Assembly (NCBI RefSeq): GCF_000022145.1 | Contig: NC_011891.1 | Location: 682,001 to 746,000, forward strand | From: Anaeromyxobacter dehalogenans 2CP-1 | Lineage (GTDB): Bacteria; Myxococcota; Myxococcia; Myxococcales; Anaeromyxobacteraceae | Reading direction: 5' to 3' | Length of the DNA stretch: 64,000 nucleotides | The notes under the pieces: model-generated | The model's database searches: none | The model's input: the letters and a program-made list of their open reading frames with translations, nothing else | What the model was told of the DNA's origin: nothing | Part shown: positions 1 to 64,000 of the stretch, piece after piece | Layout: every line of letters begins with the position of its first letter | How positions within the stretch are numbered: position 1 is the first letter of the stretch | Translations under genes and position numbers: made by a program

Positions 1-248
1 CCGAGAAGCGTGTCTTCATCGTCCAGAAGAGCGAGCTCGAGCTCGCCGGCGATCGGTACGCCGAGCTGCGCCGCCGCCACGAGGCGCTGCGCAAGGATCA
101 CGACGAGCTGGTCGAGGCCGTGCGCCAGGCCGCGCGCGAGGAGCGGCGCCTGACGCAGAAGGAGGCGGCCCGCGCCGAGGCGGCCACGCCGCCCGCCGCG
201 CCGGAGGGCGACGGCGAGGGCGAGCCGGGCGGCTCGACGGCGGCGTAG
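1..248 (+). CDS. 3' end of a coiled-coil protein of unknown function
   Basis: The reading frame is open from base 3 and stops with TAG at 246-248, giving about 81 C-terminal residues of a gene that begins outside the window. The visible part is rich in Glu, Arg and Ala with heptad-like spacing (RRRHEALRKDHDELVEAVRQ), so it is probably a coiled coil. It ends in a low-complexity Ala/Pro/Gly/Glu tail. I do not recognise the family and no function can be given. Codon third positions are strongly G/C like the neighbours. Confidence 0.6.
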   Translation, partial: EKRVFIVQKSELELAGDRYAELRRRHEALRKDHDELVEAVRQAAREERRLTQKEAARAEAATPPAAPEGDGEGEPGGSTAA

Positions 249-280
249 GGCAGCGGCACCGCGCGGCGCAGCCGCGCTCG

Positions 281-345
281 CGGGGCCCGCGCGCGCGGGC
301 GCGCGAGGTCACGGGAGCCGCGCAGCCAGGGGTGGGGCCCCGACG
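281..345 (-). repeat. Dispersed GC-rich intergenic repeat, copy 1
   Basis: The reverse complement of this stretch resembles 11312-11371. Both carry the core CCGTGACCTCGCGCGCCCGC followed by GCGCGGG, with a GGGGCCC-type block upstream. The best part aligns over about 35 bases with few mismatches and similarity is weaker over about 65 bases. It lies between two genes and encodes nothing I can support. Confidence 0.5.
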
Positions 346-355
346 CGCTTTGCTC

Positions 356-376
356 GGCGGGGCGGCACGCCCCGCC
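356..376. terminator. Hairpin between convergent genes
   Basis: A perfect 9-bp inverted repeat (GGCGGGGCG, three-base loop, CGCCCCGCC) sits just before the end of the minus-strand gene at 383 and after the plus-strand gene ending at 248. It has no T-tract on either side, so it is a terminator-like hairpin rather than a classic intrinsic terminator. Confidence 0.4.
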
Positions 377-382
377 ATCCGT

Positions 383-1009
383 TCATTCGGCGTTGGCCAG
401 AACCTTGTACAACGGCGCCAGATCGCGGAACACGCCCAGCAGGTCGCCCAGCGCGATGCTCCGCGCCTCCTCCTGCGTCCACGCGATCCCGAGGTCGAGG
501 CCCGCGCCGCCGGGCGCGAGCGCCTCGCCCATCTCCAGCCAGAACGCGGTCGAGTGGGCCGGGGCGAGCTCGGGCAACTCCTCGTGGTTCCAGTCCAGGA
601 ACTCGCGGAGCTTCCGGAACGGCTTCCCCTTGCGCGCCAGGTTGGTGGCCTCGCGCTCGAGCGCGCGCTGCATGCCGGTGCGCCGCGGCGAGTCGCCCCG
701 CACGCCCACCCGGGCGTGCAGGTGCTCGCGGGTCATGACCACGGCGAGGAAGGCGAGCCCACGGTAGCCCTTCGGGCTGTCGGAGAAGGCGACCAGCACC
801 TCCTCGGGCGCGGCGTTGCGGCGGCGCGGCAGCTTCCCCGGGTGGACGAACAGCTCCTTGCCGGCGACGCGCGCGAGGCCCGAGCTGCACTGGGCGCCCA
901 GGGCGAGGAGCTTCGGCTGGAGCTCCTCCTCGAGGGCCCGGGCGCGCTCGTCGGGATCGCCGAGCTCGAACAGCGCGAAGTCGGGTGGACCGAGTCCCAG
1001 CCCTGCCAT
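383..1009 (-). CDS. DUF1054 / UPF0637 family protein
   Basis: About 208 residues. The segments DFALFELGDPDERARALEEE, QPKLLALG, KELFVHPGKLPRRRNAAPEE, VAFSDSPKGYRGLAF and the ending LAPLYKVL resemble the YktB-type DUF1054 family as I remember it. That family has no assigned reaction; members are small soluble proteins. I chose the ATG at 1009 because the family similarity starts there. A GTG at 1051 would add 14 residues with no recognisable content. The gene diverges from the WYL gene at 1090, so the two may share a control region. Function is unknown. Confidence 0.65.
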   Translation of the reverse strand: MAGLGLGPPDFALFELGDPDERARALEEELQPKLLALGAQCSSGLARVAGKELFVHPGKLPRRRNAAPEEVLVAFSDSPKGYRGLAFLAVVMTREHLHARVGVRGDSPRRTGMQRALEREATNLARKGKPFRKLREFLDWNHEELPELAPAHSTAFWLEMGEALAPGGAGLDLGIAWTQEEARSIALGDLLGVFRDLAPLYKVLANAE

Positions 1010-1089
1010 CAGCACGCTCCCGCGCTCCCGGGGGAACCGCCAGTTTAGCACATTGACTGGCCGGGCGGGCTCTGCGACGTTCTCGCGCG

Positions 1090-2090
<1,001 letters not shown>

Positions 2091-2094
<4 letters not shown>

Positions 2095-3185
2095 GCGCCG
2101 CCGGGTCGCGGCGCCGTCCCGCCGGGGCGCGGGCGAAGGCGCCCACGAAGGCGGCGGCCGCCAAGGCGCCGCCGGCGGCGAAGCCGGCCCGCGGTGCCGC
2201 GCGCGCCGCCCCCCGTCCCTCCGCCCGCGCGCCCGCCGCGCCGAAGAAGGCCGACCCGCGCGACCGGCTCCGCCGCGTGCTGTTCCTCGTGCCCTACGCG
2301 GTCCGCCACCCGGGCATCCCGGTGCGCGACCTGGCGCGGCGCTGCGGCTGCACCGAGAAGGAGCTGCTCGAGGACCTCGACTTCCTGCTCGAGGTCGGCT
2401 CGCCCCCGTTCGCCCCCGACGACTTCCTCGACCTCTACGTCGAGGGCGACCGCGTCTACGTGGCGCTGCACCAGAGCTTCTCGCGCCCGCCGCGGTTCAC
2501 CGAGAGCGAAGCCGCCGCGCTCGCCGCGGCCGCGGCCGCGCTGGGCGGCGAGGGGCGCGAGCGCGCCGTGAAGGCGCTCCGCGACTCGGTCCCCCGCGAC
2601 CGGCGCGCCAGCTTCGACGAGCTGGTGGAGCGCATCTACGCCGGCGCCCCCCCGGCGCGGGACTCGGTGCTGGGCCGGCTCCAGCGCGCCATCGCCGAGC
2701 GGCGCGCGGTGCGCCTCGCCTACCACTCCGCCTCGCGCGACGCCGAGACCGACCGGACCGTGCGCCCGTACACGCTCGCGCAGCGCTTCGGCCACTGGTA
2801 CCTGTACGGGCACGACGCCGAGCGGGGGAAGGCGCTCGCCTTCCGCCTCGACCGGATCCGGGAGTGCACCTTGCTGCCGGAGCGCTTCGAGCCGCCCACC
2901 GAGGCCGAGCTGGCCAGGGCCCGCCTGTTCTCCGAGGCGGCCGGCGAGCCCGTGCGGATCCGGCTCGGCGCGCAGGCGGCGCCCTGGGCGGTGTCGCGTC
3001 CCGGCATCTCGCTGGTGGAGCGGACGCCGGGCGGCGGGGCCGTGGTGGAGGTGGCCGGCGCCGGGAACGACTGGGCCACCCGGTTCGCGCTCTCGCTGGG
3101 TGGCGGCGCCGAGGTGGTCGCGCCGGCCGCCGCGCGCCGCGCGTTCGCCGAGACGGTGCGTCGCACGCTGGCGCGCTACCGCTGA
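2091..3185 (+). CDS. WYL-domain transcriptional regulator (second of a tandem pair)
   Basis: 364 residues from a GTG that overlaps the stop of the preceding WYL gene. Residues 1-55 are a basic Ala/Lys/Pro-rich tail, possibly DNA-binding. A helix-turn-helix follows (VRDLARRCGCTEKELLEDLD), then the WYL domain with AERRAVRLAYHSAS, RTVRPYTLAQRFGHWYLYGH and AFRLDRIRE. The motif here is a clear W-Y-L. The tandem arrangement matches PafB/PafC-like pairs. The lysine-rich N-terminal tail is unusual for the family and recalls the AT-hook or histone-like tails found in myxobacterial regulators. Alternative starts inside the tail are possible because the conserved part begins near residue 55. Confidence 0.85.
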
Positions 3186-3346
3186 CGCGCCGGGTGCGTC
3201 CGGCACGCACCGTGCGGGGTGGGGCCGCTGTCCCGGGAACGAATGACCCAGGGTCGCGCGACGGCCCTGGGATCCCTCCGGAAAACACGGGCCGGCGCCC
3301 GGCACGCGGCACGCAACGCGCCAACGGCAGGGGGCTGGAGGACGCC

Positions 3347-3754
3347 GTGGCGCAGGTTCTCATCGTGGACGACACCGACATCGTGCGGCGCGCCATCGAG
3401 CTGGCGCTCCGCCGGATGGGACACGTCGCGGTGTCGACCTGCGACGCCGCCGAGGCGCTCGTCCTCGCGCGGCGGAACCCGCCCGACCTCGCGCTGCTCG
3501 ACTTCCGCATGCCCGGCATGGACGGCGCCACCCTGTTCCAGGAGCTGCGCGCCGCGCTCGGCGAGCGGTGCCCGCGGGTGCTGTTCGTGTCGGCGTCGCC
3601 GCCCGACGAGGTGGCGCGCGAGGTGGAGCGGATCGCGCCGGCGGCCGGGTACGTGCGGAAGCCCTTCCACCTCGACGATCTGGTCCGCGCCGTGGCCGAG
3701 GCGCTCGAGCCCGCCGGACCGACGCGACCCGCGCTGGCGGAAGGTGCGCCGTAG
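3347..3754 (+). CDS. Single-domain response regulator (CheY-like receiver)
   Basis: 135 residues from a GTG preceded by GGAGGA. It is a complete receiver domain: acidic pair D8/D9, phosphoacceptor D52 in LLDFRMPGMDG, S82 at the switch position and K105 in the loop before the last helix. A short Pro-rich tail ends the protein. There is no output domain, so it must act by protein-protein contact, for example in a phosphorelay or chemotaxis-like path. No kinase is adjacent; the WYL genes upstream are 160 bases away and the next gene is convergent. Cognate kinase unknown. Confidence 0.85.
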   Translation: MAQVLIVDDTDIVRRAIELALRRMGHVAVSTCDAAEALVLARRNPPDLALLDFRMPGMDGATLFQELRAALGERCPRVLFVSASPPDEVAREVERIAPAAGYVRKPFHLDDLVRAVAEALEPAGPTRPALAEGAP

Positions 3755-3766
3755 GCGCGACCCGCG

Positions 3767-4648
3767 TCACCGCCTCCGCGTCCACTCCAGGTAGAGGTCG
3801 GCGAGCGCCGCGACGTCCTGGTCCCCGCGGCCGGCCTCGGTCGCGGCGGCCATCAGCTCGCGGACCGCCTCGCTGACCGGGACCTGCGCGCCCAGCTCGG
3901 CCGCGGCCTCCTGCGCGAGGCGCTGGTCCTTCTCCGCGAGCGCGATGCGGAACCGCGGCGCCCAGTCCTTCTTCTGCACCAGCTCGCCCTTCATGAGGTA
4001 GAGCGGCGAGTGGAAGGCGGACGCCTGCAGCACCTCCACCAGGCGCGACGGCTCGACGCCGCCCGCGGAGGCGAGCGCCACCGCCTCGCCGAACGCGGTC
4101 ATCATCGCGCCGCCGACCGCGTTCACGCACAGCTTCATCAGCGCGGCCTGCGCCGGGTCGTCAAGCTCGAACAGCCGGGCCGAGATCGCGTGGAGCGCCG
4201 GGCGGAGCCGCTCGCGGGCCGGACCGGGGCCGCCCGCCACCAGCACGACCTGCGCCTGCTCCGCGGCCGTCTTCGAGCCGAGCACCGGGCAGGCGACGAA
4301 GCGCGCGCCCCGCGCGTCCGCGCGGGCGGCGACCGCGCGGGCGGAGGTGACGCCCGCGGTGGTGAGGTCCACCAGCACGTCGCCCTCGCGCAGCCCGGCG
4401 AGCACGCCGTCGGGCCCGTCGAGGACCGCGTCGAGCGCGCGCTCGTCGGACACGCAGGTGAACACCGCGTCCCTGCCGCTCGCGCACTCGCGCGGCGTGG
4501 CGGCGCGCTTCGCGCCCCTGGACACGAGGTGATCCGCCCGGGCCGGCGTGCGGTTCCAGACCGCGAGCTCGTGGCCAGCGCGGCGCAGGTTGTTGGCGAT
4601 GGGCTCGCCCATCGTCCCGAGGCCGATGAAGCCGATCCGCAAGCGCAT
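3767..4648 (-). CDS. NAD(P)-dependent beta-hydroxyacid dehydrogenase family oxidoreductase
   Basis: 293 residues, the usual length of the 3-hydroxyisobutyrate dehydrogenase / glyoxylate-succinic semialdehyde reductase family. The Rossmann motif GFIGLGTMG is at 6-14 with NRT following beta-2, consistent with NADPH preference (R33). The substrate-site segment is LVDLTTAGVTSARAV, where the usual D-x-S-T is D-L-T-T. The catalytic lysine is K172 with N176 in KLCVNAVGG. Members reduce small semialdehydes or oxidise beta-hydroxy acids; the substrate cannot be read from the sequence. The gene stands alone, convergent with the receiver gene and divergent from the FAD protein. Confidence 0.8.
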   Translation of the reverse strand: MRLRIGFIGLGTMGEPIANNLRRAGHELAVWNRTPARADHLVSRGAKRAATPRECASGRDAVFTCVSDERALDAVLDGPDGVLAGLREGDVLVDLTTAGVTSARAVAARADARGARFVACPVLGSKTAAEQAQVVLVAGGPGPARERLRPALHAISARLFELDDPAQAALMKLCVNAVGGAMMTAFGEAVALASAGGVEPSRLVEVLQASAFHSPLYLMKGELVQKKDWAPRFRIALAEKDQRLAQEAAAELGAQVPVSEAVRELMAAATEAGRGDQDVAALADLYLEWTRRR

Positions 4649-4821
4649 CCGGGATCTCTAGATCAATCGAACGGCCCCGGCCAGCGCGGCGGAGCGCCGC
4701 GCGGGCGCGCCCCGCGGCCGTGCGGGAGGCCGGCGAAAAGCCCTCTGGCGCGTCGCGGCGTTCTCTGCGAGGCTTCCTCGTCCTCTCGGCGGGGACGTCA
4801 CGCAGCGGAAGGTCCATCGAC

Positions 4822-6027
4822 ATGGCAGACGTCATCGTGGTCGGCGCGGGCATCAGCGGGCTCGCGTTCGCCTGGAAGGCCGGGCAGGCGGGCAAGCAGG
4901 TGCTGGTCCTGGAGCGCGACCGGCGCGTCGGCGGCTGCCTGCACTCCGAGCGGCGCCCCGACGGCTACTGGTTCGAGATGGGCGCGCACACCGTCTACAA
5001 CAGCTACGGCGCGTTCCTGGACATCGCGGTGGGCGGCGGCGTGGCCGGAAAGATCGTCCAGCGCGGCCCGGCCCGCGCCAGCTTCGGGCTGCTGCGCGAC
5101 GGGACCTATCGCTGGCTCACCCCGCCCAAGGTCCTGCTCCAGCTGAGCTGGCTCGAGGCCGCGGTGCACTTCCCCGCCGGCATCTTCCGCAAGAAGGAGG
5201 GGGAGACCGTCTACTCGTACTACTCGCGGCTGCTCGGCCGCGGGAACTACGACCGCGTCATCTCGCCGTTCTTCGCCGCGGTGCCGTCGCAGAAGGCGGA
5301 CGGCTTCCCGCTGGAGGGCGCCGGCTCGCTGTTCAAGAAGCGGCCGCGGCGGGAGGAGTTCGTCCGCAGCTTCGGGTTCGACGGCGGCCTGCAGCTGGTG
5401 GCCGACGCGGCGGCCCGCTCGAAGGGCGTGACGGTGGAGACCGGGGTCGAGGTCCGCCGCGTGGCGCGCACCGCCGGCGGCTTCGCGGTGACCACCGCCG
5501 ACGGGCGCACGCTGGAGGCGCCGCTGGTGGCGGTCGCGGCGCCGCCCGACGCGGCGGCGGCCATGCTCGAGCAGGACTTCCACGAGCTCGCCACCGGGAT
5601 CCGCCGGGTCGGCACGGTCCGGGTGGACAGCATGGGCGTGGTCCTGCCGCGCGCCGAGTGCTGGATGCCGGAGTGCGCGTTCCTGGTGCCGGTGGACGAC
5701 CTGTTCTTCTCGTGCGTGACGCGCGACCCGTTCCCGGACCCGCGGATGCGCGCCTTCGCGTTCCACTTCCGCGACGGGACCTCGCGCGAGCAGCGCCTGA
5801 AGCGCATGAGCGAGGTGCTGCGCGTGCCGGTGGAGCGGCTGGGGACGCCGGTGGAGCGGCGGACCACGCTGCCGTCGCCGGCGCTGGGGCACGCGGACAT
5901 CGTGGCGGAGCTGGACCGCTGCCTGGCGGGCGGGAAGCTCGCCGTCACCGGCAACTACTTCGCCGGCCTCGCCATCGAGGACTGCGTGCTCCGCTCCAAC
6001 GAGGAGTGGAAGCGGGTGGCGGGGTAG
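4822..6027 (+). CDS. FAD-dependent amine-oxidase / protoporphyrinogen-oxidase-like protein
   Basis: 401 residues. The start ATG follows GGAAGG and is immediately followed by the dinucleotide-binding fold VIVVGAGISGLAFAWKAG with the acidic ERD at the end of beta-2 and the RVGG motif. EMGAHTVYN matches the second conserved motif of the flavin amine-oxidase fold, and a C-terminal FAD segment is seen in VTGNYFAGLAIEDCV. The family includes HemG/HemY-type protoporphyrinogen oxidases, carotenoid desaturases and amine oxidases. No other heme genes are nearby, so the substrate is left open. The frame extends upstream to 4720, but that part has no family similarity. Confidence 0.75.
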   Translation: MADVIVVGAGISGLAFAWKAGQAGKQVLVLERDRRVGGCLHSERRPDGYWFEMGAHTVYNSYGAFLDIAVGGGVAGKIVQRGPARASFGLLRDGTYRWLTPPKVLLQLSWLEAAVHFPAGIFRKKEGETVYSYYSRLLGRGNYDRVISPFFAAVPSQKADGFPLEGAGSLFKKRPRREEFVRSFGFDGGLQLVADAAARSKGVTVETGVEVRRVARTAGGFAVTTADGRTLEAPLVAVAAPPDAAAAMLEQDFHELATGIRRVGTVRVDSMGVVLPRAECWMPECAFLVPVDDLFFSCVTRDPFPDPRMRAFAFHFRDGTSREQRLKRMSEVLRVPVERLGTPVERRTTLPSPALGHADIVAELDRCLAGGKLAVTGNYFAGLAIEDCVLRSNEEWKRVAG

Positions 6028-6064
6028 CGCCGAGCCCGGTCGAGCGCGCGCGGTCCCGGCCTCG

Positions 6065-7114
6065 TCAGCGCCGCGCGCCGTCGAGCGGCGTCGGGTCGAG
6101 CACCAGGCCGAACAGCCACGCGTCGAGCCGCTCCTCGAAGCGGATGTTGAGATAGTCGTACCCGACGTGGCGCCGCACGAAGAGGCCCATCACCATGCCC
6201 TTCGGGTTGCGGGGCAGGATGGCCACCTCCGCCGACAGGTCGCCGAACGGGCCGCGCGCCGCCCCCAGGTGCACGTTGCCCGAGAGCGTGGCCCGCAGGC
6301 TGCTGTCCAGGTGGACCGTGCCGAGCAGCGGGACGCGCCGCGTGCGACCGCGCAGCACCAGCGCCTCCCACTCGGCCAGGTACCGGGCGTTCACCGGCCC
6401 GAAGCGGCGGCGCATGCCCTGCGGCATGCACGCGCCGAGGCCGCAGGCGACCTCGTACTCGAGCCCGCCGCCCACCGTGAGCGCCGAGGTGAACGCGCCG
6501 GGCTGGTCGCCGGTGCGGAGCAGGCGCAGGTACGCGCCGCCGGCGACGAAGTTCGTGGTGAAGCTGCCGTCGTCGAGGTTGAGCGCGGTGGAGGGCGGGT
6601 CGGTGGCCGGGGCGCACTCCCAGTCGCCGTCGCCCGGGCGGCGGACGTGCTCGTCGAGCGAGCACCCGCGCTGCCCGTTGGAGCGGTGGCCGCCGCCCAG
6701 CTCCAGCACCGCCATCCGCATCCAGGGCTGCGGCGCCGAGGGCGCGGGGCGCGCACCGGCCGGATCGAGATGGAAGAGCTGCAGCTTCGCGTGCGGCTCG
6801 TAGGTGGGCGTGCGCACCGGCGCCGAGTCGCCGCGCGACACGCGCAGCGTGGCCAGGAACGAGGCCGAGAGCGCGCTGGCCCACCCGCCCCGCTCGAAGA
6901 CGTCCGGGTCGTCGAGCCCGTTGTGCAGGAGCACGTGGAGGGCCGGCGCCGCCTCGAAGGACTGGCCGCTCGCCGTGGACGCGCCCACGTAGCTGCGCTC
7001 GAGCAGCATGGTGGGCTCGTCGGAGCGGGGCATGTGGGCGACGCAGCCGGACGTACCGGCGAGCAGCGCGGCCGCGACCAGGATGGCGGGCCGGGGGAGG
7101 GGGGGGCGGCGCAT
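6065..7114 (-). CDS. Outer-membrane lipoprotein, beta-barrel-like, with phospholipase-A1-like HxSNG motif
   Basis: 349 residues from the ATG at 7114. An N-terminal signal (AILVAAALLAG) ends in a lipobox-like TSGC with C24 as acylation site. The body has alternating hydrophobic/polar strands typical of an outer-membrane barrel. GGGHRSNGQRG at 141-151 resembles the His-x-Ser-Asn-Gly active-site segment of OMPLA (PldA). The second OMPLA active-site Asn, expected about 14 residues after the His, is not evident. It is either a diverged phospholipase-like protein or an unrelated barrel with a chance match. Two in-frame upstream starts would put the signal peptide internally and are less likely. Confidence 0.6.
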   Translation of the reverse strand: MRRPPLPRPAILVAAALLAGTSGCVAHMPRSDEPTMLLERSYVGASTASGQSFEAAPALHVLLHNGLDDPDVFERGGWASALSASFLATLRVSRGDSAPVRTPTYEPHAKLQLFHLDPAGARPAPSAPQPWMRMAVLELGGGHRSNGQRGCSLDEHVRRPGDGDWECAPATDPPSTALNLDDGSFTTNFVAGGAYLRLLRTGDQPGAFTSALTVGGGLEYEVACGLGACMPQGMRRRFGPVNARYLAEWEALVLRGRTRRVPLLGTVHLDSSLRATLSGNVHLGAARGPFGDLSAEVAILPRNPKGMVMGLFVRRHVGYDYLNIRFEERLDAWLFGLVLDPTPLDGARR

Positions 7115-7369
7115 GCCGGCACAACCTACGACGGGTGCGTGCGGCGGCAAAGCACGAGTTCGGGCCGCGCAGCGGTCCGGCGGCTCATGGCGCCTCCCGT
7201 TCGCGTGGGGCCCGTCGCGAGGCACACGATGGCGTCGCCGAGCCGGGCACACGAGGACCGAGCAGCGCAGGCGTGCCCCTGGGCACGTCGAGCAGCGCAG
7301 GGACGAGTCTGCCCGGCGCAGGCAGCCAGCGTGCGCCGCAGCAGGGCTCCACGTGAATGGGCGGCGCTG

Positions 7370-7852
7370 TCAGTGGGTCCGCTCGCCGCCCTCGCCGGCC
7401 AGCGCGGAGGGGGTGCCGAGCAGCTCCGCCAGCCGCGCCGCGAGCCGCCGCGGGCGCAGCTCGCCGGCGGGCGCGACGAAGATGGTGTCGTCGCCGGCGA
7501 TGGTGCCGAGCACCTCCGGCGGCTGGGCCAGGTCGATGGCGCGCGCGATGGCGGGCGCGCTGCCGGGGTGGGTGCGGATGACCACCATGGACGCGTTCGC
7601 GGCGATGCTGCTCACCAGGCCGCGCAGCGCGGCCAGGCCGCCGTCGGCGCCGTCGGCGCCCAGCTCGTACACCGCGCCCTCCGGCCCGGAGACGCGGCGC
7701 GCGCCCAGCCGGGCGAGGTCGCGCGAGAGCGTCGCCTGGGTGGCGCGGAAGCCGGCCCGCTCCAGCGCGGCGAGCAGCTCCTCCTGCGTCCCGATGCGGC
7801 GGGCGCGGATGATGCGGGCGACGGCGTCGCGGCGGCGGTCGGCGGAGGTCAT
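7370..7852 (-). CDS. argR: Arginine repressor ArgR
   Basis: 160 residues, normal for ArgR/AhrC. The N-terminal winged helix is visible in IGTQEELLAALERAGFRATQ followed by ATLSRDLARLGARRV. The C-terminal oligomerisation and arginine-binding domain shows VVIRTHPGSAPAIARAID and GTIAGDDTIFVAP, which contains the GDDT arginine contact. It is the last gene of the arg operon; its ATG overlaps the argJB stop (ATGA). ArgR hexamers bind palindromic ARG boxes when arginine is present; such a box lies in front of argC, so the operon is probably autoregulated. Confidence 0.93.
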   Translation of the reverse strand: MTSADRRRDAVARIIRARRIGTQEELLAALERAGFRATQATLSRDLARLGARRVSGPEGAVYELGADGADGGLAALRGLVSSIAANASMVVIRTHPGSAPAIARAIDLAQPPEVLGTIAGDDTIFVAPAGELRPRRLAARLAELLGTPSALAGEGGERTH

Positions 7853-9948
7853 TCGGCGGTGAGGAGCGAGCCCACCCCGCGGTCGGTGAAGAGCTCGGCG
7901 ATGACGGTGTGCGGCTGCCGGCCGTCGAGGACGTGCACCCGGCCCACCCCGCCGCGGAGCGCGGTCTGGATGGCCCAGGCCTTCCACTTCATCCCGCCGG
8001 TGATGGCGCCCGCCTGGATGCGGCGGTCGAGGTCGGCGAGCGTGAGCTGGCGGACCAGCTGCCCGTCGGGCGCCGACTCCAGCACCCCGGCGACGTCGGT
8101 CAGGTAGATGAGCTTCGGCGCCCCGAGCGCCACCGCGATGGCCGCGGCGACGTCGTCGGCGTTGATCGACAGGCCGGTGCCGTCGTCGGTGAGGCCGATG
8201 GGCGAGATCACCGGGACGTAGCCGCCGTCCAGGAACATGCGCAGGAACTGGGTGTTCACCTGCACCACCTCGCCCACGTAGCCGAGGTCGCGGCCGGACT
8301 CGTGCACCGCCTTGCGCGCCCGGAGCAGCTGCCCGTCCTTGCCGGACAGGCCCACCGCGCCGGCGCTGCGCGCGTTGAGCAGCGCCACCAGCTCCTGGTT
8401 CACCTTGCCGGTGAGCACCATCTCCACCACCGGCAGGCTCTGCGCGTCGGTGATGCGCATGCCGTCCACGAACTCGCTGCGCTCGCCCAGCTTCTCGAGC
8501 GTGCGGGTGATCTCCGGCGCGCCGCCGTGCACCACCACCGGCTTCAGCCCGACCTTCTTCAGCAGCGTCACGTCCTCGGCGAACGCGGCCTTCAGGCTGT
8601 CCTTCACCATGGCGGCGCCGCCGTACTTGATGACCGCCACCTGCCCGGAGAACGCGGCGATGTACTTCAGCGCCTCGGCGAGCAGGGTCCGCTTGAACGC
8701 CGGGCTGTAGTTGGAGACGCGGTCGTCCTTGCCGACGCCGCCGTCGGGCCGCTGCACGATGAGCGAGGTGTAGTCGGCGTTGATCTTGACGTAGTCGTAG
8801 GAGAGATCGCAGCCCCAGGCCACCGCGCGCGCGGTCCCGTCGGCGAGCTCGACCAGCACGTCGATGCGGCTGTCGCGCATGCGCGTCCGGAGCCCCTCGC
8901 GATCCAGCTCGACCGGCGCGCCGCCCTCGAACACCGTCACGCCCTGCAGCACCACCCGCGCCCGGTACGGGTCGATGGGGTAGTTCATGGCGCCGGCGCG
9001 CGCGCCCACCGTGGCGAGCACGCGGCCCCAGTTCGGATCGGCCCCGAACAGCGCCGCCTTCACCAGCGGCGAGGAGGCGACGGCGCGGGCGCAGTCGCGT
9101 GCCGCCTCGTCCGACGGGGCGCCGGACACCACCACCTCCACCAGCTTGGTGGCGCCCTCGCCGTCGGCCGCCATGGCGCGGGCCATCTCCTCCAGCAGGT
9201 CGGTGAGCGCGGTCTCCAGGCGATCCAGGTCCGGCCCCGGGTCGGAGATGCGCGGGTTGCCGGCCAGCCCGTTCGCGAGCGCGTAGACCGTGTCGTTGGT
9301 GGACATCTCGCCGTCCACCGTCACCATGTGCAGCGTCCGCTCCACCGCCCGTGCCAGCGCGTCCTGCAGCGCGCGCGGCGTCACCGCCGCGTCGGTGACG
9401 AGCAGGCAGATCGTGGTCGCGAGCTGCGGCGCGAGCATGCCCGAGCCCTTGCAGATCGCGGTCACGATGGCGGTCTTCCCGCCCAGCGTCACCTCGCGCG
9501 CGGCCATCTTCGGCCGCGTGTCGGTGGTCATGATCGCCTCGGCGGCGAGATCCGGGTGGTCGCCGAGCTGGTCCACCAGCGCCGGCAGCGCGGTGACCAC
9601 CTTCATGGCGGGCAGCCGCGCGCCGATGACGCCGGTGGACGCGGTGAGCACCGCGCGCTTCTGGAGCCCGAGCGCGTCGGCCACCGCGGCGCGGATCACG
9701 GTGACGTCGTCGAGGCCGGCCGGGCCGGTGAGCGCGTTCGCGTTCCCGGAGTTCACCACGATGGCGCGGATGCCCTCGGCCGGCACGCGCGTGCGCGCGT
9801 CGATGACCGGCGCGGCGGCGGCGCGGTTGATGGTGAACAGGCCGGCCGCGGCGGCCGGGTGGTCGGAGACGACGAGCGCGAGGTCGCGGCGCTGCGGCTT
9901 CAGCCCGCACGCCACCCCGCCGAACCGGAAGCCCTTCGGGATCCTCAC
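7849..9948 (-). CDS. argJ: ArgJ-ArgB fusion: glutamate N-acetyltransferase / acetylglutamate kinase
   Basis: 699 residues in one uninterrupted frame from a GTG two bases after argC. Residues 1-393 are ArgJ, which recycles the acetyl group from acetylornithine to glutamate. KGSG at 167-170 precedes the A177/T178 autocleavage site, whose Thr becomes the nucleophile. ArgJ normally ends near INADYTS (389-395). Instead of stopping, a 20-residue linker leads into ArgB (about 412-699), which phosphorylates N-acetylglutamate. KYGGAAM at 441-447 is its phosphate-binding lysine segment, with VVHGGAPEI and SINADDVAAAIA further on. A GTG at codon 398 exists but has no ribosome site, so a true fusion is favoured. 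Cleavage at T178 would leave ArgB attached to the ArgJ beta chain. Confidence 0.92.
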   Translation of the reverse strand: MRIPKGFRFGGVACGLKPQRRDLALVVSDHPAAAAGLFTINRAAAAPVIDARTRVPAEGIRAIVVNSGNANALTGPAGLDDVTVIRAAVADALGLQKRAVLTASTGVIGARLPAMKVVTALPALVDQLGDHPDLAAEAIMTTDTRPKMAAREVTLGGKTAIVTAICKGSGMLAPQLATTICLLVTDAAVTPRALQDALARAVERTLHMVTVDGEMSTNDTVYALANGLAGNPRISDPGPDLDRLETALTDLLEEMARAMAADGEGATKLVEVVVSGAPSDEAARDCARAVASSPLVKAALFGADPNWGRVLATVGARAGAMNYPIDPYRARVVLQGVTVFEGGAPVELDREGLRTRMRDSRIDVLVELADGTARAVAWGCDLSYDYVKINADYTSLIVQRPDGGVGKDDRVSNYSPAFKRTLLAEALKYIAAFSGQVAVIKYGGAAMVKDSLKAAFAEDVTLLKKVGLKPVVVHGGAPEITRTLEKLGERSEFVDGMRITDAQSLPVVEMVLTGKVNQELVALLNARSAGAVGLSGKDGQLLRARKAVHESGRDLGYVGEVVQVNTQFLRMFLDGGYVPVISPIGLTDDGTGLSINADDVAAAIAVALGAPKLIYLTDVAGVLESAPDGQLVRQLTLADLDRRIQAGAITGGMKWKAWAIQTALRGGVGRVHVLDGRQPHTVIAELFTDRGVGSLLTAE

Positions 9949-9950
9949 CG

Positions 9951-10988
9951 CTAGCCTCCCAGCAGGTCGAGGCCGGCCGTCTCCGGCCAGCCCAGCGCGG
10001 CGTTCATGGACTGCACGGCCTGCCCCGCGGCGCCCTTCACCAGGTTGTCGATGGCGGAGACCGCCACCAGGGCGCCGGCGCGCGCGTCCAGCGCCGCGCC
10101 CACGTGGCAGCGGTTCGTGTGCACCACGTCCTTCACCGCCACCTTGTCGGGCGCGCGCACCGAGACGAACGGCTCGTCGCCGTAGGCCCGCTCCAGCGCC
10201 GCGGCCACGTCGGCCTGCGTCGCGCCGGGGGCGGGGCGCAGGACCGCGGTGGCGAGGATGCCGCGGCGGATGGGCACGAGCACCGGGGAGAAGGAGATGG
10301 GGCCGCACGCGCCGGCGTGGCGCGCCACGGTCTGCTCGATCTCCGGGACGTGCTGGTGGCGGCCCAGCCGGTAGGCGCGCAGGTCGTCGGAGACCTCGAC
10401 GAAGCTGTAGTCCTCGCTCGACTTGCGGCCGGCGCCGGACACGCCGGAGAGGCCGGTCACCGCGATGCCGTCCGGCGAGGCCACGCCGCTGCGCACCAGC
10501 GGCGCGAGCGCCAGCGCGATCGTCGTGGCGTAGCAGCCCGGGTTCGTGACCAGCCGCGCGCCGGCCAGCGCCTCGCGGCCCAGCTCCGGGCAGCCGTAGC
10601 GCGCCTCGGCGAGCAGCTCCGGGGCGGGGTGGGTGAAGCCGTACCAGGCCGGATAGGCGGCGGGGTCGGTGAGCCGGAACGCGCCGGAGAGATCCACCAC
10701 CAGCTTCGCCCCGCGCGCGAGCAGCCGCGGCACGAGGTCGGCCGAGACCTCGGCCGGCGTGGCGAGGAACACCACGTCCGCGTCGGCCGCCTCGCCCTCG
10801 GCGAGCGGCAGGTACGCGAGCGAGGCGGCGGGGCCGGGCAGCGGCAGGCGCGCGCCGGCGCGCTCGCCGCTCCAGCGGTCGGAGTAGATCGCGGTGAGGC
10901 GCGCGTGCGGGTGGCGCGCCAGCAGGCGGGTGAGCTCGAGGCCGGAGTAACCGGACGCGCCGATCACCGCGGCCGAATGGCTATGCAT
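9951..10988 (-). CDS. argC: N-acetyl-gamma-glutamyl-phosphate reductase ArgC
   Basis: 345 residues, the long (type 1) ArgC length. The NADP-binding fold starts at VIGASGYSGLELTRLL (8-23) and the catalytic cysteine is C152 in VTNPGCYATT. GLSGVSGAGRKSS and the C-terminal NLVKGAAGQAVQSMN are family hallmarks. It reduces N-acetyl-glutamyl-phosphate, the product of ArgB, so it acts directly after the second domain of the next gene. It is first in the operon argC-argJB-argR. The start ATG lies only 9 bases after the -10 hexamer and lacks a Shine-Dalgarno sequence, so translation may be leaderless. Confidence 0.95.
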   Translation of the reverse strand: MHSHSAAVIGASGYSGLELTRLLARHPHARLTAIYSDRWSGERAGARLPLPGPAASLAYLPLAEGEAADADVVFLATPAEVSADLVPRLLARGAKLVVDLSGAFRLTDPAAYPAWYGFTHPAPELLAEARYGCPELGREALAGARLVTNPGCYATTIALALAPLVRSGVASPDGIAVTGLSGVSGAGRKSSEDYSFVEVSDDLRAYRLGRHQHVPEIEQTVARHAGACGPISFSPVLVPIRRGILATAVLRPAPGATQADVAAALERAYGDEPFVSVRAPDKVAVKDVVHTNRCHVGAALDARAGALVAVSAIDNLVKGAAGQAVQSMNAALGWPETAGLDLLGG

Positions 10989-11025
10989 GGGGATGCATAA
11001 ATATGCAGTCGGCCCGCGATGTCAA
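10989..11025 (-). promoter_or_regulatory. argC promoter with overlapping ARG-box-like operator
   Basis: Read on the minus strand there is a perfect -35 TTGACA (11025-11020), a 16-base spacer and TATTTA (11003-10998) as -10. The -10 lies inside the palindrome TGCATATTTATGCA (11007-10994), whose arms resemble the TGAAT-ATTCA arms of known ARG boxes. A second ATGCAT at 10984-10989 adds a further half site over the start codon. ArgR bound here would cover the -10, a simple repression layout. Confidence 0.7.
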
Positions 11026-11110
11026 TACGCGCCGGGCCGGGCCCGCGGCCGCGCCGGGCGATCAGGGCGCGGGCGGGCACGGGAGCGGGCCGGATCGGCG
11101 CCTGGAGGCG

Positions 11111-11143
11111 AAAAAAAGACCGGCGGGCTTTCGCCCGCCGGTC
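11111..11143 (-). terminator. Intrinsic terminator of tRNA-Leu
   Basis: On the minus strand a perfect hairpin GACCGGCGGGC-TTTC-GCCCGCCGGTC, read here from the plus strand at 11118-11143, is followed by seven T residues (AAAAAAA at 11111-11117 on plus). It begins 3 bases after the tRNA 3' end. Confidence 0.9.
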
Positions 11144-11145
11144 AG

Positions 11146-11229
11146 TGCCCAGGAGAGGATTCGAACCTCCACGGTTTTGAGGCCGCCAGACCCTGAATCT
11201 GGTGCGTCTACCAGTTCCGCCACCTGGGC
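11146..11229 (-). tRNA. tRNA-Leu (anticodon CAG)
   Basis: 84 bases. The acceptor stem GCCCAGG pairs with CCTGGGC and the discriminator is A. The anticodon stem CCAGA/TCTGG encloses the loop TTCAGGG, giving anticodon CAG. A long variable arm typical of tRNA-Leu (GCGGCCTCAAAACCGT region) and the T arm GAGGTTCGAATCCTC are present. The terminal CCA is not encoded. CAG reads CTG, the dominant leucine codon of these GC-rich genes. Confidence 0.95.
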
Positions 11230-11562
11230 GAAGGGGCCTCCTCTCTAGCCGGGGGTGGCCGGGGTGTCAACTAGTACGGGGCCTGCGGCCCCGCCCCACG
11301 GAGCGGAGCTCCGCGGGGCCCGACCCTGCCCCGCGGGTCCCGTGACCTCGCGCGCCCGCGTGCGCGGGCTCGCGCGAGGTCCCCGCGGGCGCGGGGAGCG
11401 TGGGAAGCGGGACGGGGCGGCTCCGCGCGGACGCGGCTGCGCGCGAGGCTGGAGCGGGCCTTCGGGGCTGCGGCAAGCGACGGGCGCGGAATCGCTTCGC
11501 TCGCGGAGCGTTCCCGAACCCGGAGCGGCCGTCTAGAATCCGCCGACTCCGGAGGGATCACC
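11230..11562. other. Intergenic region with GC-rich palindromes
   Basis: 333 bases between tRNA-Leu and the next plus-strand gene. It holds the second copy of the dispersed repeat (11312-11371), several short palindromes, and at its right end a possible -10 TAGAAT (11534-11539) with a poor -35 TTCCCG 17 bases upstream. GGAGG precedes the next start. I see no gene in it. Confidence 0.5.
11312..11371 (+). repeat. Dispersed GC-rich intergenic repeat, copy 2
   Basis: It matches the reverse complement of the region 281-345, including the shared core CCGTGACCTCGCGCGCCCGC. In this copy the core forms a long interrupted hairpin: CCTCGCGCG and CCCGCG pair with CGCGGG and CGCGCGAGG around a two-base loop, ending near 11380. 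Confidence 0.5.
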
Positions 11563-12450
11563 ATGCTCGCCACCGTCGCCGCGCTCCACCTCGTCCTCGC
11601 CGCCCCGGGCCCCGTGCTCGCCCAGGCGAACCCCGGCGACGCGCCGTTCGGCGGCAACCCGCCGCTGCCCGAGAAGGGGAAGCGCAGCCCGGCGCCGCCG
11701 CCCGGCGCGATGCTCCCCGCGCCGCCGCCGCCGGCCCAGGACGCGCCCCCCGGCGCGCCCACCGACGCCGCGCCGCCGGAGGCCCGGCCCGCGCCGGCCC
11801 CCGCGCCCGCGCGTCCGCCGCCCGCCCGCGCCGAGCCTGCGCCGGCGCCGGCCGCCCCCGCCTCGTACGGCGCCGCCCGGGCCCCGCTCCGGTCGCTCCT
11901 CTCCGCCGAGCCGCTCGGCGGCGGCTCCGCCGTCGAGGTCGAGGCGGGCTGGCCCTCGCTCGGCGCGATGTACGGCCAGGGCCTCACCCGGATCGACGAC
12001 CTGGGCGCGCTCGCCTCGCTGGACTGGGCCAAGACCGAGCTCCGCCTCGGCGGCTGGTACCGCCGTGGCCTGGGGCGCTCGAGCGGCCTCGACGTGGCCG
12101 CCCGCCTCGCCGTGGCCTGGTACGCGAACTTCGGCGGCACCTGGATCGACTCGAAGAACCACACCGACCGGGGGCTCGAGGTCGCGCCCGGGCTCGCGCT
12201 CTCGCGGCGCGCCGGCGGCGGGGTCGCGTCGGCGCTGGGCGAGCTGCCCCTCGTGTTCACCGTCCGGCACGACGCCGGCCTGCTGTTCCTGCCGCGGGTC
12301 ACCTTCGCGTACGAGGCGCCGTTCTACGGCGACTTCACGCTGGGGGCCCGCGCCGGGTTGGGCGTGCGCGCCGGTGCGGGCGACGCGCCGCTGAAGGAGA
12401 CGCGGGGCGAGCTGACGTTCCTGATCGTCGGAGGCTTCCGGGCGTTCTGA
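11563..12450 (+). CDS. Outer-membrane beta-barrel protein with proline-rich linker
   Basis: 295 residues, ATG after GGAGG. A signal peptide (ATVAALHLVLAAPGPVLAQA) is followed by an Ala/Pro-rich low-complexity segment at about 30-105. A C-terminal domain follows with alternating-residue strands and a terminal Phe (GGFRAF), the usual signal for barrel assembly. Strands such as AEVEAGWPSLG-type, LRLGGWYRRGL, VTFAYEAPFYGDFTLGARAG and ELTFLIVGG are visible. The family is not recognised. The Pro-rich segment may span or contact peptidoglycan. It is convergent with the dsbD-like gene. Confidence 0.65.
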   Translation: MLATVAALHLVLAAPGPVLAQANPGDAPFGGNPPLPEKGKRSPAPPPGAMLPAPPPPAQDAPPGAPTDAAPPEARPAPAPAPARPPPARAEPAPAPAAPASYGAARAPLRSLLSAEPLGGGSAVEVEAGWPSLGAMYGQGLTRIDDLGALASLDWAKTELRLGGWYRRGLGRSSGLDVAARLAVAWYANFGGTWIDSKNHTDRGLEVAPGLALSRRAGGGVASALGELPLVFTVRHDAGLLFLPRVTFAYEAPFYGDFTLGARAGLGVRAGAGDAPLKETRGELTFLIVGGFRAF

Positions 12451-12456
12451 TCGTGA

Positions 12457-12473
12457 CGAGGGCTGCGCCCTCG
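12457..12473. terminator. Hairpin between convergent genes
   Basis: CGAGGGC-TGC-GCCCTCG is a perfect 7-bp stem with a three-base loop in the 33-base gap between the outer-membrane protein gene and the dsbD-like gene. No T-tract follows on either strand. Confidence 0.4.
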
Positions 12474-12483
12474 CGCCGGGCTG

Positions 12484-13899
12484 CTACCAGCGCGAGGCGC
12501 AGGCCATCGCGACCGGCTCGCCCTGCACCGCGGCGGGCTTCGCCGGCGACGGCTGGCCCTCGCAGGCGCGGTCCACGGCGCGGAGCTTCTGCACCATCTC
12601 GCCGGCGGAGATGGCGCCCATCACGCGGTCCGGCACCTCGCGACCGCGCGGGTCGATGAAGATCACGGTGGGCATGCCCACCACGCCGTACTTCTCGGCG
12701 AGCGCGTTGAACGCGTCCGAGCCGTCGGTGCCGTCGAGCTTCAGCGCCACGAACCGGGCGGCCTCGTCCTGCACCTCCGGCTTCGCCCAGGCGATCTTGT
12801 CCAGCTCCTTGCAGGCGGTGCACCAGTCGGCCCAGAAGTCGATGATGACCGGCCGGCCCTCGGCCTTGGCGAGCGCGAGCGCCTCCGCCTCGGAGTGGAG
12901 CCACGAGAAGCCCGCGTGCGCGCGCGCCCGCTCGCGGGCGCCGGCCGCGCCGGCCGCGTAGGCGATCCCGCCCACCAGGAGCGCGACGCCGAGCCCCTTC
13001 GCGAGCCGCTGCCGCGCGGGCGCGTGGAAGCTCCCGGAGAGCGCGCCGGCCAGCACGCCGAGCGCCGCCGCGGCGGCCGCCGCGAACGCCGCGCCGCGGG
13101 CCGCCGAGAACAGCGGCTTCAGCGCGGGGAACGCGTCCTTCAGGAAGATGAGCGCGGCCGCGAGCAGCGCCACGCCGAACACCGACTTCACCGTCTCCAT
13201 CCACGCCCCGCTCTTCGGGAGCGAGATGGAGAACGCGCCGATGAGGAAGAACAGCAGCCCCATGCCGAGCGCGTACGCGAACATGATGCCGAAGCCGAAC
13301 GCGACCGAGCCCTTGGCCGCCACGAAGGTGAGCGCGGCGGCGAGCACCGGCCCGGTGCAGGGCGCGGCGATGATCCCGGAGACGAGCCCCATCGCGAAGG
13401 CGCCGGCGCGGCCCGCGCCGCCCACGCCGTTCAGGCGGGCCTGCATCGAGGCCGGGAGCTGCAGCTCGAACGCGCCGAACATCGAGGCCGCCATGGCGGC
13501 GAGCACGAGCGCCACGAACCCGATCACCCACGGGTTCTGCATCACGCTGCCGAACGCCTTGCCGGTGAGCGCCGCACCCACCCCGAGGGCGGAGTACATC
13601 GCGGCGATGCCGAGGACGTAGAGCGCCGACACCGCCATCGCCTCGCCGCGGGAGCCCGCCTTGCGGGCGCCGAAGATCGAGACGGTGATCGGGATGAGCG
13701 GGTACACGCACGGCGTGAGGCTGGTCGCCACGCCGCCGGCGAACGCGACCGCGAACGCCAGCACGGACCCCTCCGCCAGCAGTGCGCCGAGGCGCAGATC
13801 GCTCGACCCCCCAGCGGGTCCGAGACCGATCAGGTCTGGGATCCACGCCACGGCGGCGAAGGTGAGGGCAGCGAGGAGGGTGCGGATGGCGAAGCGCAT
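12484..13899 (-). CDS. dsbD: DsbD-type thiol:disulfide interchange protein (no N-terminal DsbD-alpha domain)
   Basis: 471 residues. A signal/first helix is followed by a DsbD-beta (CcdA-like) membrane core with its two redox cysteines: C64 in SLTPCVYPLIPI and C181 in AAPCTGP. Eight or nine hydrophobic helices follow the usual pattern. The C-terminal thioredoxin-like gamma domain (about 330-440) has FWADWCTACK with C360/C363 and the cis-proline in GMPTVIFID. The periplasmic alpha domain of E. coli DsbD is missing, so electrons from cytoplasmic thioredoxin would pass to a separate periplasmic partner. It diverges from the isc operon; a shared link to redox or metal cofactor maturation is inference. 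Confidence 0.9.
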   Translation of the reverse strand: MRFAIRTLLAALTFAAVAWIPDLIGLGPAGGSSDLRLGALLAEGSVLAFAVAFAGGVATSLTPCVYPLIPITVSIFGARKAGSRGEAMAVSALYVLGIAAMYSALGVGAALTGKAFGSVMQNPWVIGFVALVLAAMAASMFGAFELQLPASMQARLNGVGGAGRAGAFAMGLVSGIIAAPCTGPVLAAALTFVAAKGSVAFGFGIMFAYALGMGLLFFLIGAFSISLPKSGAWMETVKSVFGVALLAAALIFLKDAFPALKPLFSAARGAAFAAAAAAALGVLAGALSGSFHAPARQRLAKGLGVALLVGGIAYAAGAAGARERARAHAGFSWLHSEAEALALAKAEGRPVIIDFWADWCTACKELDKIAWAKPEVQDEAARFVALKLDGTDGSDAFNALAEKYGVVGMPTVIFIDPRGREVPDRVMGAISAGEMVQKLRAVDRACEGQPSPAKPAAVQGEPVAMACASRW

Positions 13900-13967
13900 G
13901 CGAATGGCCTTGCAGATCTAAGAAAAAAAGTCCTGTCGCGCCCGATAGTTTGGTAGAGGGGGGCCGC

Positions 13968-13995
13968 TTGACCCGATGACGTGAATCTTTATACT
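13968..13995 (+). promoter_or_regulatory. Sigma-70-type promoter of the isc operon
   Basis: TTGACC at 13968-13973, a 16-base spacer and TATACT at 13990-13995. This predicts a transcription start near 14002 and a leader of about 55 bases before iscS. It is among the best promoter matches in the window. Confidence 0.75.
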
Positions 13996-14057
13996 CGACC
14001 CCGGCCGTCCACGTTGGTCACGGCCGAGGCCCCTGCATCTTAGAGGTTCCGGGCGCG

Positions 14058-15272
14058 ATGAAGATTCCCATCTACATGGATTACCACGCGACGACGCCCG
14101 TCGATCCGCGCGTGCTGGAGGCCATGCTCCCGTACTTCACCACGGAGTACGGGAACGCCGCGTCGAAGAGCCACGCCTTCGGCTGGAAGGCCGAGGAGGC
14201 GGTGGAGGCAGCCCGCGAGGAGGTCGCGAAGCTGATCGGCGCCTCGGCCAAGGAGATCGTCTGGACGAGCGGCGCGACCGAGTCCGACAACCTCGCGGTC
14301 AAGGGCGCGGCGCACTTCTACCAGGCGAAGGGCAAGCACCTCGTCACCTGCAAGACCGAGCACAAGGCGGTGCTCGACTCGATGCACGCCCTCGAGCGGC
14401 AGGGCTTCGAGGTCACCTTCCTCGAGCCCGAGCGCGACGGCCGGCTCGATCCCGCCAAGGTGCAGGCGGCGCTGCGCCCCGACACGATCCTCGTCTCGGT
14501 GATGCACGCGAACAACGAGACCGGCGTGGTCCACCCCATCGCCGAGATCGGCCGCATCGCCCGCGGGGCGGGCGTGGTGTTCCACTGCGACGCGGTGCAG
14601 TCGATCGGCAAGATCCCGTTCGACGTCGAGGCGATGAACGTGGATCTCGCCTCGATCTCCGCGCACAAGATGTACGGCCCGAAGGGGATGGGCGCGCTCT
14701 ACGTCCGCCGCAAGCCGCGCGTGCGCCTCGTCGCCGAGATGGACGGCGGCGGCCACGAGCGCGGCTTCCGCTCCGGCACGCTGAACGTCCCCGGCATCGT
14801 GGGCATGGGCAAGGCGGCCGAGCTGGCGCGGCTGGAGCGCGACGCCGAGGCGGTCCGCGTCACCGCGCTCCGCGAGCGGCTGCGCAAGGGCCTGGAGAAG
14901 GAGCTCGATCTCCTGACCGTGAACGGGAGCCTGGAGCACCGCGTCCCCGGCAACCTCAACGTGAGCTTCGCCTACGTCGAGGGCGAGGCGCTCATGATGG
15001 CGGTGAAGGACGTGGCCGTCTCCTCCGGCTCCGCCTGCACCAGCGCGTCGCTCGAGCCGTCGTACGTGCTCCGGGCGATGGGCGTGTCCGAGGACCTGGC
15101 CCACTCGTCGATCCGCTTCGGCCTGGGCCGGTTCAGCACGGAGGAGGAGGTGGACTACACGATCCGCCTCTTCGGCGAGAAGGTCCGCAAGCTGCGCGAG
15201 ATGTCGCCGCTCTACGAGATGGTGAAGGACGGCGTCGACCTGAACCAGATCGAGTGGGCGAACCCACACTAG
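14058..15272 (+). CDS. iscS: Cysteine desulfurase IscS
   Basis: 404 residues, the normal IscS length. It removes sulfur from cysteine with pyridoxal phosphate and passes it to IscU. The PLP lysine is K204 in [10 protein letters not shown], with H102 in [10 protein letters not shown] stacking on the cofactor and D178/Q181 in HCDAVQS. The persulfide cysteine is C327 in the loop [19 protein letters not shown], which is the IscS/group I pattern and not the SufS one. It is first in the isc operon, followed 55 bases later by iscU. The C-terminal [18 protein letters not shown] is the IscU-docking tail seen in IscS. Confidence 0.97.
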
Positions 15273-15327
15273 GACCGGGACTGCTCGAGCCGGTCCACGT
15301 GGACGGGAACGAGGGAAGGAACGACCG

Positions 15328-15789
15328 ATGGCGTACTCCGAGAAGCTCATCGACCACTACGAGCACCCCCGCAACGTCGGCTCGCTCGACAAGAACGATC
15401 CGGACGTCGGCACGGGCCTGGTGGGCGCCCCGGCCTGCGGCGACGTGATGAAGCTGCAGATCAAGGTCAGCGACGACGGCGTCATCGAGGACGCGAAGTT
15501 CAAGACGTTCGGCTGCGGGTCGGCCATCGCCTCGTCGTCGCTCGTGACCGAGTGGGTGAAGGGCCGGACGGTGGAGGAGGCCCTCACCATCAAGAACACC
15601 GACGTGGCGAACGAGCTGAACCTGCCGCCGGTCAAGATCCACTGCTCGGTCCTGGCGGAGGATGCCATCAAGGCGGCGGTGGCCGACTGGCAGAAGAAGC
15701 ACGGCCGGGAGCCGTCGGTGAAGCCGAACACGGTCCAGGGCGATCGCAGCGCGCTCATCGAGAAGGGCGTGCTGAAGTCCGGGATCTAG
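15328..15789 (+). CDS. iscU: Iron-sulfur cluster scaffold IscU
   Basis: 153 residues. The ligands are C37 and D39 (GAPACGDV), C63 (FGCGSAIAS) and H105/C106, and the HscA-recognition motif LPPVK is at 99-103. Clusters are built here from IscS sulfur and transferred with HscA/HscB. E. coli IscU ends near residue 128; this protein has about 25 extra residues (VKPNTVQGDRSALIEKGVLK), of unknown role. A GGAAGGA-type ribosome site precedes the ATG. Confidence 0.95.
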   Translation: MAYSEKLIDHYEHPRNVGSLDKNDPDVGTGLVGAPACGDVMKLQIKVSDDGVIEDAKFKTFGCGSAIASSSLVTEWVKGRTVEEALTIKNTDVANELNLPPVKIHCSVLAEDAIKAAVADWQKKHGREPSVKPNTVQGDRSALIEKGVLKSGI

Positions 15790-15800
15790 GAGCGCGGGAC

Positions 15801-16133
15801 ATGGCGGCGGCGATCGAGATCAGCGAGAAGGCGGCGGTGCAGATCAAGGCGCTCGGCGCGCAGAAGGGCACGCCCGCGGGCGGGCTCCGCCTCGGCGTGA
15901 AGGGCGGGGGCTGCTCGGGCCTGTCGTACTTCATCGACTGGTCGAACGAGCCGGCCAGGTTCGACCAGGTCATCGAGCGCGACGGCGCGCGCGTGTTCGT
16001 GGACCCGAAGAGCGCGGTGTTCCTCGCCGGCACCGTGATCGACTGGCAGCAGACGCTCATGCAGACCGGGTTCGTGTTCCGGAACCCGAACGTGAAGAGC
16101 GCCTGCGGCTGCGGCGAGTCCTTCACGATCTAG
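15801..16133 (+). CDS. iscA: A-type iron-sulfur carrier IscA
   Basis: 110 residues, normal length. The three conserved cysteines are C38 (GGGCSGLSY) and C102/C104 (SACGCGESF). A-type carriers receive clusters from IscU and hand them to target apoproteins. It begins 11 bases after iscU and is followed by a 90-base gap with a hairpin before hscB. Confidence 0.93.
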   Translation: MAAAIEISEKAAVQIKALGAQKGTPAGGLRLGVKGGGCSGLSYFIDWSNEPARFDQVIERDGARVFVDPKSAVFLAGTVIDWQQTLMQTGFVFRNPNVKSACGCGESFTI

Positions 16134-16150
16134 CCGCCCCGGCTGGATCG

Positions 16151-16197
16151 CGTTCCCGCTTCGCCCCGCGCCACGGCGCGCAGGCAGGGCGGGAACG
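16151..16197 (+). other. Nested hairpin between iscA and hscB
   Basis: CGTTCCCGC at 16151-16159 pairs with GCGGGAACG at 16189-16197, and inside it CGCGCC pairs with GGCGCG (16167-16180). There is no T-tract. It could reduce read-through or stabilise the iscSUA part of the transcript, giving the chaperone genes a different level; that role is inference. Confidence 0.45.
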
Positions 16198-16223
16198 ATC
16201 GTTATCGGGGCCACGGAGGCCGC

Positions 16224-16841
16224 GTGGCGCACTGCTGGAGCTGCAAGGCGCAGGAGGAGCAGCAGACCCCCTTCTGCCCGAGCTGCCAGAAGATCCAGCC
16301 GGTCGGGCGCACCGAGGACTACTTCTCGCTGCTCGGCCTGCCGCGCCAGTTCGCGCTCGATCCCGCGGAGCTCGACCGCAACTTCCGCACGCTCTCCCGC
16401 TCGCTGCACCCCGATCGCTTCGCCAAGGCGGAGGCGCGAGAGCGCCGCCTCTCGCTGGAGCGCGCCACCCGGCTGAACGACGCGCACCGCTACCTGAAGG
16501 ACTGGCGCCTCCGCGCCGCCTACCTGCTCAAGCTGGCCGGCACCGACGTGTTCGCCGAGGGCAGGACCTTCGCCGATCCGCAGTTCCTGGAGGAGCAGCT
16601 GGAGTGGCGCGAGGACATGGCGCTCGCCCAGTCGGATCGCGACGCGGCCGGCCTGCGCGACATCGCGGCCCGCGCCCGGGCCCGCCTGCAGGCCCTCGAG
16701 ACCGAGGTGGCGCGCTGCTTCGAGGACGATCACTGGTTCTCGGAGCTCGTGATCGAGATCGCTCGCCTGCTCTCCCGCGCCCGGTATTACGATCACATCA
16801 TCGCGGACGCGGAGCGCGCCAGCGCGGCGGTCGCGTCCTAG
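16224..16841 (+). CDS. hscB: Fe-S co-chaperone HscB with N-terminal tetracysteine motif
   Basis: 205 residues from GTG. Residues 30-100 form a J-domain (EDYFSLLGLP, HPD at 62-64) and residues 105-195 the three-helix IscU-binding domain (EEQLEWREDMALAQSD). HscB brings IscU to HscA and stimulates its ATPase. The N-terminus carries C4-x2-C7 and C18-x2-C21, a zinc-ribbon-like extension absent from E. coli HscB (171 aa) but resembling the metal-binding leader of eukaryotic HSCB. Confidence 0.93.
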   Translation: MAHCWSCKAQEEQQTPFCPSCQKIQPVGRTEDYFSLLGLPRQFALDPAELDRNFRTLSRSLHPDRFAKAEARERRLSLERATRLNDAHRYLKDWRLRAAYLLKLAGTDVFAEGRTFADPQFLEEQLEWREDMALAQSDRDAAGLRDIAARARARLQALETEVARCFEDDHWFSELVIEIARLLSRARYYDHIIADAERASAAVAS

Positions 16842-16863
16842 CGATCCGTAGTAGAAGAAAGCC

Positions 16864-18741
<1,878 letters not shown>

Positions 18742-18742
18742 C

Positions 18743-19048
18743 GTGCCAAGGGTGACCTTCCTCCCGGACGGGAAGTCGGCCGAGGTGCCGGCCGGGACCT
18801 CGATCCTCGACGCGGCCGAGGCCGCCGACGTGGACCTGCCGCACAACTGCGGCGGGGTCGCGGCGTGCACCACCTGTCACGTGTGGATCGAGCAGGGGCT
18901 CGCCTCGCTCTCGGAGCTCGGCGACCGCGAGGACGACAAGCTGAACGAGGCGGCGGGGCTCGCGCCCAGCTCGCGGCTCGGGTGCCAGGCCTGCGTCGGC
19001 GGCGAGGACGTGGTGGTCCGCATCCCCGGCAACCGCATCGCGTCGTGA
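18743..19048 (+). CDS. fdx: Adrenodoxin-type [2Fe-2S] ferredoxin of the isc operon
   Basis: 101 residues from GTG, one base after the hscA stop. Cluster ligands are C36, C42, C45 (HNCGGVAACTTCHVWIEQG) and C81 (LGCQACVGGEDVVVRIP), the spacing of the adrenodoxin/Isc Fdx class. It supplies electrons to reduce persulfide sulfur during cluster building on IscU. Confidence 0.95.
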   Translation: MPRVTFLPDGKSAEVPAGTSILDAAEAADVDLPHNCGGVAACTTCHVWIEQGLASLSELGDREDDKLNEAAGLAPSSRLGCQACVGGEDVVVRIPGNRIAS

Positions 19049-19082
19049 GCCGCGGCCGCCGCGGCCGGCGCTGGAGGCGAAC

Positions 19083-19277
19083 ATGAAGTGGACGGACGTG
19101 CGGGACATCGCGATCGAGCTGGCGGACCGCCACCCCGGCGTGGCGCCGCTCTCGGTGCGCTTCACCGACCTGCACCGCTGGGTCCGCGAGCTGCCCGGCT
19201 TCGCCGACGACCCGGAGAAGTCGAGCGAGAAGGTCCTCGAGGCCATCCAGATGGCCTGGCTCGACGAGGTCGAGTAG
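19083..19277 (+). CDS. iscX: IscX
   Basis: 64 residues matching the IscX (YfhJ) family over its whole length: MKWTDVRDIAIELADRHPGV, SVRFTDLHRWVRELPGF, DDPEKSSEKVLEAIQMAWL. IscX binds IscS at the frataxin site and modulates cluster assembly. It closes the operon and ends 5 bases before the convergent cheB. Confidence 0.93.
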   Translation: MKWTDVRDIAIELADRHPGVAPLSVRFTDLHRWVRELPGFADDPEKSSEKVLEAIQMAWLDEVE

Positions 19278-19282
19278 CGGCC

Positions 19283-20332
19283 CTATCGCGCCCAGGCCAG
19301 CAGGGCGGGCGCGATGCGCGGGAGCGGGAGCACCTCGACGGCCCCGCCGCGGGCGATGGCCTCCTTCGGCATCCCGAACACCACCGAGGTGGACTCGTCC
19401 TGCGCGACCGTGTGCGCGCCGGCCCGTCGCAGCTCCACCATCCCGTCCGCGCCGTCGTCGCCCATGCCGGTGAGCAGGATGGCGAGCGTGCCCGGTCCCG
19501 CGACCCGTGCGGCCGAGTGGAACAGCACGTCCACGCTGGGCCGGTGCAGCGAGACCGGCGGGCCGTCGGACACCACCGCCACCAGCCCGCCCGCGCGCTT
19601 CACCGAGAGGTGACGGTTGCCGGGCGCCACCAGCGCGCGCCCGGGCAGCAGCCGATCGCCGTCGGCGGCCTCCTTCACCTCGATCCGGCAGAGCTTGTCG
19701 AGGCGCCTCGCGAACTGCTCGGTGAACACCTCCGGCATGTGCTGCACCACCGCGATGGCGGGCGCGTCGGCCGGCATCGCCTCGAGCAGCACGCGCAGCG
19801 CCTCGGTGCCGCCGGTCGAGGCGCCCACCACCACCAGCTCGGCGCGCCCGGGCCGCGCCGCGAGCCGGGGGGCGGGACGGGGCTGGGCGCCGGCCGGTGC
19901 CCGGGGCAGCGGGCGGAGCGCGCGGACCCGGGCCCGCAGGCGCGCCTGCGTGGCGGCGCGGACCACCTCCACGATCCGCCGCGCCGACTCCTCCAGGAAC
20001 CCCTTCACCCCGAGGCGCGGCTTCTCGATGACGTCCACCGCGCCGTGCTCCAGCGCGTGCAGCGCCACCTCGCTCCCCGGCCCGGCCAGGCCCGAGCACA
20101 CCACCACCGGCACGGGATCCTGGGCCATGACGCGGTCGAGGAACGTGAGCCCGTCCATGCGCGGCATCTCGATGTCGAGGACGATCGCGTCCGGGCGGGC
20201 CCGGCGCATCTTCTCCATCGCCACCAGCGGGTCGATGGCGGTCTCGACCTCGAGCCCGGCCCGTCCCAGGATCTGGGACAGCGCCATCCGGACCACCGCC
20301 GAGTCGTCCACCACCAGGATGCGCGGCGCCAC
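19283..20332 (-). CDS. cheB: Chemoreceptor methylesterase CheB
   Basis: 349 residues. The receiver domain has D9/D10, phosphoacceptor D53 (VLDIEMPRMDG) and K104. After a Pro/Arg/Ala-rich linker (about 135-165) the esterase domain has the catalytic triad S172 (GASTGGTEAL), H198 (VVQHMP) and D293 (TGMGDDGADG). It removes methyl groups, and may deamidate, on chemoreceptors. It is the last gene of the minus-strand che operon, 10 bases after cheR. No receptor gene is in the operon. Confidence 0.95.
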   Translation of the reverse strand: MAPRILVVDDSAVVRMALSQILGRAGLEVETAIDPLVAMEKMRRARPDAIVLDIEMPRMDGLTFLDRVMAQDPVPVVVCSGLAGPGSEVALHALEHGAVDVIEKPRLGVKGFLEESARRIVEVVRAATQARLRARVRALRPLPRAPAGAQPRPAPRLAARPGRAELVVVGASTGGTEALRVLLEAMPADAPAIAVVQHMPEVFTEQFARRLDKLCRIEVKEAADGDRLLPGRALVAPGNRHLSVKRAGGLVAVVSDGPPVSLHRPSVDVLFHSAARVAGPGTLAILLTGMGDDGADGMVELRRAGAHTVAQDESTSVVFGMPKEAIARGGAVEVLPLPRIAPALLAWAR

Positions 20333-20342
20333 GGGCAGGACC

Positions 20343-21248
20343 TCAGGCGGAACGCGCCGGCGGCGCGTCGGCGGCGAGCTGGTACACGGTGGGCACGACC
20401 GCGCGCGCCCGGGTGGAGAGGCCGCCCAGGCTCTCGGCGTGGCCGAGGAACAGGTGGCCGCCCGGCACCAGCCGGTCGAGGAGCCGGTTCACCACCTTGG
20501 CCTTGGTGTCGCGGTCGAAGTAGATGAGGACGTTCCGGCAGAACACGAGGTCGAAGTGCCCGATGGCCGGGTACGGCTCCTGGCTGAGGTTCAGGCGCGC
20601 GAAGCGGACCAGGCGGCGGATCTCCGGCCCTGCCTTCATGAGGCCCTCCTGGCTGCCGAAGCCCCGCAGCATGTAAGCCTTCAGGTACGCCGCCGGGATC
20701 TCCTTCGCCTTCTCCACCGGCCAGAGCGCGTCCTCGGCGCGCGCCAGCACCTTCGTGGAGAGGTCGGTGGCGACGATCTCCACCTCCCAGCCCGGCAGCC
20801 CGGCCAGCAGCGACATGGCGAGCGAGTACGGCTCCTCGCCGGTGGAGCACGCGGCGCTCCACACGCGGGCCCGCCGCGGCCGCCGGCCCGCGTCCGCCTC
20901 GGCCACCCAGGCCGGGACGATCCGCTCGGCCAGCAGGTCGAAGTGGCGCGGCTCGCGGAAGAAGTGCGTCTCGTTGGTGCAGATGGCGTCGAGCATCCGC
21001 ACGCGCTCGGCGCCGTCCTCCACCACGCGGTCGTAGTACTCGCCGTAGCCGTGCAGCCCGAGCTCGCGCAGGCGGCGCGCCAGCCGGCCCACCAGCAGCG
21101 CCTTCTTCACCGGCGCGAGCCAGATGCCCGCCTCGCGGTTGATGAGCGCCTGGAAGCGCAGGAAGTCGCGGTCGCTCACCGTGGCGAGCGGGCGCGGTTC
21201 GACCAGCGCGGCGCGGCGGGGCGCGCCCTCCTCGGCGGCGCGGCTCAC
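20343..21248 (-). CDS. cheR: Chemoreceptor methyltransferase CheR
   Basis: 301 residues. An all-alpha N-terminal domain is followed by the SAM-binding domain: TNETHFFREPRHFDLL, VWSAACSTGEEPYSLAMSLL, EIVATDLSTKVLARAE, FDLVFCRNVLIYFD and GHLFLGHAESL. It methylates receptor glutamates using SAM. The ATG overlaps the cheW stop (ATGA), showing translational coupling. Confidence 0.95.
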   Translation of the reverse strand: MSRAAEEGAPRRAALVEPRPLATVSDRDFLRFQALINREAGIWLAPVKKALLVGRLARRLRELGLHGYGEYYDRVVEDGAERVRMLDAICTNETHFFREPRHFDLLAERIVPAWVAEADAGRRPRRARVWSAACSTGEEPYSLAMSLLAGLPGWEVEIVATDLSTKVLARAEDALWPVEKAKEIPAAYLKAYMLRGFGSQEGLMKAGPEIRRLVRFARLNLSQEPYPAIGHFDLVFCRNVLIYFDRDTKAKVVNRLLDRLVPGGHLFLGHAESLGGLSTRARAVVPTVYQLAADAPPARSA

Positions 21249-21829
21249 GGGGCGGGCGGCGCCTCCGCGGCGGGCTCGGGCGCGGCGGCGGCGGCGTCGC
21301 CGGCGGCGCCCTCGGCGGCGGGCGCCTCGGCCTCGGGCAGCCCGTCGCGCACCGCCTCGGCGAACTCCTTCTCGTCGGCGGAGATCACCCGGTCGAGGTC
21401 GAGCAGCAGCACGAAGCGCTTGCCGACCTTGCCCATGCCGAGCAGGAAGTCCACGCGGACCTGGGTGCCGAAGGACGGGGGCGGCTCGACGTCGTCGAAC
21501 CCGAGCTCGATCACCTCGCGGACCGCGTCGGCCATGACGCCCACGACCGTGGGCTGGCCCTCGAGCAGCGCCTCGACGATCAGGATGCAGGTGAGGCGGG
21601 TCACCTCGGTCTCGGCCAGGCCGAACTTCACGCCCAGGTCGATCACCGGGACCACCGCGCCTCGCAGGTTGATGACCCCGCGGACGGAGCGCGGCGTGGA
21701 AGGCACGCGCGTGATCGCCTCGTACTGCAGGATCTCCTTCACCTTGAGGATGCCGACGCCGTACTCGGCGCCCCCCAGCGAGAAGGACAGGTACTGTGCG
21801 CGCTGCGCGCTCTCGGTGCTCTCGGCCAT
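21245..21829 (-). CDS. cheW: Chemotaxis coupling protein CheW with Ala/Pro/Glu-rich tail
   Basis: 194 residues. The CheW fold runs from about 10 to 160 (YLSFSLGGAEYGVGILKVKE, IINLRGAVVPVIDLGVKFGL-type segment, VGVMADAVREVIEL, LLDLDRVIS). It links CheA to receptor arrays. About 30 low-complexity C-terminal residues (EAPAAEGAAGDAAAAAPEPA) are extra for CheW. It follows cheA by 26 bases. Confidence 0.93.
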   Translation of the reverse strand: MAESTESAQRAQYLSFSLGGAEYGVGILKVKEILQYEAITRVPSTPRSVRGVINLRGAVVPVIDLGVKFGLAETEVTRLTCILIVEALLEGQPTVVGVMADAVREVIELGFDDVEPPPSFGTQVRVDFLLGMGKVGKRFVLLLDLDRVISADEKEFAEAVRDGLPEAEAPAAEGAAGDAAAAAPEPAAEAPPAP

Positions 21830-21855
21830 GGTTCCTCCCTCGGGTTCGCGATGCC

Positions 21856-23520
21856 TCAGGCGGCCGCCTGCGCCGCCGCCCGGCGGAGCGTCTCGCGCAG
21901 GATGCCCGCCACGTCCAGGATCAGGGCCACCCGGCCGTTGCCCAGGATCGACGATCCCGAGACGCCGGCCACGGCGCCCACCAGCCCGCCCAGCGGCTTG
22001 ATCACCGTCGAGCTCTCGCCGTGCAGCACGTCCACGGCCACGCCCGCCACCTGGGCGCCGTGCTGCACCACCACCACGTTCTCGCGCTGCGGCGCGGCGC
22101 CGGCCACCTTGAAGTGGTCGCGGAGCCGCAGGTACGGGAGCGGCTTCCCGCGCACGTTGATGACGCCCCAGGGCGCGCCGGCCCGCGTCTCCTCCGGCGG
22201 GAGCTCCAGGCACTCGGAGACCGCGTCGAGCGGGAGGATGTACGTCTCGCCGCCCACGCCCACCTTGAAGCCCTGGATGATGGCGAGGGTGAGCGGGACG
22301 CGCAGGGTGATGGCGGTGCCGTGCCCCGGCTCGCTCTCCACCGACACCGAGCCGCGCAGCGCCTCGATGTTGCGCCGGACCACGTCCATGCCCACGCCGC
22401 GGCCGGACAGCTCGGTGACCGCGTCCGCGGTGGACAGGCCCGGCTCGAAGATCAGGCCGGCCGCGTCCTCGGGGCCGATGCGGGCGGGATCGGAGGCGAG
22501 CCCGCGCGCCACCGCCTGCTGCGCGATGCGCCGCACGTCCAGGCCGCGCCCGTCGTCCAGCACCTGCACCACCATGCTGCCCGCGTCGTGGAACGCGCGC
22601 AGCGTGAGCGTGCCCACCGGCGGCTTGCCCGCGGCGCGCCGCTCGTCGGGCCGCTCGATGCCGTGGTCGAGCGCGTTGCGGACCATGTGCAGCAGCGGGT
22701 CGCGGATGTGCTCGATGACCGCGGTGTCCACCTCGACGTCCTCGCCCTCCATCACCAGCCGGGCCTGCTTGCCCAGGTTCGAGGCGAGGTCGCGCAGCGT
22801 GCGCACGTGCTGGTGGAACGTCGGCCCGATGGGCACCATGCGGGCCTTCATGATCAGCTCCTGCAGGTCGAGGTAGAGCCGGTCCGCCTCGCGGTGCGCG
22901 TCGAGCGCGTCCTCCGCCGACACCCCGCCACGCCGCTCCAGCATCTCGCCCAGGCGCCCGCGCGCGATGGCGATCTCGCCCGACAGGTTGAGCATGCGGT
23001 CGAGCTTGCCCACGTCGACGCGGAGCGTGCGCGCGGCGGCTGCGTGCGGCGCGTGCGGCTCGTGCGCGTCCGGCGCCTCGGCGGCGCCCGAGGGCGCGGC
23101 GCGCTCGGCCACCGCCGCCCGGGCCGCCTCGGCCAGCCTGGCGCGGAACGCCAGGACCGCGTCCGAGGCGCCGCCCCCACCGGCCCCGGCCTCGGCCTCG
23201 GCCACGGCCCGGCGGAGCACGTCCACCGACTGGAGCAGCAGCGTCACCAGCGCGTCGGTGACCGCGAGCGTCTTCTGGCGGAGCCGCTCCAGCACGTCCT
23301 CGAGGTCGTGCGCCACGTCGCGCGCGCCGTCGAACGACACCAGCGACGCGGCGCCCTTCAGCGTGTGCACGTCGCGGAACAGCGCGTTCAGGAGCTCGTC
23401 GTCCTCCGGCGTGCGCTCGAGCGCGAGGAGCTGCTGCTCCATGTGCGCGAACGTCTCGTCCGCCTCCGCCAGGAACGTGGCGAGCAGCGCCTCGCGATCG
23501 ATCTCGAGCTCGTCCATCAC
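21856..23520 (-). CDS. cheA: Chemotaxis histidine kinase CheA
   Basis: 554 residues. The HPt domain has phosphorylated H52 (DVHTLKGAASL). A linker without a clear CheY-binding P2 domain follows, then the dimerisation domain (LDRMLNLSGEIAIARGRLGE), then the ATPase with N-box HMVRNALDHGIE, DDGRGLD and LSGRGVGMDVVRRNIE. The CheW-like regulatory domain forms the last 140 residues. Phosphate would go to CheB and to the receiver encoded first in the operon. Absence of an evident P2 suggests direct transfer. Confidence 0.95.
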   Translation of the reverse strand: MMDELEIDREALLATFLAEADETFAHMEQQLLALERTPEDDELLNALFRDVHTLKGAASLVSFDGARDVAHDLEDVLERLRQKTLAVTDALVTLLLQSVDVLRRAVAEAEAGAGGGGASDAVLAFRARLAEAARAAVAERAAPSGAAEAPDAHEPHAPHAAAARTLRVDVGKLDRMLNLSGEIAIARGRLGEMLERRGGVSAEDALDAHREADRLYLDLQELIMKARMVPIGPTFHQHVRTLRDLASNLGKQARLVMEGEDVEVDTAVIEHIRDPLLHMVRNALDHGIERPDERRAAGKPPVGTLTLRAFHDAGSMVVQVLDDGRGLDVRRIAQQAVARGLASDPARIGPEDAAGLIFEPGLSTADAVTELSGRGVGMDVVRRNIEALRGSVSVESEPGHGTAITLRVPLTLAIIQGFKVGVGGETYILPLDAVSECLELPPEETRAGAPWGVINVRGKPLPYLRLRDHFKVAGAAPQRENVVVVQHGAQVAGVAVDVLHGESSTVIKPLGGLVGAVAGVSGSSILGNGRVALILDVAGILRETLRRAAAQAAA

Positions 23521-23526
23521 CGCTCC

Positions 23527-24042
23527 CTAGAGCTGCCGCACCCAGGCGGCGCCGTCGTCCACGTGGAAGATGAGCTTGCGCCCCCGCGCGCCGCCCACGT
23601 CGCGGTCGAGCACCGGGATGTGGGCCTCCTCGAGGAGGCGCAGGGCCAGCTGTACGTTCTCGTCGCCGAGGTTGCGTGCGCCGCGGAACGCGCCGATGAC
23701 GCTGGCGCCGCCGAAGACCTTCGCGACCAGGCTCGCCCGCCGCGCCCCGGCTCGCTCCACCGCCTCGACGAGCTGCGGGACCGCGACCGTGCCGAAGCGC
23801 GCCGACTGCTCGCGCTCGACGTGCAGCGGCAGCAGGAAGTGGTTCATCCCGCCCACCCGCGCGACCGGATCGTGCAGGCACACCGCCACGCACGAGCCGA
23901 GCACGGTGACGATCGCGGTCGGCTCGGTCGCCACGGCGATCTGGCCCGCGTGCAGGTACACCTGGGCGCGGCCGCCGCCGCCCGGGGTCTCCCCGGCCGC
24001 CGGCGCTGCTCGATCCGGCGCTGCGCCGGTGGTGCGGGTCAC
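23527..24042 (-). CDS. cheD: Chemoreceptor glutamine deamidase CheD
   Basis: 171 residues. After a 25-residue disordered N-terminus the CheD fold shows TVLGSCVAVCLHDP with catalytic C51 and GGMNHFLLP with H68; the Cys-His spacing of 17 matches characterised CheD. KVFGGASVIG and ENVQLALRLLEEAHIPVLDR are also family features. It deamidates receptor glutamines and can bind CheC/CheY. Its presence implies MCP substrates encoded elsewhere, since none is in this operon. Confidence 0.93.
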   Translation of the reverse strand: MTRTTGAAPDRAAPAAGETPGGGGRAQVYLHAGQIAVATEPTAIVTVLGSCVAVCLHDPVARVGGMNHFLLPLHVEREQSARFGTVAVPQLVEAVERAGARRASLVAKVFGGASVIGAFRGARNLGDENVQLALRLLEEAHIPVLDRDVGGARGRKLIFHVDDGAAWVRQL

Positions 24043-24044
24043 GG

Positions 24045-24860
24045 TCAGCTCGCCGCGCCGGCGCGCTCGGCCTGCGCGCGGAGGTGGAGCGCCAGGCCCG
24101 CGTGCGCCGAGAGCAGGTCGAACACCGCCTGGTCGGACTCGCCCAGGCCCGGCTTGTGGCCGAGCAGCCGGAAGATCGCGAGCACCGCGGTGACGCGGTC
24201 GCCGACGCGGAGCGGGATGCAGGCGGTGAGGTCCCGGTCCGCCTCGTCGGGCGAGCCGTCGCGGCCCGCCACGTAGAGCCGGCCGGTCCGGGCGGTGCGC
24301 CCGATGGCGCCCTGGCCGAGCGCGATCTCGCGGAGCGGGCCGGGCGCCACGCCGAACGCGTGCGCCAGCACCAGCTTGCCGTCGCGCACCTCGAGCAGCG
24401 CCAGCTCCTCGGTCCCCACCACGTTGATGACGATCTCCTGCAGCGCGGTGAGCACCTCGGCGCGGGTGGGCGCGCCGTGGATCCGCTCCAGCGCCACGAA
24501 CAGCTGCGCCAGCTCGGAGTGGCGCTCCTCCACCGCCACGTAGTCGTCGGAGACGCGCTGGTGCTCGGCCTCGATCTCCGCAAGCCGGTCGCGCAGGCGG
24601 GCGCGCTCGGCGGTGGCGTGCTCGACCGCCTCGCGCGCCAGCGCCAGCTCGGCCGCGAGCCGCTTCTTCTCGAGGTCCACCGCCGCGGGCGGCGACGGCT
24701 CGGCGGCGGCCGGCACGGGCGCGGGCGTCGAGGCGGAGTGGCGCGACTCGGAGAGCCGCTCCTTCTCGGTCCGGAGCGAGCTGATGAGCTCGCGCAGCTT
24801 CTCGTTCACCTGCTGCAGGTCGCGGCCGGTGCCGCCCGGCTTGCCACGGATGTCGCTCAT
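24045..24860 (-). CDS. Coiled-coil plus GAF domain protein in the che operon
   Basis: 271 residues. Residues 10-40 and 60-125 are strongly helical and charged, separated by a Pro/Ala-rich segment, so two coiled coils are likely. Residues 125-265 form a GAF domain (LQEIVINVVGTEELALLEVR, LGQGAIGRTARTGRLYVAG, IPLRVGDRVTAVLAIFRLLG). There are no membrane helices and no MCP signalling tip. It sits where a receptor gene would be expected, between the receiver and cheD, with gaps of 16 and 2 bases. A role as a soluble sensory or scaffold partner of CheA is inference; the GAF ligand is unknown. Confidence 0.75.
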   Translation of the reverse strand: MSDIRGKPGGTGRDLQQVNEKLRELISSLRTEKERLSESRHSASTPAPVPAAAEPSPPAAVDLEKKRLAAELALAREAVEHATAERARLRDRLAEIEAEHQRVSDDYVAVEERHSELAQLFVALERIHGAPTRAEVLTALQEIVINVVGTEELALLEVRDGKLVLAHAFGVAPGPLREIALGQGAIGRTARTGRLYVAGRDGSPDEADRDLTACIPLRVGDRVTAVLAIFRLLGHKPGLGESDQAVFDLLSAHAGLALHLRAQAERAGAAS

Positions 24861-24876
24861 GCGCGTCGCGCTCCGG

Positions 24877-25248
24877 CTACTGGCCGAGGCAGCTGCGCAC
24901 CTTGGCGAGCAGCTCGAGGCCGTTGATGGGCTTGGTGACGTAGTCGGTGCAGCCGCTCGCGTAGCCGGTCTCCACGCTGGCGAGCTCGCCGCGGGTGGTC
25001 ACCATGATCACCGGGATGGCGGCCGTCTCCTCGTGCTCGCGGAGCTTGCGGCACGCCTCGAAGCCGTCCATGCGCGGCATGACCACGTCCATCAGGATGA
25101 GGTCCGGCCGCTCGGCCCGCGCCTTCTCGACCCCCTCCTGCCCGTCGCGCGCCGTGACCACGTCGTACGCGCTCTTCGCGAGGATCATGCGTTCCATGAG
25201 CAGCACGGTGCTCGAGTCGTCCACGAGCAGGATCTTCTTCCGCTCCAT
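24877..25248 (-). CDS. CheY-like response regulator, first gene of the che operon
   Basis: 123 residues, receiver only: D10/D11, phosphoacceptor D54 (LILMDVVMPRMDG), T84/T85 switch position and K106 (DYVTKPING). The ATG follows CTGGAGGCGAG, a good ribosome site. It is the likely phosphate acceptor of the CheA encoded downstream. Without flagellar motor genes in the window its target is open; motility or another output are possible. Confidence 0.9.
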   Translation of the reverse strand: MERKKILLVDDSSTVLLMERMILAKSAYDVVTARDGQEGVEKARAERPDLILMDVVMPRMDGFEACRKLREHEETAAIPVIMVTTRGELASVETGYASGCTDYVTKPINGLELLAKVRSCLGQ

Positions 25249-25662
25249 CTCGCCTCCAGGTCGGCCTCGCACTCCGTGCAAGCCTGGCACCACGCGGCGT
25301 CCCCGCGCCACGGGACGGTGTGGTCGCCGCGGGGGAGCGCGCACACACCCGGCGGCCGATCGGATTTCCCTGGAACGGCGGCTGGATGCGACCGAGCCGC
25401 GCCGCGCCTCCGCCCTCCGGTGCGGCGGCTGCGCCGGCCGGCGCGGACGCGTACCCGCAGTCGTTCCACCGCGAGCGCGTGCGGGGCCGGGTCGCCGTGG
25501 CCCCTCGGGTCGCGCGCGCGTGGGTGAGGACGCACCTGTCCCCGGGACGCGTGACCGCCCGGGCGGCGTACCGCGCGGCCGAGGTGCGTCCCATGCCCAC
25601 CGCGCAAGGCCGCGGAACGACGGTCCGGCGCGCTGGTCCGCCCCGTGCTCTCGTCGGGCCGC
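25249..25662. other. Intergenic region between divergent operons
   Basis: About 410 bases of GC-rich DNA between the che operon start and an exported-protein gene. Two CCCGGG sites at 25541-25546 and 25558-25563 flank a GCGTGACC segment. I find no convincing -35/-10 pair, RNA gene or protein gene; open frames through it have no recognisable content. Confidence 0.4.
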
Positions 25663-26322
25663 ATGGCCTCGCCCCACCTCGCCCTCCTCGCGGCCGCGCT
25701 CGCGCTCTGCGCCGCGGCGCCCGCGCGCGCCCAGCCCCGCGCCGCGCCGCCGCCCGCCGGCGCGCCGTATGCCATCGTCTACGCCGCGCCCCCGGCCGCC
25801 GTCGCCCGCGGCGCCGATCCCGCCGGCGCGGGCGACGCGGCGGACGCCGAGGTCGCCGCGCTGCAGGCCGCGGCCGCACGCCGTGCCGAGCGCGCCGGCT
25901 CCCTCTCCGGCTCCTTCCCGGCGCGCGCGCGGCTCGCGGCGCTCCTGCCACGCATCACCGCCGAGTACCGCCACGAGGAGCAGTCGAACCGCGTGGTGGG
26001 GCTGCAGGGCTCGGGGGAGGTGGACTACCTGCGCGTCGCGCCCGGCAACACGTTCCTCCTCCGCGCCACCTGGGACCTGGGGCGGCTGGTGGCCGCGCCG
26101 GGCGAGCTCCAGGCGGCGGCGCAGGACGCGGCGCGCGCGCGGCGCCGGGACGAGGCGGTGGCGCGGGCCACCCGGCTCCACTTCGAGCGGCAGCGGCTCC
26201 GGGTCCGGCTCGTGCTCGCGCCGCCGGCGGAGTCGCTGGCGCGCGCCGAGCTGGAGCTGGAGATCGCGCGGCTCGGCGCCGAGCTGGACGCGGTGACCGG
26301 CGGCGCCGGGGTGGCGCGGTGA
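25663..26322 (+). CDS. Exported protein of unknown function, TolC-like fragment
   Basis: 219 residues from the ATG at 25663; a GTG at 25645 would add six. A signal peptide (ASPHLALLAAALALCAAAPA, cleaved after ARA) is clear. The mature part is helical, and LLPRITAEYRHEEQSNRVVG, FLLRATWDLGRLVAAPGELQ and a long C-terminal helical segment recall the helical hairpins of outer-membrane efflux (TolC) proteins. It is only half their length and has no barrel. Its stop overlaps the next start (GTGA), so the two gene products may work together in the envelope. Confidence 0.55.
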   Translation: MASPHLALLAAALALCAAAPARAQPRAAPPPAGAPYAIVYAAPPAAVARGADPAGAGDAADAEVAALQAAAARRAERAGSLSGSFPARARLAALLPRITAEYRHEEQSNRVVGLQGSGEVDYLRVAPGNTFLLRATWDLGRLVAAPGELQAAAQDAARARRRDEAVARATRLHFERQRLRVRLVLAPPAESLARAELELEIARLGAELDAVTGGAGVAR

Positions 26323-27296
26323 GCGGCCGCCGGGCCGGCCCGGTGAGCGGGCGGCGCGCAGCGCTCCCCGCGGTCATCTGGGCGGCGGCGCTCGCGGCGG
26401 GCTGCGGGCTGCCCGAGGCGGCGCCGCACGTGCGGGTGATCGCGCTCGAGCCGGCCGGGCCCGGCGTGGCGCCGGAGCTGGCCGAGGCGGCGGTGACGTT
26501 CAGCGCGCCGGTGGACCCCGCCGGCCTGGCGGATGGGGCGCGCCTCGTGCTCGTGCCGGCCGACGCGATGAAGGCAGCGCTCGACGCGGTCGAGTCGGAG
26601 GAGGGCGGGGCGGGCCTGGCGCAGGCGGTGCCGGCGCGCGCGGCGCTGGATGCGGACGGCACGCGCGCGGTGCTCCGGCCGGACGCACCGCTCCGCGCGC
26701 ACGCCGGGTACGCGCTCGTGCTCTCGTCGCGGGCCCGCGCGGCGGATGGCCGGCCGGTGCTCGACGCCGACGGTCGCCGCCGGCCGTCGATCGCGACGTT
26801 CGAGACCGGCGCCGCCGCCGGGCCTCCGCCGGCCCCGGCGCTGACCGAGGTCCGCGCCGACGCGGCCACGCCGGAGGCGGGCGGCGAGTACGCCGAGCTC
26901 GCCAACCTGGGCGAGGGTCCGCTCGACCTGTACGGCCACCGGCTGGCCAAGCGCACCTCCACCGGCGGGCTCTCCTCGTGCGCGCTCCCGCCGGACGCGG
27001 TGGTCGCGCCGGGCGAGGTGGTGGTGCTGGCGGGCGGCGCCTATGACGGACGGTACGCGCTGCCGGCGGGGACGCGCGTGCTCGCCTGCGGCGCCACCGC
27101 GCTGCTCGGCGGGATCGCGAACGATCGCCCGCCGGAGCTGCTGCTGCTCGACGGGAGCGGGGCGATGGTGGCGAGCTTCGGGGCGGCCGGCGTCGCGCCG
27201 GTCTGTGCCGAGGCCGCGGCGGTGAAGCGCGATCCCGCGGGCCCCGATGTCGCGGCCAACCTGGCCTGCGCCGCCGGCTCGCCGGGCGCGCTCTGA
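26319..27296 (+). CDS. Lipoprotein with Ig-like and lamin-tail-like domains
   Basis: 325 residues from a GTG overlapping the previous stop; a second GTG at 26343 gives a more normal signal length. The lipobox LAAGC (C29) marks a lipoprotein. Residues 35-165 resemble bacterial Ig-like domains of the SbsA type (VTFSAPVDPAGLADGARLVL, GTRAVLRPDAPLRAHAGYAL). Residues 180-300 look like a lamin-tail domain (GGEYAELANLGEGPLDLYGH, VAPGEVVVLAGGAYDGRY). Lamin-tail domains occur in secreted proteins of large-genome bacteria, usually with unknown role. Confidence 0.65.
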   Translation: MSGRRAGPVSGRRAALPAVIWAAALAAGCGLPEAAPHVRVIALEPAGPGVAPELAEAAVTFSAPVDPAGLADGARLVLVPADAMKAALDAVESEEGGAGLAQAVPARAALDADGTRAVLRPDAPLRAHAGYALVLSSRARAADGRPVLDADGRRRPSIATFETGAAAGPPPAPALTEVRADAATPEAGGEYAELANLGEGPLDLYGHRLAKRTSTGGLSSCALPPDAVVAPGEVVVLAGGAYDGRYALPAGTRVLACGATALLGGIANDRPPELLLLDGSGAMVASFGAAGVAPVCAEAAAVKRDPAGPDVAANLACAAGSPGAL

Positions 27297-27303
27297 CAGC
27301 GCG

Positions 27304-27996
27304 TCAGCCGGCGTTCTCGGCGATCCACTTTCCGAGCAGCTCGCCCTTCGAGAGGAAGCCGTCCGCGCCGCACTCCGCCACCAGGCGCTGGACCTTCTCC
27401 TTGTCCTCGCCCGAGCAGAACAGCACCTTGATCGACCGGAAGCGCTCGTTCTTCTTCACGAACCGGCAGAACTGCCCGCCGTCCACCTTCGGCATGTTGA
27501 CGTCGAGGAGGATGAGGTCGGGGCGGGTCTGGCGCTTCAGGATGATCGAGGTCGCCTTCTCCGCGTCGGGCGCGTAGTGGATCTCGAAGCCCTTCGCCTC
27601 GAGCTCCTCCTGCAGCAGGCGCGCGACGATCTCGGAGTCGTCGACGATGAGGACGCGCCGCCGGGCGCCCACCGCGGCGGTGAAGCGCTGCGCGAAGTCG
27701 TCGGTGGCCGGCGAGGCCACCGCGCCGTCCAGCGTCAGCTCCGCGGCGGCGCGGGTCAGCTCCTCCTGCGCACCCTCACCCACCAGCAGCGACCGGCCGG
27801 CGAAGCCGCGATCGCGCAGCAGCGCGGGCGCCTGCCGGGCGCGCCCCGCGTCCACCAGCAGCGCCGCCGCGCCCTGCACGTGGGGCAGCAGCGCGTGCGG
27901 TTCGCGCTCCAGCGCCACCTGGTGGCCGGCGGCCTCCAGCGCCATCCCGGTCACCTGTAGGATGATCTCGCTCTCGCAGCAGATGAGGACCTTCAC
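27304..27996 (-). CDS. frzZ: FrzZ-like protein: degenerate plus intact receiver domains
   Basis: 230 residues from GTG with GAGGGA upstream. Residues 1-108 have the receiver fold but the acidic pair is replaced (LICCESE) and no conserved Lys is evident; only D49 (LLVDAG) remains. Residues 112-230 are an intact receiver: D119/D120, D165 (LILLDVNMPKVDG), S195 and K217. In Myxococcus, FrzZ has two receivers and lies divergent from frzA as here, so the assignment rests on architecture and position. FrzZ there is about 290 residues. Only the second receiver should be phosphorylated by the FrzE-like kinase. Confidence 0.75.
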   Translation of the reverse strand: MKVLICCESEIILQVTGMALEAAGHQVALEREPHALLPHVQGAAALLVDAGRARQAPALLRDRGFAGRSLLVGEGAQEELTRAAAELTLDGAVASPATDDFAQRFTAAVGARRRVLIVDDSEIVARLLQEELEAKGFEIHYAPDAEKATSIILKRQTRPDLILLDVNMPKVDGGQFCRFVKKNERFRSIKVLFCSGEDKEKVQRLVAECGADGFLSKGELLGKWIAENAG

Positions 27997-28031
27997 GCGT
28001 TCCCTCGGGACGGGAGAAATTAGCACCGATC

Positions 28032-28061
28032 TTGCCCGGCCGTCCCACCCTCGCGGATAAT
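28032..28061 (+). promoter_or_regulatory. Candidate promoter of the frz-like operon
   Basis: TTGCCC at 28032-28037, an 18-base spacer and GATAAT at 28056-28061. The start codon of the first gene lies 10 bases after the -10 with no Shine-Dalgarno sequence, consistent with a leaderless or near-leaderless transcript. Confidence 0.4.
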
Positions 28062-28071
28062 CCCGCGCCGA

Positions 28072-28560
28072 ATGGCCGACCCGAAGCCCACCGACGCGAC
28101 GGGCGCCGACGCCTGGTACTTCTGCCTCCGCCTGCTGGGCGCGCGCTACGCGTTCGAGGCGCCGCTCGTGACCGAGGTCGTGCGCCTGGGACCGCTCACC
28201 CGGCTCCCCGCCGCGCCCGCCTTCCTCCCCGGCGTGTTCACGCACCGTGGCGAGGTGCTGCCGGTGCTCGACATCGGCCTGCTGGTGGGCCACGGCGCCG
28301 TCGCCATCCGCGCCAGCACCCGCGCCGCCATCGTGCACTGCGGCCCGTGGAAGGTGGCGGTGGTGACCGAGGGCGTGGAGGGGCTCGTCGCGATCCCGCG
28401 GCGCGCCATCGAGCCGCCGCCGGCCGAGTCCTCCGGCATGGCCGAGTTCCTCTCCGGCGTCGGGCGCGATCGCGCCGGGACGGTGGCGGTGCTCGACCTG
28501 CCGCGCCTGGTGGAGACGGCCCGCGCGCGCGCCGTTCCGGCGGGGGGCCCGGCGGCGTGA
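28072..28560 (+). CDS. frzA: FrzA-like CheW coupling protein
   Basis: 162 residues, the size of FrzA (about 160). CheW fold: ARYAFEAPLVTEVVRLGPLT, LPGVFTHRGEVLPVLDIGLL, KVAVVTEGVEGLVAIP and VAVLDLPRLVETA. It should connect the soluble receptor at 28970 to the CheA-like kinase. First gene of the plus-strand cluster; the stop overlaps the next GTG. Confidence 0.85.
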   Translation: MADPKPTDATGADAWYFCLRLLGARYAFEAPLVTEVVRLGPLTRLPAAPAFLPGVFTHRGEVLPVLDIGLLVGHGAVAIRASTRAAIVHCGPWKVAVVTEGVEGLVAIPRRAIEPPPAESSGMAEFLSGVGRDRAGTVAVLDLPRLVETARARAVPAGGPAA

Positions 28561-28955
28561 CCGAGCCCAGCAGCGAGATCCTCCTGTTCCAGGTGGGCGC
28601 GCGCGTGTTCGCGGCCGTGGTGCACGACGCCGTGCGGATCGGCGCGGTGCGCGACGTCTCCGAGGACGACCTGGTGCTGGAGAGCGCGCTGGGCGCGCCG
28701 TTCGCGCGCGAGCGCGGCATCGTGGTGGCGAGCCACGAGGGCGCGTCCGAGCGCACGCTGGTGGTGGACCAGGTGGTCGGGGTCCGCAGCGTGCCGGAGG
28801 CCGACGTCCAGCCGCTCCCCGCGTTCGCCGCCGCCTGCCTCGTCTCCGGCGCCGTCACCGGCCTCGTCATGCTGGACGACGCGCCCCTGCTCCTCGTCGA
28901 TCTCCCCACCCTGGTCCGCGAGCGCTCCCCCGCCGCGCCCGAGCTCACCGCCTGA
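28557..28955 (+). CDS. frzB: FrzB-like CheW-domain protein
   Basis: 132 residues from a GTG overlapping the frzA-like stop. It has a short, diverged CheW fold (ILLFQVGARVFAAVVHDAVR, TLVVDQVVGVRSVPEADVQP, TGLVMLDDAPLLLVDLPTLV). In Myxococcus, FrzB is a second, diverged CheW encoded between frzA and frzCD; size class and position agree. Its exact partner is not visible. Confidence 0.75.
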   Translation: MTEPSSEILLFQVGARVFAAVVHDAVRIGAVRDVSEDDLVLESALGAPFARERGIVVASHEGASERTLVVDQVVGVRSVPEADVQPLPAFAAACLVSGAVTGLVMLDDAPLLLVDLPTLVRERSPAAPELTA

Positions 28956-28969
28956 AGAGGCCCACACCG

Positions 28970-30229
28970 ATGCGCGACCCCTCCGAACTCGACAAGCCGA
29001 AGAAGAAGCCCGCCCGCGCCGCGAGGCCCGCCCGCAAGACCGGCGTCGCCCCCGGCGACGCGTTGCAGGTCGAGGCGTTCCTGCGCTCCTTCGCCGCCGG
29101 CGAGCACGGGGTGGCCCGGCTCGACGTCTCCGCGTTCGCGGATCCGATGCTGCGCGGCATCGCCGAGGCCGCCAACGCGGCCGCCGACCACGCGGCGGGG
29201 CAGCTGGACGCGTCGCGCCAGCGCGTGCAGGTCGTCACCGCCGGCGTCGACGAGGCCATCGAGGCGATGATCCGGCTGGTCATCCAGGGCGACCTCTCGG
29301 GCACGCTGCGGCTGGGCGTGAGCGACGCGGCGCTCGCGCCGCTCATCGCCGGCATCGGGCAGGTGATGGAGACGCTGAAGCGCTTCGTCACCGAGATCCG
29401 CGAGGCGGCGCTGCAGCTCTCGACCTCCTCGGCCGAGGTGCTCGCCGCCGCCACGCAGAACGAGTCCTCCACCAGCGCGCAGGCCTCGGCCATCCACGAG
29501 ACCACCGCCACGATGGAGGAGCTGAAGGGCGCCTCGCACCAGATCGCCGAGAACGCGCAGATGGTGGCCGCCATCGCCGAGCAGACGCTCACCGGGGCGA
29601 AGCAGGGCGAGGGCGCCATCAAGTCGTTCATGTCCTCGATGGAGAAGGTGCGGCACAACGCGGTCGAGGTGGACGACGCCATCGCCAAGCTGTCGAAGCG
29701 CGTGGAGCGCATCGGCACGGTGGTGGAGGTGATCGACGAGATCGCCGACCGCTCCGATCTGCTCGCGCTGAACGCGGCGCTGGAGGGCGCCAAGGCGGGC
29801 GAGGCCGGGCGCGGGTTCTCCATCGTGGCGGCGGAGATGCGGCGGCTCGCCGAGAACGTGATGGAGTCCACCAAGGAGATCAAGAACCTCATCACCGAGA
29901 TCCGCGAGGCCACGCACGCCGCCAAGGAGGCGTCGGACGGCAACAAGCGGATGGCGGCCGAGGGCGAGCAGCTCGGCGGCAACGCCATGACGAGCGTCTC
30001 CGGCATCCTCTCCGGGATCCAGGAGACCAGCGACGCGGCCCGCGTCATCCACCTCGCCACCCAGCAGCAGCGGACCGCCACCGAGCAGGTGGTGCAGTCC
30101 ATGTCGGAGATCGAGGAGGTCACGCGGCAGGCGCAGACCGGGTCGAAGCAGGCCACCGGCGCCGCCTCCGAGCTGACCAAGCTGGCCGAGCGGCTCGCGG
30201 AGCTGGTGAAGCGCTTCAAGGTCGAGTAG
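28970..30229 (+). CDS. frzCD: FrzCD-like cytoplasmic chemoreceptor
   Basis: 419 residues (FrzCD is 417). There are no membrane segments; the N-terminus is Lys/Arg/Ala-rich (KPKKKPARAARPARK). Residues 85-140 contain a HAMP-like helical part and residues 140-415 the MCP signalling coiled coil. The tip at about 255-290 reads IDEIADRSDLLALNAALEGA then KAGEAGRGFSIVAAEMRRLA, close to the FrzCD tip. The basic tail may bind DNA or nucleoid, as reported for FrzCD. Glu/Gln pairs in the flanking helices are potential methylation sites for the CheR/CheB proteins encoded downstream. Confidence 0.88.
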   Translation: MRDPSELDKPKKKPARAARPARKTGVAPGDALQVEAFLRSFAAGEHGVARLDVSAFADPMLRGIAEAANAAADHAAGQLDASRQRVQVVTAGVDEAIEAMIRLVIQGDLSGTLRLGVSDAALAPLIAGIGQVMETLKRFVTEIREAALQLSTSSAEVLAAATQNESSTSAQASAIHETTATMEELKGASHQIAENAQMVAAIAEQTLTGAKQGEGAIKSFMSSMEKVRHNAVEVDDAIAKLSKRVERIGTVVEVIDEIADRSDLLALNAALEGAKAGEAGRGFSIVAAEMRRLAENVMESTKEIKNLITEIREATHAAKEASDGNKRMAAEGEQLGGNAMTSVSGILSGIQETSDAARVIHLATQQQRTATEQVVQSMSEIEEVTRQAQTGSKQATGAASELTKLAERLAELVKRFKVE

Positions 30230-30259
30230 CCGCGGGGCGCCCCGCAGACCGCCGCCGCC

Positions 30260-32521
30260 ATGGGCATCTCCGAAGAGATCCGCCAGAAGCTGCTCCCGCG
30301 CTTCCGCGAGACCACCGCGGACCGCGTGGAGAAGATCTCGGCGGCGCTGCTCGAGATCGAGCGCGGCGCCGCGACGCCCGAGGTGCGCGAGGAGCTGGCC
30401 CGCGAGCTCCACACGCTGAAGGGCGAGGCCCGCATGATGGGCTTCGCGGGGATCTCCACCGTGGTGCACGCGGCGGAGGACCTGCTGAAGGCGCTCCCGG
30501 CGGAGCGCCCGGGCGACCGGATCGACGCGCTGCTCAGCGCGTGCGACACGATCCTGCCCATGCTCGACGCGCCCGCCGACGGCGGCGCCGCCGCGACCGC
30601 GCTGGCGGAGCGGATGCGCGCGCTCATCTCCGGGGGGCCTGCGCCCGAGGCCACCGCGGCGGCCCCCGCCGCGCCCGCCCCCGCCGCGCCGCCGGCCGCG
30701 CCGCCGGCCGCCCCGTCCCCCCCGCCGCGCGAGGCCGAGGCCGCCCAGCCCGCTCCGCCCGCCGCGGTCCCGCACGCCGAGGAGGCGCCGCGCGCCGAGC
30801 TGCGCGGGGACAAGCCCGCCGCGTCCATCCGCGTGGACGTGGACCGGCTGGACGAGATCGCCGCCCTGGCCGGCGACGTGATGGTCGAGGGCGCGCGCGC
30901 GATGCGCCGCTCCAAGGACCTCGTCGGCCTGTTCGCCCGCTGGGCGCGGATCTCCGACCGCGTGGTGGCGCTCGCCGAGCGCGTGCGCGACCCCCGCACC
31001 GCCAAGCTGGTCGAGCAGATCGAGGGCGACGTCCACCTGCTCCGCTCCGACACGTTCCGCTTCGCGCGCGTCCACTCCGAGGCCGCCTCGAGCGCGCACG
31101 CGCAGCTCGGCCAGCTCTCCGAGCGGATCGGCGAGGCCCGCCTCATCCCGCTCTCCGGCGTGCTGGCCGGCTTCCCGCGGGCGGTGCGCGACATGGCGCA
31201 CGAGCAGGCGAAGGAGGTCGAGTGCGTGGTGCGCGGCGCGGAGACCGGGGTGGACAAATCCATCCTGCTCTCGCTGAACGACCCGCTCGTCCACCTGGTG
31301 CGCAACTCGGTCGATCACGGCGTCGAGGCGCCGGAGGAGCGCGAGGCGGCCGGGAAGCCGCGGGTGGGGCGCATCACCATCTCGGCGCGGACCGACGGCG
31401 ACCTGCTCGCGGTGACGGTGGACGACGACGGGCGCGGCATCACCCCGGCGGCGGTGCGCGCCGCGGCCCTGCGCAAGGGGCTCATCGGCGAGCAGCAGGC
31501 CGCGAGCCTCTCGTCGCGCGCGGCCCTGGACCTCATCTTCACCCCCGGCTTCTCCACCCGAGAGCAGGCCGGCGAGACCAGCGGCCGCGGGGTGGGGCTC
31601 GACGTGGTCCGCAAGCGCGTCACGGCGCTGGGCGGATCGGTGACGGTGGAGTCGAGCCCGGGCAAGGGCACGCGCTTCACGCTGCGCATGCCGCAGTCGC
31701 TGTCGCTGATGAAGGTCCTGCTGGTCCGGATCGACGACGACGTCTACGGCGTCCCGGCGGTGGACGTGGACAGCGTGGGCCGGCTCGACCCCAAGGACAG
31801 CACCGAGGTGGCCGGCATCCGCGCGGTGCGCTACCGCAACCGGCTCATGCCGGTGGTGGCGCTCGGGCCGCTGCTCTCGCTGAACGGCGGCCCCCGCGCG
31901 CAGCGGCCCATGGTCGTGTACGTGAGCCACGGGTCCGAGGGGGCCGCGGTGGTGGTGGACGGCCTGCACGGCGAGCGCGAGGTGGCGGTGAAGGCCCCGG
32001 GCGCGTTCCTGAAGGGCATGCGCTTCGTCACCGGCGCGGCGGCGCTGGAGGACGGGCGCGTGGCGGTGCTGCTCTCCACGCCGGACCTGGTGAACGCCGC
32101 CCGCCGGCTCGCCTCGCCGGCCATGACCCGGGGGCGCGATCGCCGCCGGCTCCGGATCCTGCTGGTGGACGACAGCGCCATCGCGCGCGAGGCCGAGGCC
32201 GCGCTGCTCCGCTCGCTCGGCCACGAGGTGGACGAGGCGGTGGATGGCGAGGACGGCTGGGCGCGGCTGCAGAACGGCCAGTACCACCTGCTCGTCACCG
32301 ACGTGCAGATGCCGGTGCTCGACGGCATCGACCTGACCCGACGGGTCAAGGCGACGCCGCGCTTCGTGAAGCTGCCCATCGTGATCATGTCCTCGCTCTC
32401 GGCGCCCGAGGAGCGGCGGCGGGGCGTGGACGCCGGCGCCGACGCCTACCTGGTGAAGGGCGAGCTCGACGCGGAGAGCCTCGCGGTCACGCTCGAGCGG
32501 CTGTGCGGGGTCCCCACGTGA
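30260..32521 (+). CDS. frzE: FrzE-like CheA-receiver fusion kinase
   Basis: 753 residues (FrzE is 777). The HPt domain has H51 (ELHTLKGEARMMGF). An Ala/Pro-rich linker lies at about 130-190, then the dimerisation domain (RVDVDRLDEIAALAGDVM), then the ATPase (HLVRNSVDHGVE, DDDGRGI, TSGRGVGLDVVRKRV). A CheW-like domain follows. From about 630 there is a receiver (ILLVDDSAIAREAEAA, LLVTDVQMPVLDGIDL, KGELDAES). In Myxococcus the FrzE receiver inhibits the kinase rather than acting as a simple output. It is followed by frzG with a GTGA overlap. Confidence 0.9.
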   Translation: MGISEEIRQKLLPRFRETTADRVEKISAALLEIERGAATPEVREELARELHTLKGEARMMGFAGISTVVHAAEDLLKALPAERPGDRIDALLSACDTILPMLDAPADGGAAATALAERMRALISGGPAPEATAAAPAAPAPAAPPAAPPAAPSPPPREAEAAQPAPPAAVPHAEEAPRAELRGDKPAASIRVDVDRLDEIAALAGDVMVEGARAMRRSKDLVGLFARWARISDRVVALAERVRDPRTAKLVEQIEGDVHLLRSDTFRFARVHSEAASSAHAQLGQLSERIGEARLIPLSGVLAGFPRAVRDMAHEQAKEVECVVRGAETGVDKSILLSLNDPLVHLVRNSVDHGVEAPEEREAAGKPRVGRITISARTDGDLLAVTVDDDGRGITPAAVRAAALRKGLIGEQQAASLSSRAALDLIFTPGFSTREQAGETSGRGVGLDVVRKRVTALGGSVTVESSPGKGTRFTLRMPQSLSLMKVLLVRIDDDVYGVPAVDVDSVGRLDPKDSTEVAGIRAVRYRNRLMPVVALGPLLSLNGGPRAQRPMVVYVSHGSEGAAVVVDGLHGEREVAVKAPGAFLKGMRFVTGAAALEDGRVAVLLSTPDLVNAARRLASPAMTRGRDRRRLRILLVDDSAIAREAEAALLRSLGHEVDEAVDGEDGWARLQNGQYHLLVTDVQMPVLDGIDLTRRVKATPRFVKLPIVIMSSLSAPEERRRGVDAGADAYLVKGELDAESLAVTLERLCGVPT

Positions 32522-33543
32522 GCCTGGCCGCGGGGGACCGGCCCATCCGCGTGCTGGTCGCCGACGACTCCGAGCTGTTCCGCGAGCTGCTCGCGCGCGT
32601 GGTCGCGGCCGAGCCCGGCTTCGAGGTGGCGGCGGTGGCGGCGGACGGCGACGCGGCGGCGGCCATGGCCCGCGCGCTGCGGCCGGACGTCGTCACCATG
32701 GACCTGCACATGCCCGACGCCGACGGCTACTCGGGCATCGCGCGGATCATGGCGGAGACGCCCACGCCCATCCTCGTGCTCACCGCGAACCCCACCGAGG
32801 CGGCGGGCTTCCGCGCCCTCTCGCTGGGCGCGCTCGACATCCTCGAGAAGCCGTCGGCCACCGCCGACCTGGGCGAGTACGGGCGGCTCATCCGCTCGCG
32901 GCTGCGGCTGCTCGCCGGCGTGAAGGTGATCCGGCACCTGCGCGGCCTGCGGGAGCGCCGCGACGCGGCGCCGGCGCACGGCGCCCGGGTGGAGGTGGTG
33001 GTGATCGGCGCCTCGCTGGGCGGCCCCCGCGCCCTCGCGGCGGTGCTCCGCGGCCTGCCGCCCGACTTCCCCGCGCCGATCGCCGTGGTCCAGCACATCG
33101 CCGACGGCTTCACCGCCGGGCTCGCCGGCTGGCTCGCGCAGGAGTCGCGCCTCGACGTGCGCGAGGCCCGCGACGGCGAGCCGCTGCGGCCCGGGCGCGT
33201 GCTCATCGCGCCCACCGGCCGGCACCTGGTCCTCGGCGAGGGCGTGGCGCGGCTCTCCGGGGCGCCGCCGGTGGACACGTTCCGCCCGTCGGTGACGCCG
33301 CTCTTCACCTCCGCGGCGCGGCAGTACGGGCGGCGCTGCTGCGGCGTGCTGCTCACCGGGATGGGCCGGGACGGCGCCGAGGGGCTGCGGGTCATCAAGG
33401 ACGCGGGCGGTCCCACGCTGGCGCAGGACGAGGCCACCAGCGCGGTGTTCGGGATGGCGCGCGCCGCGGTGGAGCTCGGGGCGGTGGACCGGGTGCTGCC
33501 GGTGGACGAGATCCCGCGCGCGCTCCGGGAGCTGACGCGGTGA
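32518..33543 (+). CDS. frzG: FrzG-like CheB methylesterase
   Basis: 341 residues from GTG (FrzG is about 334). The receiver has D16/D17, D62 (TMDLHMPDADG) and K111. The esterase triad is S166 (GASLGGPRAL), H193 (VVQHIADGF) and the Asp in LTGMGRDGAEG. GASLGG replaces the more usual GASTGG but keeps the nucleophile. It should demethylate the FrzCD-like receptor. Confidence 0.9.
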   Translation: MSLAAGDRPIRVLVADDSELFRELLARVVAAEPGFEVAAVAADGDAAAAMARALRPDVVTMDLHMPDADGYSGIARIMAETPTPILVLTANPTEAAGFRALSLGALDILEKPSATADLGEYGRLIRSRLRLLAGVKVIRHLRGLRERRDAAPAHGARVEVVVIGASLGGPRALAAVLRGLPPDFPAPIAVVQHIADGFTAGLAGWLAQESRLDVREARDGEPLRPGRVLIAPTGRHLVLGEGVARLSGAPPVDTFRPSVTPLFTSAARQYGRRCCGVLLTGMGRDGAEGLRVIKDAGGPTLAQDEATSAVFGMARAAVELGAVDRVLPVDEIPRALRELTR

Positions 33544-35042
33544 AGCCGATCGCGTCCGAGCACCTGCTGGAGCTGGCCGCGCTGCTCAAGGAGCGGGTCG
33601 GGCTCCACGTGCGCCGCGAGGGCCACTCCGCGCTGCGCATCGCGGTGGCGGCGCGCCTCGAGGGCCTGGCCGCGGTCGCGGACTCCGGCGCGTACCTGGC
33701 GCTGCTCCGCTCCGGCGCCGGCGACGAGGAGCTGCGGCGCCTGCTCCCGCTCGTCACGGTGGGCAAGACCAGCTTCTTCCGCGACGAGCGGCAGTTCCGG
33801 GCGCTCGACGCGATCCTGCCGGGTCTGCTCGAGCGCGCGCGCTCCGGCGGGCGGCGCGTGGCCATCTGGTCGGCCGGCTGCGCCACCGGCGAGGAGCCGT
33901 ACTCGATCGCCATGGCCGCCGCCGACGCCGGGGCGGGCCCGGACGACGTCGAGATCCTCGCCACCGACGTGAACCCCGAGGCGGTCGCGTTCGCCGCGCG
34001 CGGCGCCTACGACCCGCGGCGCGTGCGCGAGATCCCCGCGCACTACCTCGGCCGGCACTTCGATCGCGACGGCGACGCGTTCCACGTGCGCTCCGGCCTC
34101 CGGCGGTACCTGCGCGCCATCCGCCCGCACAACCTGGTGTCGTCCGCGTTCCCGCGCCCGGCCGAGGGCGGCTGGGACGTCGTGTTCTGCCGGAACGTCA
34201 TCATCTACTTCGACACGCCCACCACGCAGGCGGTGCTGGCGCAGTTCCACGAGGCGCTCGCGCCGGGCGGGTACCTGTTCCTCGGCTACTCGGAGTCGCT
34301 GTTCCGGCTGTTCGACGGCTTCGAGCTCACCGAGGTCTCCGGCGCGTTCCTGTACCGCCGCCCCGAGGCGCCCACCCGCGCCGGCCCGTCCGCCCCGCTC
34401 GCGCCGCCGTCCCGCCCGCACCTGGTGCAGATGCCGGCGGCGCCGCCGCCAGTGCGCCACCTCTCGCTGGTGCCGCCGCCCGCCGCGCGTCCCTCCGCGC
34501 CCGCGCCGGACCCCGAGCCGCTGCCCCTCGCGCCGCAGGAGTACCTCGACGCCGCGGTGGCGCTGTTCGCCGACGGCCGCTTCGGCGCCGCGCGCGAGCT
34601 GCTGGAGCGGCTGCTGGAGAAGGGCGGCGACGACCTGGCCGCGCGGCTCACGCTCGCGAACCTGTACGGCGTGCTGCGCCAGCCCGACCGCGCCCGCGCC
34701 AGCTACCAGGCCGCGCTGGCGCTCGAGCCGCTCAGCGCCGAGGCGCACCTGTTCTACGGCATCCACCTGCTCTCGGGCGGCGACGCCGAGGAGGCCGCGC
34801 TGGAGCTCGCGCGCGCGCTGTTCCTCGACCCCGATCTCGCGCTCGGCCACTACTACCTGGGCCGCTGCCGCGAGGCACAGCGCGACGTGGTCCGCGCCCG
34901 GCTGGCGTACCGCAACGCGCTGGAGGCGTACCGCCGCCGGCCGGACGGACGGGCGCAGGCGTTCCTGGGGTACTATCCGGACATCCCCGAGGACGGCAGC
35001 GCGTTTGCGCGCGCGGCCGAGTACGCGCTCGCCGCCTTGTAG
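33540..35042 (+). CDS. frzF: FrzF-like CheR methyltransferase with C-terminal TPR repeats
   Basis: 500 residues from a GTG overlapping the preceding stop. Residues 1-280 are CheR (GKTSFFRDERQFRALDAILP, AIWSAGCATGEEPYSIAMAA, EILATDVNPEAVAFAARGAY, VVFCRNVIIYFDTPTT, YLFLGYSESL). A Pro-rich linker covers 285-335, then three or more TPR-like repeats (RASYQAALALEPLSAEAHLF, ELARALFLDPDLALGHYYLG). FrzF has the same CheR-TPR layout but is about 593 residues. TPRs of FrzF restrict which receptor sites are methylated. Confidence 0.9.
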   Translation: MKPIASEHLLELAALLKERVGLHVRREGHSALRIAVAARLEGLAAVADSGAYLALLRSGAGDEELRRLLPLVTVGKTSFFRDERQFRALDAILPGLLERARSGGRRVAIWSAGCATGEEPYSIAMAAADAGAGPDDVEILATDVNPEAVAFAARGAYDPRRVREIPAHYLGRHFDRDGDAFHVRSGLRRYLRAIRPHNLVSSAFPRPAEGGWDVVFCRNVIIYFDTPTTQAVLAQFHEALAPGGYLFLGYSESLFRLFDGFELTEVSGAFLYRRPEAPTRAGPSAPLAPPSRPHLVQMPAAPPPVRHLSLVPPPAARPSAPAPDPEPLPLAPQEYLDAAVALFADGRFGAARELLERLLEKGGDDLAARLTLANLYGVLRQPDRARASYQAALALEPLSAEAHLFYGIHLLSGGDAEEAALELARALFLDPDLALGHYYLGRCREAQRDVVRARLAYRNALEAYRRRPDGRAQAFLGYYPDIPEDGSAFARAAEYALAAL

Positions 35043-35077
35043 GGCGGCCCGGAGCTCCCGGCGGGAGGCGAATCGAC

Positions 35078-35461
35078 ATGGCCGAGAAGAAGCGCATCCT
35101 CCTGCTCGACGACTCGGCGATCACGCTCGAGATGGAGAAGGCCGTGCTCGAGGACCGCGGCTACCGCGTCGCGGCCGCCTCGAACCTGCTCGAGTTCCAG
35201 GCGCAGCTCGACGGGTTCCAGCCCGAGGTGATCCTCACCGACCTCATGATGCCGGACATCTCGGGCAAGGACATCGTGCGGGTACTGAAGCAGGACTTCC
35301 ACACCGAGAAGATCCCCATCATCCTGTTCAGCTCGAAGACCGACGAGGAGCTCGAGCCCATCGCCGAGCAGGCCGGCGCCGACGGCTTCCTGTCCAAGTC
35401 GCACGGCATCGAGCGGCTCGGGGACATGGTGGACGAGCTGGTGGAGTCGATCATCTGGTAG
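35078..35461 (+). CDS. CheY-like response regulator after the frz-like cluster
   Basis: 127 residues: D11/D12, D55 (VILTDLMMPDISG), S85/S86 switch position and K107 (DGFLSKSHG). The start ATG follows GGGAGGCG. It lies 35 bases after frzF and is probably co-transcribed. The Myxococcus frz locus ends with frzF, so this is an extra receiver. It could be the functional output of the cluster or a FrzX-like cofactor; that is inference. Confidence 0.88.
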   Translation: MAEKKRILLLDDSAITLEMEKAVLEDRGYRVAAASNLLEFQAQLDGFQPEVILTDLMMPDISGKDIVRVLKQDFHTEKIPIILFSSKTDEELEPIAEQAGADGFLSKSHGIERLGDMVDELVESIIW

Positions 35462-35476
35462 GGGGAGAAGGTGCGG

Positions 35477-36406
35477 TCATCGCCCCGAGGCGCGCAACCT
35501 ACGCAGCAGGCGCTCGCCGAGCGCCAGGAGCTGCCCCGGGATCGTCGCGTCGAAGCCCATGCAGCGGGTGACGCGGCGGTAGGCTGCGGCGTCGACCCGG
35601 GGCTCCGGCCAGGTCCGGACCCTGAACGGTTGCGCCACCGCGCGAATGTGGCGAGGGGCGTCCTCCGGGCAGTGGGTGCCTCCCGCCTCGAACCCGCGGT
35701 TCTCGACGAGCGAACGCGCGGGGAACAGCGCGAGCCCGCCGCGCATGAACACCGTCAGGTACCAGAGGATCGCCCAGGAGTCGCTTCGGCCGCTCACCTG
35801 GTCCTCCAGCATCCCGGAGAAGCCGTACCTGCCGCCGAGGTCGAAGCGTTGGCGGAGCGCGGGATCGGCAAGCAGCCGTGCGCGGCCGGTCGCCTCGCCG
35901 TCGAGGTGGCGCCACGCTCGCTCCCAGGTCGCCCAGCCCCATGAGCTGATGAAGGGGAGGAACACGGCGTCCTCGGGCGCGCGCAGCCTGACCGGATACT
36001 GGAAGCCGGAGACCGCGTAGACGCGCTCATCCTCGGAGTAGCGGTCGAGCGCGGCGTTCATGTACTCGAGGAACGTCGGTGACAGCACCAGGTCGTCCTC
36101 GAGCACGATCGCTCGCCCGTGCTCGCGGCACAGGCGCGTCACGCCCTCTCGAACCGACCTGGCCAGGCCGAGGTTCCGCTCCCGGGCGACGACCTCGAGG
36201 TGCGGAAGGCCCGCCGCCTGGACCACGCGCCGGGTCTCGTCGACGGCGGCTGCGTCCGCCGCGCTGCGCGGACCGTCCGAGAACACGACCACCTGCGTGT
36301 CGCGGACCTCGGGGTTCGCCGCGAGGGACGCGAGCATCTGCTGCGCGCGGGCGGGGCGACGGAAGACGAATGCGGCGACGGGAGCGTGGCGCATGCGATC
36401 GCTCAC
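35477..36406 (-). CDS. Glycosyltransferase family 2-like protein
   Basis: 309 residues from a GTG that overlaps the stop of the upstream gene (GTGA); an ATG at 36394 is the alternative. The GT-A nucleotide-sugar site is seen in VAAFVFRRPARAQQMLASLA, VVVFSDGPRS, VVARERNLGLARSVREGV and the metal-binding AIVLEDDLVLSPTFLEYM (EDD). SSWGWATWERAW is typical of a subgroup of polysaccharide-cluster transferases. Sugar and acceptor are unknown. Third of three minus-strand genes in the glycan island. Confidence 0.8.
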   Translation of the reverse strand: MSDRMRHAPVAAFVFRRPARAQQMLASLAANPEVRDTQVVVFSDGPRSAADAAAVDETRRVVQAAGLPHLEVVARERNLGLARSVREGVTRLCREHGRAIVLEDDLVLSPTFLEYMNAALDRYSEDERVYAVSGFQYPVRLRAPEDAVFLPFISSWGWATWERAWRHLDGEATGRARLLADPALRQRFDLGGRYGFSGMLEDQVSGRSDSWAILWYLTVFMRGGLALFPARSLVENRGFEAGGTHCPEDAPRHIRAVAQPFRVRTWPEPRVDAAAYRRVTRCMGFDATIPGQLLALGERLLRRLRASGR

Positions 36407-37077
36407 CCGCCGAGCCGGACGAGCGTGACGGTGGGGGGCTCCAGCGCGACCAGCTGATACCCTGCGGCGCGGAGGCGGCGCACGAGGGCAAGGTTCCGCC
36501 GCGGCCACGGATCGTGCAGCTCGGCGCAGACGATCCGCGGCCTCACCGCGGTCGCGAGCAGGTCGTCGAGGATGTCGTACTCGGCGCCCTCAACGTCCAG
36601 CTTGAGCAGGTCGATGCGCGCGTCTCCCGCCTCCCGCATCGCCGACGCGAGCGTCTTCATCGGGACGGCGATGGACGTCGACGTTCCCTGCAGGTTGTGG
36701 ATCGAGTGCGACACGTGCGACGGGTCGCGGGGCGCGAAGAACCGCACCTCGCCGTCCCGGTTCCAGATTCCGAACGCATGGTACGTCAGCTGCGGCGGGC
36801 GCTCCGGAAGGGCGGCCAGGTACCGCGCAGCCCGGGGCGTCGGATCGAAGGCGCGGACGGTGCACCTCGTTCTCCGGATGAGGTCGAGGTCGAAGCTCGC
36901 GTCCTCTCCGATCCCCACCGAGTAGGCGATCCAGTCCGGCGCGACGAGCGGGAGCGGCACGACGTAGCCACCGTACGCGCTTCCAATCCGGACCAGCGGA
37001 TGCGCGGTTGGGCGAAGGTGGAAGGTGCGCAGGAGCCGCATGGTCGCCCACGCGGCATGGCCGGTCCAGCGTCCCAC
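36403..37077 (-). CDS. FkbM-family methyltransferase
   Basis: 224 residues from GTG. The SAM fold shows YSVGIGEDASFDLDLI, VRAFDPTPRAARYLA, MKTLASAMREAGDARIDLLK and LDVEGAEYDILDDLL, the FkbM pattern, ending in CAELHD. FkbM-type enzymes O-methylate sugars or polyketides; in this setting a sugar of the surface glycan is the likely substrate. One base separates it from the upstream methyltransferase-like gene. Confidence 0.82.
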   Translation of the reverse strand: MGRWTGHAAWATMRLLRTFHLRPTAHPLVRIGSAYGGYVVPLPLVAPDWIAYSVGIGEDASFDLDLIRRTRCTVRAFDPTPRAARYLAALPERPPQLTYHAFGIWNRDGEVRFFAPRDPSHVSHSIHNLQGTSTSIAVPMKTLASAMREAGDARIDLLKLDVEGAEYDILDDLLATAVRPRIVCAELHDPWPRRNLALVRRLRAAGYQLVALEPPTVTLVRLGG

Positions 37078-37078
37078 G

Positions 37079-37735
37079 TCAGAGCCCCAGGCAGTTCTCG
37101 CCGCGGTAGAGGATCGATGTTTCGGTCTTGTAGTCGATTGCCGGCGCGAGCCCGATCAACTCGACGCGCTTGAACCCGGCGTCGGCGAGCGCGCGGAAGC
37201 CGGGCTCGTACTGCGGGCGGTCGGAGTTGTCGAACACGATCACCCCTCCCGGCCGCAACGCCTCGATCGCCGCGCCCACGCAACGGACGCGCTGCCTGCC
37301 GTCGATCACGACGACGTCGAACCGGACGCCGTGCGCGAGCACGTTCTGCGCGTACGCGCCGCCGTCGTCGAGCGGAACGTGCGTCACGGTGGCGTTCGGC
37401 GGAAGCTGCGCGCCTACGCGCTCCGCCCATCCGGCGTCGTGCTCCACGGCGACGACGCGCGCAACGCGGCGCGCCCACCAGGCGGTGCTCGCGCCGGAGC
37501 CGTACTCGAACACCGTCATGTCCGGCCGCACCCGGCGGCGCAAAAGCTCGATGGCGGGGTAGGAGATCCAGGGGAGCGGCTCACCGGCGAGATCGACGCT
37601 GCGGTGCTCCCGCCGGCTCCGGAACCAGCCGTCCGCGTGCAGCGCCGGGACCTGCGAGCGCATGAGCCGGTCGTCCAGCCCGCTCAGCTGGACCGCGCGC
37701 CACGCGAGCCGCAGGATGGGGTTGCCGGCGCTCAA
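37079..37735 (-). CDS. Class I SAM-dependent methyltransferase-like protein
   Basis: 218 residues. The SAM motif VFEYGSGASTAWWARRV is followed by VVAVEHDAGWAERV, FDVVVIDGRQRV and the beta-5 region LRPGGVIVFDNSDRPQYEPG. This arrangement is common in small methyltransferases of polysaccharide clusters. The substrate cannot be read. First gene of a three-gene minus-strand unit, divergent from the flippase gene. Confidence 0.72.
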   Translation of the reverse strand: MSAGNPILRLAWRAVQLSGLDDRLMRSQVPALHADGWFRSRREHRSVDLAGEPLPWISYPAIELLRRRVRPDMTVFEYGSGASTAWWARRVARVVAVEHDAGWAERVGAQLPPNATVTHVPLDDGGAYAQNVLAHGVRFDVVVIDGRQRVRCVGAAIEALRPGGVIVFDNSDRPQYEPGFRALADAGFKRVELIGLAPAIDYKTETSILYRGENCLGL

Positions 37736-37783
37736 GATCCGGCAGTCTCGCCGGGCTGGTCCGAGAGGTCAATGCCGCCCGGA

Positions 37784-37812
37784 TCGACTCGTCCGCGCAG
37801 TTCCTCTAGATT
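37784..37812 (+). promoter_or_regulatory. Candidate promoter of the flippase gene
   Basis: TCGACT at 37784-37789, a 17-base spacer and TAGATT at 37807-37812. The ATG is at 37819, so the predicted transcript would begin at or next to the start codon. Confidence 0.35.
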
Positions 37813-37818
37813 CGCTCG

Positions 37819-39420
37819 ATGCTCGAGGAGCCTGCGGCACCCCCGGCCGATGGACCGGCTTTGCCGGGATCGGCCCCGCCGCTGGCGGCGGGCGCCACGT
37901 GGCGATTCCTCGGCACGGTGGTGCGGATCGCCGTCTCCTTCCTGAGCGTGCCGATCCTGACGCGCCTCCTCGGCATGTCGCAGTGGGGCGTGCTCGCACT
38001 GTGCCAGGCCGCCGTGGCACCGCTCGCGCTCCTGGACGCCGGCTTCGGCGCCGCGAGCGTCCGCTACGTAGCGCAGTCGGTCGGGGCGGGCGAGCGCCGG
38101 GGCGCGGTGCAGGTCGTGCACACGACGCTGATGGTCAATCTCGCGATGGGGCTCGCCGGCGCCGCAGCGCTCGCGGGACTGGCGGGCTGGCTCGCCAGCT
38201 CGGTCTTCGCGATCCCGGCCGAGCGGGCCGCGGCCGCCGCCACGGCGTTCCGCCTCATTGGTCTGGCGTGGCTCGTCGGAATGACCCAGGGCGCCTGGGT
38301 GAGCACGGTCGCGGCGCACCAGCGCTACGACGTGCTCCTGCGCATCGGGACCATCTCGACGGCGCTGACGGCCGCCGCGCAGGTGATCGCTGCGGTGGTC
38401 ACCCGGGACCTGCGCTGGGTCGTGGCCGGCCAGGTGGTGGTCGCCACCGCCGTCGCGTTGATCTACCGCCGCGTCGCGGACCGCCTCCTCCCCGGTGCCG
38501 GGGGGCCGCCGCGCTTCGACCGAGCCGCCTTTGGCCGGTCGGCTCGGTTCGGCGGCTGGCAGGTCACCGCGACGGTCGGTGGAATGCTCGCGGGCTGGGC
38601 CGATCGCTACGTCCTGGGAATCCTGTCGTCGCCCGCGGTGGTCGGGGCGTATGCGGTCGCGCACGCCGTGTACATCCAGCTCTATGGCACGTTCGGCGAG
38701 CTCGGCGAAGTCTTGTTCCCGGCGGTGAGCCACCGCGAGGGCCAGGCCGATCTCGTGAGCGCCCGCCGCCTCACGCTGCTCGCCGGCTGGACGCTCACCT
38801 CCGTGTTCGGCGCCTGCGCGGCCGTCGTCGCCGCCGTCGGGGGCGACTTCCTCCACCTCTGGATCTCGCCGGACGTGGCGCGGGCCGCCACGGGCACGCT
38901 CCGCGTCCTGTGCGCGGCCGGGGTCGTCGGCATCGCCGCGGTCGCGCCATTCCAGTACGTGCTGGGCGTCGGCGAGCCCCGGTGGAATGCGGTGTGCGCG
39001 CCGCTGCTCGGCCTGACGGTGCTCACGATGAGCCTCGTGCTCGTGCCGCGCCTCGGGCTCCCCGGGGTGGGCTACGGCCTCCTCGCGGGCATGATCCTGC
39101 GGTGGGGCTTCGTGGCGCTCATCTGGCGTGCGCACTTCTCGGCCGAGGCGTCGCTCCCGAAGTTCGCGGTCCAGGTCTGGGCGCCGGCGGCCGCGGCGCT
39201 GCTGGTGATGAGCGGGCTGGTGCTCGGACACGATGCCATCGGACGTGATCCGACGTGGCCGTGGCTCGTGGCCGAGGGGGCCGGCGCGACGGTGGTCGCG
39301 GCGGCGGCGCAGCTGGCGATGGGCGAGCTGCTTCCGGGCGGCCCCGCCAGGCGGCGCGACGTGATTGCGTCGTTCCGGCCCGTGCTCCTCGCGGCGCTGC
39401 GCCGGCGCGGTCACGCCTAG
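37819..39420 (+). CDS. Wzx-type polysaccharide flippase
   Basis: 533 residues with about 14 hydrophobic helices and the start of the MOP/PST exporter fold (WRFLGTVVRIAVSFLSVPIL, TRLLGMSQWGVLALCQAAVA). WADRYVLGILSSPAVVGAYA is the conserved mid-protein segment of O-antigen flippases. It should move lipid-linked glycan units across the inner membrane. The last four bases overlap the end of the convergent glycosyltransferase gene. No Shine-Dalgarno sequence is seen before the ATG. Confidence 0.85.
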   Translation: MLEEPAAPPADGPALPGSAPPLAAGATWRFLGTVVRIAVSFLSVPILTRLLGMSQWGVLALCQAAVAPLALLDAGFGAASVRYVAQSVGAGERRGAVQVVHTTLMVNLAMGLAGAAALAGLAGWLASSVFAIPAERAAAAATAFRLIGLAWLVGMTQGAWVSTVAAHQRYDVLLRIGTISTALTAAAQVIAAVVTRDLRWVVAGQVVVATAVALIYRRVADRLLPGAGGPPRFDRAAFGRSARFGGWQVTATVGGMLAGWADRYVLGILSSPAVVGAYAVAHAVYIQLYGTFGELGEVLFPAVSHREGQADLVSARRLTLLAGWTLTSVFGACAAVVAAVGGDFLHLWISPDVARAATGTLRVLCAAGVVGIAAVAPFQYVLGVGEPRWNAVCAPLLGLTVLTMSLVLVPRLGLPGVGYGLLAGMILRWGFVALIWRAHFSAEASLPKFAVQVWAPAAAALLVMSGLVLGHDAIGRDPTWPWLVAEGAGATVVAAAAQLAMGELLPGGPARRRDVIASFRPVLLAALRRRGHA

Positions 39421-40709
39421 CCGTTCGCCTTCGCGGACGCTGTGCGGGCGCTCCGGCCACCCGATCGCAGGAGGTCCTCGTAGAGTGCGCGGTACCGTCG
39501 CGCCTGGACCGCGAGCGCGTACTCGGACTCGGCGCGCCGCCGCGCGGCCGCGGACAGCTCGAGGTGGCGCGACCGATCCTCGACCACCCAGCGGATCGCG
39601 TCCGCCAGGGCACGCGGGTCGAACGGCTCCGCGAGCGCTCCGCTCACGCGATCCTCGATCATGTCCGGCATGCCGCCGACGCGGAAGGCGACCGCCGGCG
39701 TGCCGGCCGCGAGCGCCTCCAGCACGGTGTTCGCCAGGTTCTCTTGCACGGATGGGACCACGGCGACGTCCACGGCGGCATTCCAGGCGGCCAGCGCACG
39801 ATCGTCGCCGATCACGCCGAGCCAGCGCACCGGCACCCCGCAGTCGGGCCGGGCGCCGGCCGGAGGCGTCCCGGCGACGACGAGCTCCAGCGGAAGACCG
39901 CCGTTCGCTGCCAGGATCCGCGCCGCGGCGGCCAGGTGCTGGAAGCCCTTCTTCGGATCATTGGCGCCGCTGGCGGCAGCGAAGAGCAGCATCCGCCGGT
40001 CGAGTGGCAGTCCGAGCGCGCGACGCGCCTCGGACCGCTCGATCGGTCGAAACACGTCGGTGTCGATCGAGTTCGGGATGACCTCGACGTGGGCGTCCCG
40101 CAAGAGCGAGCTCCGCCGTGCCGCGTCCGCCATCCATCGGCTGGGCGCCACCGCGACCAGCGGCGCGCGCCGCAACGCCCGCCACTTCCGCAGCCATCCC
40201 ACCCGCGACAGGTCGAGCGCGGCGCGCGAGCCCAGCGCCGGGCAGGCGCCGCACCGTGCCGCGTAGGCTTCGCAGTCCCCGAAGTAGTGGCAGCCCCCGG
40301 TGAACGGGTAGGTGTCGTGGAGGGTCCAGACGAGCGGTCCGCGTCGCGCGAGCCGGCCGATGCTCTCCGGCGTGACGAACCCCGCGCCGACCCAGTGGAC
40401 GTTCACGACGTCCGGCCGCAGGGCCCGCACCTCGCGAGCGACCAGATCCGGTACCCAGCTCGCGCCGAACATGACGGGGGCGTGGTGGGGATAAAGCCGT
40501 CCGGTGACACGCTCGGCGACGGCGCCACCGCTGCCGAGGAGGCGGGCCGCACGTCCTCGCAGGCGCACTATCTCGGGCTCGTTCAGGAACCGCTCCCGCA
40601 CGAGCATCGAGGAGTCTACCCCGGCGTCGCGCAGGCCGCGATGGAGCCTGAGCGCCGCGCGCGCCGCCCCGCCCTGCGAGTCCGAGGTGCTGACGTGGAC
40701 GACCCTCAC
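39417..40709 (-). CDS. Glycosyltransferase family 4-like protein
   Basis: 430 residues, GT-B fold. The N-terminal domain starts RVVHVSTSDSQGGAARAALR. A Cys-rich stretch TLHDTYPFTGGCHYFGDCEA followed by RCGACPALGS is typical of one GT4 subgroup (WcaC-like). The C-terminal nucleotide-sugar site shows PNSIDTDVFRPIE, AASGANDPKKGFQHLAAAA and SVQENLANTVLEALAAGTPA with the E-x7-E pair. It probably adds a sugar to the glycan precursor. Downstream of a four-base overlap gene pair on the minus strand. Confidence 0.87.
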   Translation of the reverse strand: MRVVHVSTSDSQGGAARAALRLHRGLRDAGVDSSMLVRERFLNEPEIVRLRGRAARLLGSGGAVAERVTGRLYPHHAPVMFGASWVPDLVAREVRALRPDVVNVHWVGAGFVTPESIGRLARRGPLVWTLHDTYPFTGGCHYFGDCEAYAARCGACPALGSRAALDLSRVGWLRKWRALRRAPLVAVAPSRWMADAARRSSLLRDAHVEVIPNSIDTDVFRPIERSEARRALGLPLDRRMLLFAAASGANDPKKGFQHLAAAARILAANGGLPLELVVAGTPPAGARPDCGVPVRWLGVIGDDRALAAWNAAVDVAVVPSVQENLANTVLEALAAGTPAVAFRVGGMPDMIEDRVSGALAEPFDPRALADAIRWVVEDRSRHLELSAAARRRAESEYALAVQARRYRALYEDLLRSGGRSARTASAKANG

Positions 40710-42046
40710 GCGCCCGCCCCCGGATCTGGCGGCCCCGGCCGATCGGCGGGCGGGTGCCGCCAGGCGCCCTCCGCGAGCGCGAAGGGATCACGGGTCAGCC
40801 GATCGTGATCGTTCCACTCGGGCGCGAAGCGGTTCGCCTGCGGGCCGCAACGCAGCAGCGAGGCGGCGTGTGCCGCGAGCGTGTCGGGTGTGGTCTCTCC
40901 GGGGAGCACGCGGCTCCGAAATGCGGCGATGCGCGGATCCTGGCGTCGCAGGAGGAGATCCTGGAAGGCATTGTCGAGGTTCGGGCCCCAGGCGATCTCG
41001 AGGGTGGCGGCCGCGTGCGCCGACGGCAGCAGCATGTTCGAGCCATGGACGCCGAGCACGAGATGGCTCGCGGCGAAGCGCGCGCAGGCGGCCCGCTCGT
41101 CGGCCGGGGTGGGCCGCGGGCCCCGAAGATCGCCGATCCAGTCCGGAAGCCCTCCGCGCTCACCGAGCCCGGTCACGGCTAGGTCGAGGTCCGGCCAGAG
41201 GGCGCGGAGCGCCTCGCCGAACCGCGCCACGCGGCGGAGCTGGCGGGCCGTGCCCGAGGGCGCGAGCCGCACCCTCTCCGCCGCGCGTCGCGACCACCCG
41301 ACGATCCCGCGGTTTGCCGCGTCCAGCGGGTCAGCACCCCAGGGGCGGTCGTTCCGCAGGACGAAGGTGACGACGGCGCGCTCCACCGGCTCGCCGAGGC
41401 GTCGCTCCGGGAAGGGCGCGACCCCGGTGAAGCGCTCGATGTCCACGTCGCGCGCATTGGGCAGCCCGGTTCCCACGCTGAGCATCGCCGGTCCGGGGAG
41501 TCGCCGCGCCACGTCGTCCGCGAGCCAGTCGTACCAGCCCGCTCCGCGTCGCAGCGGGAGGTCGACGGTCCAGACCTCGGCGGCGCCCGCCGGCACCATC
41601 CAGCGAAGGAAGCGCGGGACCAGCACCACCAAATCGTACGCGGCGTGACGAGCGAGGTGGCCCTGCGCGTTCAGCAGCTTCAGCAGGGCGTGGCCGTAGA
41701 TGCCGTCGAGGCAGTTGAGCAGCAGGGGTCGCCGGACCGGCCTCAGCCGCTCGACCTCGAGCGGCACCGGGTCGCTCGTCCGGTGCCGCCACCCGTCCCG
41801 CAACCAGGCCCCGAACCACGCGCCCATCGCCGGGCCGGTCACCTCGCCCGTCGCCCGGTCGAGGAGCATGGGGTAGTAGAGGCCGTGGCCGGACGGGAGG
41901 TCGCCGTAGAACGATCGCCCGCAGGGTGGGCATTCGAGCGCGGCGAGGCATCGCATTCCCGGGACGCGAAACCCCACGGCGCGGAGCGGGCGCGCGCAGC
42001 CGGGGCACGCATGGCGTGCGAGGGGGATGGGCGCGAGGGGGATCAT
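40706..42046 (-). CDS. Putative GT61-like glycosyltransferase with N-terminal cysteine motif
   Basis: 446 residues from an ATG overlapping the upstream stop (ATGA). Residues 12-45 contain CPGCARP and CLAALECPPCGRSF, a zinc-ribbon-like set. The C-terminal half has LVLGVHGSNMLLPSAHAAAT then LEIAWGPN, resembling the H-G-A/S...E segment of DUF563/GT61 transferases. Function is inferred only from that motif and the glycan setting. The frame is open 100 residues further upstream, but that part overlaps the DUF268-like gene in another frame and has no family content. Confidence 0.6.
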   Translation of the reverse strand: MIPLAPIPLARHACPGCARPLRAVGFRVPGMRCLAALECPPCGRSFYGDLPSGHGLYYPMLLDRATGEVTGPAMGAWFGAWLRDGWRHRTSDPVPLEVERLRPVRRPLLLNCLDGIYGHALLKLLNAQGHLARHAAYDLVVLVPRFLRWMVPAGAAEVWTVDLPLRRGAGWYDWLADDVARRLPGPAMLSVGTGLPNARDVDIERFTGVAPFPERRLGEPVERAVVTFVLRNDRPWGADPLDAANRGIVGWSRRAAERVRLAPSGTARQLRRVARFGEALRALWPDLDLAVTGLGERGGLPDWIGDLRGPRPTPADERAACARFAASHLVLGVHGSNMLLPSAHAAATLEIAWGPNLDNAFQDLLLRRQDPRIAAFRSRVLPGETTPDTLAAHAASLLRCGPQANRFAPEWNDHDRLTRDPFALAEGAWRHPPADRPGPPDPGAGA

Positions 42047-42774
42047 CCGCGTCCGCGGAGGTGATAGCAGCCGACCGCGTCCGCGCGGGGTGGGCGCACC
42101 GGGACGAGCCGGGACCCGTGGATGTACGCACGGTCGACGACCTCGAGCGGCGCGAGCAGCGAGAGGAAGTAGGCCTCGTCGAAGGCGCGGTGGGCGTTGA
42201 AGTGGACCCGGTTCCCGTCGCGGACCGGCACCGAGACGTACAGGTCCCCGCCGCGCGCCAGCACGCGCTTCAGCTCGGCCACGGCCTTCTCGTGGCCCAG
42301 CGGATCCAGCGGATCCCCGTAGCGGCCGAGGCCGATGTGCTCGATCACGCACAGCGAGGAGAGCGAGGGGATCGATCCGTCCTCGAACGGAAGCGAGAGG
42401 ATGGATCCCTCGCGAAAGAGAAGCCCGTCGAGCGGAAGCTCGAGCGGGCGAATGTCGACCATCGTCAGGCGCACGACCCGCGAGAGCAGGGCGACGAACT
42501 TGTGGTGAGATCCCACGTCGACGTGCGACGGCGGGTGGGCCGCGACGATGCGCTGGAACGCCCAGGCGTCCTGGTAGAAGTAGATGGGGTCCACGGGCGT
42601 GGTGGCGGTGTCCTCACCCACCCTGGGAATGGCGAGCGCAGGATCGAGCCGCCACACGTCGGGCGCGAGCCGGTCGAAGTCGCGGTAGGTGCGCCAGAAC
42701 CGCACCCAGCGCCCGACCCACGCGCCCGCGCCGGCAACGCGCCGGAGCGCCTCGTACGCCGCCCGCCGAACCAT
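42043..42774 (-). CDS. DUF268-like SAM-methyltransferase-fold protein
   Basis: 243 residues. HVDVGSHHKFVALLSRVVRL, MVDIRPLELPLDGLLFREGS, SLSSLCVIEHIGLGRYGDPL and GGDLYVSVPVRDGNRVHFNA match my memory of the DUF268 family found in polysaccharide loci. The SAM-like fold suggests a methyltransferase, but no substrate is known. The start could also be a GTG at 42795. It diverges from the frameshifted gene at 42882. Confidence 0.7.
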   Translation of the reverse strand: MVRRAAYEALRRVAGAGAWVGRWVRFWRTYRDFDRLAPDVWRLDPALAIPRVGEDTATTPVDPIYFYQDAWAFQRIVAAHPPSHVDVGSHHKFVALLSRVVRLTMVDIRPLELPLDGLLFREGSILSLPFEDGSIPSLSSLCVIEHIGLGRYGDPLDPLGHEKAVAELKRVLARGGDLYVSVPVRDGNRVHFNAHRAFDEAYFLSLLAPLEVVDRAYIHGSRLVPVRPPRADAVGCYHLRGRG

Positions 42775-42881
42775 CCACGCCGCTTCACGGTGCACCCGGG
42801 ACGTCCCTCCTCCCAGCGCGCGGCGAGGTCGCCAGGACGCGGGATGGCGAAGTATACCGTTGCGTCGGATAGGAGATAAGC

Positions 42882-43552
42882 ATGGGCATCGTGAGGATGG
42901 GGCCGCCCGAGGGCCTGGTGAACGCCCTTCGCCTGGAGCTCGGCGCCGGGACCTTCGTCGAGACCGGCACGCACCACACACCGCGCGGCGGGCGGCCGGA
43001 TGGTTCGGCCACGTCGTGACGATTGAGGCCTCGGAGGCGCTGTTCGCGAAGGCTCGCGCGAGCCTGGCGCCGATCGAGAACGTCGAGGTGGTCCGCGGCG
43101 ACTCCCGCGAGGTGCTGAGACGGATCGTCCCGGCGCTTCCAGCTCCTGCGGTGTTCTGGCTCGACGCACACTGGAGCGGTGGGGAAACGTACGGTGCAGG
43201 GGACGAGTGCCCGGTCCTGGAGGAGCTCGGGATCGTGCTCGGCGCGCCGGTGGAGCACGCCGTGCTGATCGACGACGCCCGGCTGTTCCTGGCGCCTCCT
43301 CCCCTGCCGCACCGGGCGGAGCAATGGCCTGATATCGGCGCGCTGCTTGAGGGCGTCCTGCGCGCCGGTCCCGGCCGACAGGTGGTGGTGATCGAGGACG
43401 TCGTCGCGATCGTGCCTGCTCGCGCGCGAGACCTCCTGGTGCGCTGGGCCCAGGAGCGGACCACCGCCGAGGCGCGCGCGAACGCGGCGACGCGCCTGGT
43501 CCGGAGCGCGCGCCTCGTCGCGGAGGCTCTCCGGGTCATCGTCGGCGCGTGA
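42882..43552 (+). pseudogene. Frameshifted methyltransferase-like gene of the glycan island
   Basis: The ATG follows a strong AGGAGATAAGC ribosome site. The first frame reads MGIVRMGPPEGLVNALRLEL then GAGTFVETGTHH and runs to a TGA at 43017-43019. The rest continues in the next frame as TARRAAGWFGHVVTIEASEA and on to IVGA at 43552, including FWLDAHWSGGETYG and HAVLIDDARLF. Adding one base at about 42978 restores THHDTARRAAGWFGHV without a break. The intact protein would have about 223 residues and resembles a SAM-fold protein common in surface-glycan loci. The single missing base is either a true mutation or an assembly error. Confidence 0.8.
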
Positions 43553-43645
43553 GCGCGCCGCCCCCCCCACCGCTGCCGTCGCGCGGCGCCGCGCCCTGCG
43601 CTAGGCTCGGAATACGCGCCGACGCCGGTGCGCCGGGAGGGCCGC

Positions 43646-44949
<1,304 letters not shown>

Positions 44950-44953
<4 letters not shown>

Positions 44954-45798
44954 CCCGGCGCGCCGATCTCCCCACCCGGCTCTCCTACGCGCTCGCCTGG
45001 GTGCGCGGCCAGGCCGAGGCCGCGCCCGCCGCCGGCGTCATCCTGGGCTCCGGCCTGTCCGCGTTCGCCGAGCGCCTGCAGCACCCGGTGGTGATCCCCT
45101 ACGAGCGCATCCCGGGCTTTCCGGTCGCCAAGGTGGTGGGCCACCCCGGGCGGCTGGTGCTGGGCGAGCTGGACGCGGAGGGTGGCCCGGTGCCCATCGC
45201 GGCCATGCAGGGGCGGGTGCACGTGTACGAGGGCTGGTCGCCGGAGGACGTCGCCTTCGGCGCCCGCGTGCTGTGCGGCCTCGGCATTCGCGCGCTGCTC
45301 GTCACCAACGCGGCGGGCGGGGTGAACCCCGCGCTCGGCCCCGGCGACCTGGTGCGCATCACGGACCACCTGAACCTCTCCGGCCAGAACCCGCTCGTCG
45401 GCGAGAACCTCGACCGGCTCGGGCCGCGCTTCCCGGACATGTCCGAGGCCTACGACGAGCGGCTGGGCGCGCTGCTCGACGCGACCGCGGCGGAGCTCGG
45501 GCTCCCGCTCGCCCGCGGCGTGTACGCCTGCATGCTGGGGCCCTCGTACGAGACGCCCGCCGAGGTGCGCATGCTGAGGGCGCTCGGCGCGGACCTGGTG
45601 GGCATGTCCACCGTCCCGGAGGTGATCGTGGCGCGCCACATGGGCGTGCCCGTGGCCGGGCTCTCGGTGGTGACGAACCACGCGGCCGGGCTGGTGCGGA
45701 AGCCCCTCACGCACGCGGAGGTGGCCGCGACCGCGGACCGCGTCCGGGACCAGCTCGGGGCGCTGGTGTCGGCGTTTCTCGCACGGGCCGGGCGTTGA
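44950..45798 (+). CDS. punA: Purine-nucleoside phosphorylase
   Basis: 282 residues, trimeric (class II, PNP/MTAP) type. GVILGSGLSAFAERL, GHPGRLVLGEL, MQGRVHVYEGWS, TNAAGGVNPALGPGDLVRIT, GPSYETPAEVRML and SVVTNHAAGL are conserved motifs for phosphate, base and ribose binding. It cleaves inosine and guanosine nucleosides. Coupled to the pyrimidine enzyme upstream, so both classes of nucleoside are salvaged together. Confidence 0.93.
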
Positions 45799-45845
45799 TG
45801 GCGCCCCCCGGGCGCTGCTAGCCTCGCGATCCCGAGGTGGCGCGC

Positions 45846-46199
45846 ATGCGTGAGCCGAACACGGCAGGTGGACCGGCGGTGACGCCGGAGGCGGATCGAC
45901 GCGACAGCGGCCGGGTGCCGCTGGAGCTGCTGGTGCGCGACGCCGCGCTGGGCGGATCGTTCGAGCCGCGCCGGGGCAACCTGGCGCTGGGCGGCGTCTA
46001 CTTCGACGGCCTCCACCCGCCGGCGGGCAGCCGGTTCGAGCTGCGGTTCATCCTGCCCGGCCACGGCGGCGAGATCCGCGCCGTCGCGGAGGTGCTGGGC
46101 GTCACGCGCGAGGACGAGCGCTTCGGCACGCACCTGCGCTTCGTGGAGATCCCGCTCGACGCGGAGCTCGCCATCGCGCGCTTCCTCCAGCAGGCCTGA
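45846..46199 (+). CDS. PilZ-like domain protein
   Basis: 117 residues from an ATG with GAGGTG upstream; a GTG at 45837 is possible. [15 protein letters not shown] contains the R-x3-R element and [15 protein letters not shown] the (D/N)-x-S/A-x-x-G element of PilZ domains, followed by [20 protein letters not shown]. PilZ domains bind cyclic di-GMP; here the Ser of DxSxxG is Ala, so binding is uncertain. It is a stand-alone domain between salvage genes, 5 bases before cdd. Confidence 0.72.
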
Positions 46200-46203
46200 G
46201 CGC

Positions 46204-46608
46204 GTGGCGCCTCCGGTCGGCACCCGCGACGAGCTCGTCCGCGCCGCCCGCGCCGCGCGCGGCCGGGCCTACGCCCCGTACTCGCGCTTCCGGGTGGGCG
46301 CGGCGGTGCGCGCCGGCGGGGCCGTTCACGCGGGGTGCAACGTCGAGAACGCGAGCTACGGCCTGACCGTCTGCGCCGAGCGCGCCGCGGTCGCGGCCGC
46401 GGTCGCCGCGGGAGCCCGCCGCCTGGAGGCGGTGGCGGTGGCGAGCGGCACCAGCCCGCCGACCCCGCCCTGCGGGGCCTGCCTCCAGACGCTCGCCGAG
46501 TTCGGCGGGCCGGACCTCCCGGTGGTCCTCGCCGGCGCCCGCGGCGCCCGGGTCGAGACCACCCTCGGCGCGCTGCTGCCCAGCGCGTTCGGGCGCCGGT
46601 TCCTGTAG
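46204..46608 (+). CDS. cdd: Cytidine deaminase
   Basis: 134 residues from GTG, the homotetramer size. Zinc ligands are C57, C90 and C93, and the proton shuttle is E59 ([31 protein letters not shown]). It converts cytidine and deoxycytidine to uridine forms, which the phosphorylase at 43646 can then split. Confidence 0.95.
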
Positions 46609-46657
46609 GCGGTCGTCCGGGGCGCCGGCGCGGGCGAACGGCCGCACGCGCGTGCGA

Positions 46658-46686
46658 TTGACGCCGGGGGGCCCCGGACCTATGAA
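46658..46686 (+). promoter_or_regulatory. Promoter of ribF, overlapping the upstream ATG
   Basis: TTGACG at 46658-46663, a 17-base spacer and TATGAA at 46681-46686. The expected transcription start is near 46693, just before the GTG at 46694. This excludes the ATG at 46682 as start codon for transcripts from this promoter. Confidence 0.5.
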
Positions 46687-46693
46687 CGGCGGC

Positions 46694-47653
46694 GTGCAGG
46701 TCTTCCGCTCCCCGGAGCAGGCTGCCGCCGCTGGCGTGCTCCGCGGCGGCGCGGTCGCGATCGGGAACTTCGACGGCGTCCACCTCGGGCACCAGAAGCT
46801 CGCCGAGGTGGCGCGCGCCTGGGCCGCCTCGCGCGGGCGCAGCGCCGGCGTGCTCACCTTCGAGCCGCACCCGGTCCGCGTGCTCCGGCCGCAGCTCGCC
46901 CCACGGGTGATCACGCCGCTGCCGCGCAAGCTCGAGCTGCTCGCCGGGCTCGGGCTCGACGCGGCGGTGGTCCAGCCGTTCGACCTCGGCTACGCCGGCA
47001 CGCCCGCGGCCGAGTTCGCGGCGCGCGACCTGGCCGGCCGGCTCGAGGTCGCGGACGTGGTGGTGGGCTGGGACTTCACCGCCGGTCGCGACCGCGCCCG
47101 GGTGGACGCGCTCCGCCCGCTGCTGGAGCGCCACGGCATCTCGCTCCACGTGGTGGACCCGGTCACCGTCGACGGCCTGGTGGTGTCGTCCACGAAGGTC
47201 CGCGAGTTCCTGCGCGAGGGGAACGTGGAGGCGGCCGCGCAGCTCCTCACCCGTCCCTACGACCTCGACGGCGAGGTGGCGCGCGGGGCGGGGCGCGGGC
47301 GCGGCTTCGGGTTCCCCACCGCGAACGTGGCCACCACGGGCCTGCTGCCCGCGAACGGCGTCTACGTCGTCCGCGCGGAGCTGGGCGGCGCCCACCGCGA
47401 GACCGGCCTCTCCGGCGCGGCGGTGCACGGCGGCGTGTGCAACGTGGGCGTGAAACCCACCGTGGAGTCGGGGGCCTCCCCAGTCGCCGAGGCGCACCTG
47501 TTCGGTTTCGACGGCCGGGACCTGTACGGCACGCCCATCCGGCTCGCCTTCCTGGCCCGCCTGCGCGACGAGCAGCGCTTCCCGTCGGTGGAGGCGCTGC
47601 GCGCGCAGATCGCCCGGGACGTCGAGGCGGCGCACCGCGTGCTCGCCGGCTGA
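46694..47653 (+). CDS. ribF: Bifunctional riboflavin kinase / FMN adenylyltransferase RibF
   Basis: 319 residues from the GTG at 46694; the ATG at 46682 would add four residues but lies inside the -10. The nucleotidyltransferase part has VAIGNFDGVHLGHQKL and STKVREFLREGNVEAAAQLL; the kinase part has GRGRGFGFPTANVAT, NGVYVVRAEL and CNVGVKPTV. It makes FMN and FAD from riboflavin. It stands after cdd with its own promoter. Confidence 0.93.
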   Translation: MQVFRSPEQAAAAGVLRGGAVAIGNFDGVHLGHQKLAEVARAWAASRGRSAGVLTFEPHPVRVLRPQLAPRVITPLPRKLELLAGLGLDAAVVQPFDLGYAGTPAAEFAARDLAGRLEVADVVVGWDFTAGRDRARVDALRPLLERHGISLHVVDPVTVDGLVVSSTKVREFLREGNVEAAAQLLTRPYDLDGEVARGAGRGRGFGFPTANVATTGLLPANGVYVVRAELGGAHRETGLSGAAVHGGVCNVGVKPTVESGASPVAEAHLFGFDGRDLYGTPIRLAFLARLRDEQRFPSVEALRAQIARDVEAAHRVLAG

Positions 47654-47745
47654 GGGCGCCCTGCGCGCCTGCCGACCAGCGGGTCCGATGTAGGGACCGT
47701 GTCGCTTTCTCCTTGCAAATCGCGGGCTTCGACCTGGCCCGTTCC

Positions 47746-47775
47746 TTGACCCTCCCAGGAACCGCCTGTTAAGGT
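47746..47775 (+). promoter_or_regulatory. Candidate promoter of the pilBTCSR operon
   Basis: TTGACC at 47746-47751, then TTAAGG at 47769-47774 (17-base spacer) or TAAGGT at 47770-47775 (18-base spacer). This gives a leader of about 55 bases before pilB. A weaker sigma-54-like TGGCCCGTTCCTTGAC overlaps it but lacks the essential GC at -12. Confidence 0.4.
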
Positions 47776-47836
47776 CGCTGGGCTCCCCGCGCGGATCCCG
47801 CCGCGCTCCGGCGAAGGCAACGAGGGCTAAGACGAC

Positions 47837-49543
<1,707 letters not shown>

Positions 49544-49556
49544 GAGACGGCCAACC

Positions 49557-50657
49557 TTGGCGAACCTGCACCAGCTCCTGAAGGCGATGGTCGAGAAGGG
49601 GGCCTCCGACCTCCACGTCACCACCGGCTCCCCGCCCCAGCTCCGCATCGACGGCAAGCTGGTGCCGCTGAAGACCCCGCCGCTCTCGCCCGTCGAGACG
49701 AAGCAGCTCTGCTACTCGATCCTCACCGACGCGCAGAAGCACAAGTTCGAGGAGGAGAGCGAGCTCGACCTCTCCTTCGGCGTGAAGGGGCTCTCGCGCT
49801 TCCGCGCGAACGTCTTCATGCAGCGCGGCGCGGTGGCCGGCGCGTTCCGCACCATCCCGTTCAAGATCCTCACCTTCCAGGAGCTGGGCCTGCCGCCCAT
49901 CGTGGCCGAGCTGGCCAAGAAGCCGCGCGGCCTGGTGCTCGTCACCGGCCCCACCGGCTCCGGCAAGTCCACCACGCTCGCGTCGATCATCGACAAGATC
50001 AACACGGACCGCCACGAGCACATCATCACGATCGAGGATCCGATCGAGTACCTGCACCCGCACAAGAACTGCGTGGTGAACCAGCGCGAGGTCGGGGCGG
50101 ACACCGCCTCGTTCAAGAAGGCGCTGAAGTACATCCTCCGCCAGGATCCCGACGTCGTGCTCGTCGGCGAGATGCGCGATCTCGAGACCATCGAGGCGGC
50201 GCTGGTGATCTCCGAGACGGGCCACCTCGCCTTCGCGACGCTGCACACCAACAGCGCGGTCCAGACGATCAACCGCATCCTGGACGTGTTCCCGCCCTAC
50301 CAGCAGCCGCAGGTCCGCGCGCAGCTCTCCTTCGTGCTGGAGGGCGTGCTCACCCAGAACCTGCTGCCCAGGGCCGGCGGCCCCGGCCGCGTGCTCATCA
50401 TCGAGGTGATGGTCCCGAACCCCGCGATCCGGAACCTCATCCGCGAGGACAAGGTGCACCAGGTCTACTCGCAGATGCAGGTCGGCCAGGCCAAGTTCGG
50501 CATGCAGACCTTCAACCAGAGCCTGGCGATGGCGTTCGCGAAGCGCCTCATCACGCTGGAGGAGGCGCTCGGCCGGTCCTCCGACGCGGAGGAGCTGAAG
50601 AACATCATCGCGAGCGGCGCCGCGCTGCGCGGGCCGCCGCAAGGTGCGGCGCGGTAG
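49557..50657 (+). CDS. pilT: Type IV pilus retraction ATPase PilT
   Basis: 366 residues from a TTG 13 bases after pilB. Walker A GPTGSGKS is at 131-138, the Asp box ITIEDPIEYLH and Walker B DVVLVGEMRDLETIEAA. The C-terminal AIRNLIREDKVHQ is the PilT-specific retraction motif, which separates it from PilB. It depolymerises the pilus for twitching. Confidence 0.96.
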   Translation: MANLHQLLKAMVEKGASDLHVTTGSPPQLRIDGKLVPLKTPPLSPVETKQLCYSILTDAQKHKFEEESELDLSFGVKGLSRFRANVFMQRGAVAGAFRTIPFKILTFQELGLPPIVAELAKKPRGLVLVTGPTGSGKSTTLASIIDKINTDRHEHIITIEDPIEYLHPHKNCVVNQREVGADTASFKKALKYILRQDPDVVLVGEMRDLETIEAALVISETGHLAFATLHTNSAVQTINRILDVFPPYQQPQVRAQLSFVLEGVLTQNLLPRAGGPGRVLIIEVMVPNPAIRNLIREDKVHQVYSQMQVGQAKFGMQTFNQSLAMAFAKRLITLEEALGRSSDAEELKNIIASGAALRGPPQGAAR

Positions 50658-50725
50658 CAGCCCCGGATTCGACCCGATCCCACCCCCGCGCTAGGATGCG
50701 GGAGCCGTCGCTTCGTGAGGAGACC

Positions 50726-51979
50726 ATGGCCCAGGCCGCAGCCGCGAACGTGAAGACCCGGGCAGCCACGCCGGCCAAGGTGTGGAAGTGGTCCGGCAAG
50801 ACCCGGCAGGGCGAGGTGCGCTCCGGCGAGATGGAGGCACAGGACGCGGCCGCGGTGCAGGCCCGCCTCCGGCAGATGGGCATCGAGCCGGAAAAGGTCC
50901 GCCGCAAGCCCAAGGAGATCCAGCTCAAGATCCCCGGGATGGGCGGCGTCACGACCAAGGACCTCCTGGTCTTCACCCGCCAGTTCTCGGTGATGATCGA
51001 CGCCGGCCTCCCGCTGGTGCAGGCCCTCGACATCATCGCCACCCAGGCGGACAACCCCGAGTTCCGCAGGGTCCTCTCGACCGTCAAGGTCAAGGTCGAG
51101 TCCGGCTCGACCTTCGCGGACGCGCTCGGCGAGCACCCCAAGGTCTTCGACGAGCTGTTCGTCCAGCTCGTGCGCGCCGGCGAGATCGGCGGCATCCTCG
51201 ACACCATCCTCCAGCGCCTCGGCGCCTACATCGAGAAGAACGAGAAGCTGAGCCGCCGGGTGAAGGGCGCCATGGTGTACCCGGCCATCGTGCTCACGGT
51301 CGCGGTCGGCGTGGTGGCGGTCCTGATCGCGTTCGTGGTCCCGACGTTCGAGAAGATGTTCAAGGACTTCGGCGGCGCCATGCCGGCCCCGACGCAGTTC
51401 CTCATCGACATCTCGCACGGGTTCCGGAACTACTGGTTCGTCTACGTCGGCGTGCCGGTCGCGCTGTTCGTGGCGTTCAAGACGGCGACACGGAAAGGCC
51501 GCGGGCAGGAGATCTGGCACGACACGGTGCTCAAGTTGCCGGTGTTCGGGCCGCTCGTCCGCAAGGTAGCGGTGGCGCGCTTCACGCGCACGCTCGGCAC
51601 GATGCTGTCCTCGGGCGTGCCCATCCTCGACGCGCTCGAGATCGTCGCGAAGTCGGCGGGCAACCGGACCATCGAGCGGGGCATCCTGTACGTCCGCGCC
51701 AAGATCTCCGAGGGCAAGAACATCGCCGGTCCACTGGCCGAGACCAAGGTGTTCCCTGCGATGGTCGTGCAGATGATCGGCGTGGGCGAGGCGACCGGCG
51801 CCATGGACGCCATGCTCAACAAGATCGCCGACTTCTACGACGACGAGGTGGACGTCGCGGTCGGCGCGCTCACCAGCATGATCGAGCCGCTGATGATGGT
51901 GTTCCTGGGCGGCACGGTCGGCTTCTTCATGATCGCGATGTACATGCCGATCTTCAACATCGCCGGGACCATCAAGTAG
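50726..51979 (+). CDS. pilC: Type IV pilus inner-membrane platform protein PilC
   Basis: 417 residues, ATG after GTGAGGAGA. Two GspF domains are present, each with the pattern TRQFSVMIDAGLPLVQALDI and TRTLGTMLSSGVPILDALEI, and three membrane helices (about 185-215, 235-255, 380-405). GEIGGILDT and GEATGAMDAML are the repeated GE-x-TG motifs. A TCGACC/TAGGAT pair (50669-50674 and 50692-50697) upstream could be an internal promoter. Confidence 0.95.
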   Translation: MAQAAAANVKTRAATPAKVWKWSGKTRQGEVRSGEMEAQDAAAVQARLRQMGIEPEKVRRKPKEIQLKIPGMGGVTTKDLLVFTRQFSVMIDAGLPLVQALDIIATQADNPEFRRVLSTVKVKVESGSTFADALGEHPKVFDELFVQLVRAGEIGGILDTILQRLGAYIEKNEKLSRRVKGAMVYPAIVLTVAVGVVAVLIAFVVPTFEKMFKDFGGAMPAPTQFLIDISHGFRNYWFVYVGVPVALFVAFKTATRKGRGQEIWHDTVLKLPVFGPLVRKVAVARFTRTLGTMLSSGVPILDALEIVAKSAGNRTIERGILYVRAKISEGKNIAGPLAETKVFPAMVVQMIGVGEATGAMDAMLNKIADFYDDEVDVAVGALTSMIEPLMMVFLGGTVGFFMIAMYMPIFNIAGTIK

Positions 51980-51989
51980 CCGAGTACGG

Positions 51990-53567
51990 ATGAGCGGATC
52001 CGGGGCAGAGCCGGGGCTGCACCGAAAGCTCGTCTGGCTCACGTTCTTCCGCCTGGTGACCGTGACCGTGCTGCTCGGCGGCACGGCCCTGGTCGGCTGG
52101 CAGGTCGGCGGAGAGGCGGGCTCGTACCTCGCGCCGCTGTACGGCGTCGTCGCCGCGACGTACGCGGGCTCGCTGGTGTTCGCCGTGGCGCTGCGCCGAA
52201 ACGCCGGCCTGGTGGCGGTCGCGTACGCGCAGATCGCGCTCGACGTGGCGATCGCGTCCGCGGTGGGGTCGCTCACCGGCGGCGTCGAGAGCGTGTTCGT
52301 CTTCATGTTCTCGCTGGCGGTCGTGAACGGCGCGATCCTGCTGTACCGCCGCGGCGCCATCGCCGCCGCGGGCATGGCGCTGCTCGGGTACCTCGTCATG
52401 CTCGCCGCCACCTGGCGCCCCGGCTCGGCGCCGGTGGTGACCGTGTTCGCGCACGGCGGCGCGTTCCTGGTGACGGCGGCGCTCGCGTCCTATCTCGCCG
52501 AGCTGCTCCGCAGCACCGGCGAGCGCCTGGCGGAGCGCGAGGGCGACCTCGAGGCCATCACGGCGTTGCACGAGTCGATCGTGCAGTCGCTGACCAGCGG
52601 GCTGGTGACGGTCGATCGCGCAGAGCGCGTGACGTTCCTGAACGTCGCGGCCGAGCAGGTGACCGGGATCCCGCTGGCGCGCGCGCTCGGGCGGCCCATC
52701 CGCGAGGTGCTGCCGCTCCAGGCGGGCACCGGCCGGGACGAGGTCGAGTGGGTGAACGCCCGGGGCGAGCGGCTCACCTTGGGCTACACCGTCTTCCCGC
52801 TGATGGGGCGGGCCGGCGCGGAGATCGGGTCGGCGGCCATCTTCCAGGACCTCACGCGGCTGCGGGCCATGGAGCAGGCCTTCCAGCGCAGCGAGCGGCT
52901 GGCAGACCTGGGACGCGTCGCGGCCGGTCTCGCCCACGAGCTGCGCAACCCGCTCGCCTCCATGGCGGGATCGGTGGAGCTGCTGCGGGCGCAGGCGCCG
53001 CTCGGCGGCGACGAGCGGCGGCTCCTCGACATCGTGCTCCGCGAGGCGTCGCGCCTGGACGAGCTCGTCACCGAGTTCCTCCGCTTCGCGCGTCCGGCCC
53101 CGCTGCGGCCCGGCGCGGTGGACCTGGCCAGCCTGCTCGAGGACGCCCTGCGCGTGTTCACGAACGATCCCGCCGCCGCCGGGCTGGTCCTGTCGCGCGA
53201 GATCTCCCCGGCGCCGGCGGCCTGCGACCCGGACCAGATCCGGCAGGTGGTCTGGAACCTGCTGCGCAACGCGGCGCAGGCGCTCGGGGGGCGCGGGGGG
53301 CGCATCGCGGTCGCGTGCGGCGGCGAGGACGGCGGCGCCTGGTTCGCGGTCGAGGACGACGGGCCGGGCATCCCGCCGGCGGAGCGGGAGCGCATCTTCC
53401 TTCCGTTCCACACCACCAAGGAGCGCGGAACCGGCCTCGGACTCGCAGTGGTGCAGCGGATCGTGGACGCGCACGGAGGGCGGGTCGAGGTGCGCTCCGC
53501 CCCGGGCCAGGGCGCCCGGTTCACGGTCCACCTGCCCGGGCCCGCGCGCGCGGCGGAGACAGGGTAG
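51990..53567 (+). CDS. pilS: Sensor histidine kinase PilS
   Basis: 525 residues. Six hydrophobic helices lie within 15-170, as in PilS. A PAS domain covers about 190-295 (LTSGLVTVDRAERVTFLNVA). The HisKA site is H316 (LAHELRNPLASM), followed by the ATPase with VVWNLLRNAAQAL, DDGPGIP and GTGLGLAVVQRIVDAHGG. PilS phosphorylates PilR and in other species senses pilin in the membrane. Confidence 0.92.
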   Translation: MSGSGAEPGLHRKLVWLTFFRLVTVTVLLGGTALVGWQVGGEAGSYLAPLYGVVAATYAGSLVFAVALRRNAGLVAVAYAQIALDVAIASAVGSLTGGVESVFVFMFSLAVVNGAILLYRRGAIAAAGMALLGYLVMLAATWRPGSAPVVTVFAHGGAFLVTAALASYLAELLRSTGERLAEREGDLEAITALHESIVQSLTSGLVTVDRAERVTFLNVAAEQVTGIPLARALGRPIREVLPLQAGTGRDEVEWVNARGERLTLGYTVFPLMGRAGAEIGSAAIFQDLTRLRAMEQAFQRSERLADLGRVAAGLAHELRNPLASMAGSVELLRAQAPLGGDERRLLDIVLREASRLDELVTEFLRFARPAPLRPGAVDLASLLEDALRVFTNDPAAAGLVLSREISPAPAACDPDQIRQVVWNLLRNAAQALGGRGGRIAVACGGEDGGAWFAVEDDGPGIPPAERERIFLPFHTTKERGTGLGLAVVQRIVDAHGGRVEVRSAPGQGARFTVHLPGPARAAETG

Positions 53568-53579
53568 GATCGGGGGGCC

Positions 53580-54965
53580 ATGGCGAAGATCCTGGTGGTC
53601 GACGACGAGCAGTCGATGCGCGAGTTCCTCGAGATCCTGCTGCGCAAGCAGGGCCACGAGGTGGTCGCGGCCGCGACCCTCGGAGCCGCGCTCGCGTGCG
53701 CCGCGGAGGGCGATCTCGACCTCGTCCTCTCCGACCTGCGCCTGGGGGCGGAGAGCGGGATCCAGCTGCTCGAGGCGGTCAAGCGCGAGGCGCCCGGGAC
53801 GGAGGTGATCATCCTCACCGCGTTCGCCACCACCGAGAACGCCATCCAGGCGATGAAGCTCGGCGCGTACGACTACGTGCTGAAGCCGTTCAAGGTCGAG
53901 GAGCTGAAGCTGGTGATCGAGAAGGCGCTCGAGCACCGCGGGCTCGTCGCCGAGAACCGGGTCCTCCGGCACAGGGTGGGCCGGCGCGGCGACGACGGGC
54001 AGGACGCCGAGCTCATCGGCCGGTCGCCTGCCATCGAGGAGGTCCGCGCCCTGGTGGAGAAGCTGGCGCGAACCCGCACCACCGTGCTCATCAGCGGCGA
54101 GAGCGGGACCGGCAAGGAGGTGGTGGCGCGCACCATCCACGCCCGCGCCGGGCATCGGCAGCCGTTCGTCGCCATCAACTGCGGGGCCATCCCCGAGGGC
54201 CTGATCGAGAGCGAGCTGTTCGGCCACGAGAAGGGCAGCTTCACCGGCGCGACCGAGGCGAAGGCCGGGCTGTTCGAGGTGGCCGGGGCGGGGACGCTGT
54301 TCCTGGACGAGGTGGGCGAGCTGCCGCCGCCGGTGCAGGTCAAGCTGCTGCGGGCCCTCCAGGAGCGGAAGCTCCGCCGAGTGGGCGGGAGCGCCGACCT
54401 GGGCTTCTCCGCGCGCATCGTGGCGGCCACCAACCGCGACCTCGCCGAGGAGGTCCGGACGGGCCGGTTCCGCGAGGACCTCTACTACCGGCTGAACGTC
54501 ATCCAGCTCCGCATGCCCGCCCTGCGCGAGCGGCGCGAGGATCTGCCGCTGTTCGTCGAGCACTTCCTGGCCCGCTTCGCCGAGGAGCAGGGCCGGGCGC
54601 GACCCGCGCTGAGCCCGGAGGCGGAGCGCCTGCTGCTCGCCCACGGCTACCCGGGCAACGTGCGCGAGCTCGCGAACGTGGTGGAGCGCGCGCTCACGCT
54701 CTGCGACGGGGGCCGGATCCTCCCGGGCGACCTCCCGCACGCGCTCCGCGGCGCCGCCGCCCCGGCCCCCGCGGCCGGCGCGGCGCCCGCGCTCCCGGAC
54801 GCGGGGATCGACCTCCAGGCGCACCTGGACGCGATCGAGCGCGCCCTGCTGGAGCAGGCCCTGGAGCGCACCGGCGGCGTGAAGACGGAGGCCGCGCGCG
54901 TGCTCTCGCTCAGCTTTCGCTCGCTGCGGTACCGCCTGGCCAAGTTCGGGATCGCCGGCCGCTGA
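53580..54965 (+). CDS. pilR: Sigma-54-dependent response regulator PilR
   Basis: 461 residues. Receiver with D52 (LVLSDLRLG); AAA+ domain with Walker A GESGTGKE at 173-180 and the sigma-54 contact GSFTGA at 219-224 (Ser for the usual Ala); Walker B LFLDEVGE; a Fis-type helix-turn-helix at the end (VKTEAARVLSLSFRSLRYRL). Activates sigma-54 promoters, classically pilA, which is not in the window. Its stop codon lies inside a 12-bp inverted repeat. Confidence 0.93.
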   Translation: MAKILVVDDEQSMREFLEILLRKQGHEVVAAATLGAALACAAEGDLDLVLSDLRLGAESGIQLLEAVKREAPGTEVIILTAFATTENAIQAMKLGAYDYVLKPFKVEELKLVIEKALEHRGLVAENRVLRHRVGRRGDDGQDAELIGRSPAIEEVRALVEKLARTRTTVLISGESGTGKEVVARTIHARAGHRQPFVAINCGAIPEGLIESELFGHEKGSFTGATEAKAGLFEVAGAGTLFLDEVGELPPPVQVKLLRALQERKLRRVGGSADLGFSARIVAATNRDLAEEVRTGRFREDLYYRLNVIQLRMPALRERREDLPLFVEHFLARFAEEQGRARPALSPEAERLLLAHGYPGNVRELANVVERALTLCDGGRILPGDLPHALRGAAAPAPAAGAAPALPDAGIDLQAHLDAIERALLEQALERTGGVKTEAARVLSLSFRSLRYRLAKFGIAGR

Positions 54966-54977
54966 GCCGGCGATCCC
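54948..54977. terminator. Inverted repeat spanning the pilR stop, between convergent operons
   Basis: GGGATCGCCGGC at 54948-54959 and GCCGGCGATCCC at 54966-54977 form a perfect 12-bp stem with a six-base loop that contains the pilR stop. It is positioned to end both the pilR and pilY1 transcripts, though T-tracts are poor. Confidence 0.6.
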
Positions 54978-54983
54978 GTTCCG

Positions 54984-57900
54984 TCACTCGCAGCTGGCCG
55001 CGTCGGAGGTGGCCGCGTGCCGGCACGCGTGCAGCGGCTCGCTCACCTCCATGAACCCGAAGTCCATGGTCGGGTCGATCGGGTCGGTCATGCCGACGTT
55101 CGTCGCGCCGCGCTCCGGGTTCACGGCGGTGAGGCCCACCGCGATCTGGCCGGCCTGGTTGACGAAGACGGTGGGCTGGTCGGCCTGGGTCGGGACCAGC
55201 AGGGCGGCCTTCATCGAGCGGACCACGTTGCCGTTCTCGTCCTTGAACCGCGACGGCAGCCCGCCGGTCTCGATGTTGGCGCCGTACTTCGTCGCGATGC
55301 GCCGGGCCTCGGTGGTGCCGCACTTCGAGACCGGCTTCTCCGAGCCGTGCACGCACGAGGTGGCGTCGATCGTTCCGGAGGCGCGCTGCACGGTGTTCCA
55401 GTAGATGTCGCCGAGGGTGGAGGTGCCCGACGACGTCCGCTCGTCGGCCCAGTACACGTTGTACGTGTAGCCGTCCGCCGCCACCGTCGGCCCCTGGTTG
55501 TAGTAGATCGCCCAGCCGGGCGAGCTCGCGTCTGCGAGCGGGCTCGGGTTCGTGGCCCGCGCCGAGATGGTGACGAGCCCGCTGCTCGCCGACCCGGAGA
55601 AGCCGTAGGACACATCGACGCCGGTCTGGTTGAGCCACAGGCGCGCGCCGTCGTACGTCGCCGCCGCCGTGGCGCTGTCGAACGGCGCGCGCGGGCCGGT
55701 CTCGTCGAACACGAGCAGCGAGTAGAAGAAGTTGCCCCGGCTGATCTGGCCGTCGAGGGCGACCTCGGCGCCGCGGGTCTCGATGCCGGGGCGGCAGTCG
55801 TAGCCGTCCGCGTTGAACGTGCAGCTGGCGGTCATCTTCTTCTCGGTGCTCGGCACCGCCGTCGTGCTGCTCGGCTGCGGGCACCAGATCTTGATCTGGG
55901 CCCGCGCGCTCACCACCGTCGCGCCCGCGGCCGCACAGCCGGGGCCCGCGGTCTCGCTGCCGCTCGCGGTGAGGACGTTGGTGCTCGTCCCGCAGGTGGA
56001 GTGCGAGAGGCCTCGCTTGATCCCGCCGAGGCCGTAGCTCTCGAACAGGTTGCCGCCCATGGGATCGGTCGCCGTCGCATCCAGCGGCATCTCGACCTTG
56101 CAGCCGCGCAGGACGCAGGCGCGGATGTTGTCGGGGCCGCAGGTGCCGCCGTCCTTGTCGAGCAGGTTGTAGCGGTCGCCGGTGCCCGCGAAGACGCGGT
56201 AGGCGCCGTTCGAGGGCAGGGGGATGTTGGCGGTCATGTAGAAGAACGGCTGGCCGCCGCAGAACCGGCAGTCCTGGTTCTGCGTGCCCATCTGGAAGAT
56301 CCGTCCGCCGTACCAGTTCTCCACCTTGCCGCTCGTGCCGATCTTGCCGGGGCGGTGGAAGCGCAGCGCCCAGAGCTGGCCGCCGGCGTCGCCGAACGTG
56401 GCGGTGTCGAAGAAGTAGTCGTTGGTCTCGCCGGAAGCGCGCCGGGCGCCGCCGCCCCAGCCGACCATGCCCACCACCGCCGGGACCGGGAAGCGGAGGT
56501 ACTGCTTCACCGCGTGGCTCGCGTCGTAGGAGAAGTCGAAGACCTCCTTGCCGGTCCAGACGTCCACCATGTGGACGCCGCGGCCACGGACGTACTGCGG
56601 GTCGAACCCGCCGTTCAGGAAGACGACCCAGCGCTCGTGATAGGCGACCTCGCCCGTCCCCACGCTCATCCGTGGCGTGTCGGTGTTGGCGGCACCCGTG
56701 GCGGAATCGGCCTCGAGCCGCACCGGGCCGATGGGTGGAGCACGCGGCAGGAAGTCGTCGTAGCTCTCGGCGAAGTCCAGCGTCTCGGGATCGTTCGGCT
56801 GCGGGTAGATCCAGAGGAACTCCGGCACGTCCGTGCTTCCGGTCGCGTCGGTCACGTCCAGCGCGAAGTAGTGCGTGCCGCCGCGCCGCTCGCCGACCAC
56901 CGCCACCGTGTGGTACTCGCCCGCCTCCTTGATGTCGTTCCGGATCCCGATCCCCACCGAGTTCCCGGTGCCGTCGACCCAGACGTCGCGCACCATGGCG
57001 GTGCCGTCGACGAAGAACTGGTGCTTCGGCTCGATGAGCAGGCGCAGCTTCGCGAGCATGTCGGGCGGCAGGAAGGCCCACAGCTCTTCGCCGGTGCCGC
57101 GGTCGTAGTAGCCGTTGAACGGCGGCAGCGACTCGTCGAGCGCGGTGGTGGACGGGTCGTCGGCGACGGTGTTGCGCGTCCCCGGGGTCGGGTTCCCGTG
57201 CCACTCGCCCGCGTGGAACGCATGGAGGAGGCCGTCGTTCGCGCCCACCAGCACGAGCTTGGTCCGGTCCTTGTAGGTCGTGCTCTTCGCGTACCCGTCG
57301 TACGCGTCCTTTCCGTTCTTGGTGGGGGTGTCCCAGAGCGACTGCAGGCACTGGTTCGAGAGGCCGTTCGGGCAGATCACGCCGTCGCGGGGGAGCGGCG
57401 GGTCGACCACCACCGGCGACGAGTGGAAGACGTCCCCAAGCACCCAGTCGCGGTCCCACAGGTCGTCCATGGAGGACGGCGGGTATGACGTGCGCTTCAT
57501 CGAGTTGAAGAGGTCGGCGCCGAGCACGAGACGGATGAAGGCCTTGGTGCAGGCGGTGCGCGCGTCGACGGTGGAGCCCTGCACGCTCGCGGCGAACGTC
57601 GACGCGCCCGCGTTCTGGAACTCGGTCGCGAGCGCGTTGCACACGGTCCCGCCGCCGAGCCCGAGGTACGGCATGATCGCCGTGGCGGCGGTGTCGGTCG
57701 CCTCGAGCCGGATCACGCGATCGCTCCCGTCGATCTTGCCGTCGCCGGTGTCGTCCACCACCGTGTACACGCGGCGCGACTTCCACTTCTGCGAGGTGCC
57801 GGTGCCGGCCAGCAGAGCGCCCGCGTCCCACCACGGGTTGGCCGGCGCGCTGCTCGCCACCGAGCAGCTCTTCCCGGCCACGCTGGCGCACTTCGGGGCC

Positions 57901-60155
57901 TGCGAGCACACCGGCGTGGTGCCCGGGTCGGACTTCACGAAGTTGCCTGCGCCGTCCTCGGTGATGAAGTCACCGGACTGCCCGGTGGTCCTGGACTTGT
58001 CCTGGAGGAACACGCTCGTGCACGAGCCGTCGCAGTCGAGGTCGCCGGTCCCGGTGCCGTCGAGCTTCGCGTCGCAGGCGTTCACGAACTCGCTGTAGAG
58101 ATCGAAGCGGAGCACGTGGCCGCGCCAGCGGCTGGTGCCGTTCTTCGGCTCGAAGCGGGGCACGATCACCGCGCGGCCGGACGTGGTCTGGAGGGTGGAG
58201 ACGGTCGCGACCGAGAAGGAGGTGGCGCGCTCGTTGATCTTCTCGAGGATGTAGCTGAGCCCCTCGGCGAGGGTCTGCGGGTTCTCGGCCGGAACGAACT
58301 TGCCGCCGCCCGCCTCGGCGGCCGCGTGCAGGATGGTCTTCGCGTCCGGGAGCTGGCTGGTGGCGAAGCCGACCGTGTACGTGTCGAGGACCTGCTTCCC
58401 GCCGTTCTTCTTGCAGTCCCAGGTGGTCTCGGCGTTGTCGCGAAGGTCCATGTTGTGCATGTACCAGGCGACCTTGGCGAGGCTGTCCTTCCATGCGGCC
58501 GTGCCGCTGAAGTTCGCGCACTGCGGGCAGTCGGTGGAGGTGATGTCCTTGATGCCGGTGGAGGTCGCGCCCGCGTACTTGCCGCTGGTGGTGTCGGCGA
58601 GCGTGGTGCCGCCTGAGGGGAGCCGATCGCCGTCGTTGGGGGACGTCGACGAGCTGGCGGGGGACGGCTCGCCGTCGGTGAGGACGACCACCGACGAGGT
58701 CTGGCACAGGTAGCAGATGGAGTACTGGTTGTCGTTCGACGAGGACTCGTAGGAGGAGGTGTTCTTCTCCCAGCTCGGCCCGAACCAGGGGAGGCCCGGC
58801 GAGTGGTAGTAGCGGCCCACGTCGAACAGCGACATGGCGAGCGGCGTGCCGCTCTGGAAGCTGGTGACGCCGTTCACCGCGGTCACGAACGCGGCCCGGT
58901 TGCTGTCGAAGTTGGAGGTGGTGTTGAACTCCATCTGGCAGCTCGGGTTGAAGTCCCTCTGGAGCGTCCAGCCGTTCGGATAATCGAAGGTCGCGAGCGC
59001 CATGCGGATCCGGCTGCGCTTCGCGATCACGTCCTTGACGGTCTTGCGCGCCACCAGGAACTTGGGCGGGAAGAAGTTGAGGTAGTTGCCCGTGTACCAG
59101 ATGGACGGGAACCGATCGCCGTTGGTGTCCTCGAGGATGACCCCGTCGTAGTACCAGCCCTTCTTCTCGAGGCAGGACTGGCAGATCTCGGCGCGGCTGC
59201 GCAGGCCCTGGGGCGTGCTCCCCTGCGTCGCGCAGAACTCGGCGATGGTCGCGGGGTCGTTGTTCGACCTGCGGACCGGGAACACCGCGTTGTCGGTCCA
59301 GCCGTTGCCGAAGTTGGTCCGGAAGTCCAGGTTCGTCCGCTCGTAGTTCCACTCGCCCGTGACCACCGGGACGTAGTTGGCGTCGTGGAACACCAGGTCG
59401 CGGCCGAAGAACGCCGGCTTTCCGTTCGCGGTGGTCTCGGTCCCGCTCGGCGACTGGGAGTAGAAGTCCGGATCGAAGCCGAGCCCGCCGGTCTGCTGGT
59501 TGTTGGACGAGGTGTAGTACGGACAGTTGATGTACTCGCGCGCGTAGTCCACGCCGCCCGTGACCACGCTGGCGTGACCGGCGTACGGGCTGCCGACCGA
59601 CACCGTCGCGGCGGTGCCGCAGGGCGTGTAGAAGCGGCGCGTGCGGATCGACGCCAGCATCGGGTTGTCGCCCACGTTCGGCGTGGCGTTGAAGATCGGG
59701 TCGTCGTCGCACCCCACCACGCGCGGCGCGGCGAAGGCGGCGGTCTGCTGGGTGGTGCTGGCCGGGTCGTCGATGAGGGCGCCGGCGGGGAGCGCGGGCT
59801 TGCAGTGCCCGCTGGTGCAGGAGTACCGCGCCGGACACTGCGAGTCCGCGGTGCACGCCTGGCTCGAGCCGCCGAGCGACCCGGGGCCGTCGGGCGGGAG
59901 GCGCTGCATCGAGCCGGACGTGTCCAGCAGGAACATGATGTTGGGGAAGGTGGTGTCCTCGCGCGTGATGAACTGCTGGTCCTCGCCCGCGGGCGGGTTG
60001 AGCCAGGTGTCCATCAGGCTCGAGACCATCAGGTTGCGCGCGGCGTCGTCGCCGCAGGTGGTCTGCGAGCGGGTGTCGCCGGGGGTGAGCAGCAGCGTCA
60101 GGGCGGCGAGGCCGGCGGCGCGAAGGGCGATCGCGATGGGCTTGCGGGTGCGCAT
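54984..60155 (-). CDS. pilY1: PilY1-type pilus adhesin/assembly protein
   Basis: 1723 residues, larger than Pseudomonas PilY1 (about 1160). A signal peptide covers 1-30. A von Willebrand-like domain starts with the metal site DTSGSM at 78-83 (FPNIMFLLDTSGSMQRLPPD) and continues to about 660 with many Cys pairs. The C-terminal beta-propeller has PilY1 features (VLVGANDGLLHAFHAGEW, ELWAFLPPDMLAKLRLLIEP) and a calcium-loop-like DDTGDGKIDGSD near 815. It is the last gene of the minor-pilin operon. PilY1 caps or primes pili and can sense surfaces. Confidence 0.92.
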   Translation of the reverse strand: MRTRKPIAIALRAAGLAALTLLLTPGDTRSQTTCGDDAARNLMVSSLMDTWLNPPAGEDQQFITREDTTFPNIMFLLDTSGSMQRLPPDGPGSLGGSSQACTADSQCPARYSCTSGHCKPALPAGALIDDPASTTQQTAAFAAPRVVGCDDDPIFNATPNVGDNPMLASIRTRRFYTPCGTAATVSVGSPYAGHASVVTGGVDYAREYINCPYYTSSNNQQTGGLGFDPDFYSQSPSGTETTANGKPAFFGRDLVFHDANYVPVVTGEWNYERTNLDFRTNFGNGWTDNAVFPVRRSNNDPATIAEFCATQGSTPQGLRSRAEICQSCLEKKGWYYDGVILEDTNGDRFPSIWYTGNYLNFFPPKFLVARKTVKDVIAKRSRIRMALATFDYPNGWTLQRDFNPSCQMEFNTTSNFDSNRAAFVTAVNGVTSFQSGTPLAMSLFDVGRYYHSPGLPWFGPSWEKNTSSYESSSNDNQYSICYLCQTSSVVVLTDGEPSPASSSTSPNDGDRLPSGGTTLADTTSGKYAGATSTGIKDITSTDCPQCANFSGTAAWKDSLAKVAWYMHNMDLRDNAETTWDCKKNGGKQVLDTYTVGFATSQLPDAKTILHAAAEAGGGKFVPAENPQTLAEGLSYILEKINERATSFSVATVSTLQTTSGRAVIVPRFEPKNGTSRWRGHVLRFDLYSEFVNACDAKLDGTGTGDLDCDGSCTSVFLQDKSRTTGQSGDFITEDGAGNFVKSDPGTTPVCSQAPKCASVAGKSCSVASSAPANPWWDAGALLAGTGTSQKWKSRRVYTVVDDTGDGKIDGSDRVIRLEATDTAATAIMPYLGLGGGTVCNALATEFQNAGASTFAASVQGSTVDARTACTKAFIRLVLGADLFNSMKRTSYPPSSMDDLWDRDWVLGDVFHSSPVVVDPPLPRDGVICPNGLSNQCLQSLWDTPTKNGKDAYDGYAKSTTYKDRTKLVLVGANDGLLHAFHAGEWHGNPTPGTRNTVADDPSTTALDESLPPFNGYYDRGTGEELWAFLPPDMLAKLRLLIEPKHQFFVDGTAMVRDVWVDGTGNSVGIGIRNDIKEAGEYHTVAVVGERRGGTHYFALDVTDATGSTDVPEFLWIYPQPNDPETLDFAESYDDFLPRAPPIGPVRLEADSATGAANTDTPRMSVGTGEVAYHERWVVFLNGGFDPQYVRGRGVHMVDVWTGKEVFDFSYDASHAVKQYLRFPVPAVVGMVGWGGGARRASGETNDYFFDTATFGDAGGQLWALRFHRPGKIGTSGKVENWYGGRIFQMGTQNQDCRFCGGQPFFYMTANIPLPSNGAYRVFAGTGDRYNLLDKDGGTCGPDNIRACVLRGCKVEMPLDATATDPMGGNLFESYGLGGIKRGLSHSTCGTSTNVLTASGSETAGPGCAAAGATVVSARAQIKIWCPQPSSTTAVPSTEKKMTASCTFNADGYDCRPGIETRGAEVALDGQISRGNFFYSLLVFDETGPRAPFDSATAAATYDGARLWLNQTGVDVSYGFSGSASSGLVTISARATNPSPLADASSPGWAIYYNQGPTVAADGYTYNVYWADERTSSGTSTLGDIYWNTVQRASGTIDATSCVHGSEKPVSKCGTTEARRIATKYGANIETGGLPSRFKDENGNVVRSMKAALLVPTQADQPTVFVNQAGQIAVGLTAVNPERGATNVGMTDPIDPTMDFGFMEVSEPLHACRHAATSDAASCE

Positions 60156-60165
60156 GGTCCGCCTC

Positions 60166-60669
60166 CTACAGGATGATGGCCGTCACGAACTCGACCTCGA
60201 GCGGGCGGCCGCGCCGGTCCTTGCACTTCGCGACCACCGTGTAGCCGGTCGCGGTGTTCAGGCCCTGCATGAAGTTGAACGAGTTGGTGAGGTCGGTGGC
60301 GGTCGGGGTGGACGCCGTCGTCACGGTGTTCTTGAGCACGACCGAGCTGACGGTCACGTCCGCGGCGCTGTCGTAGTGCGAGGGCGCGGTGAGCACGGTG
60401 CCGTCGGGCAGGGTCACGGACCCGGCCACGTTGCCGGACTCCAGGTAGCCGCGGCCGTAGCGGGCCAGCTCTGCCCAGATCTGCAGGCGGGCCGCCGCGG
60501 CACACGCGTACAGCTGGTCGCGCTGCGTCTTGCCGGACGCGTTGATGCGCTCCTGCGAGCCGAGCGAGACCGCGGCCACGCCGATCACCGCCAGCACCAT
60601 CAGCAGGATCACGGTGAGGATGAGGGTGGAGCCGCTCGCGCGGCGGGGCAGGGGACGTGAGAGGGACAT
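60166..60669 (-). CDS. pilX: Minor pilin PilX-like
   Basis: 167 residues. The N-terminal RRASGSTLILTVILLMVLAV is a PilX-type leader with the hydrophobic stem but without the classic G-F-T-L-I-E prepilin site. SLGSQERINASGKTQRDQLY is the conserved PilX_N segment. It lies between pilW and pilY1, 10 bases before the latter. Confidence 0.85.
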   Translation of the reverse strand: MSLSRPLPRRASGSTLILTVILLMVLAVIGVAAVSLGSQERINASGKTQRDQLYACAAAARLQIWAELARYGRGYLESGNVAGSVTLPDGTVLTAPSHYDSAADVTVSSVVLKNTVTTASTPTATDLTNSFNFMQGLNTATGYTVVAKCKDRRGRPLEVEFVTAIIL

Positions 60670-60681
60670 GCCAGCCTCGCG

Positions 60682-61953
60682 CTAGAACCCGGTGATGGAC
60701 CGGACGGTCATGTTGGGAAGGTTCACCACGGCCTCGACCCGCGTGCGCTGGAAGCCGTCGGTACCGTTCGCGATCTTCGGCGCGCTCGTCACCCAGTCCG
60801 GTGCGCCGGACTGGTTCAGCAGCGCGAAGGACGAATCGACGGCGAAGGTCGCGTGGGCCGAAGGATCCGGCTGCGGCGACCGGGCGACCATCGCGATCCG
60901 CACCGCTCGGATGTTCGCCTGGTGCTTCGTCTGACGGATGGGATCCGAGTACCGATACGAGTAGAAGCTGGAGGGCGTGTACGCGGCCTTCGTGGTGGCC
61001 GTCGCCGACCCGGAGAACTTGGTCGGTACGATGGCGCCGTCCGTGAGCACGCTCTGATCGTCGTTTGCTTCCCCGAGCGCGATCGCCGTCCCGGCGGTCG
61101 CGCCGGCGGGGGCGATCGCCGGGTTCGCGAACACGTAGGCGACCTGGAACGCCTCGATCCCCTCCGCCACGATCACCTCGTCCTTCTCGTTCACCGCGCC
61201 GTCCGGGGAGCCGTCCGCGGCGCCCGCGACGTCCAGGCCGCGATCCAGCACCAGGTAGGGGTCGAAGGTACCATCGGCGCTCGCGACCGGCCGCACGTGG
61301 AAGCGGTAGCGATCCACCAGGAACGTGCGGCACCCGGCCATGCCGGTCGCGACGTCCTGGCGGCGGAACGGATCGGCCAGGACCACGTCCTCGAGCTCCA
61401 CGTCGACGTTCCCCGCGGAAGTGACCGGCGTGCGGGTCTTGACGGTGAAGTAGGCGTAGCGGAGCTCGCCGGGGCAGACGACCTGGAGGATCTGTCCCCG
61501 GAGGAAGTCGTCGCCGGCGCGCGCCGCCAGGGTGGCGTGCGTTGCGTCGGGCAGCGCGACGAAGGTCCACGCGTTCCCGCGCAGCGCGCCGGCTTGCCCT
61601 TCCGCCGGTACCCAGTACGCCGGGTTGCGCGCGTAGAACACGAGCTCGTCGGCGTCCGAGACGCTGTCCCGCTCGACCGGGCAGGTCATCTCCGTGGGGC
61701 AGAAGCCGGGCGCATAGAACTGGAAGTCGAGCGCGAGGGAGCCGTCGAGTCCCCAGCCGGCGAGCGGGAGCTTCTGCTCGAGGTAGAGCAGCGCGGCGCG
61801 GGCGTTCCCCTGCGTGGCGCGCTGCTTCTGGCCGCCGAAGAACGCGCGCTGCTGCGAGCTGGACGCGGCGATGACGGCGGCGAGCACGATGGCCGTGACG
61901 CCGGTGGCGATCATGAGCTCGATGAGCGTGAAACCACGACGAGAGCGAGTCAT
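60682..61953 (-). CDS. pilW: Minor pilin PilW-like
   Basis: 423 residues. Prepilin site RRG|FTLIELM after a 7-residue leader, then the hydrophobic helix IATGVTAIVLAAVIAASS. The long periplasmic part is rich in beta segments and Asp/Gly turns and is longer than Pseudomonas PilW (about 270). It would form part of the tip complex with PilV, PilX and PilY1. Confidence 0.88.
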   Translation of the reverse strand: MTRSRRGFTLIELMIATGVTAIVLAAVIAASSSQQRAFFGGQKQRATQGNARAALLYLEQKLPLAGWGLDGSLALDFQFYAPGFCPTEMTCPVERDSVSDADELVFYARNPAYWVPAEGQAGALRGNAWTFVALPDATHATLAARAGDDFLRGQILQVVCPGELRYAYFTVKTRTPVTSAGNVDVELEDVVLADPFRRQDVATGMAGCRTFLVDRYRFHVRPVASADGTFDPYLVLDRGLDVAGAADGSPDGAVNEKDEVIVAEGIEAFQVAYVFANPAIAPAGATAGTAIALGEANDDQSVLTDGAIVPTKFSGSATATTKAAYTPSSFYSYRYSDPIRQTKHQANIRAVRIAMVARSPQPDPSAHATFAVDSSFALLNQSGAPDWVTSAPKIANGTDGFQRTRVEAVVNLPNMTVRSITGF

Positions 61954-61957
61954 GCGT

Positions 61958-62560
61958 TCACCGGTAGGCCGAGGCGTTCACGGTCGACGCGCCCAGGTTC
62001 GGGATCTGGACGTACAGCGTGACGACGCGCGGCCGCGTGATGGTGCGCTCGTGGTACACGACCGACACCGCCGCGAGCCGAACGCCGGAGGCGGCGTTCG
62101 ACGTCGCGACCTGCCAGATCGACCAGCGTCGGCGGTACAGCGGCTTCGACGGATCGAGGGGGTCAGCCGGCAGCGCCGTGTCCGGCTGGACGCCCACGAC
62201 CTTCAGCGATGGATAGCCGGACGTCGTGCCCGCGAGGTATGCGTCGTCCCAGTCGCGCCATCCGGACGTGGCGAGGTTTCCGGACGCGTCCAGCGGGTTG
62301 CCGAACCCGCTGGGCGGGGCGTCCGAGATCGTGTCCGCCACGAGCAGGGCATCGAGCGATGGATCGAGGCGCTCGAGCCCGGCTGCCAGCTCGCGAGCCA
62401 GCTCCTGGGCCGCGCCATTCGACCGCGCTCCCTCGTTGGACGTGAAGCCGATCACCTGCAGCCGCATCAGGCCCAGGATTCCGATGAGCAGCAGCGTGAG
62501 CGAGATCATCGCCTCGATGAGCGTGACCCCGCGCATGCCGGACGTGCGAGCTCGCCGCAT
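61958..62560 (-). CDS. pilV: Minor pilin PilV-like
   Basis: 200 residues. Prepilin site SGMRG|VTLIEAMISL then LTLLLIGILGLMRLQVIGF, the PilV pattern. The start ATG follows AGGCGCC. It is 8 bases after the fimU-like gene and 4 before pilW. Confidence 0.88.
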   Translation of the reverse strand: MRRARTSGMRGVTLIEAMISLTLLLIGILGLMRLQVIGFTSNEGARSNGAAQELARELAAGLERLDPSLDALLVADTISDAPPSGFGNPLDASGNLATSGWRDWDDAYLAGTTSGYPSLKVVGVQPDTALPADPLDPSKPLYRRRWSIWQVATSNAASGVRLAAVSVVYHERTITRPRVVTLYVQIPNLGASTVNASAYR

Positions 62561-62568
62561 GGCGCCTC

Positions 62569-63216
62569 CTAGTACGTCGCGACCTTGACGATTCCGGTCG
62601 GGAACGACACCACCAGCCGGCGCCGCTGCCCGGCATTCATCTCGGCAGACGTCGTGAGCGCGAACGCCATCCCGCCGAGGCGCGGCCGCGACGTGCCCGC
62701 GTAGACCGGTCGGACCTCGCCATCGGCGCCGAAGCGGATCGCGACGCGCCCGCCGGCGTCGACCGCCGGGTCGAAGACCTTCACCTGCTCGAACGGCGCC
62801 TCCGAGGCAGACCCCGCCTGCCCAAGGTCGAACGCCTGCCATCGCGGCAGCGCGACCACCTCCTCGAGCTGGGCGGCGCTGGCCGGCGACGCCGGATCGA
62901 AGGCCGCCAGCGTCCAGGTAGGCTCCGGGCGCTTCAGGATGAAGAGGCGGACGCAGCTCGCCTGCGCGAGCAGGCCGCAGCCGGCGCCGGTGAGATCGTC
63001 CGCGTTCACGAGGACGGCAACGATGTCCTGCTGCTCGTTGAGCGCCTGGGTCTTCAGCGCCTGGAGGCGCATGCCGAGGTCGAAAGCCGCGGACGCCGAA
63101 CCCGCGTTTCGCTGCGCGGCGACGAACCTGGAGCCGGCCACCGCGGCGAGGGCGGCCACGATGGCGATCACGATGGCGAGCTCGAGGAGCGTGAAGCCGC
63201 GGAATCTCGCGTTCAT
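62569..63216 (-). CDS. fimU: Minor pilin FimU/GspH-like
   Basis: 215 residues. The prepilin site is FRG|FTLLELAIVIAIVAALAA after a 7-residue leader, followed by a GspH/FimT-type domain (SAAFDLGMRLQALKTQALNE, RVAIRFGADGEVRPVYAG, RRRLVVSFPTGIVKV). First gene of the minor-pilin/pilY1 operon on the minus strand. A GAAGG ribosome site lies before the ATG. Confidence 0.87.
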   Translation of the reverse strand: MNARFRGFTLLELAIVIAIVAALAAVAGSRFVAAQRNAGSASAAFDLGMRLQALKTQALNEQQDIVAVLVNADDLTGAGCGLLAQASCVRLFILKRPEPTWTLAAFDPASPASAAQLEEVVALPRWQAFDLGQAGSASEAPFEQVKVFDPAVDAGGRVAIRFGADGEVRPVYAGTSRPRLGGMAFALTTSAEMNAGQRRRLVVSFPTGIVKVATY

Positions 63217-63375
63217 GGCCTTCGGTGGAAGCAAGCCGCCTGCCTGCCAGGGCGTGGCGCAAGGCAACGGGAATTCAGCGGTTTCATGTGAGCTGCGCGA
63301 GCCGCGGCCGACAACCGATGCAGGATTCGACAAACTTTGCATGTAGGGGGGCGGGGCGACGCCGTGCGGCATCGC

Positions 63376-64000
63376 TCAATGCGAGGCGAGCCGATCGGCG
63401 GCGATCCGCCGCGCTCGCCCGTACGAGGCGGGCGCGATCTCGAGGAACCGGCTGAACAGCGGCCTCGCCTCGTCCGAGCGGTTCGACCCGGACAGCAGCA
63501 TCGCGAGGTTGAAGGTGGCGTCCGGATCGCGAGGGGCGAGGCGGAGCGCCGAGCGCAGCTCCGCCTCCGCCTCGGCACCGCGCCGCTGCGTCAGGAGCAC
63601 GCCCGCGAGCTGCACGTGCGGGAGCGCCGACGCGGGATCCAGCAGCGCGGCTCGACGGAGCGGCGCTTCGGCCTCGCGAAACCGCCCCGCCTCGACCAGC
63701 GCGGTCCCGAGGTTCAGGTTGGGCCGCATCTTGTTCGGGGACTTCGCGGCTGCATCAGTCCAGAGCGCCACGTCGCTCGACCAGACGCGATTCCGGGCCA
63801 GGGTGGCGACCGCGAAGACGCAGGCCAGGCCGATCCCCGCCAGTGCGGCGGCACGCGGCGCGACGTCTGCCCCGACTGCCCGGCGCGCGGCGAGCAGGAT
63901 CCCGATCGCGGCAGCGACGAAGAAGCCGACGGAGGGCAGGTAGACGCGGTGCTCGTTGATCACGTCCACGATGGGGATGACGCTCGACTCGACGGCGAGC
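63376..64000 (-). CDS. 3' part of a membrane protein with C-terminal TPR repeats
   Basis: The frame is open to the window edge, so the gene starts outside. The visible 207 residues contain SSVIPIVDVINEHRVYLPSV, two hydrophobic helices (about 20-35 and 45-65 of the visible part), WSSDVALWTDAAAKSPNKMR, and then three TPR-like repeats (NLGTALVEAGRFREAEAPLR, HVQLAGVLLTQRRGAEAEAE, NLAMLLSGSNRSDEARPLFS). This layout is known from multi-pass TPR proteins related to O-mannosyl or O-antigen enzymes, often near pilus or glycan genes. The function is not assigned. Confidence 0.75.
   Translation of the reverse strand, partial: LAVESSVIPIVDVINEHRVYLPSVGFFVAAAIGILLAARRAVGADVAPRAAALAGIGLACVFAVATLARNRVWSSDVALWTDAAAKSPNKMRPNLNLGTALVEAGRFREAEAPLRRAALLDPASALPHVQLAGVLLTQRRGAEAEAELRSALRLAPRDPDATFNLAMLLSGSNRSDEARPLFSRFLEIAPASYGRARRIAADRLASH

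Follow-up and report, generated by a model that had tools for sequence, protein, structure and literature searches.

A predicted tandem ARG-box operator spans the promoter and start codon of the argC-argJB-argR operon in Anaeromyxobacter dehalogenans 2CP-1

What controls an arginine operon whose promoter and first codons are both covered by palindromes with TGCAT arms, and do these arms point to a repressor of altered specificity? To address this question we analyzed a 64,000-nucleotide stretch of A. dehalogenans 2CP-1 (referred to here as the window; positions 682001-746000 of the single 5,029,329-base contig), in which argC, a joined argJ-argB frame and argR follow each other on the minus strand. 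The palindromes very probably constitute a canonical tandem ARG-box operator, through which arginine-bound ArgR would repress argC-argJB-argR. As predicted from the letters, this is an ordinary ArgR operator of known type; its modest novelty lies in being laid over the start codon, an arrangement that recurs in several families of the order. The features discussed below are as follows, in window coordinates:

11145..11229, minus strand: tRNA-Leu (CAG), upstream of argC
11118..11143, minus strand: intrinsic-terminator-like site of tRNA-Leu, between the tRNA gene and the argC promoter
11020..11025, minus strand: TTGACA, putative -35 hexamer of the argC promoter (direct reading and family conservation)
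10994..11007, minus strand: ARG box 1, TGCATATTTATGCA, with perfect arms, overlying the -10 region
10998..11003, minus strand: TATTTA, proposed -10, with a 16-base spacer to TTGACA and a 3/6 match to TATAAT
10984..10997, minus strand: overlapping palindrome TGCATCCCCATGCA, joining the right arm of box 1 to the left arm of box 2
10986..10988, minus strand: ATG start codon of argC, lying within ATGCAT, of a probably leaderless mRNA
10974..10987, minus strand: ARG box 2, TGCATAGCCATTCG, over argC codons 1-5 (Met-His-Ser-His-Ser)
9951..10988, minus strand: argC, N-acetyl-gamma-glutamyl-phosphate reductase (TIGR01850, 368.8 bits, cut-off 233.6)
7849..9957, minus strand: argJ-argB in one frame (ornithine acetyltransferase and acetylglutamate kinase), start approximate
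7370..7852, minus strand: argR, arginine repressor, the sole match in the genome with the query used

The argR product matches both the DNA-binding (PF01316, 56.1 bits, cut-off 27) and C-terminal (PF02863, 73.2 bits, cut-off 25) domains of arginine repressors; it aligns over positions 2-146 of the 146 of the NCBIfam equivalog argR_whole (TIGR01529) with 124.8 bits, below the cut-off of 130.45. An earlier note on this DNA had named ArgR as the product of the last gene of the operon; argR does belong to the operon and is its last arginine gene, in the order argC-argJB-argR, but a same-strand ORF (6065-7252) comes after it. With argR as the final arginine gene, a feedback loop with autoregulation appears likely. 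The continuous argJ-argB frame predicts a fused ArgJ-ArgB enzyme, and motifs of both proteins share a frame in 10 of 11 loci checked (the window and 9 of 10 relatives, from f1, f2, f6 and f7), with the argJ motif alone at L347. At the other end of the operon, several relatives likewise show the tRNA-Leu end ahead of argC.

Read directly, the minus strand across the argC promoter and start is gcgtaTTGACAtcgcgggccgacTGCATATTTATGCAtccccATGCATAGCCATTCGGCC, which bears out the earlier description of TTGACA, 16 bases and TATTTA within a palindrome upstream of argC. The further claim that this palindrome lies exactly on the -10 stands in part: an ARG box covers the promoter in all 22 readable loci of the family, but we infer its register on the -10 from position, because TATTTA is a poor match and a sigma-70 promoter scan (at least 4/6 per hexamer and T at position 6) found none. 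The box sits across the promoter of argC, an arginine gene, with TTGACA at a proper distance and a weak -10. Five bases (tcccc) separate box 1 from the argC ATG (10988), and box 2, read within ATGCATAGCCATTCG, is TGCAT-AGCC-ATTCG, with an intact near half and an imperfect far half (ATTCG). The two boxes are palindromes of the TGMAT-N4-ATKCA form, perfect in box 1 and imperfect in box 2, whose centers lie 20 bp apart, within the 20-21 bp of a tandem pair. The half site previously seen over the ATG is indeed conserved, and rather than being stray it begins box 2 at the canonical 20-bp center spacing. No Shine-Dalgarno-like word is present in the last 18 bases before the argC ATG in any of the 22 family loci; the argC mRNA is probably leaderless, and the position of TTGACA would probably place the transcript start 0-6 bases before the ATG.

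Exact TGCAT-N4-ATGCA occurs in the window at two overlapping places, 10994-11007 and 10984-10997, and a count with at most one mismatch gives 2 against 0.46 expected, with two or more in 7 of 100 shuffles. As this count is in itself only mildly unexpected, the case rests on conservation. The second of these places, TGCATCCCCATGCA, was considered as a third box and rejected: its left arm TGCAT is found in just 6 of 22 family loci and, because that arm is rarely kept while the 20-bp pair spacing persists, we regard the palindrome as a by-product of the tandem arrangement.

A protein search of 41 genomes yielded 30 argC loci, of which 22 from the family (six genera) and 7 from outside it have a readable 5′ end; L023, which begins inside the gene, was dropped from the argC set, and the 5′ piece of the same genome (L289) has the layout too. 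Box 1 precedes argC in 22/22 family loci, with perfect arms in 19 and one changed arm base in each of L004, L011 and L015. Its center lies 12.5 bases from the argC ATG (13.5 in two loci), 20 loci have a center spacing of 20 to the box 2 position and the other two one of 21, and a TTGAC core is found 11-13 bases before box 1 in 19 of the 22, the exceptions being TTGCC (L010), TTGCG (L011) and TTGCT (L012, by eye). In 21 of the 22, argC starts with ATGCA. Box 2 is less constant in its far half: complete copies of the box are found in L005 and L020 (TGCATGTTCATTCA, TGCATGATCATTCA), and in 11 of the 22 loci (L009-L018 and L021) this half is unrecognizable. Because it is so often lost, only box 1 and the start-codon half-site are firmly conserved, and box 2 may act as a half-site only. 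Of the 24 family genomes, 22 yielded an ArgR, and box 1 stands at orthologous argC promoters of ArgR-encoding genomes.

Beyond the family, the core GCAT-N4-ATGC is found at all seven readable argC loci (f2, f6, f7 and f9), six of which start with ATGCA and one (L025) with ATGAAT, and argR lies beside argC in all seven genomes. Overall, the protein search detected ArgR in 34 of 41 genomes, and ArgR is present in 6/6 genomes of the chosen named loci. Across the order, 80 of the 145 genomes contain the composite pattern GCAT-N4-ATGC-N(5-7)-ATGCA, with 114 matches listed against 7 in a reversed control; as the pattern is partly self-complementary some sites are counted on both strands, and not all of them lie at argC. 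It falls on the argC start in 20 genomes outside the family (f2, f4, f6, f7 and f9), a set chosen by the pattern itself. These genomes include the seven argC starts (G050, G057, G059, G061, G094, G096 and G135) met among 20 further pattern places, five others of which lie, by eye, between argR and argF (G033, G083, G089, G100 and G120) and the rest at other genes, unrelated or without assigned identity. TGCAT-type boxes between argR and argF were also noted at the f4 loci L292, L297, L298, L299 and L305, the domains for such argR/argF boxes having been checked in L292 alone; f4 ArgR (L292, L297) reads QSTLSR where the host ArgR has QATLSR. The argC layout is likewise present in Archangium violaceum (L182). 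Among 80 argC loci (of at least 583 relatives), 11 have a box scoring at least 10 near the script-chosen start, two of these (L180 and L181) duplicating the records of family genomes G009 and G019; five of the 11 boxes overlap the start codon, and an ArgR-like frame is found in the fetched flank of 7 of the 80.

In the Acidobacteria, three loci (L209, L217 and L229) have a box with TGAAT arms over the start of argC. The TGAAT version of the pattern, searched in 250 genomes, gives 22 matches spread over 19 of them; a same-strand test places 1 of the 22 at the start of argC, and one more (L332) has an argC motif in another frame. The start-codon overlay is thus occasional in this phylum. Some Acidobacteria (L316-L337) carry tandem TGAAT-type boxes with about 20-bp spacing, 21 of 22 off the argC start by the same-strand test.

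The overlay leaves an imprint on the argC coding sequence. Histidine codons 2 and 4 of family argC genes comprise 31 CAT and 1 CAC, and those from codon 6 on 2 CAT and 152 CAC (n=154; Fisher 8.6e-32 for codons 2/4 versus later, a value that ignores relatedness among the six genera). Codon 2 is CAT in 20 of 22 loci (CAA and GAT in the other two), codon 4 encodes His in 12 of 22 and is CAT in 11 of these 12, and an A/T third base is found at codon 2 in 22/22 loci, at codon 3 in 6/22 and at codon 5 in 4/22. In a crude control of 48 GC3-selected window ORFs, which includes doubtful ORFs and leaves argC outside the set, CAT accounts for 35 of the 397 His codons, and for 1 of the few (six) that fall at codons 2-5. 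The early CAT bias fits selection on DNA rather than on protein, a 5′-end effect being also possible.

On balance, we lean toward a model where, in the host's order, an ARG half-site doubles as the start codon of leaderless argC, such that the operator would dictate the N-terminus of the enzyme (Met-His-x-His at roughly half of the family loci and Met-His or Met-Gln at most of the remainder) together with rare CAT codons, across several families, and where a few Acidobacteria would separately do so with TGAAT arms (Met-Asn-x-x-Ser). If true, the rare CAT codons and the first ArgC residues would be explained by DNA binding and not by the enzyme, making this a clean example of a transcription-factor site that constrains coding sequence and of an ATG-containing repressor half-site overlaid on a leaderless mRNA start. 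In the portions of the ArgR literature compared, we met no description of a start-codon-containing half-site that fixes codons 2 and 4; one may be published.

These same observations can be read differently, with box 1 as the sole functional ArgR site and the ATGCA(T) start as a product of leaderless initiation or of a 5′-end preference for AT, an explanation that we find rather unlikely. Start regions do tend to be AT-richer, half of the family loci have lost the far half of box 2 as described, and in other families codon 2 of argC is mostly CAG, in a set selected for ATGCA. Set against this are the A/T third bases, which mark every codon 2 and 11 of 12 His codons 4 but few codons 3 and 5, the complete box 2 of L005 and L020, and the TGAAT-armed box at the same place in the three acidobacterial loci.

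In the tandem-operator model, which we favor, an arginine-bound ArgR hexamer would bind both box 1, at the -10 region, and box 2, at the start codon and codons 2-5, on one helix face and 20 bp apart. Bound ArgR would then sterically exclude RNA polymerase from the probably leaderless argC promoter and shut off argC-argJB-argR, argR included, resulting in autoregulation. Such an arrangement would amount to a compact feedback loop, with one operator and one operon ending in its own repressor.

Could the palindromes belong to another regulator that recognizes TGCAT-type sites? Genome-wide, exact TGCAT-N4-ATGCA is found only at argC (two overlapping) and at two sites beside a MarR-family gene, and one-mismatch occurrences (32 places against 39 in the reversed control) show no excess, against which the exact sites are conspicuous. 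The MarR-family gene (L046, G000:C1 at about 4744372-4745311) is flanked by the two exact palindromes and a near one, of the TTGCATG-N2-CATGCAA type, which are likely MarR operators. At position 2927 of L139 (G024), a TATGCACAGATATGCATATG palindrome follows TTGACG just before the ATGCAA start of an ArsR-like gene (by eye), and the layout is therefore not unique to ArgR. Both cases lend something to the idea that a MarR- or ArsR-family protein binds at argC, which we nevertheless consider very improbable: the MarR-side sites at 4744 kb have G/C-rich centers whereas that of the argC box is A/T, and the argC box has the 20-bp tandem layout and accompanies argR (as argC-argJB-argR or argR/argF) across families.

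The choice of TGCAT arms had been taken in the earlier note as a hint of an altered recognition sequence. Consensus ARG-box arms in E. coli are TGAAT, as are those of the acidobacterial relatives, which could be seen as favoring a new recognition code. The stretch TQATLSRDL of the host ArgR, which we take to be the recognition helix, is identical in 3ere (the best solved relative by sequence, presumably M. tuberculosis ArgR) and nearly so in 1f9n (presumably B. subtilis AhrC). As far as the consulted excerpts describe it, the E. coli arrangement is similar in having two palindromic boxes that overlap the promoter and different in that these are 18-bp boxes, 3 bp apart. A closer parallel is found in the parts of PMC5839063 available to us, where S. 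coelicolor ARG boxes have TGCAT arms (argH TGCATGAGTATGCA, Table 1; also argH TCATGCATGAGTATGCAGAA, argG CTTTGCATGGTCATGCGTAA and, as a near relative, argC CGATGCACGTTTATGCAATG) and sit in fragments that band-shift assays show to bind ArgR. According to the same source, argH and argG carry adjacent 20-nt boxes, the second with an intact near half and a decayed far half; the Anaeromyxobacter operator thus resembles those of S. coelicolor argC, argG and argH in its TGCAT-type arms and its unseparated 20-nt boxes with a center spacing of 20, and those of argH and argG in pairing one strong box with a half-decayed one. Some S. coelicolor boxes also coincide with or span a start codon (argG box 2 is listed at -2), although here the ATG itself lies inside the near half-site of box 2 (ATGCAT). 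For B. subtilis AhrC, the sections of PMC3293853 consulted report that the argC coding region contains an additional ARG box and that AhrC binds the S. coelicolor argC promoter; there the main operator comprises two boxes at a distance of 11 bp, the coding box forming an operator of its own, whereas in the present operon the coding box adjoins box 1 as its tandem partner. A changed ArgR specificity is thus highly doubtful and the proposal of altered recognition unsupported, because TGCAT arms are already published (PMC5839063), the TQATLSRDL stretch is kept relative to 3ere, and AhrC is reported on the S. coelicolor promoter (PMC3293853). Among the papers listed, no title or opening of an abstract deals with ArgR sites in Anaeromyxobacter or Myxococcus; one of these papers, PMC545781, cites Makarova et al. 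2001.

We finally consider how far the tandem operator extends to other arginine genes. The expectation that the motif would recur at other arg promoters holds in relatives, at argC and between argR and argF, but not in this genome. While argC sites score 18.0-31.7, a matrix scan of fetched loci gave 0.1 for argG, 3.7 for argF, 8.3 for the argD-argF region (8.8 under a slightly different matrix), -2.0 for carA and -2.2 for a second argC-like gene, and argH reached at best 1.0 using a slightly different matrix; no box is found at argG, argH, argD-argF, carA or the second argC-like gene, in a survey that left transport, catabolism and N-acetylglutamate synthase genes outside its scope. Since the other arginine genes examined lack a box, the ArgR regulon of this genome may be a single operon, whereas a wide regulon is reported for Streptomyces ArgR in the sources seen in part. 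Upstream of argG (L082, G000) lies TGGAAC-N17-TACTTG, after TGC and resembling an extended -10 promoter without an ARG box, and a loose form of this promoter-like stretch is found in 12 of 20 argG loci.
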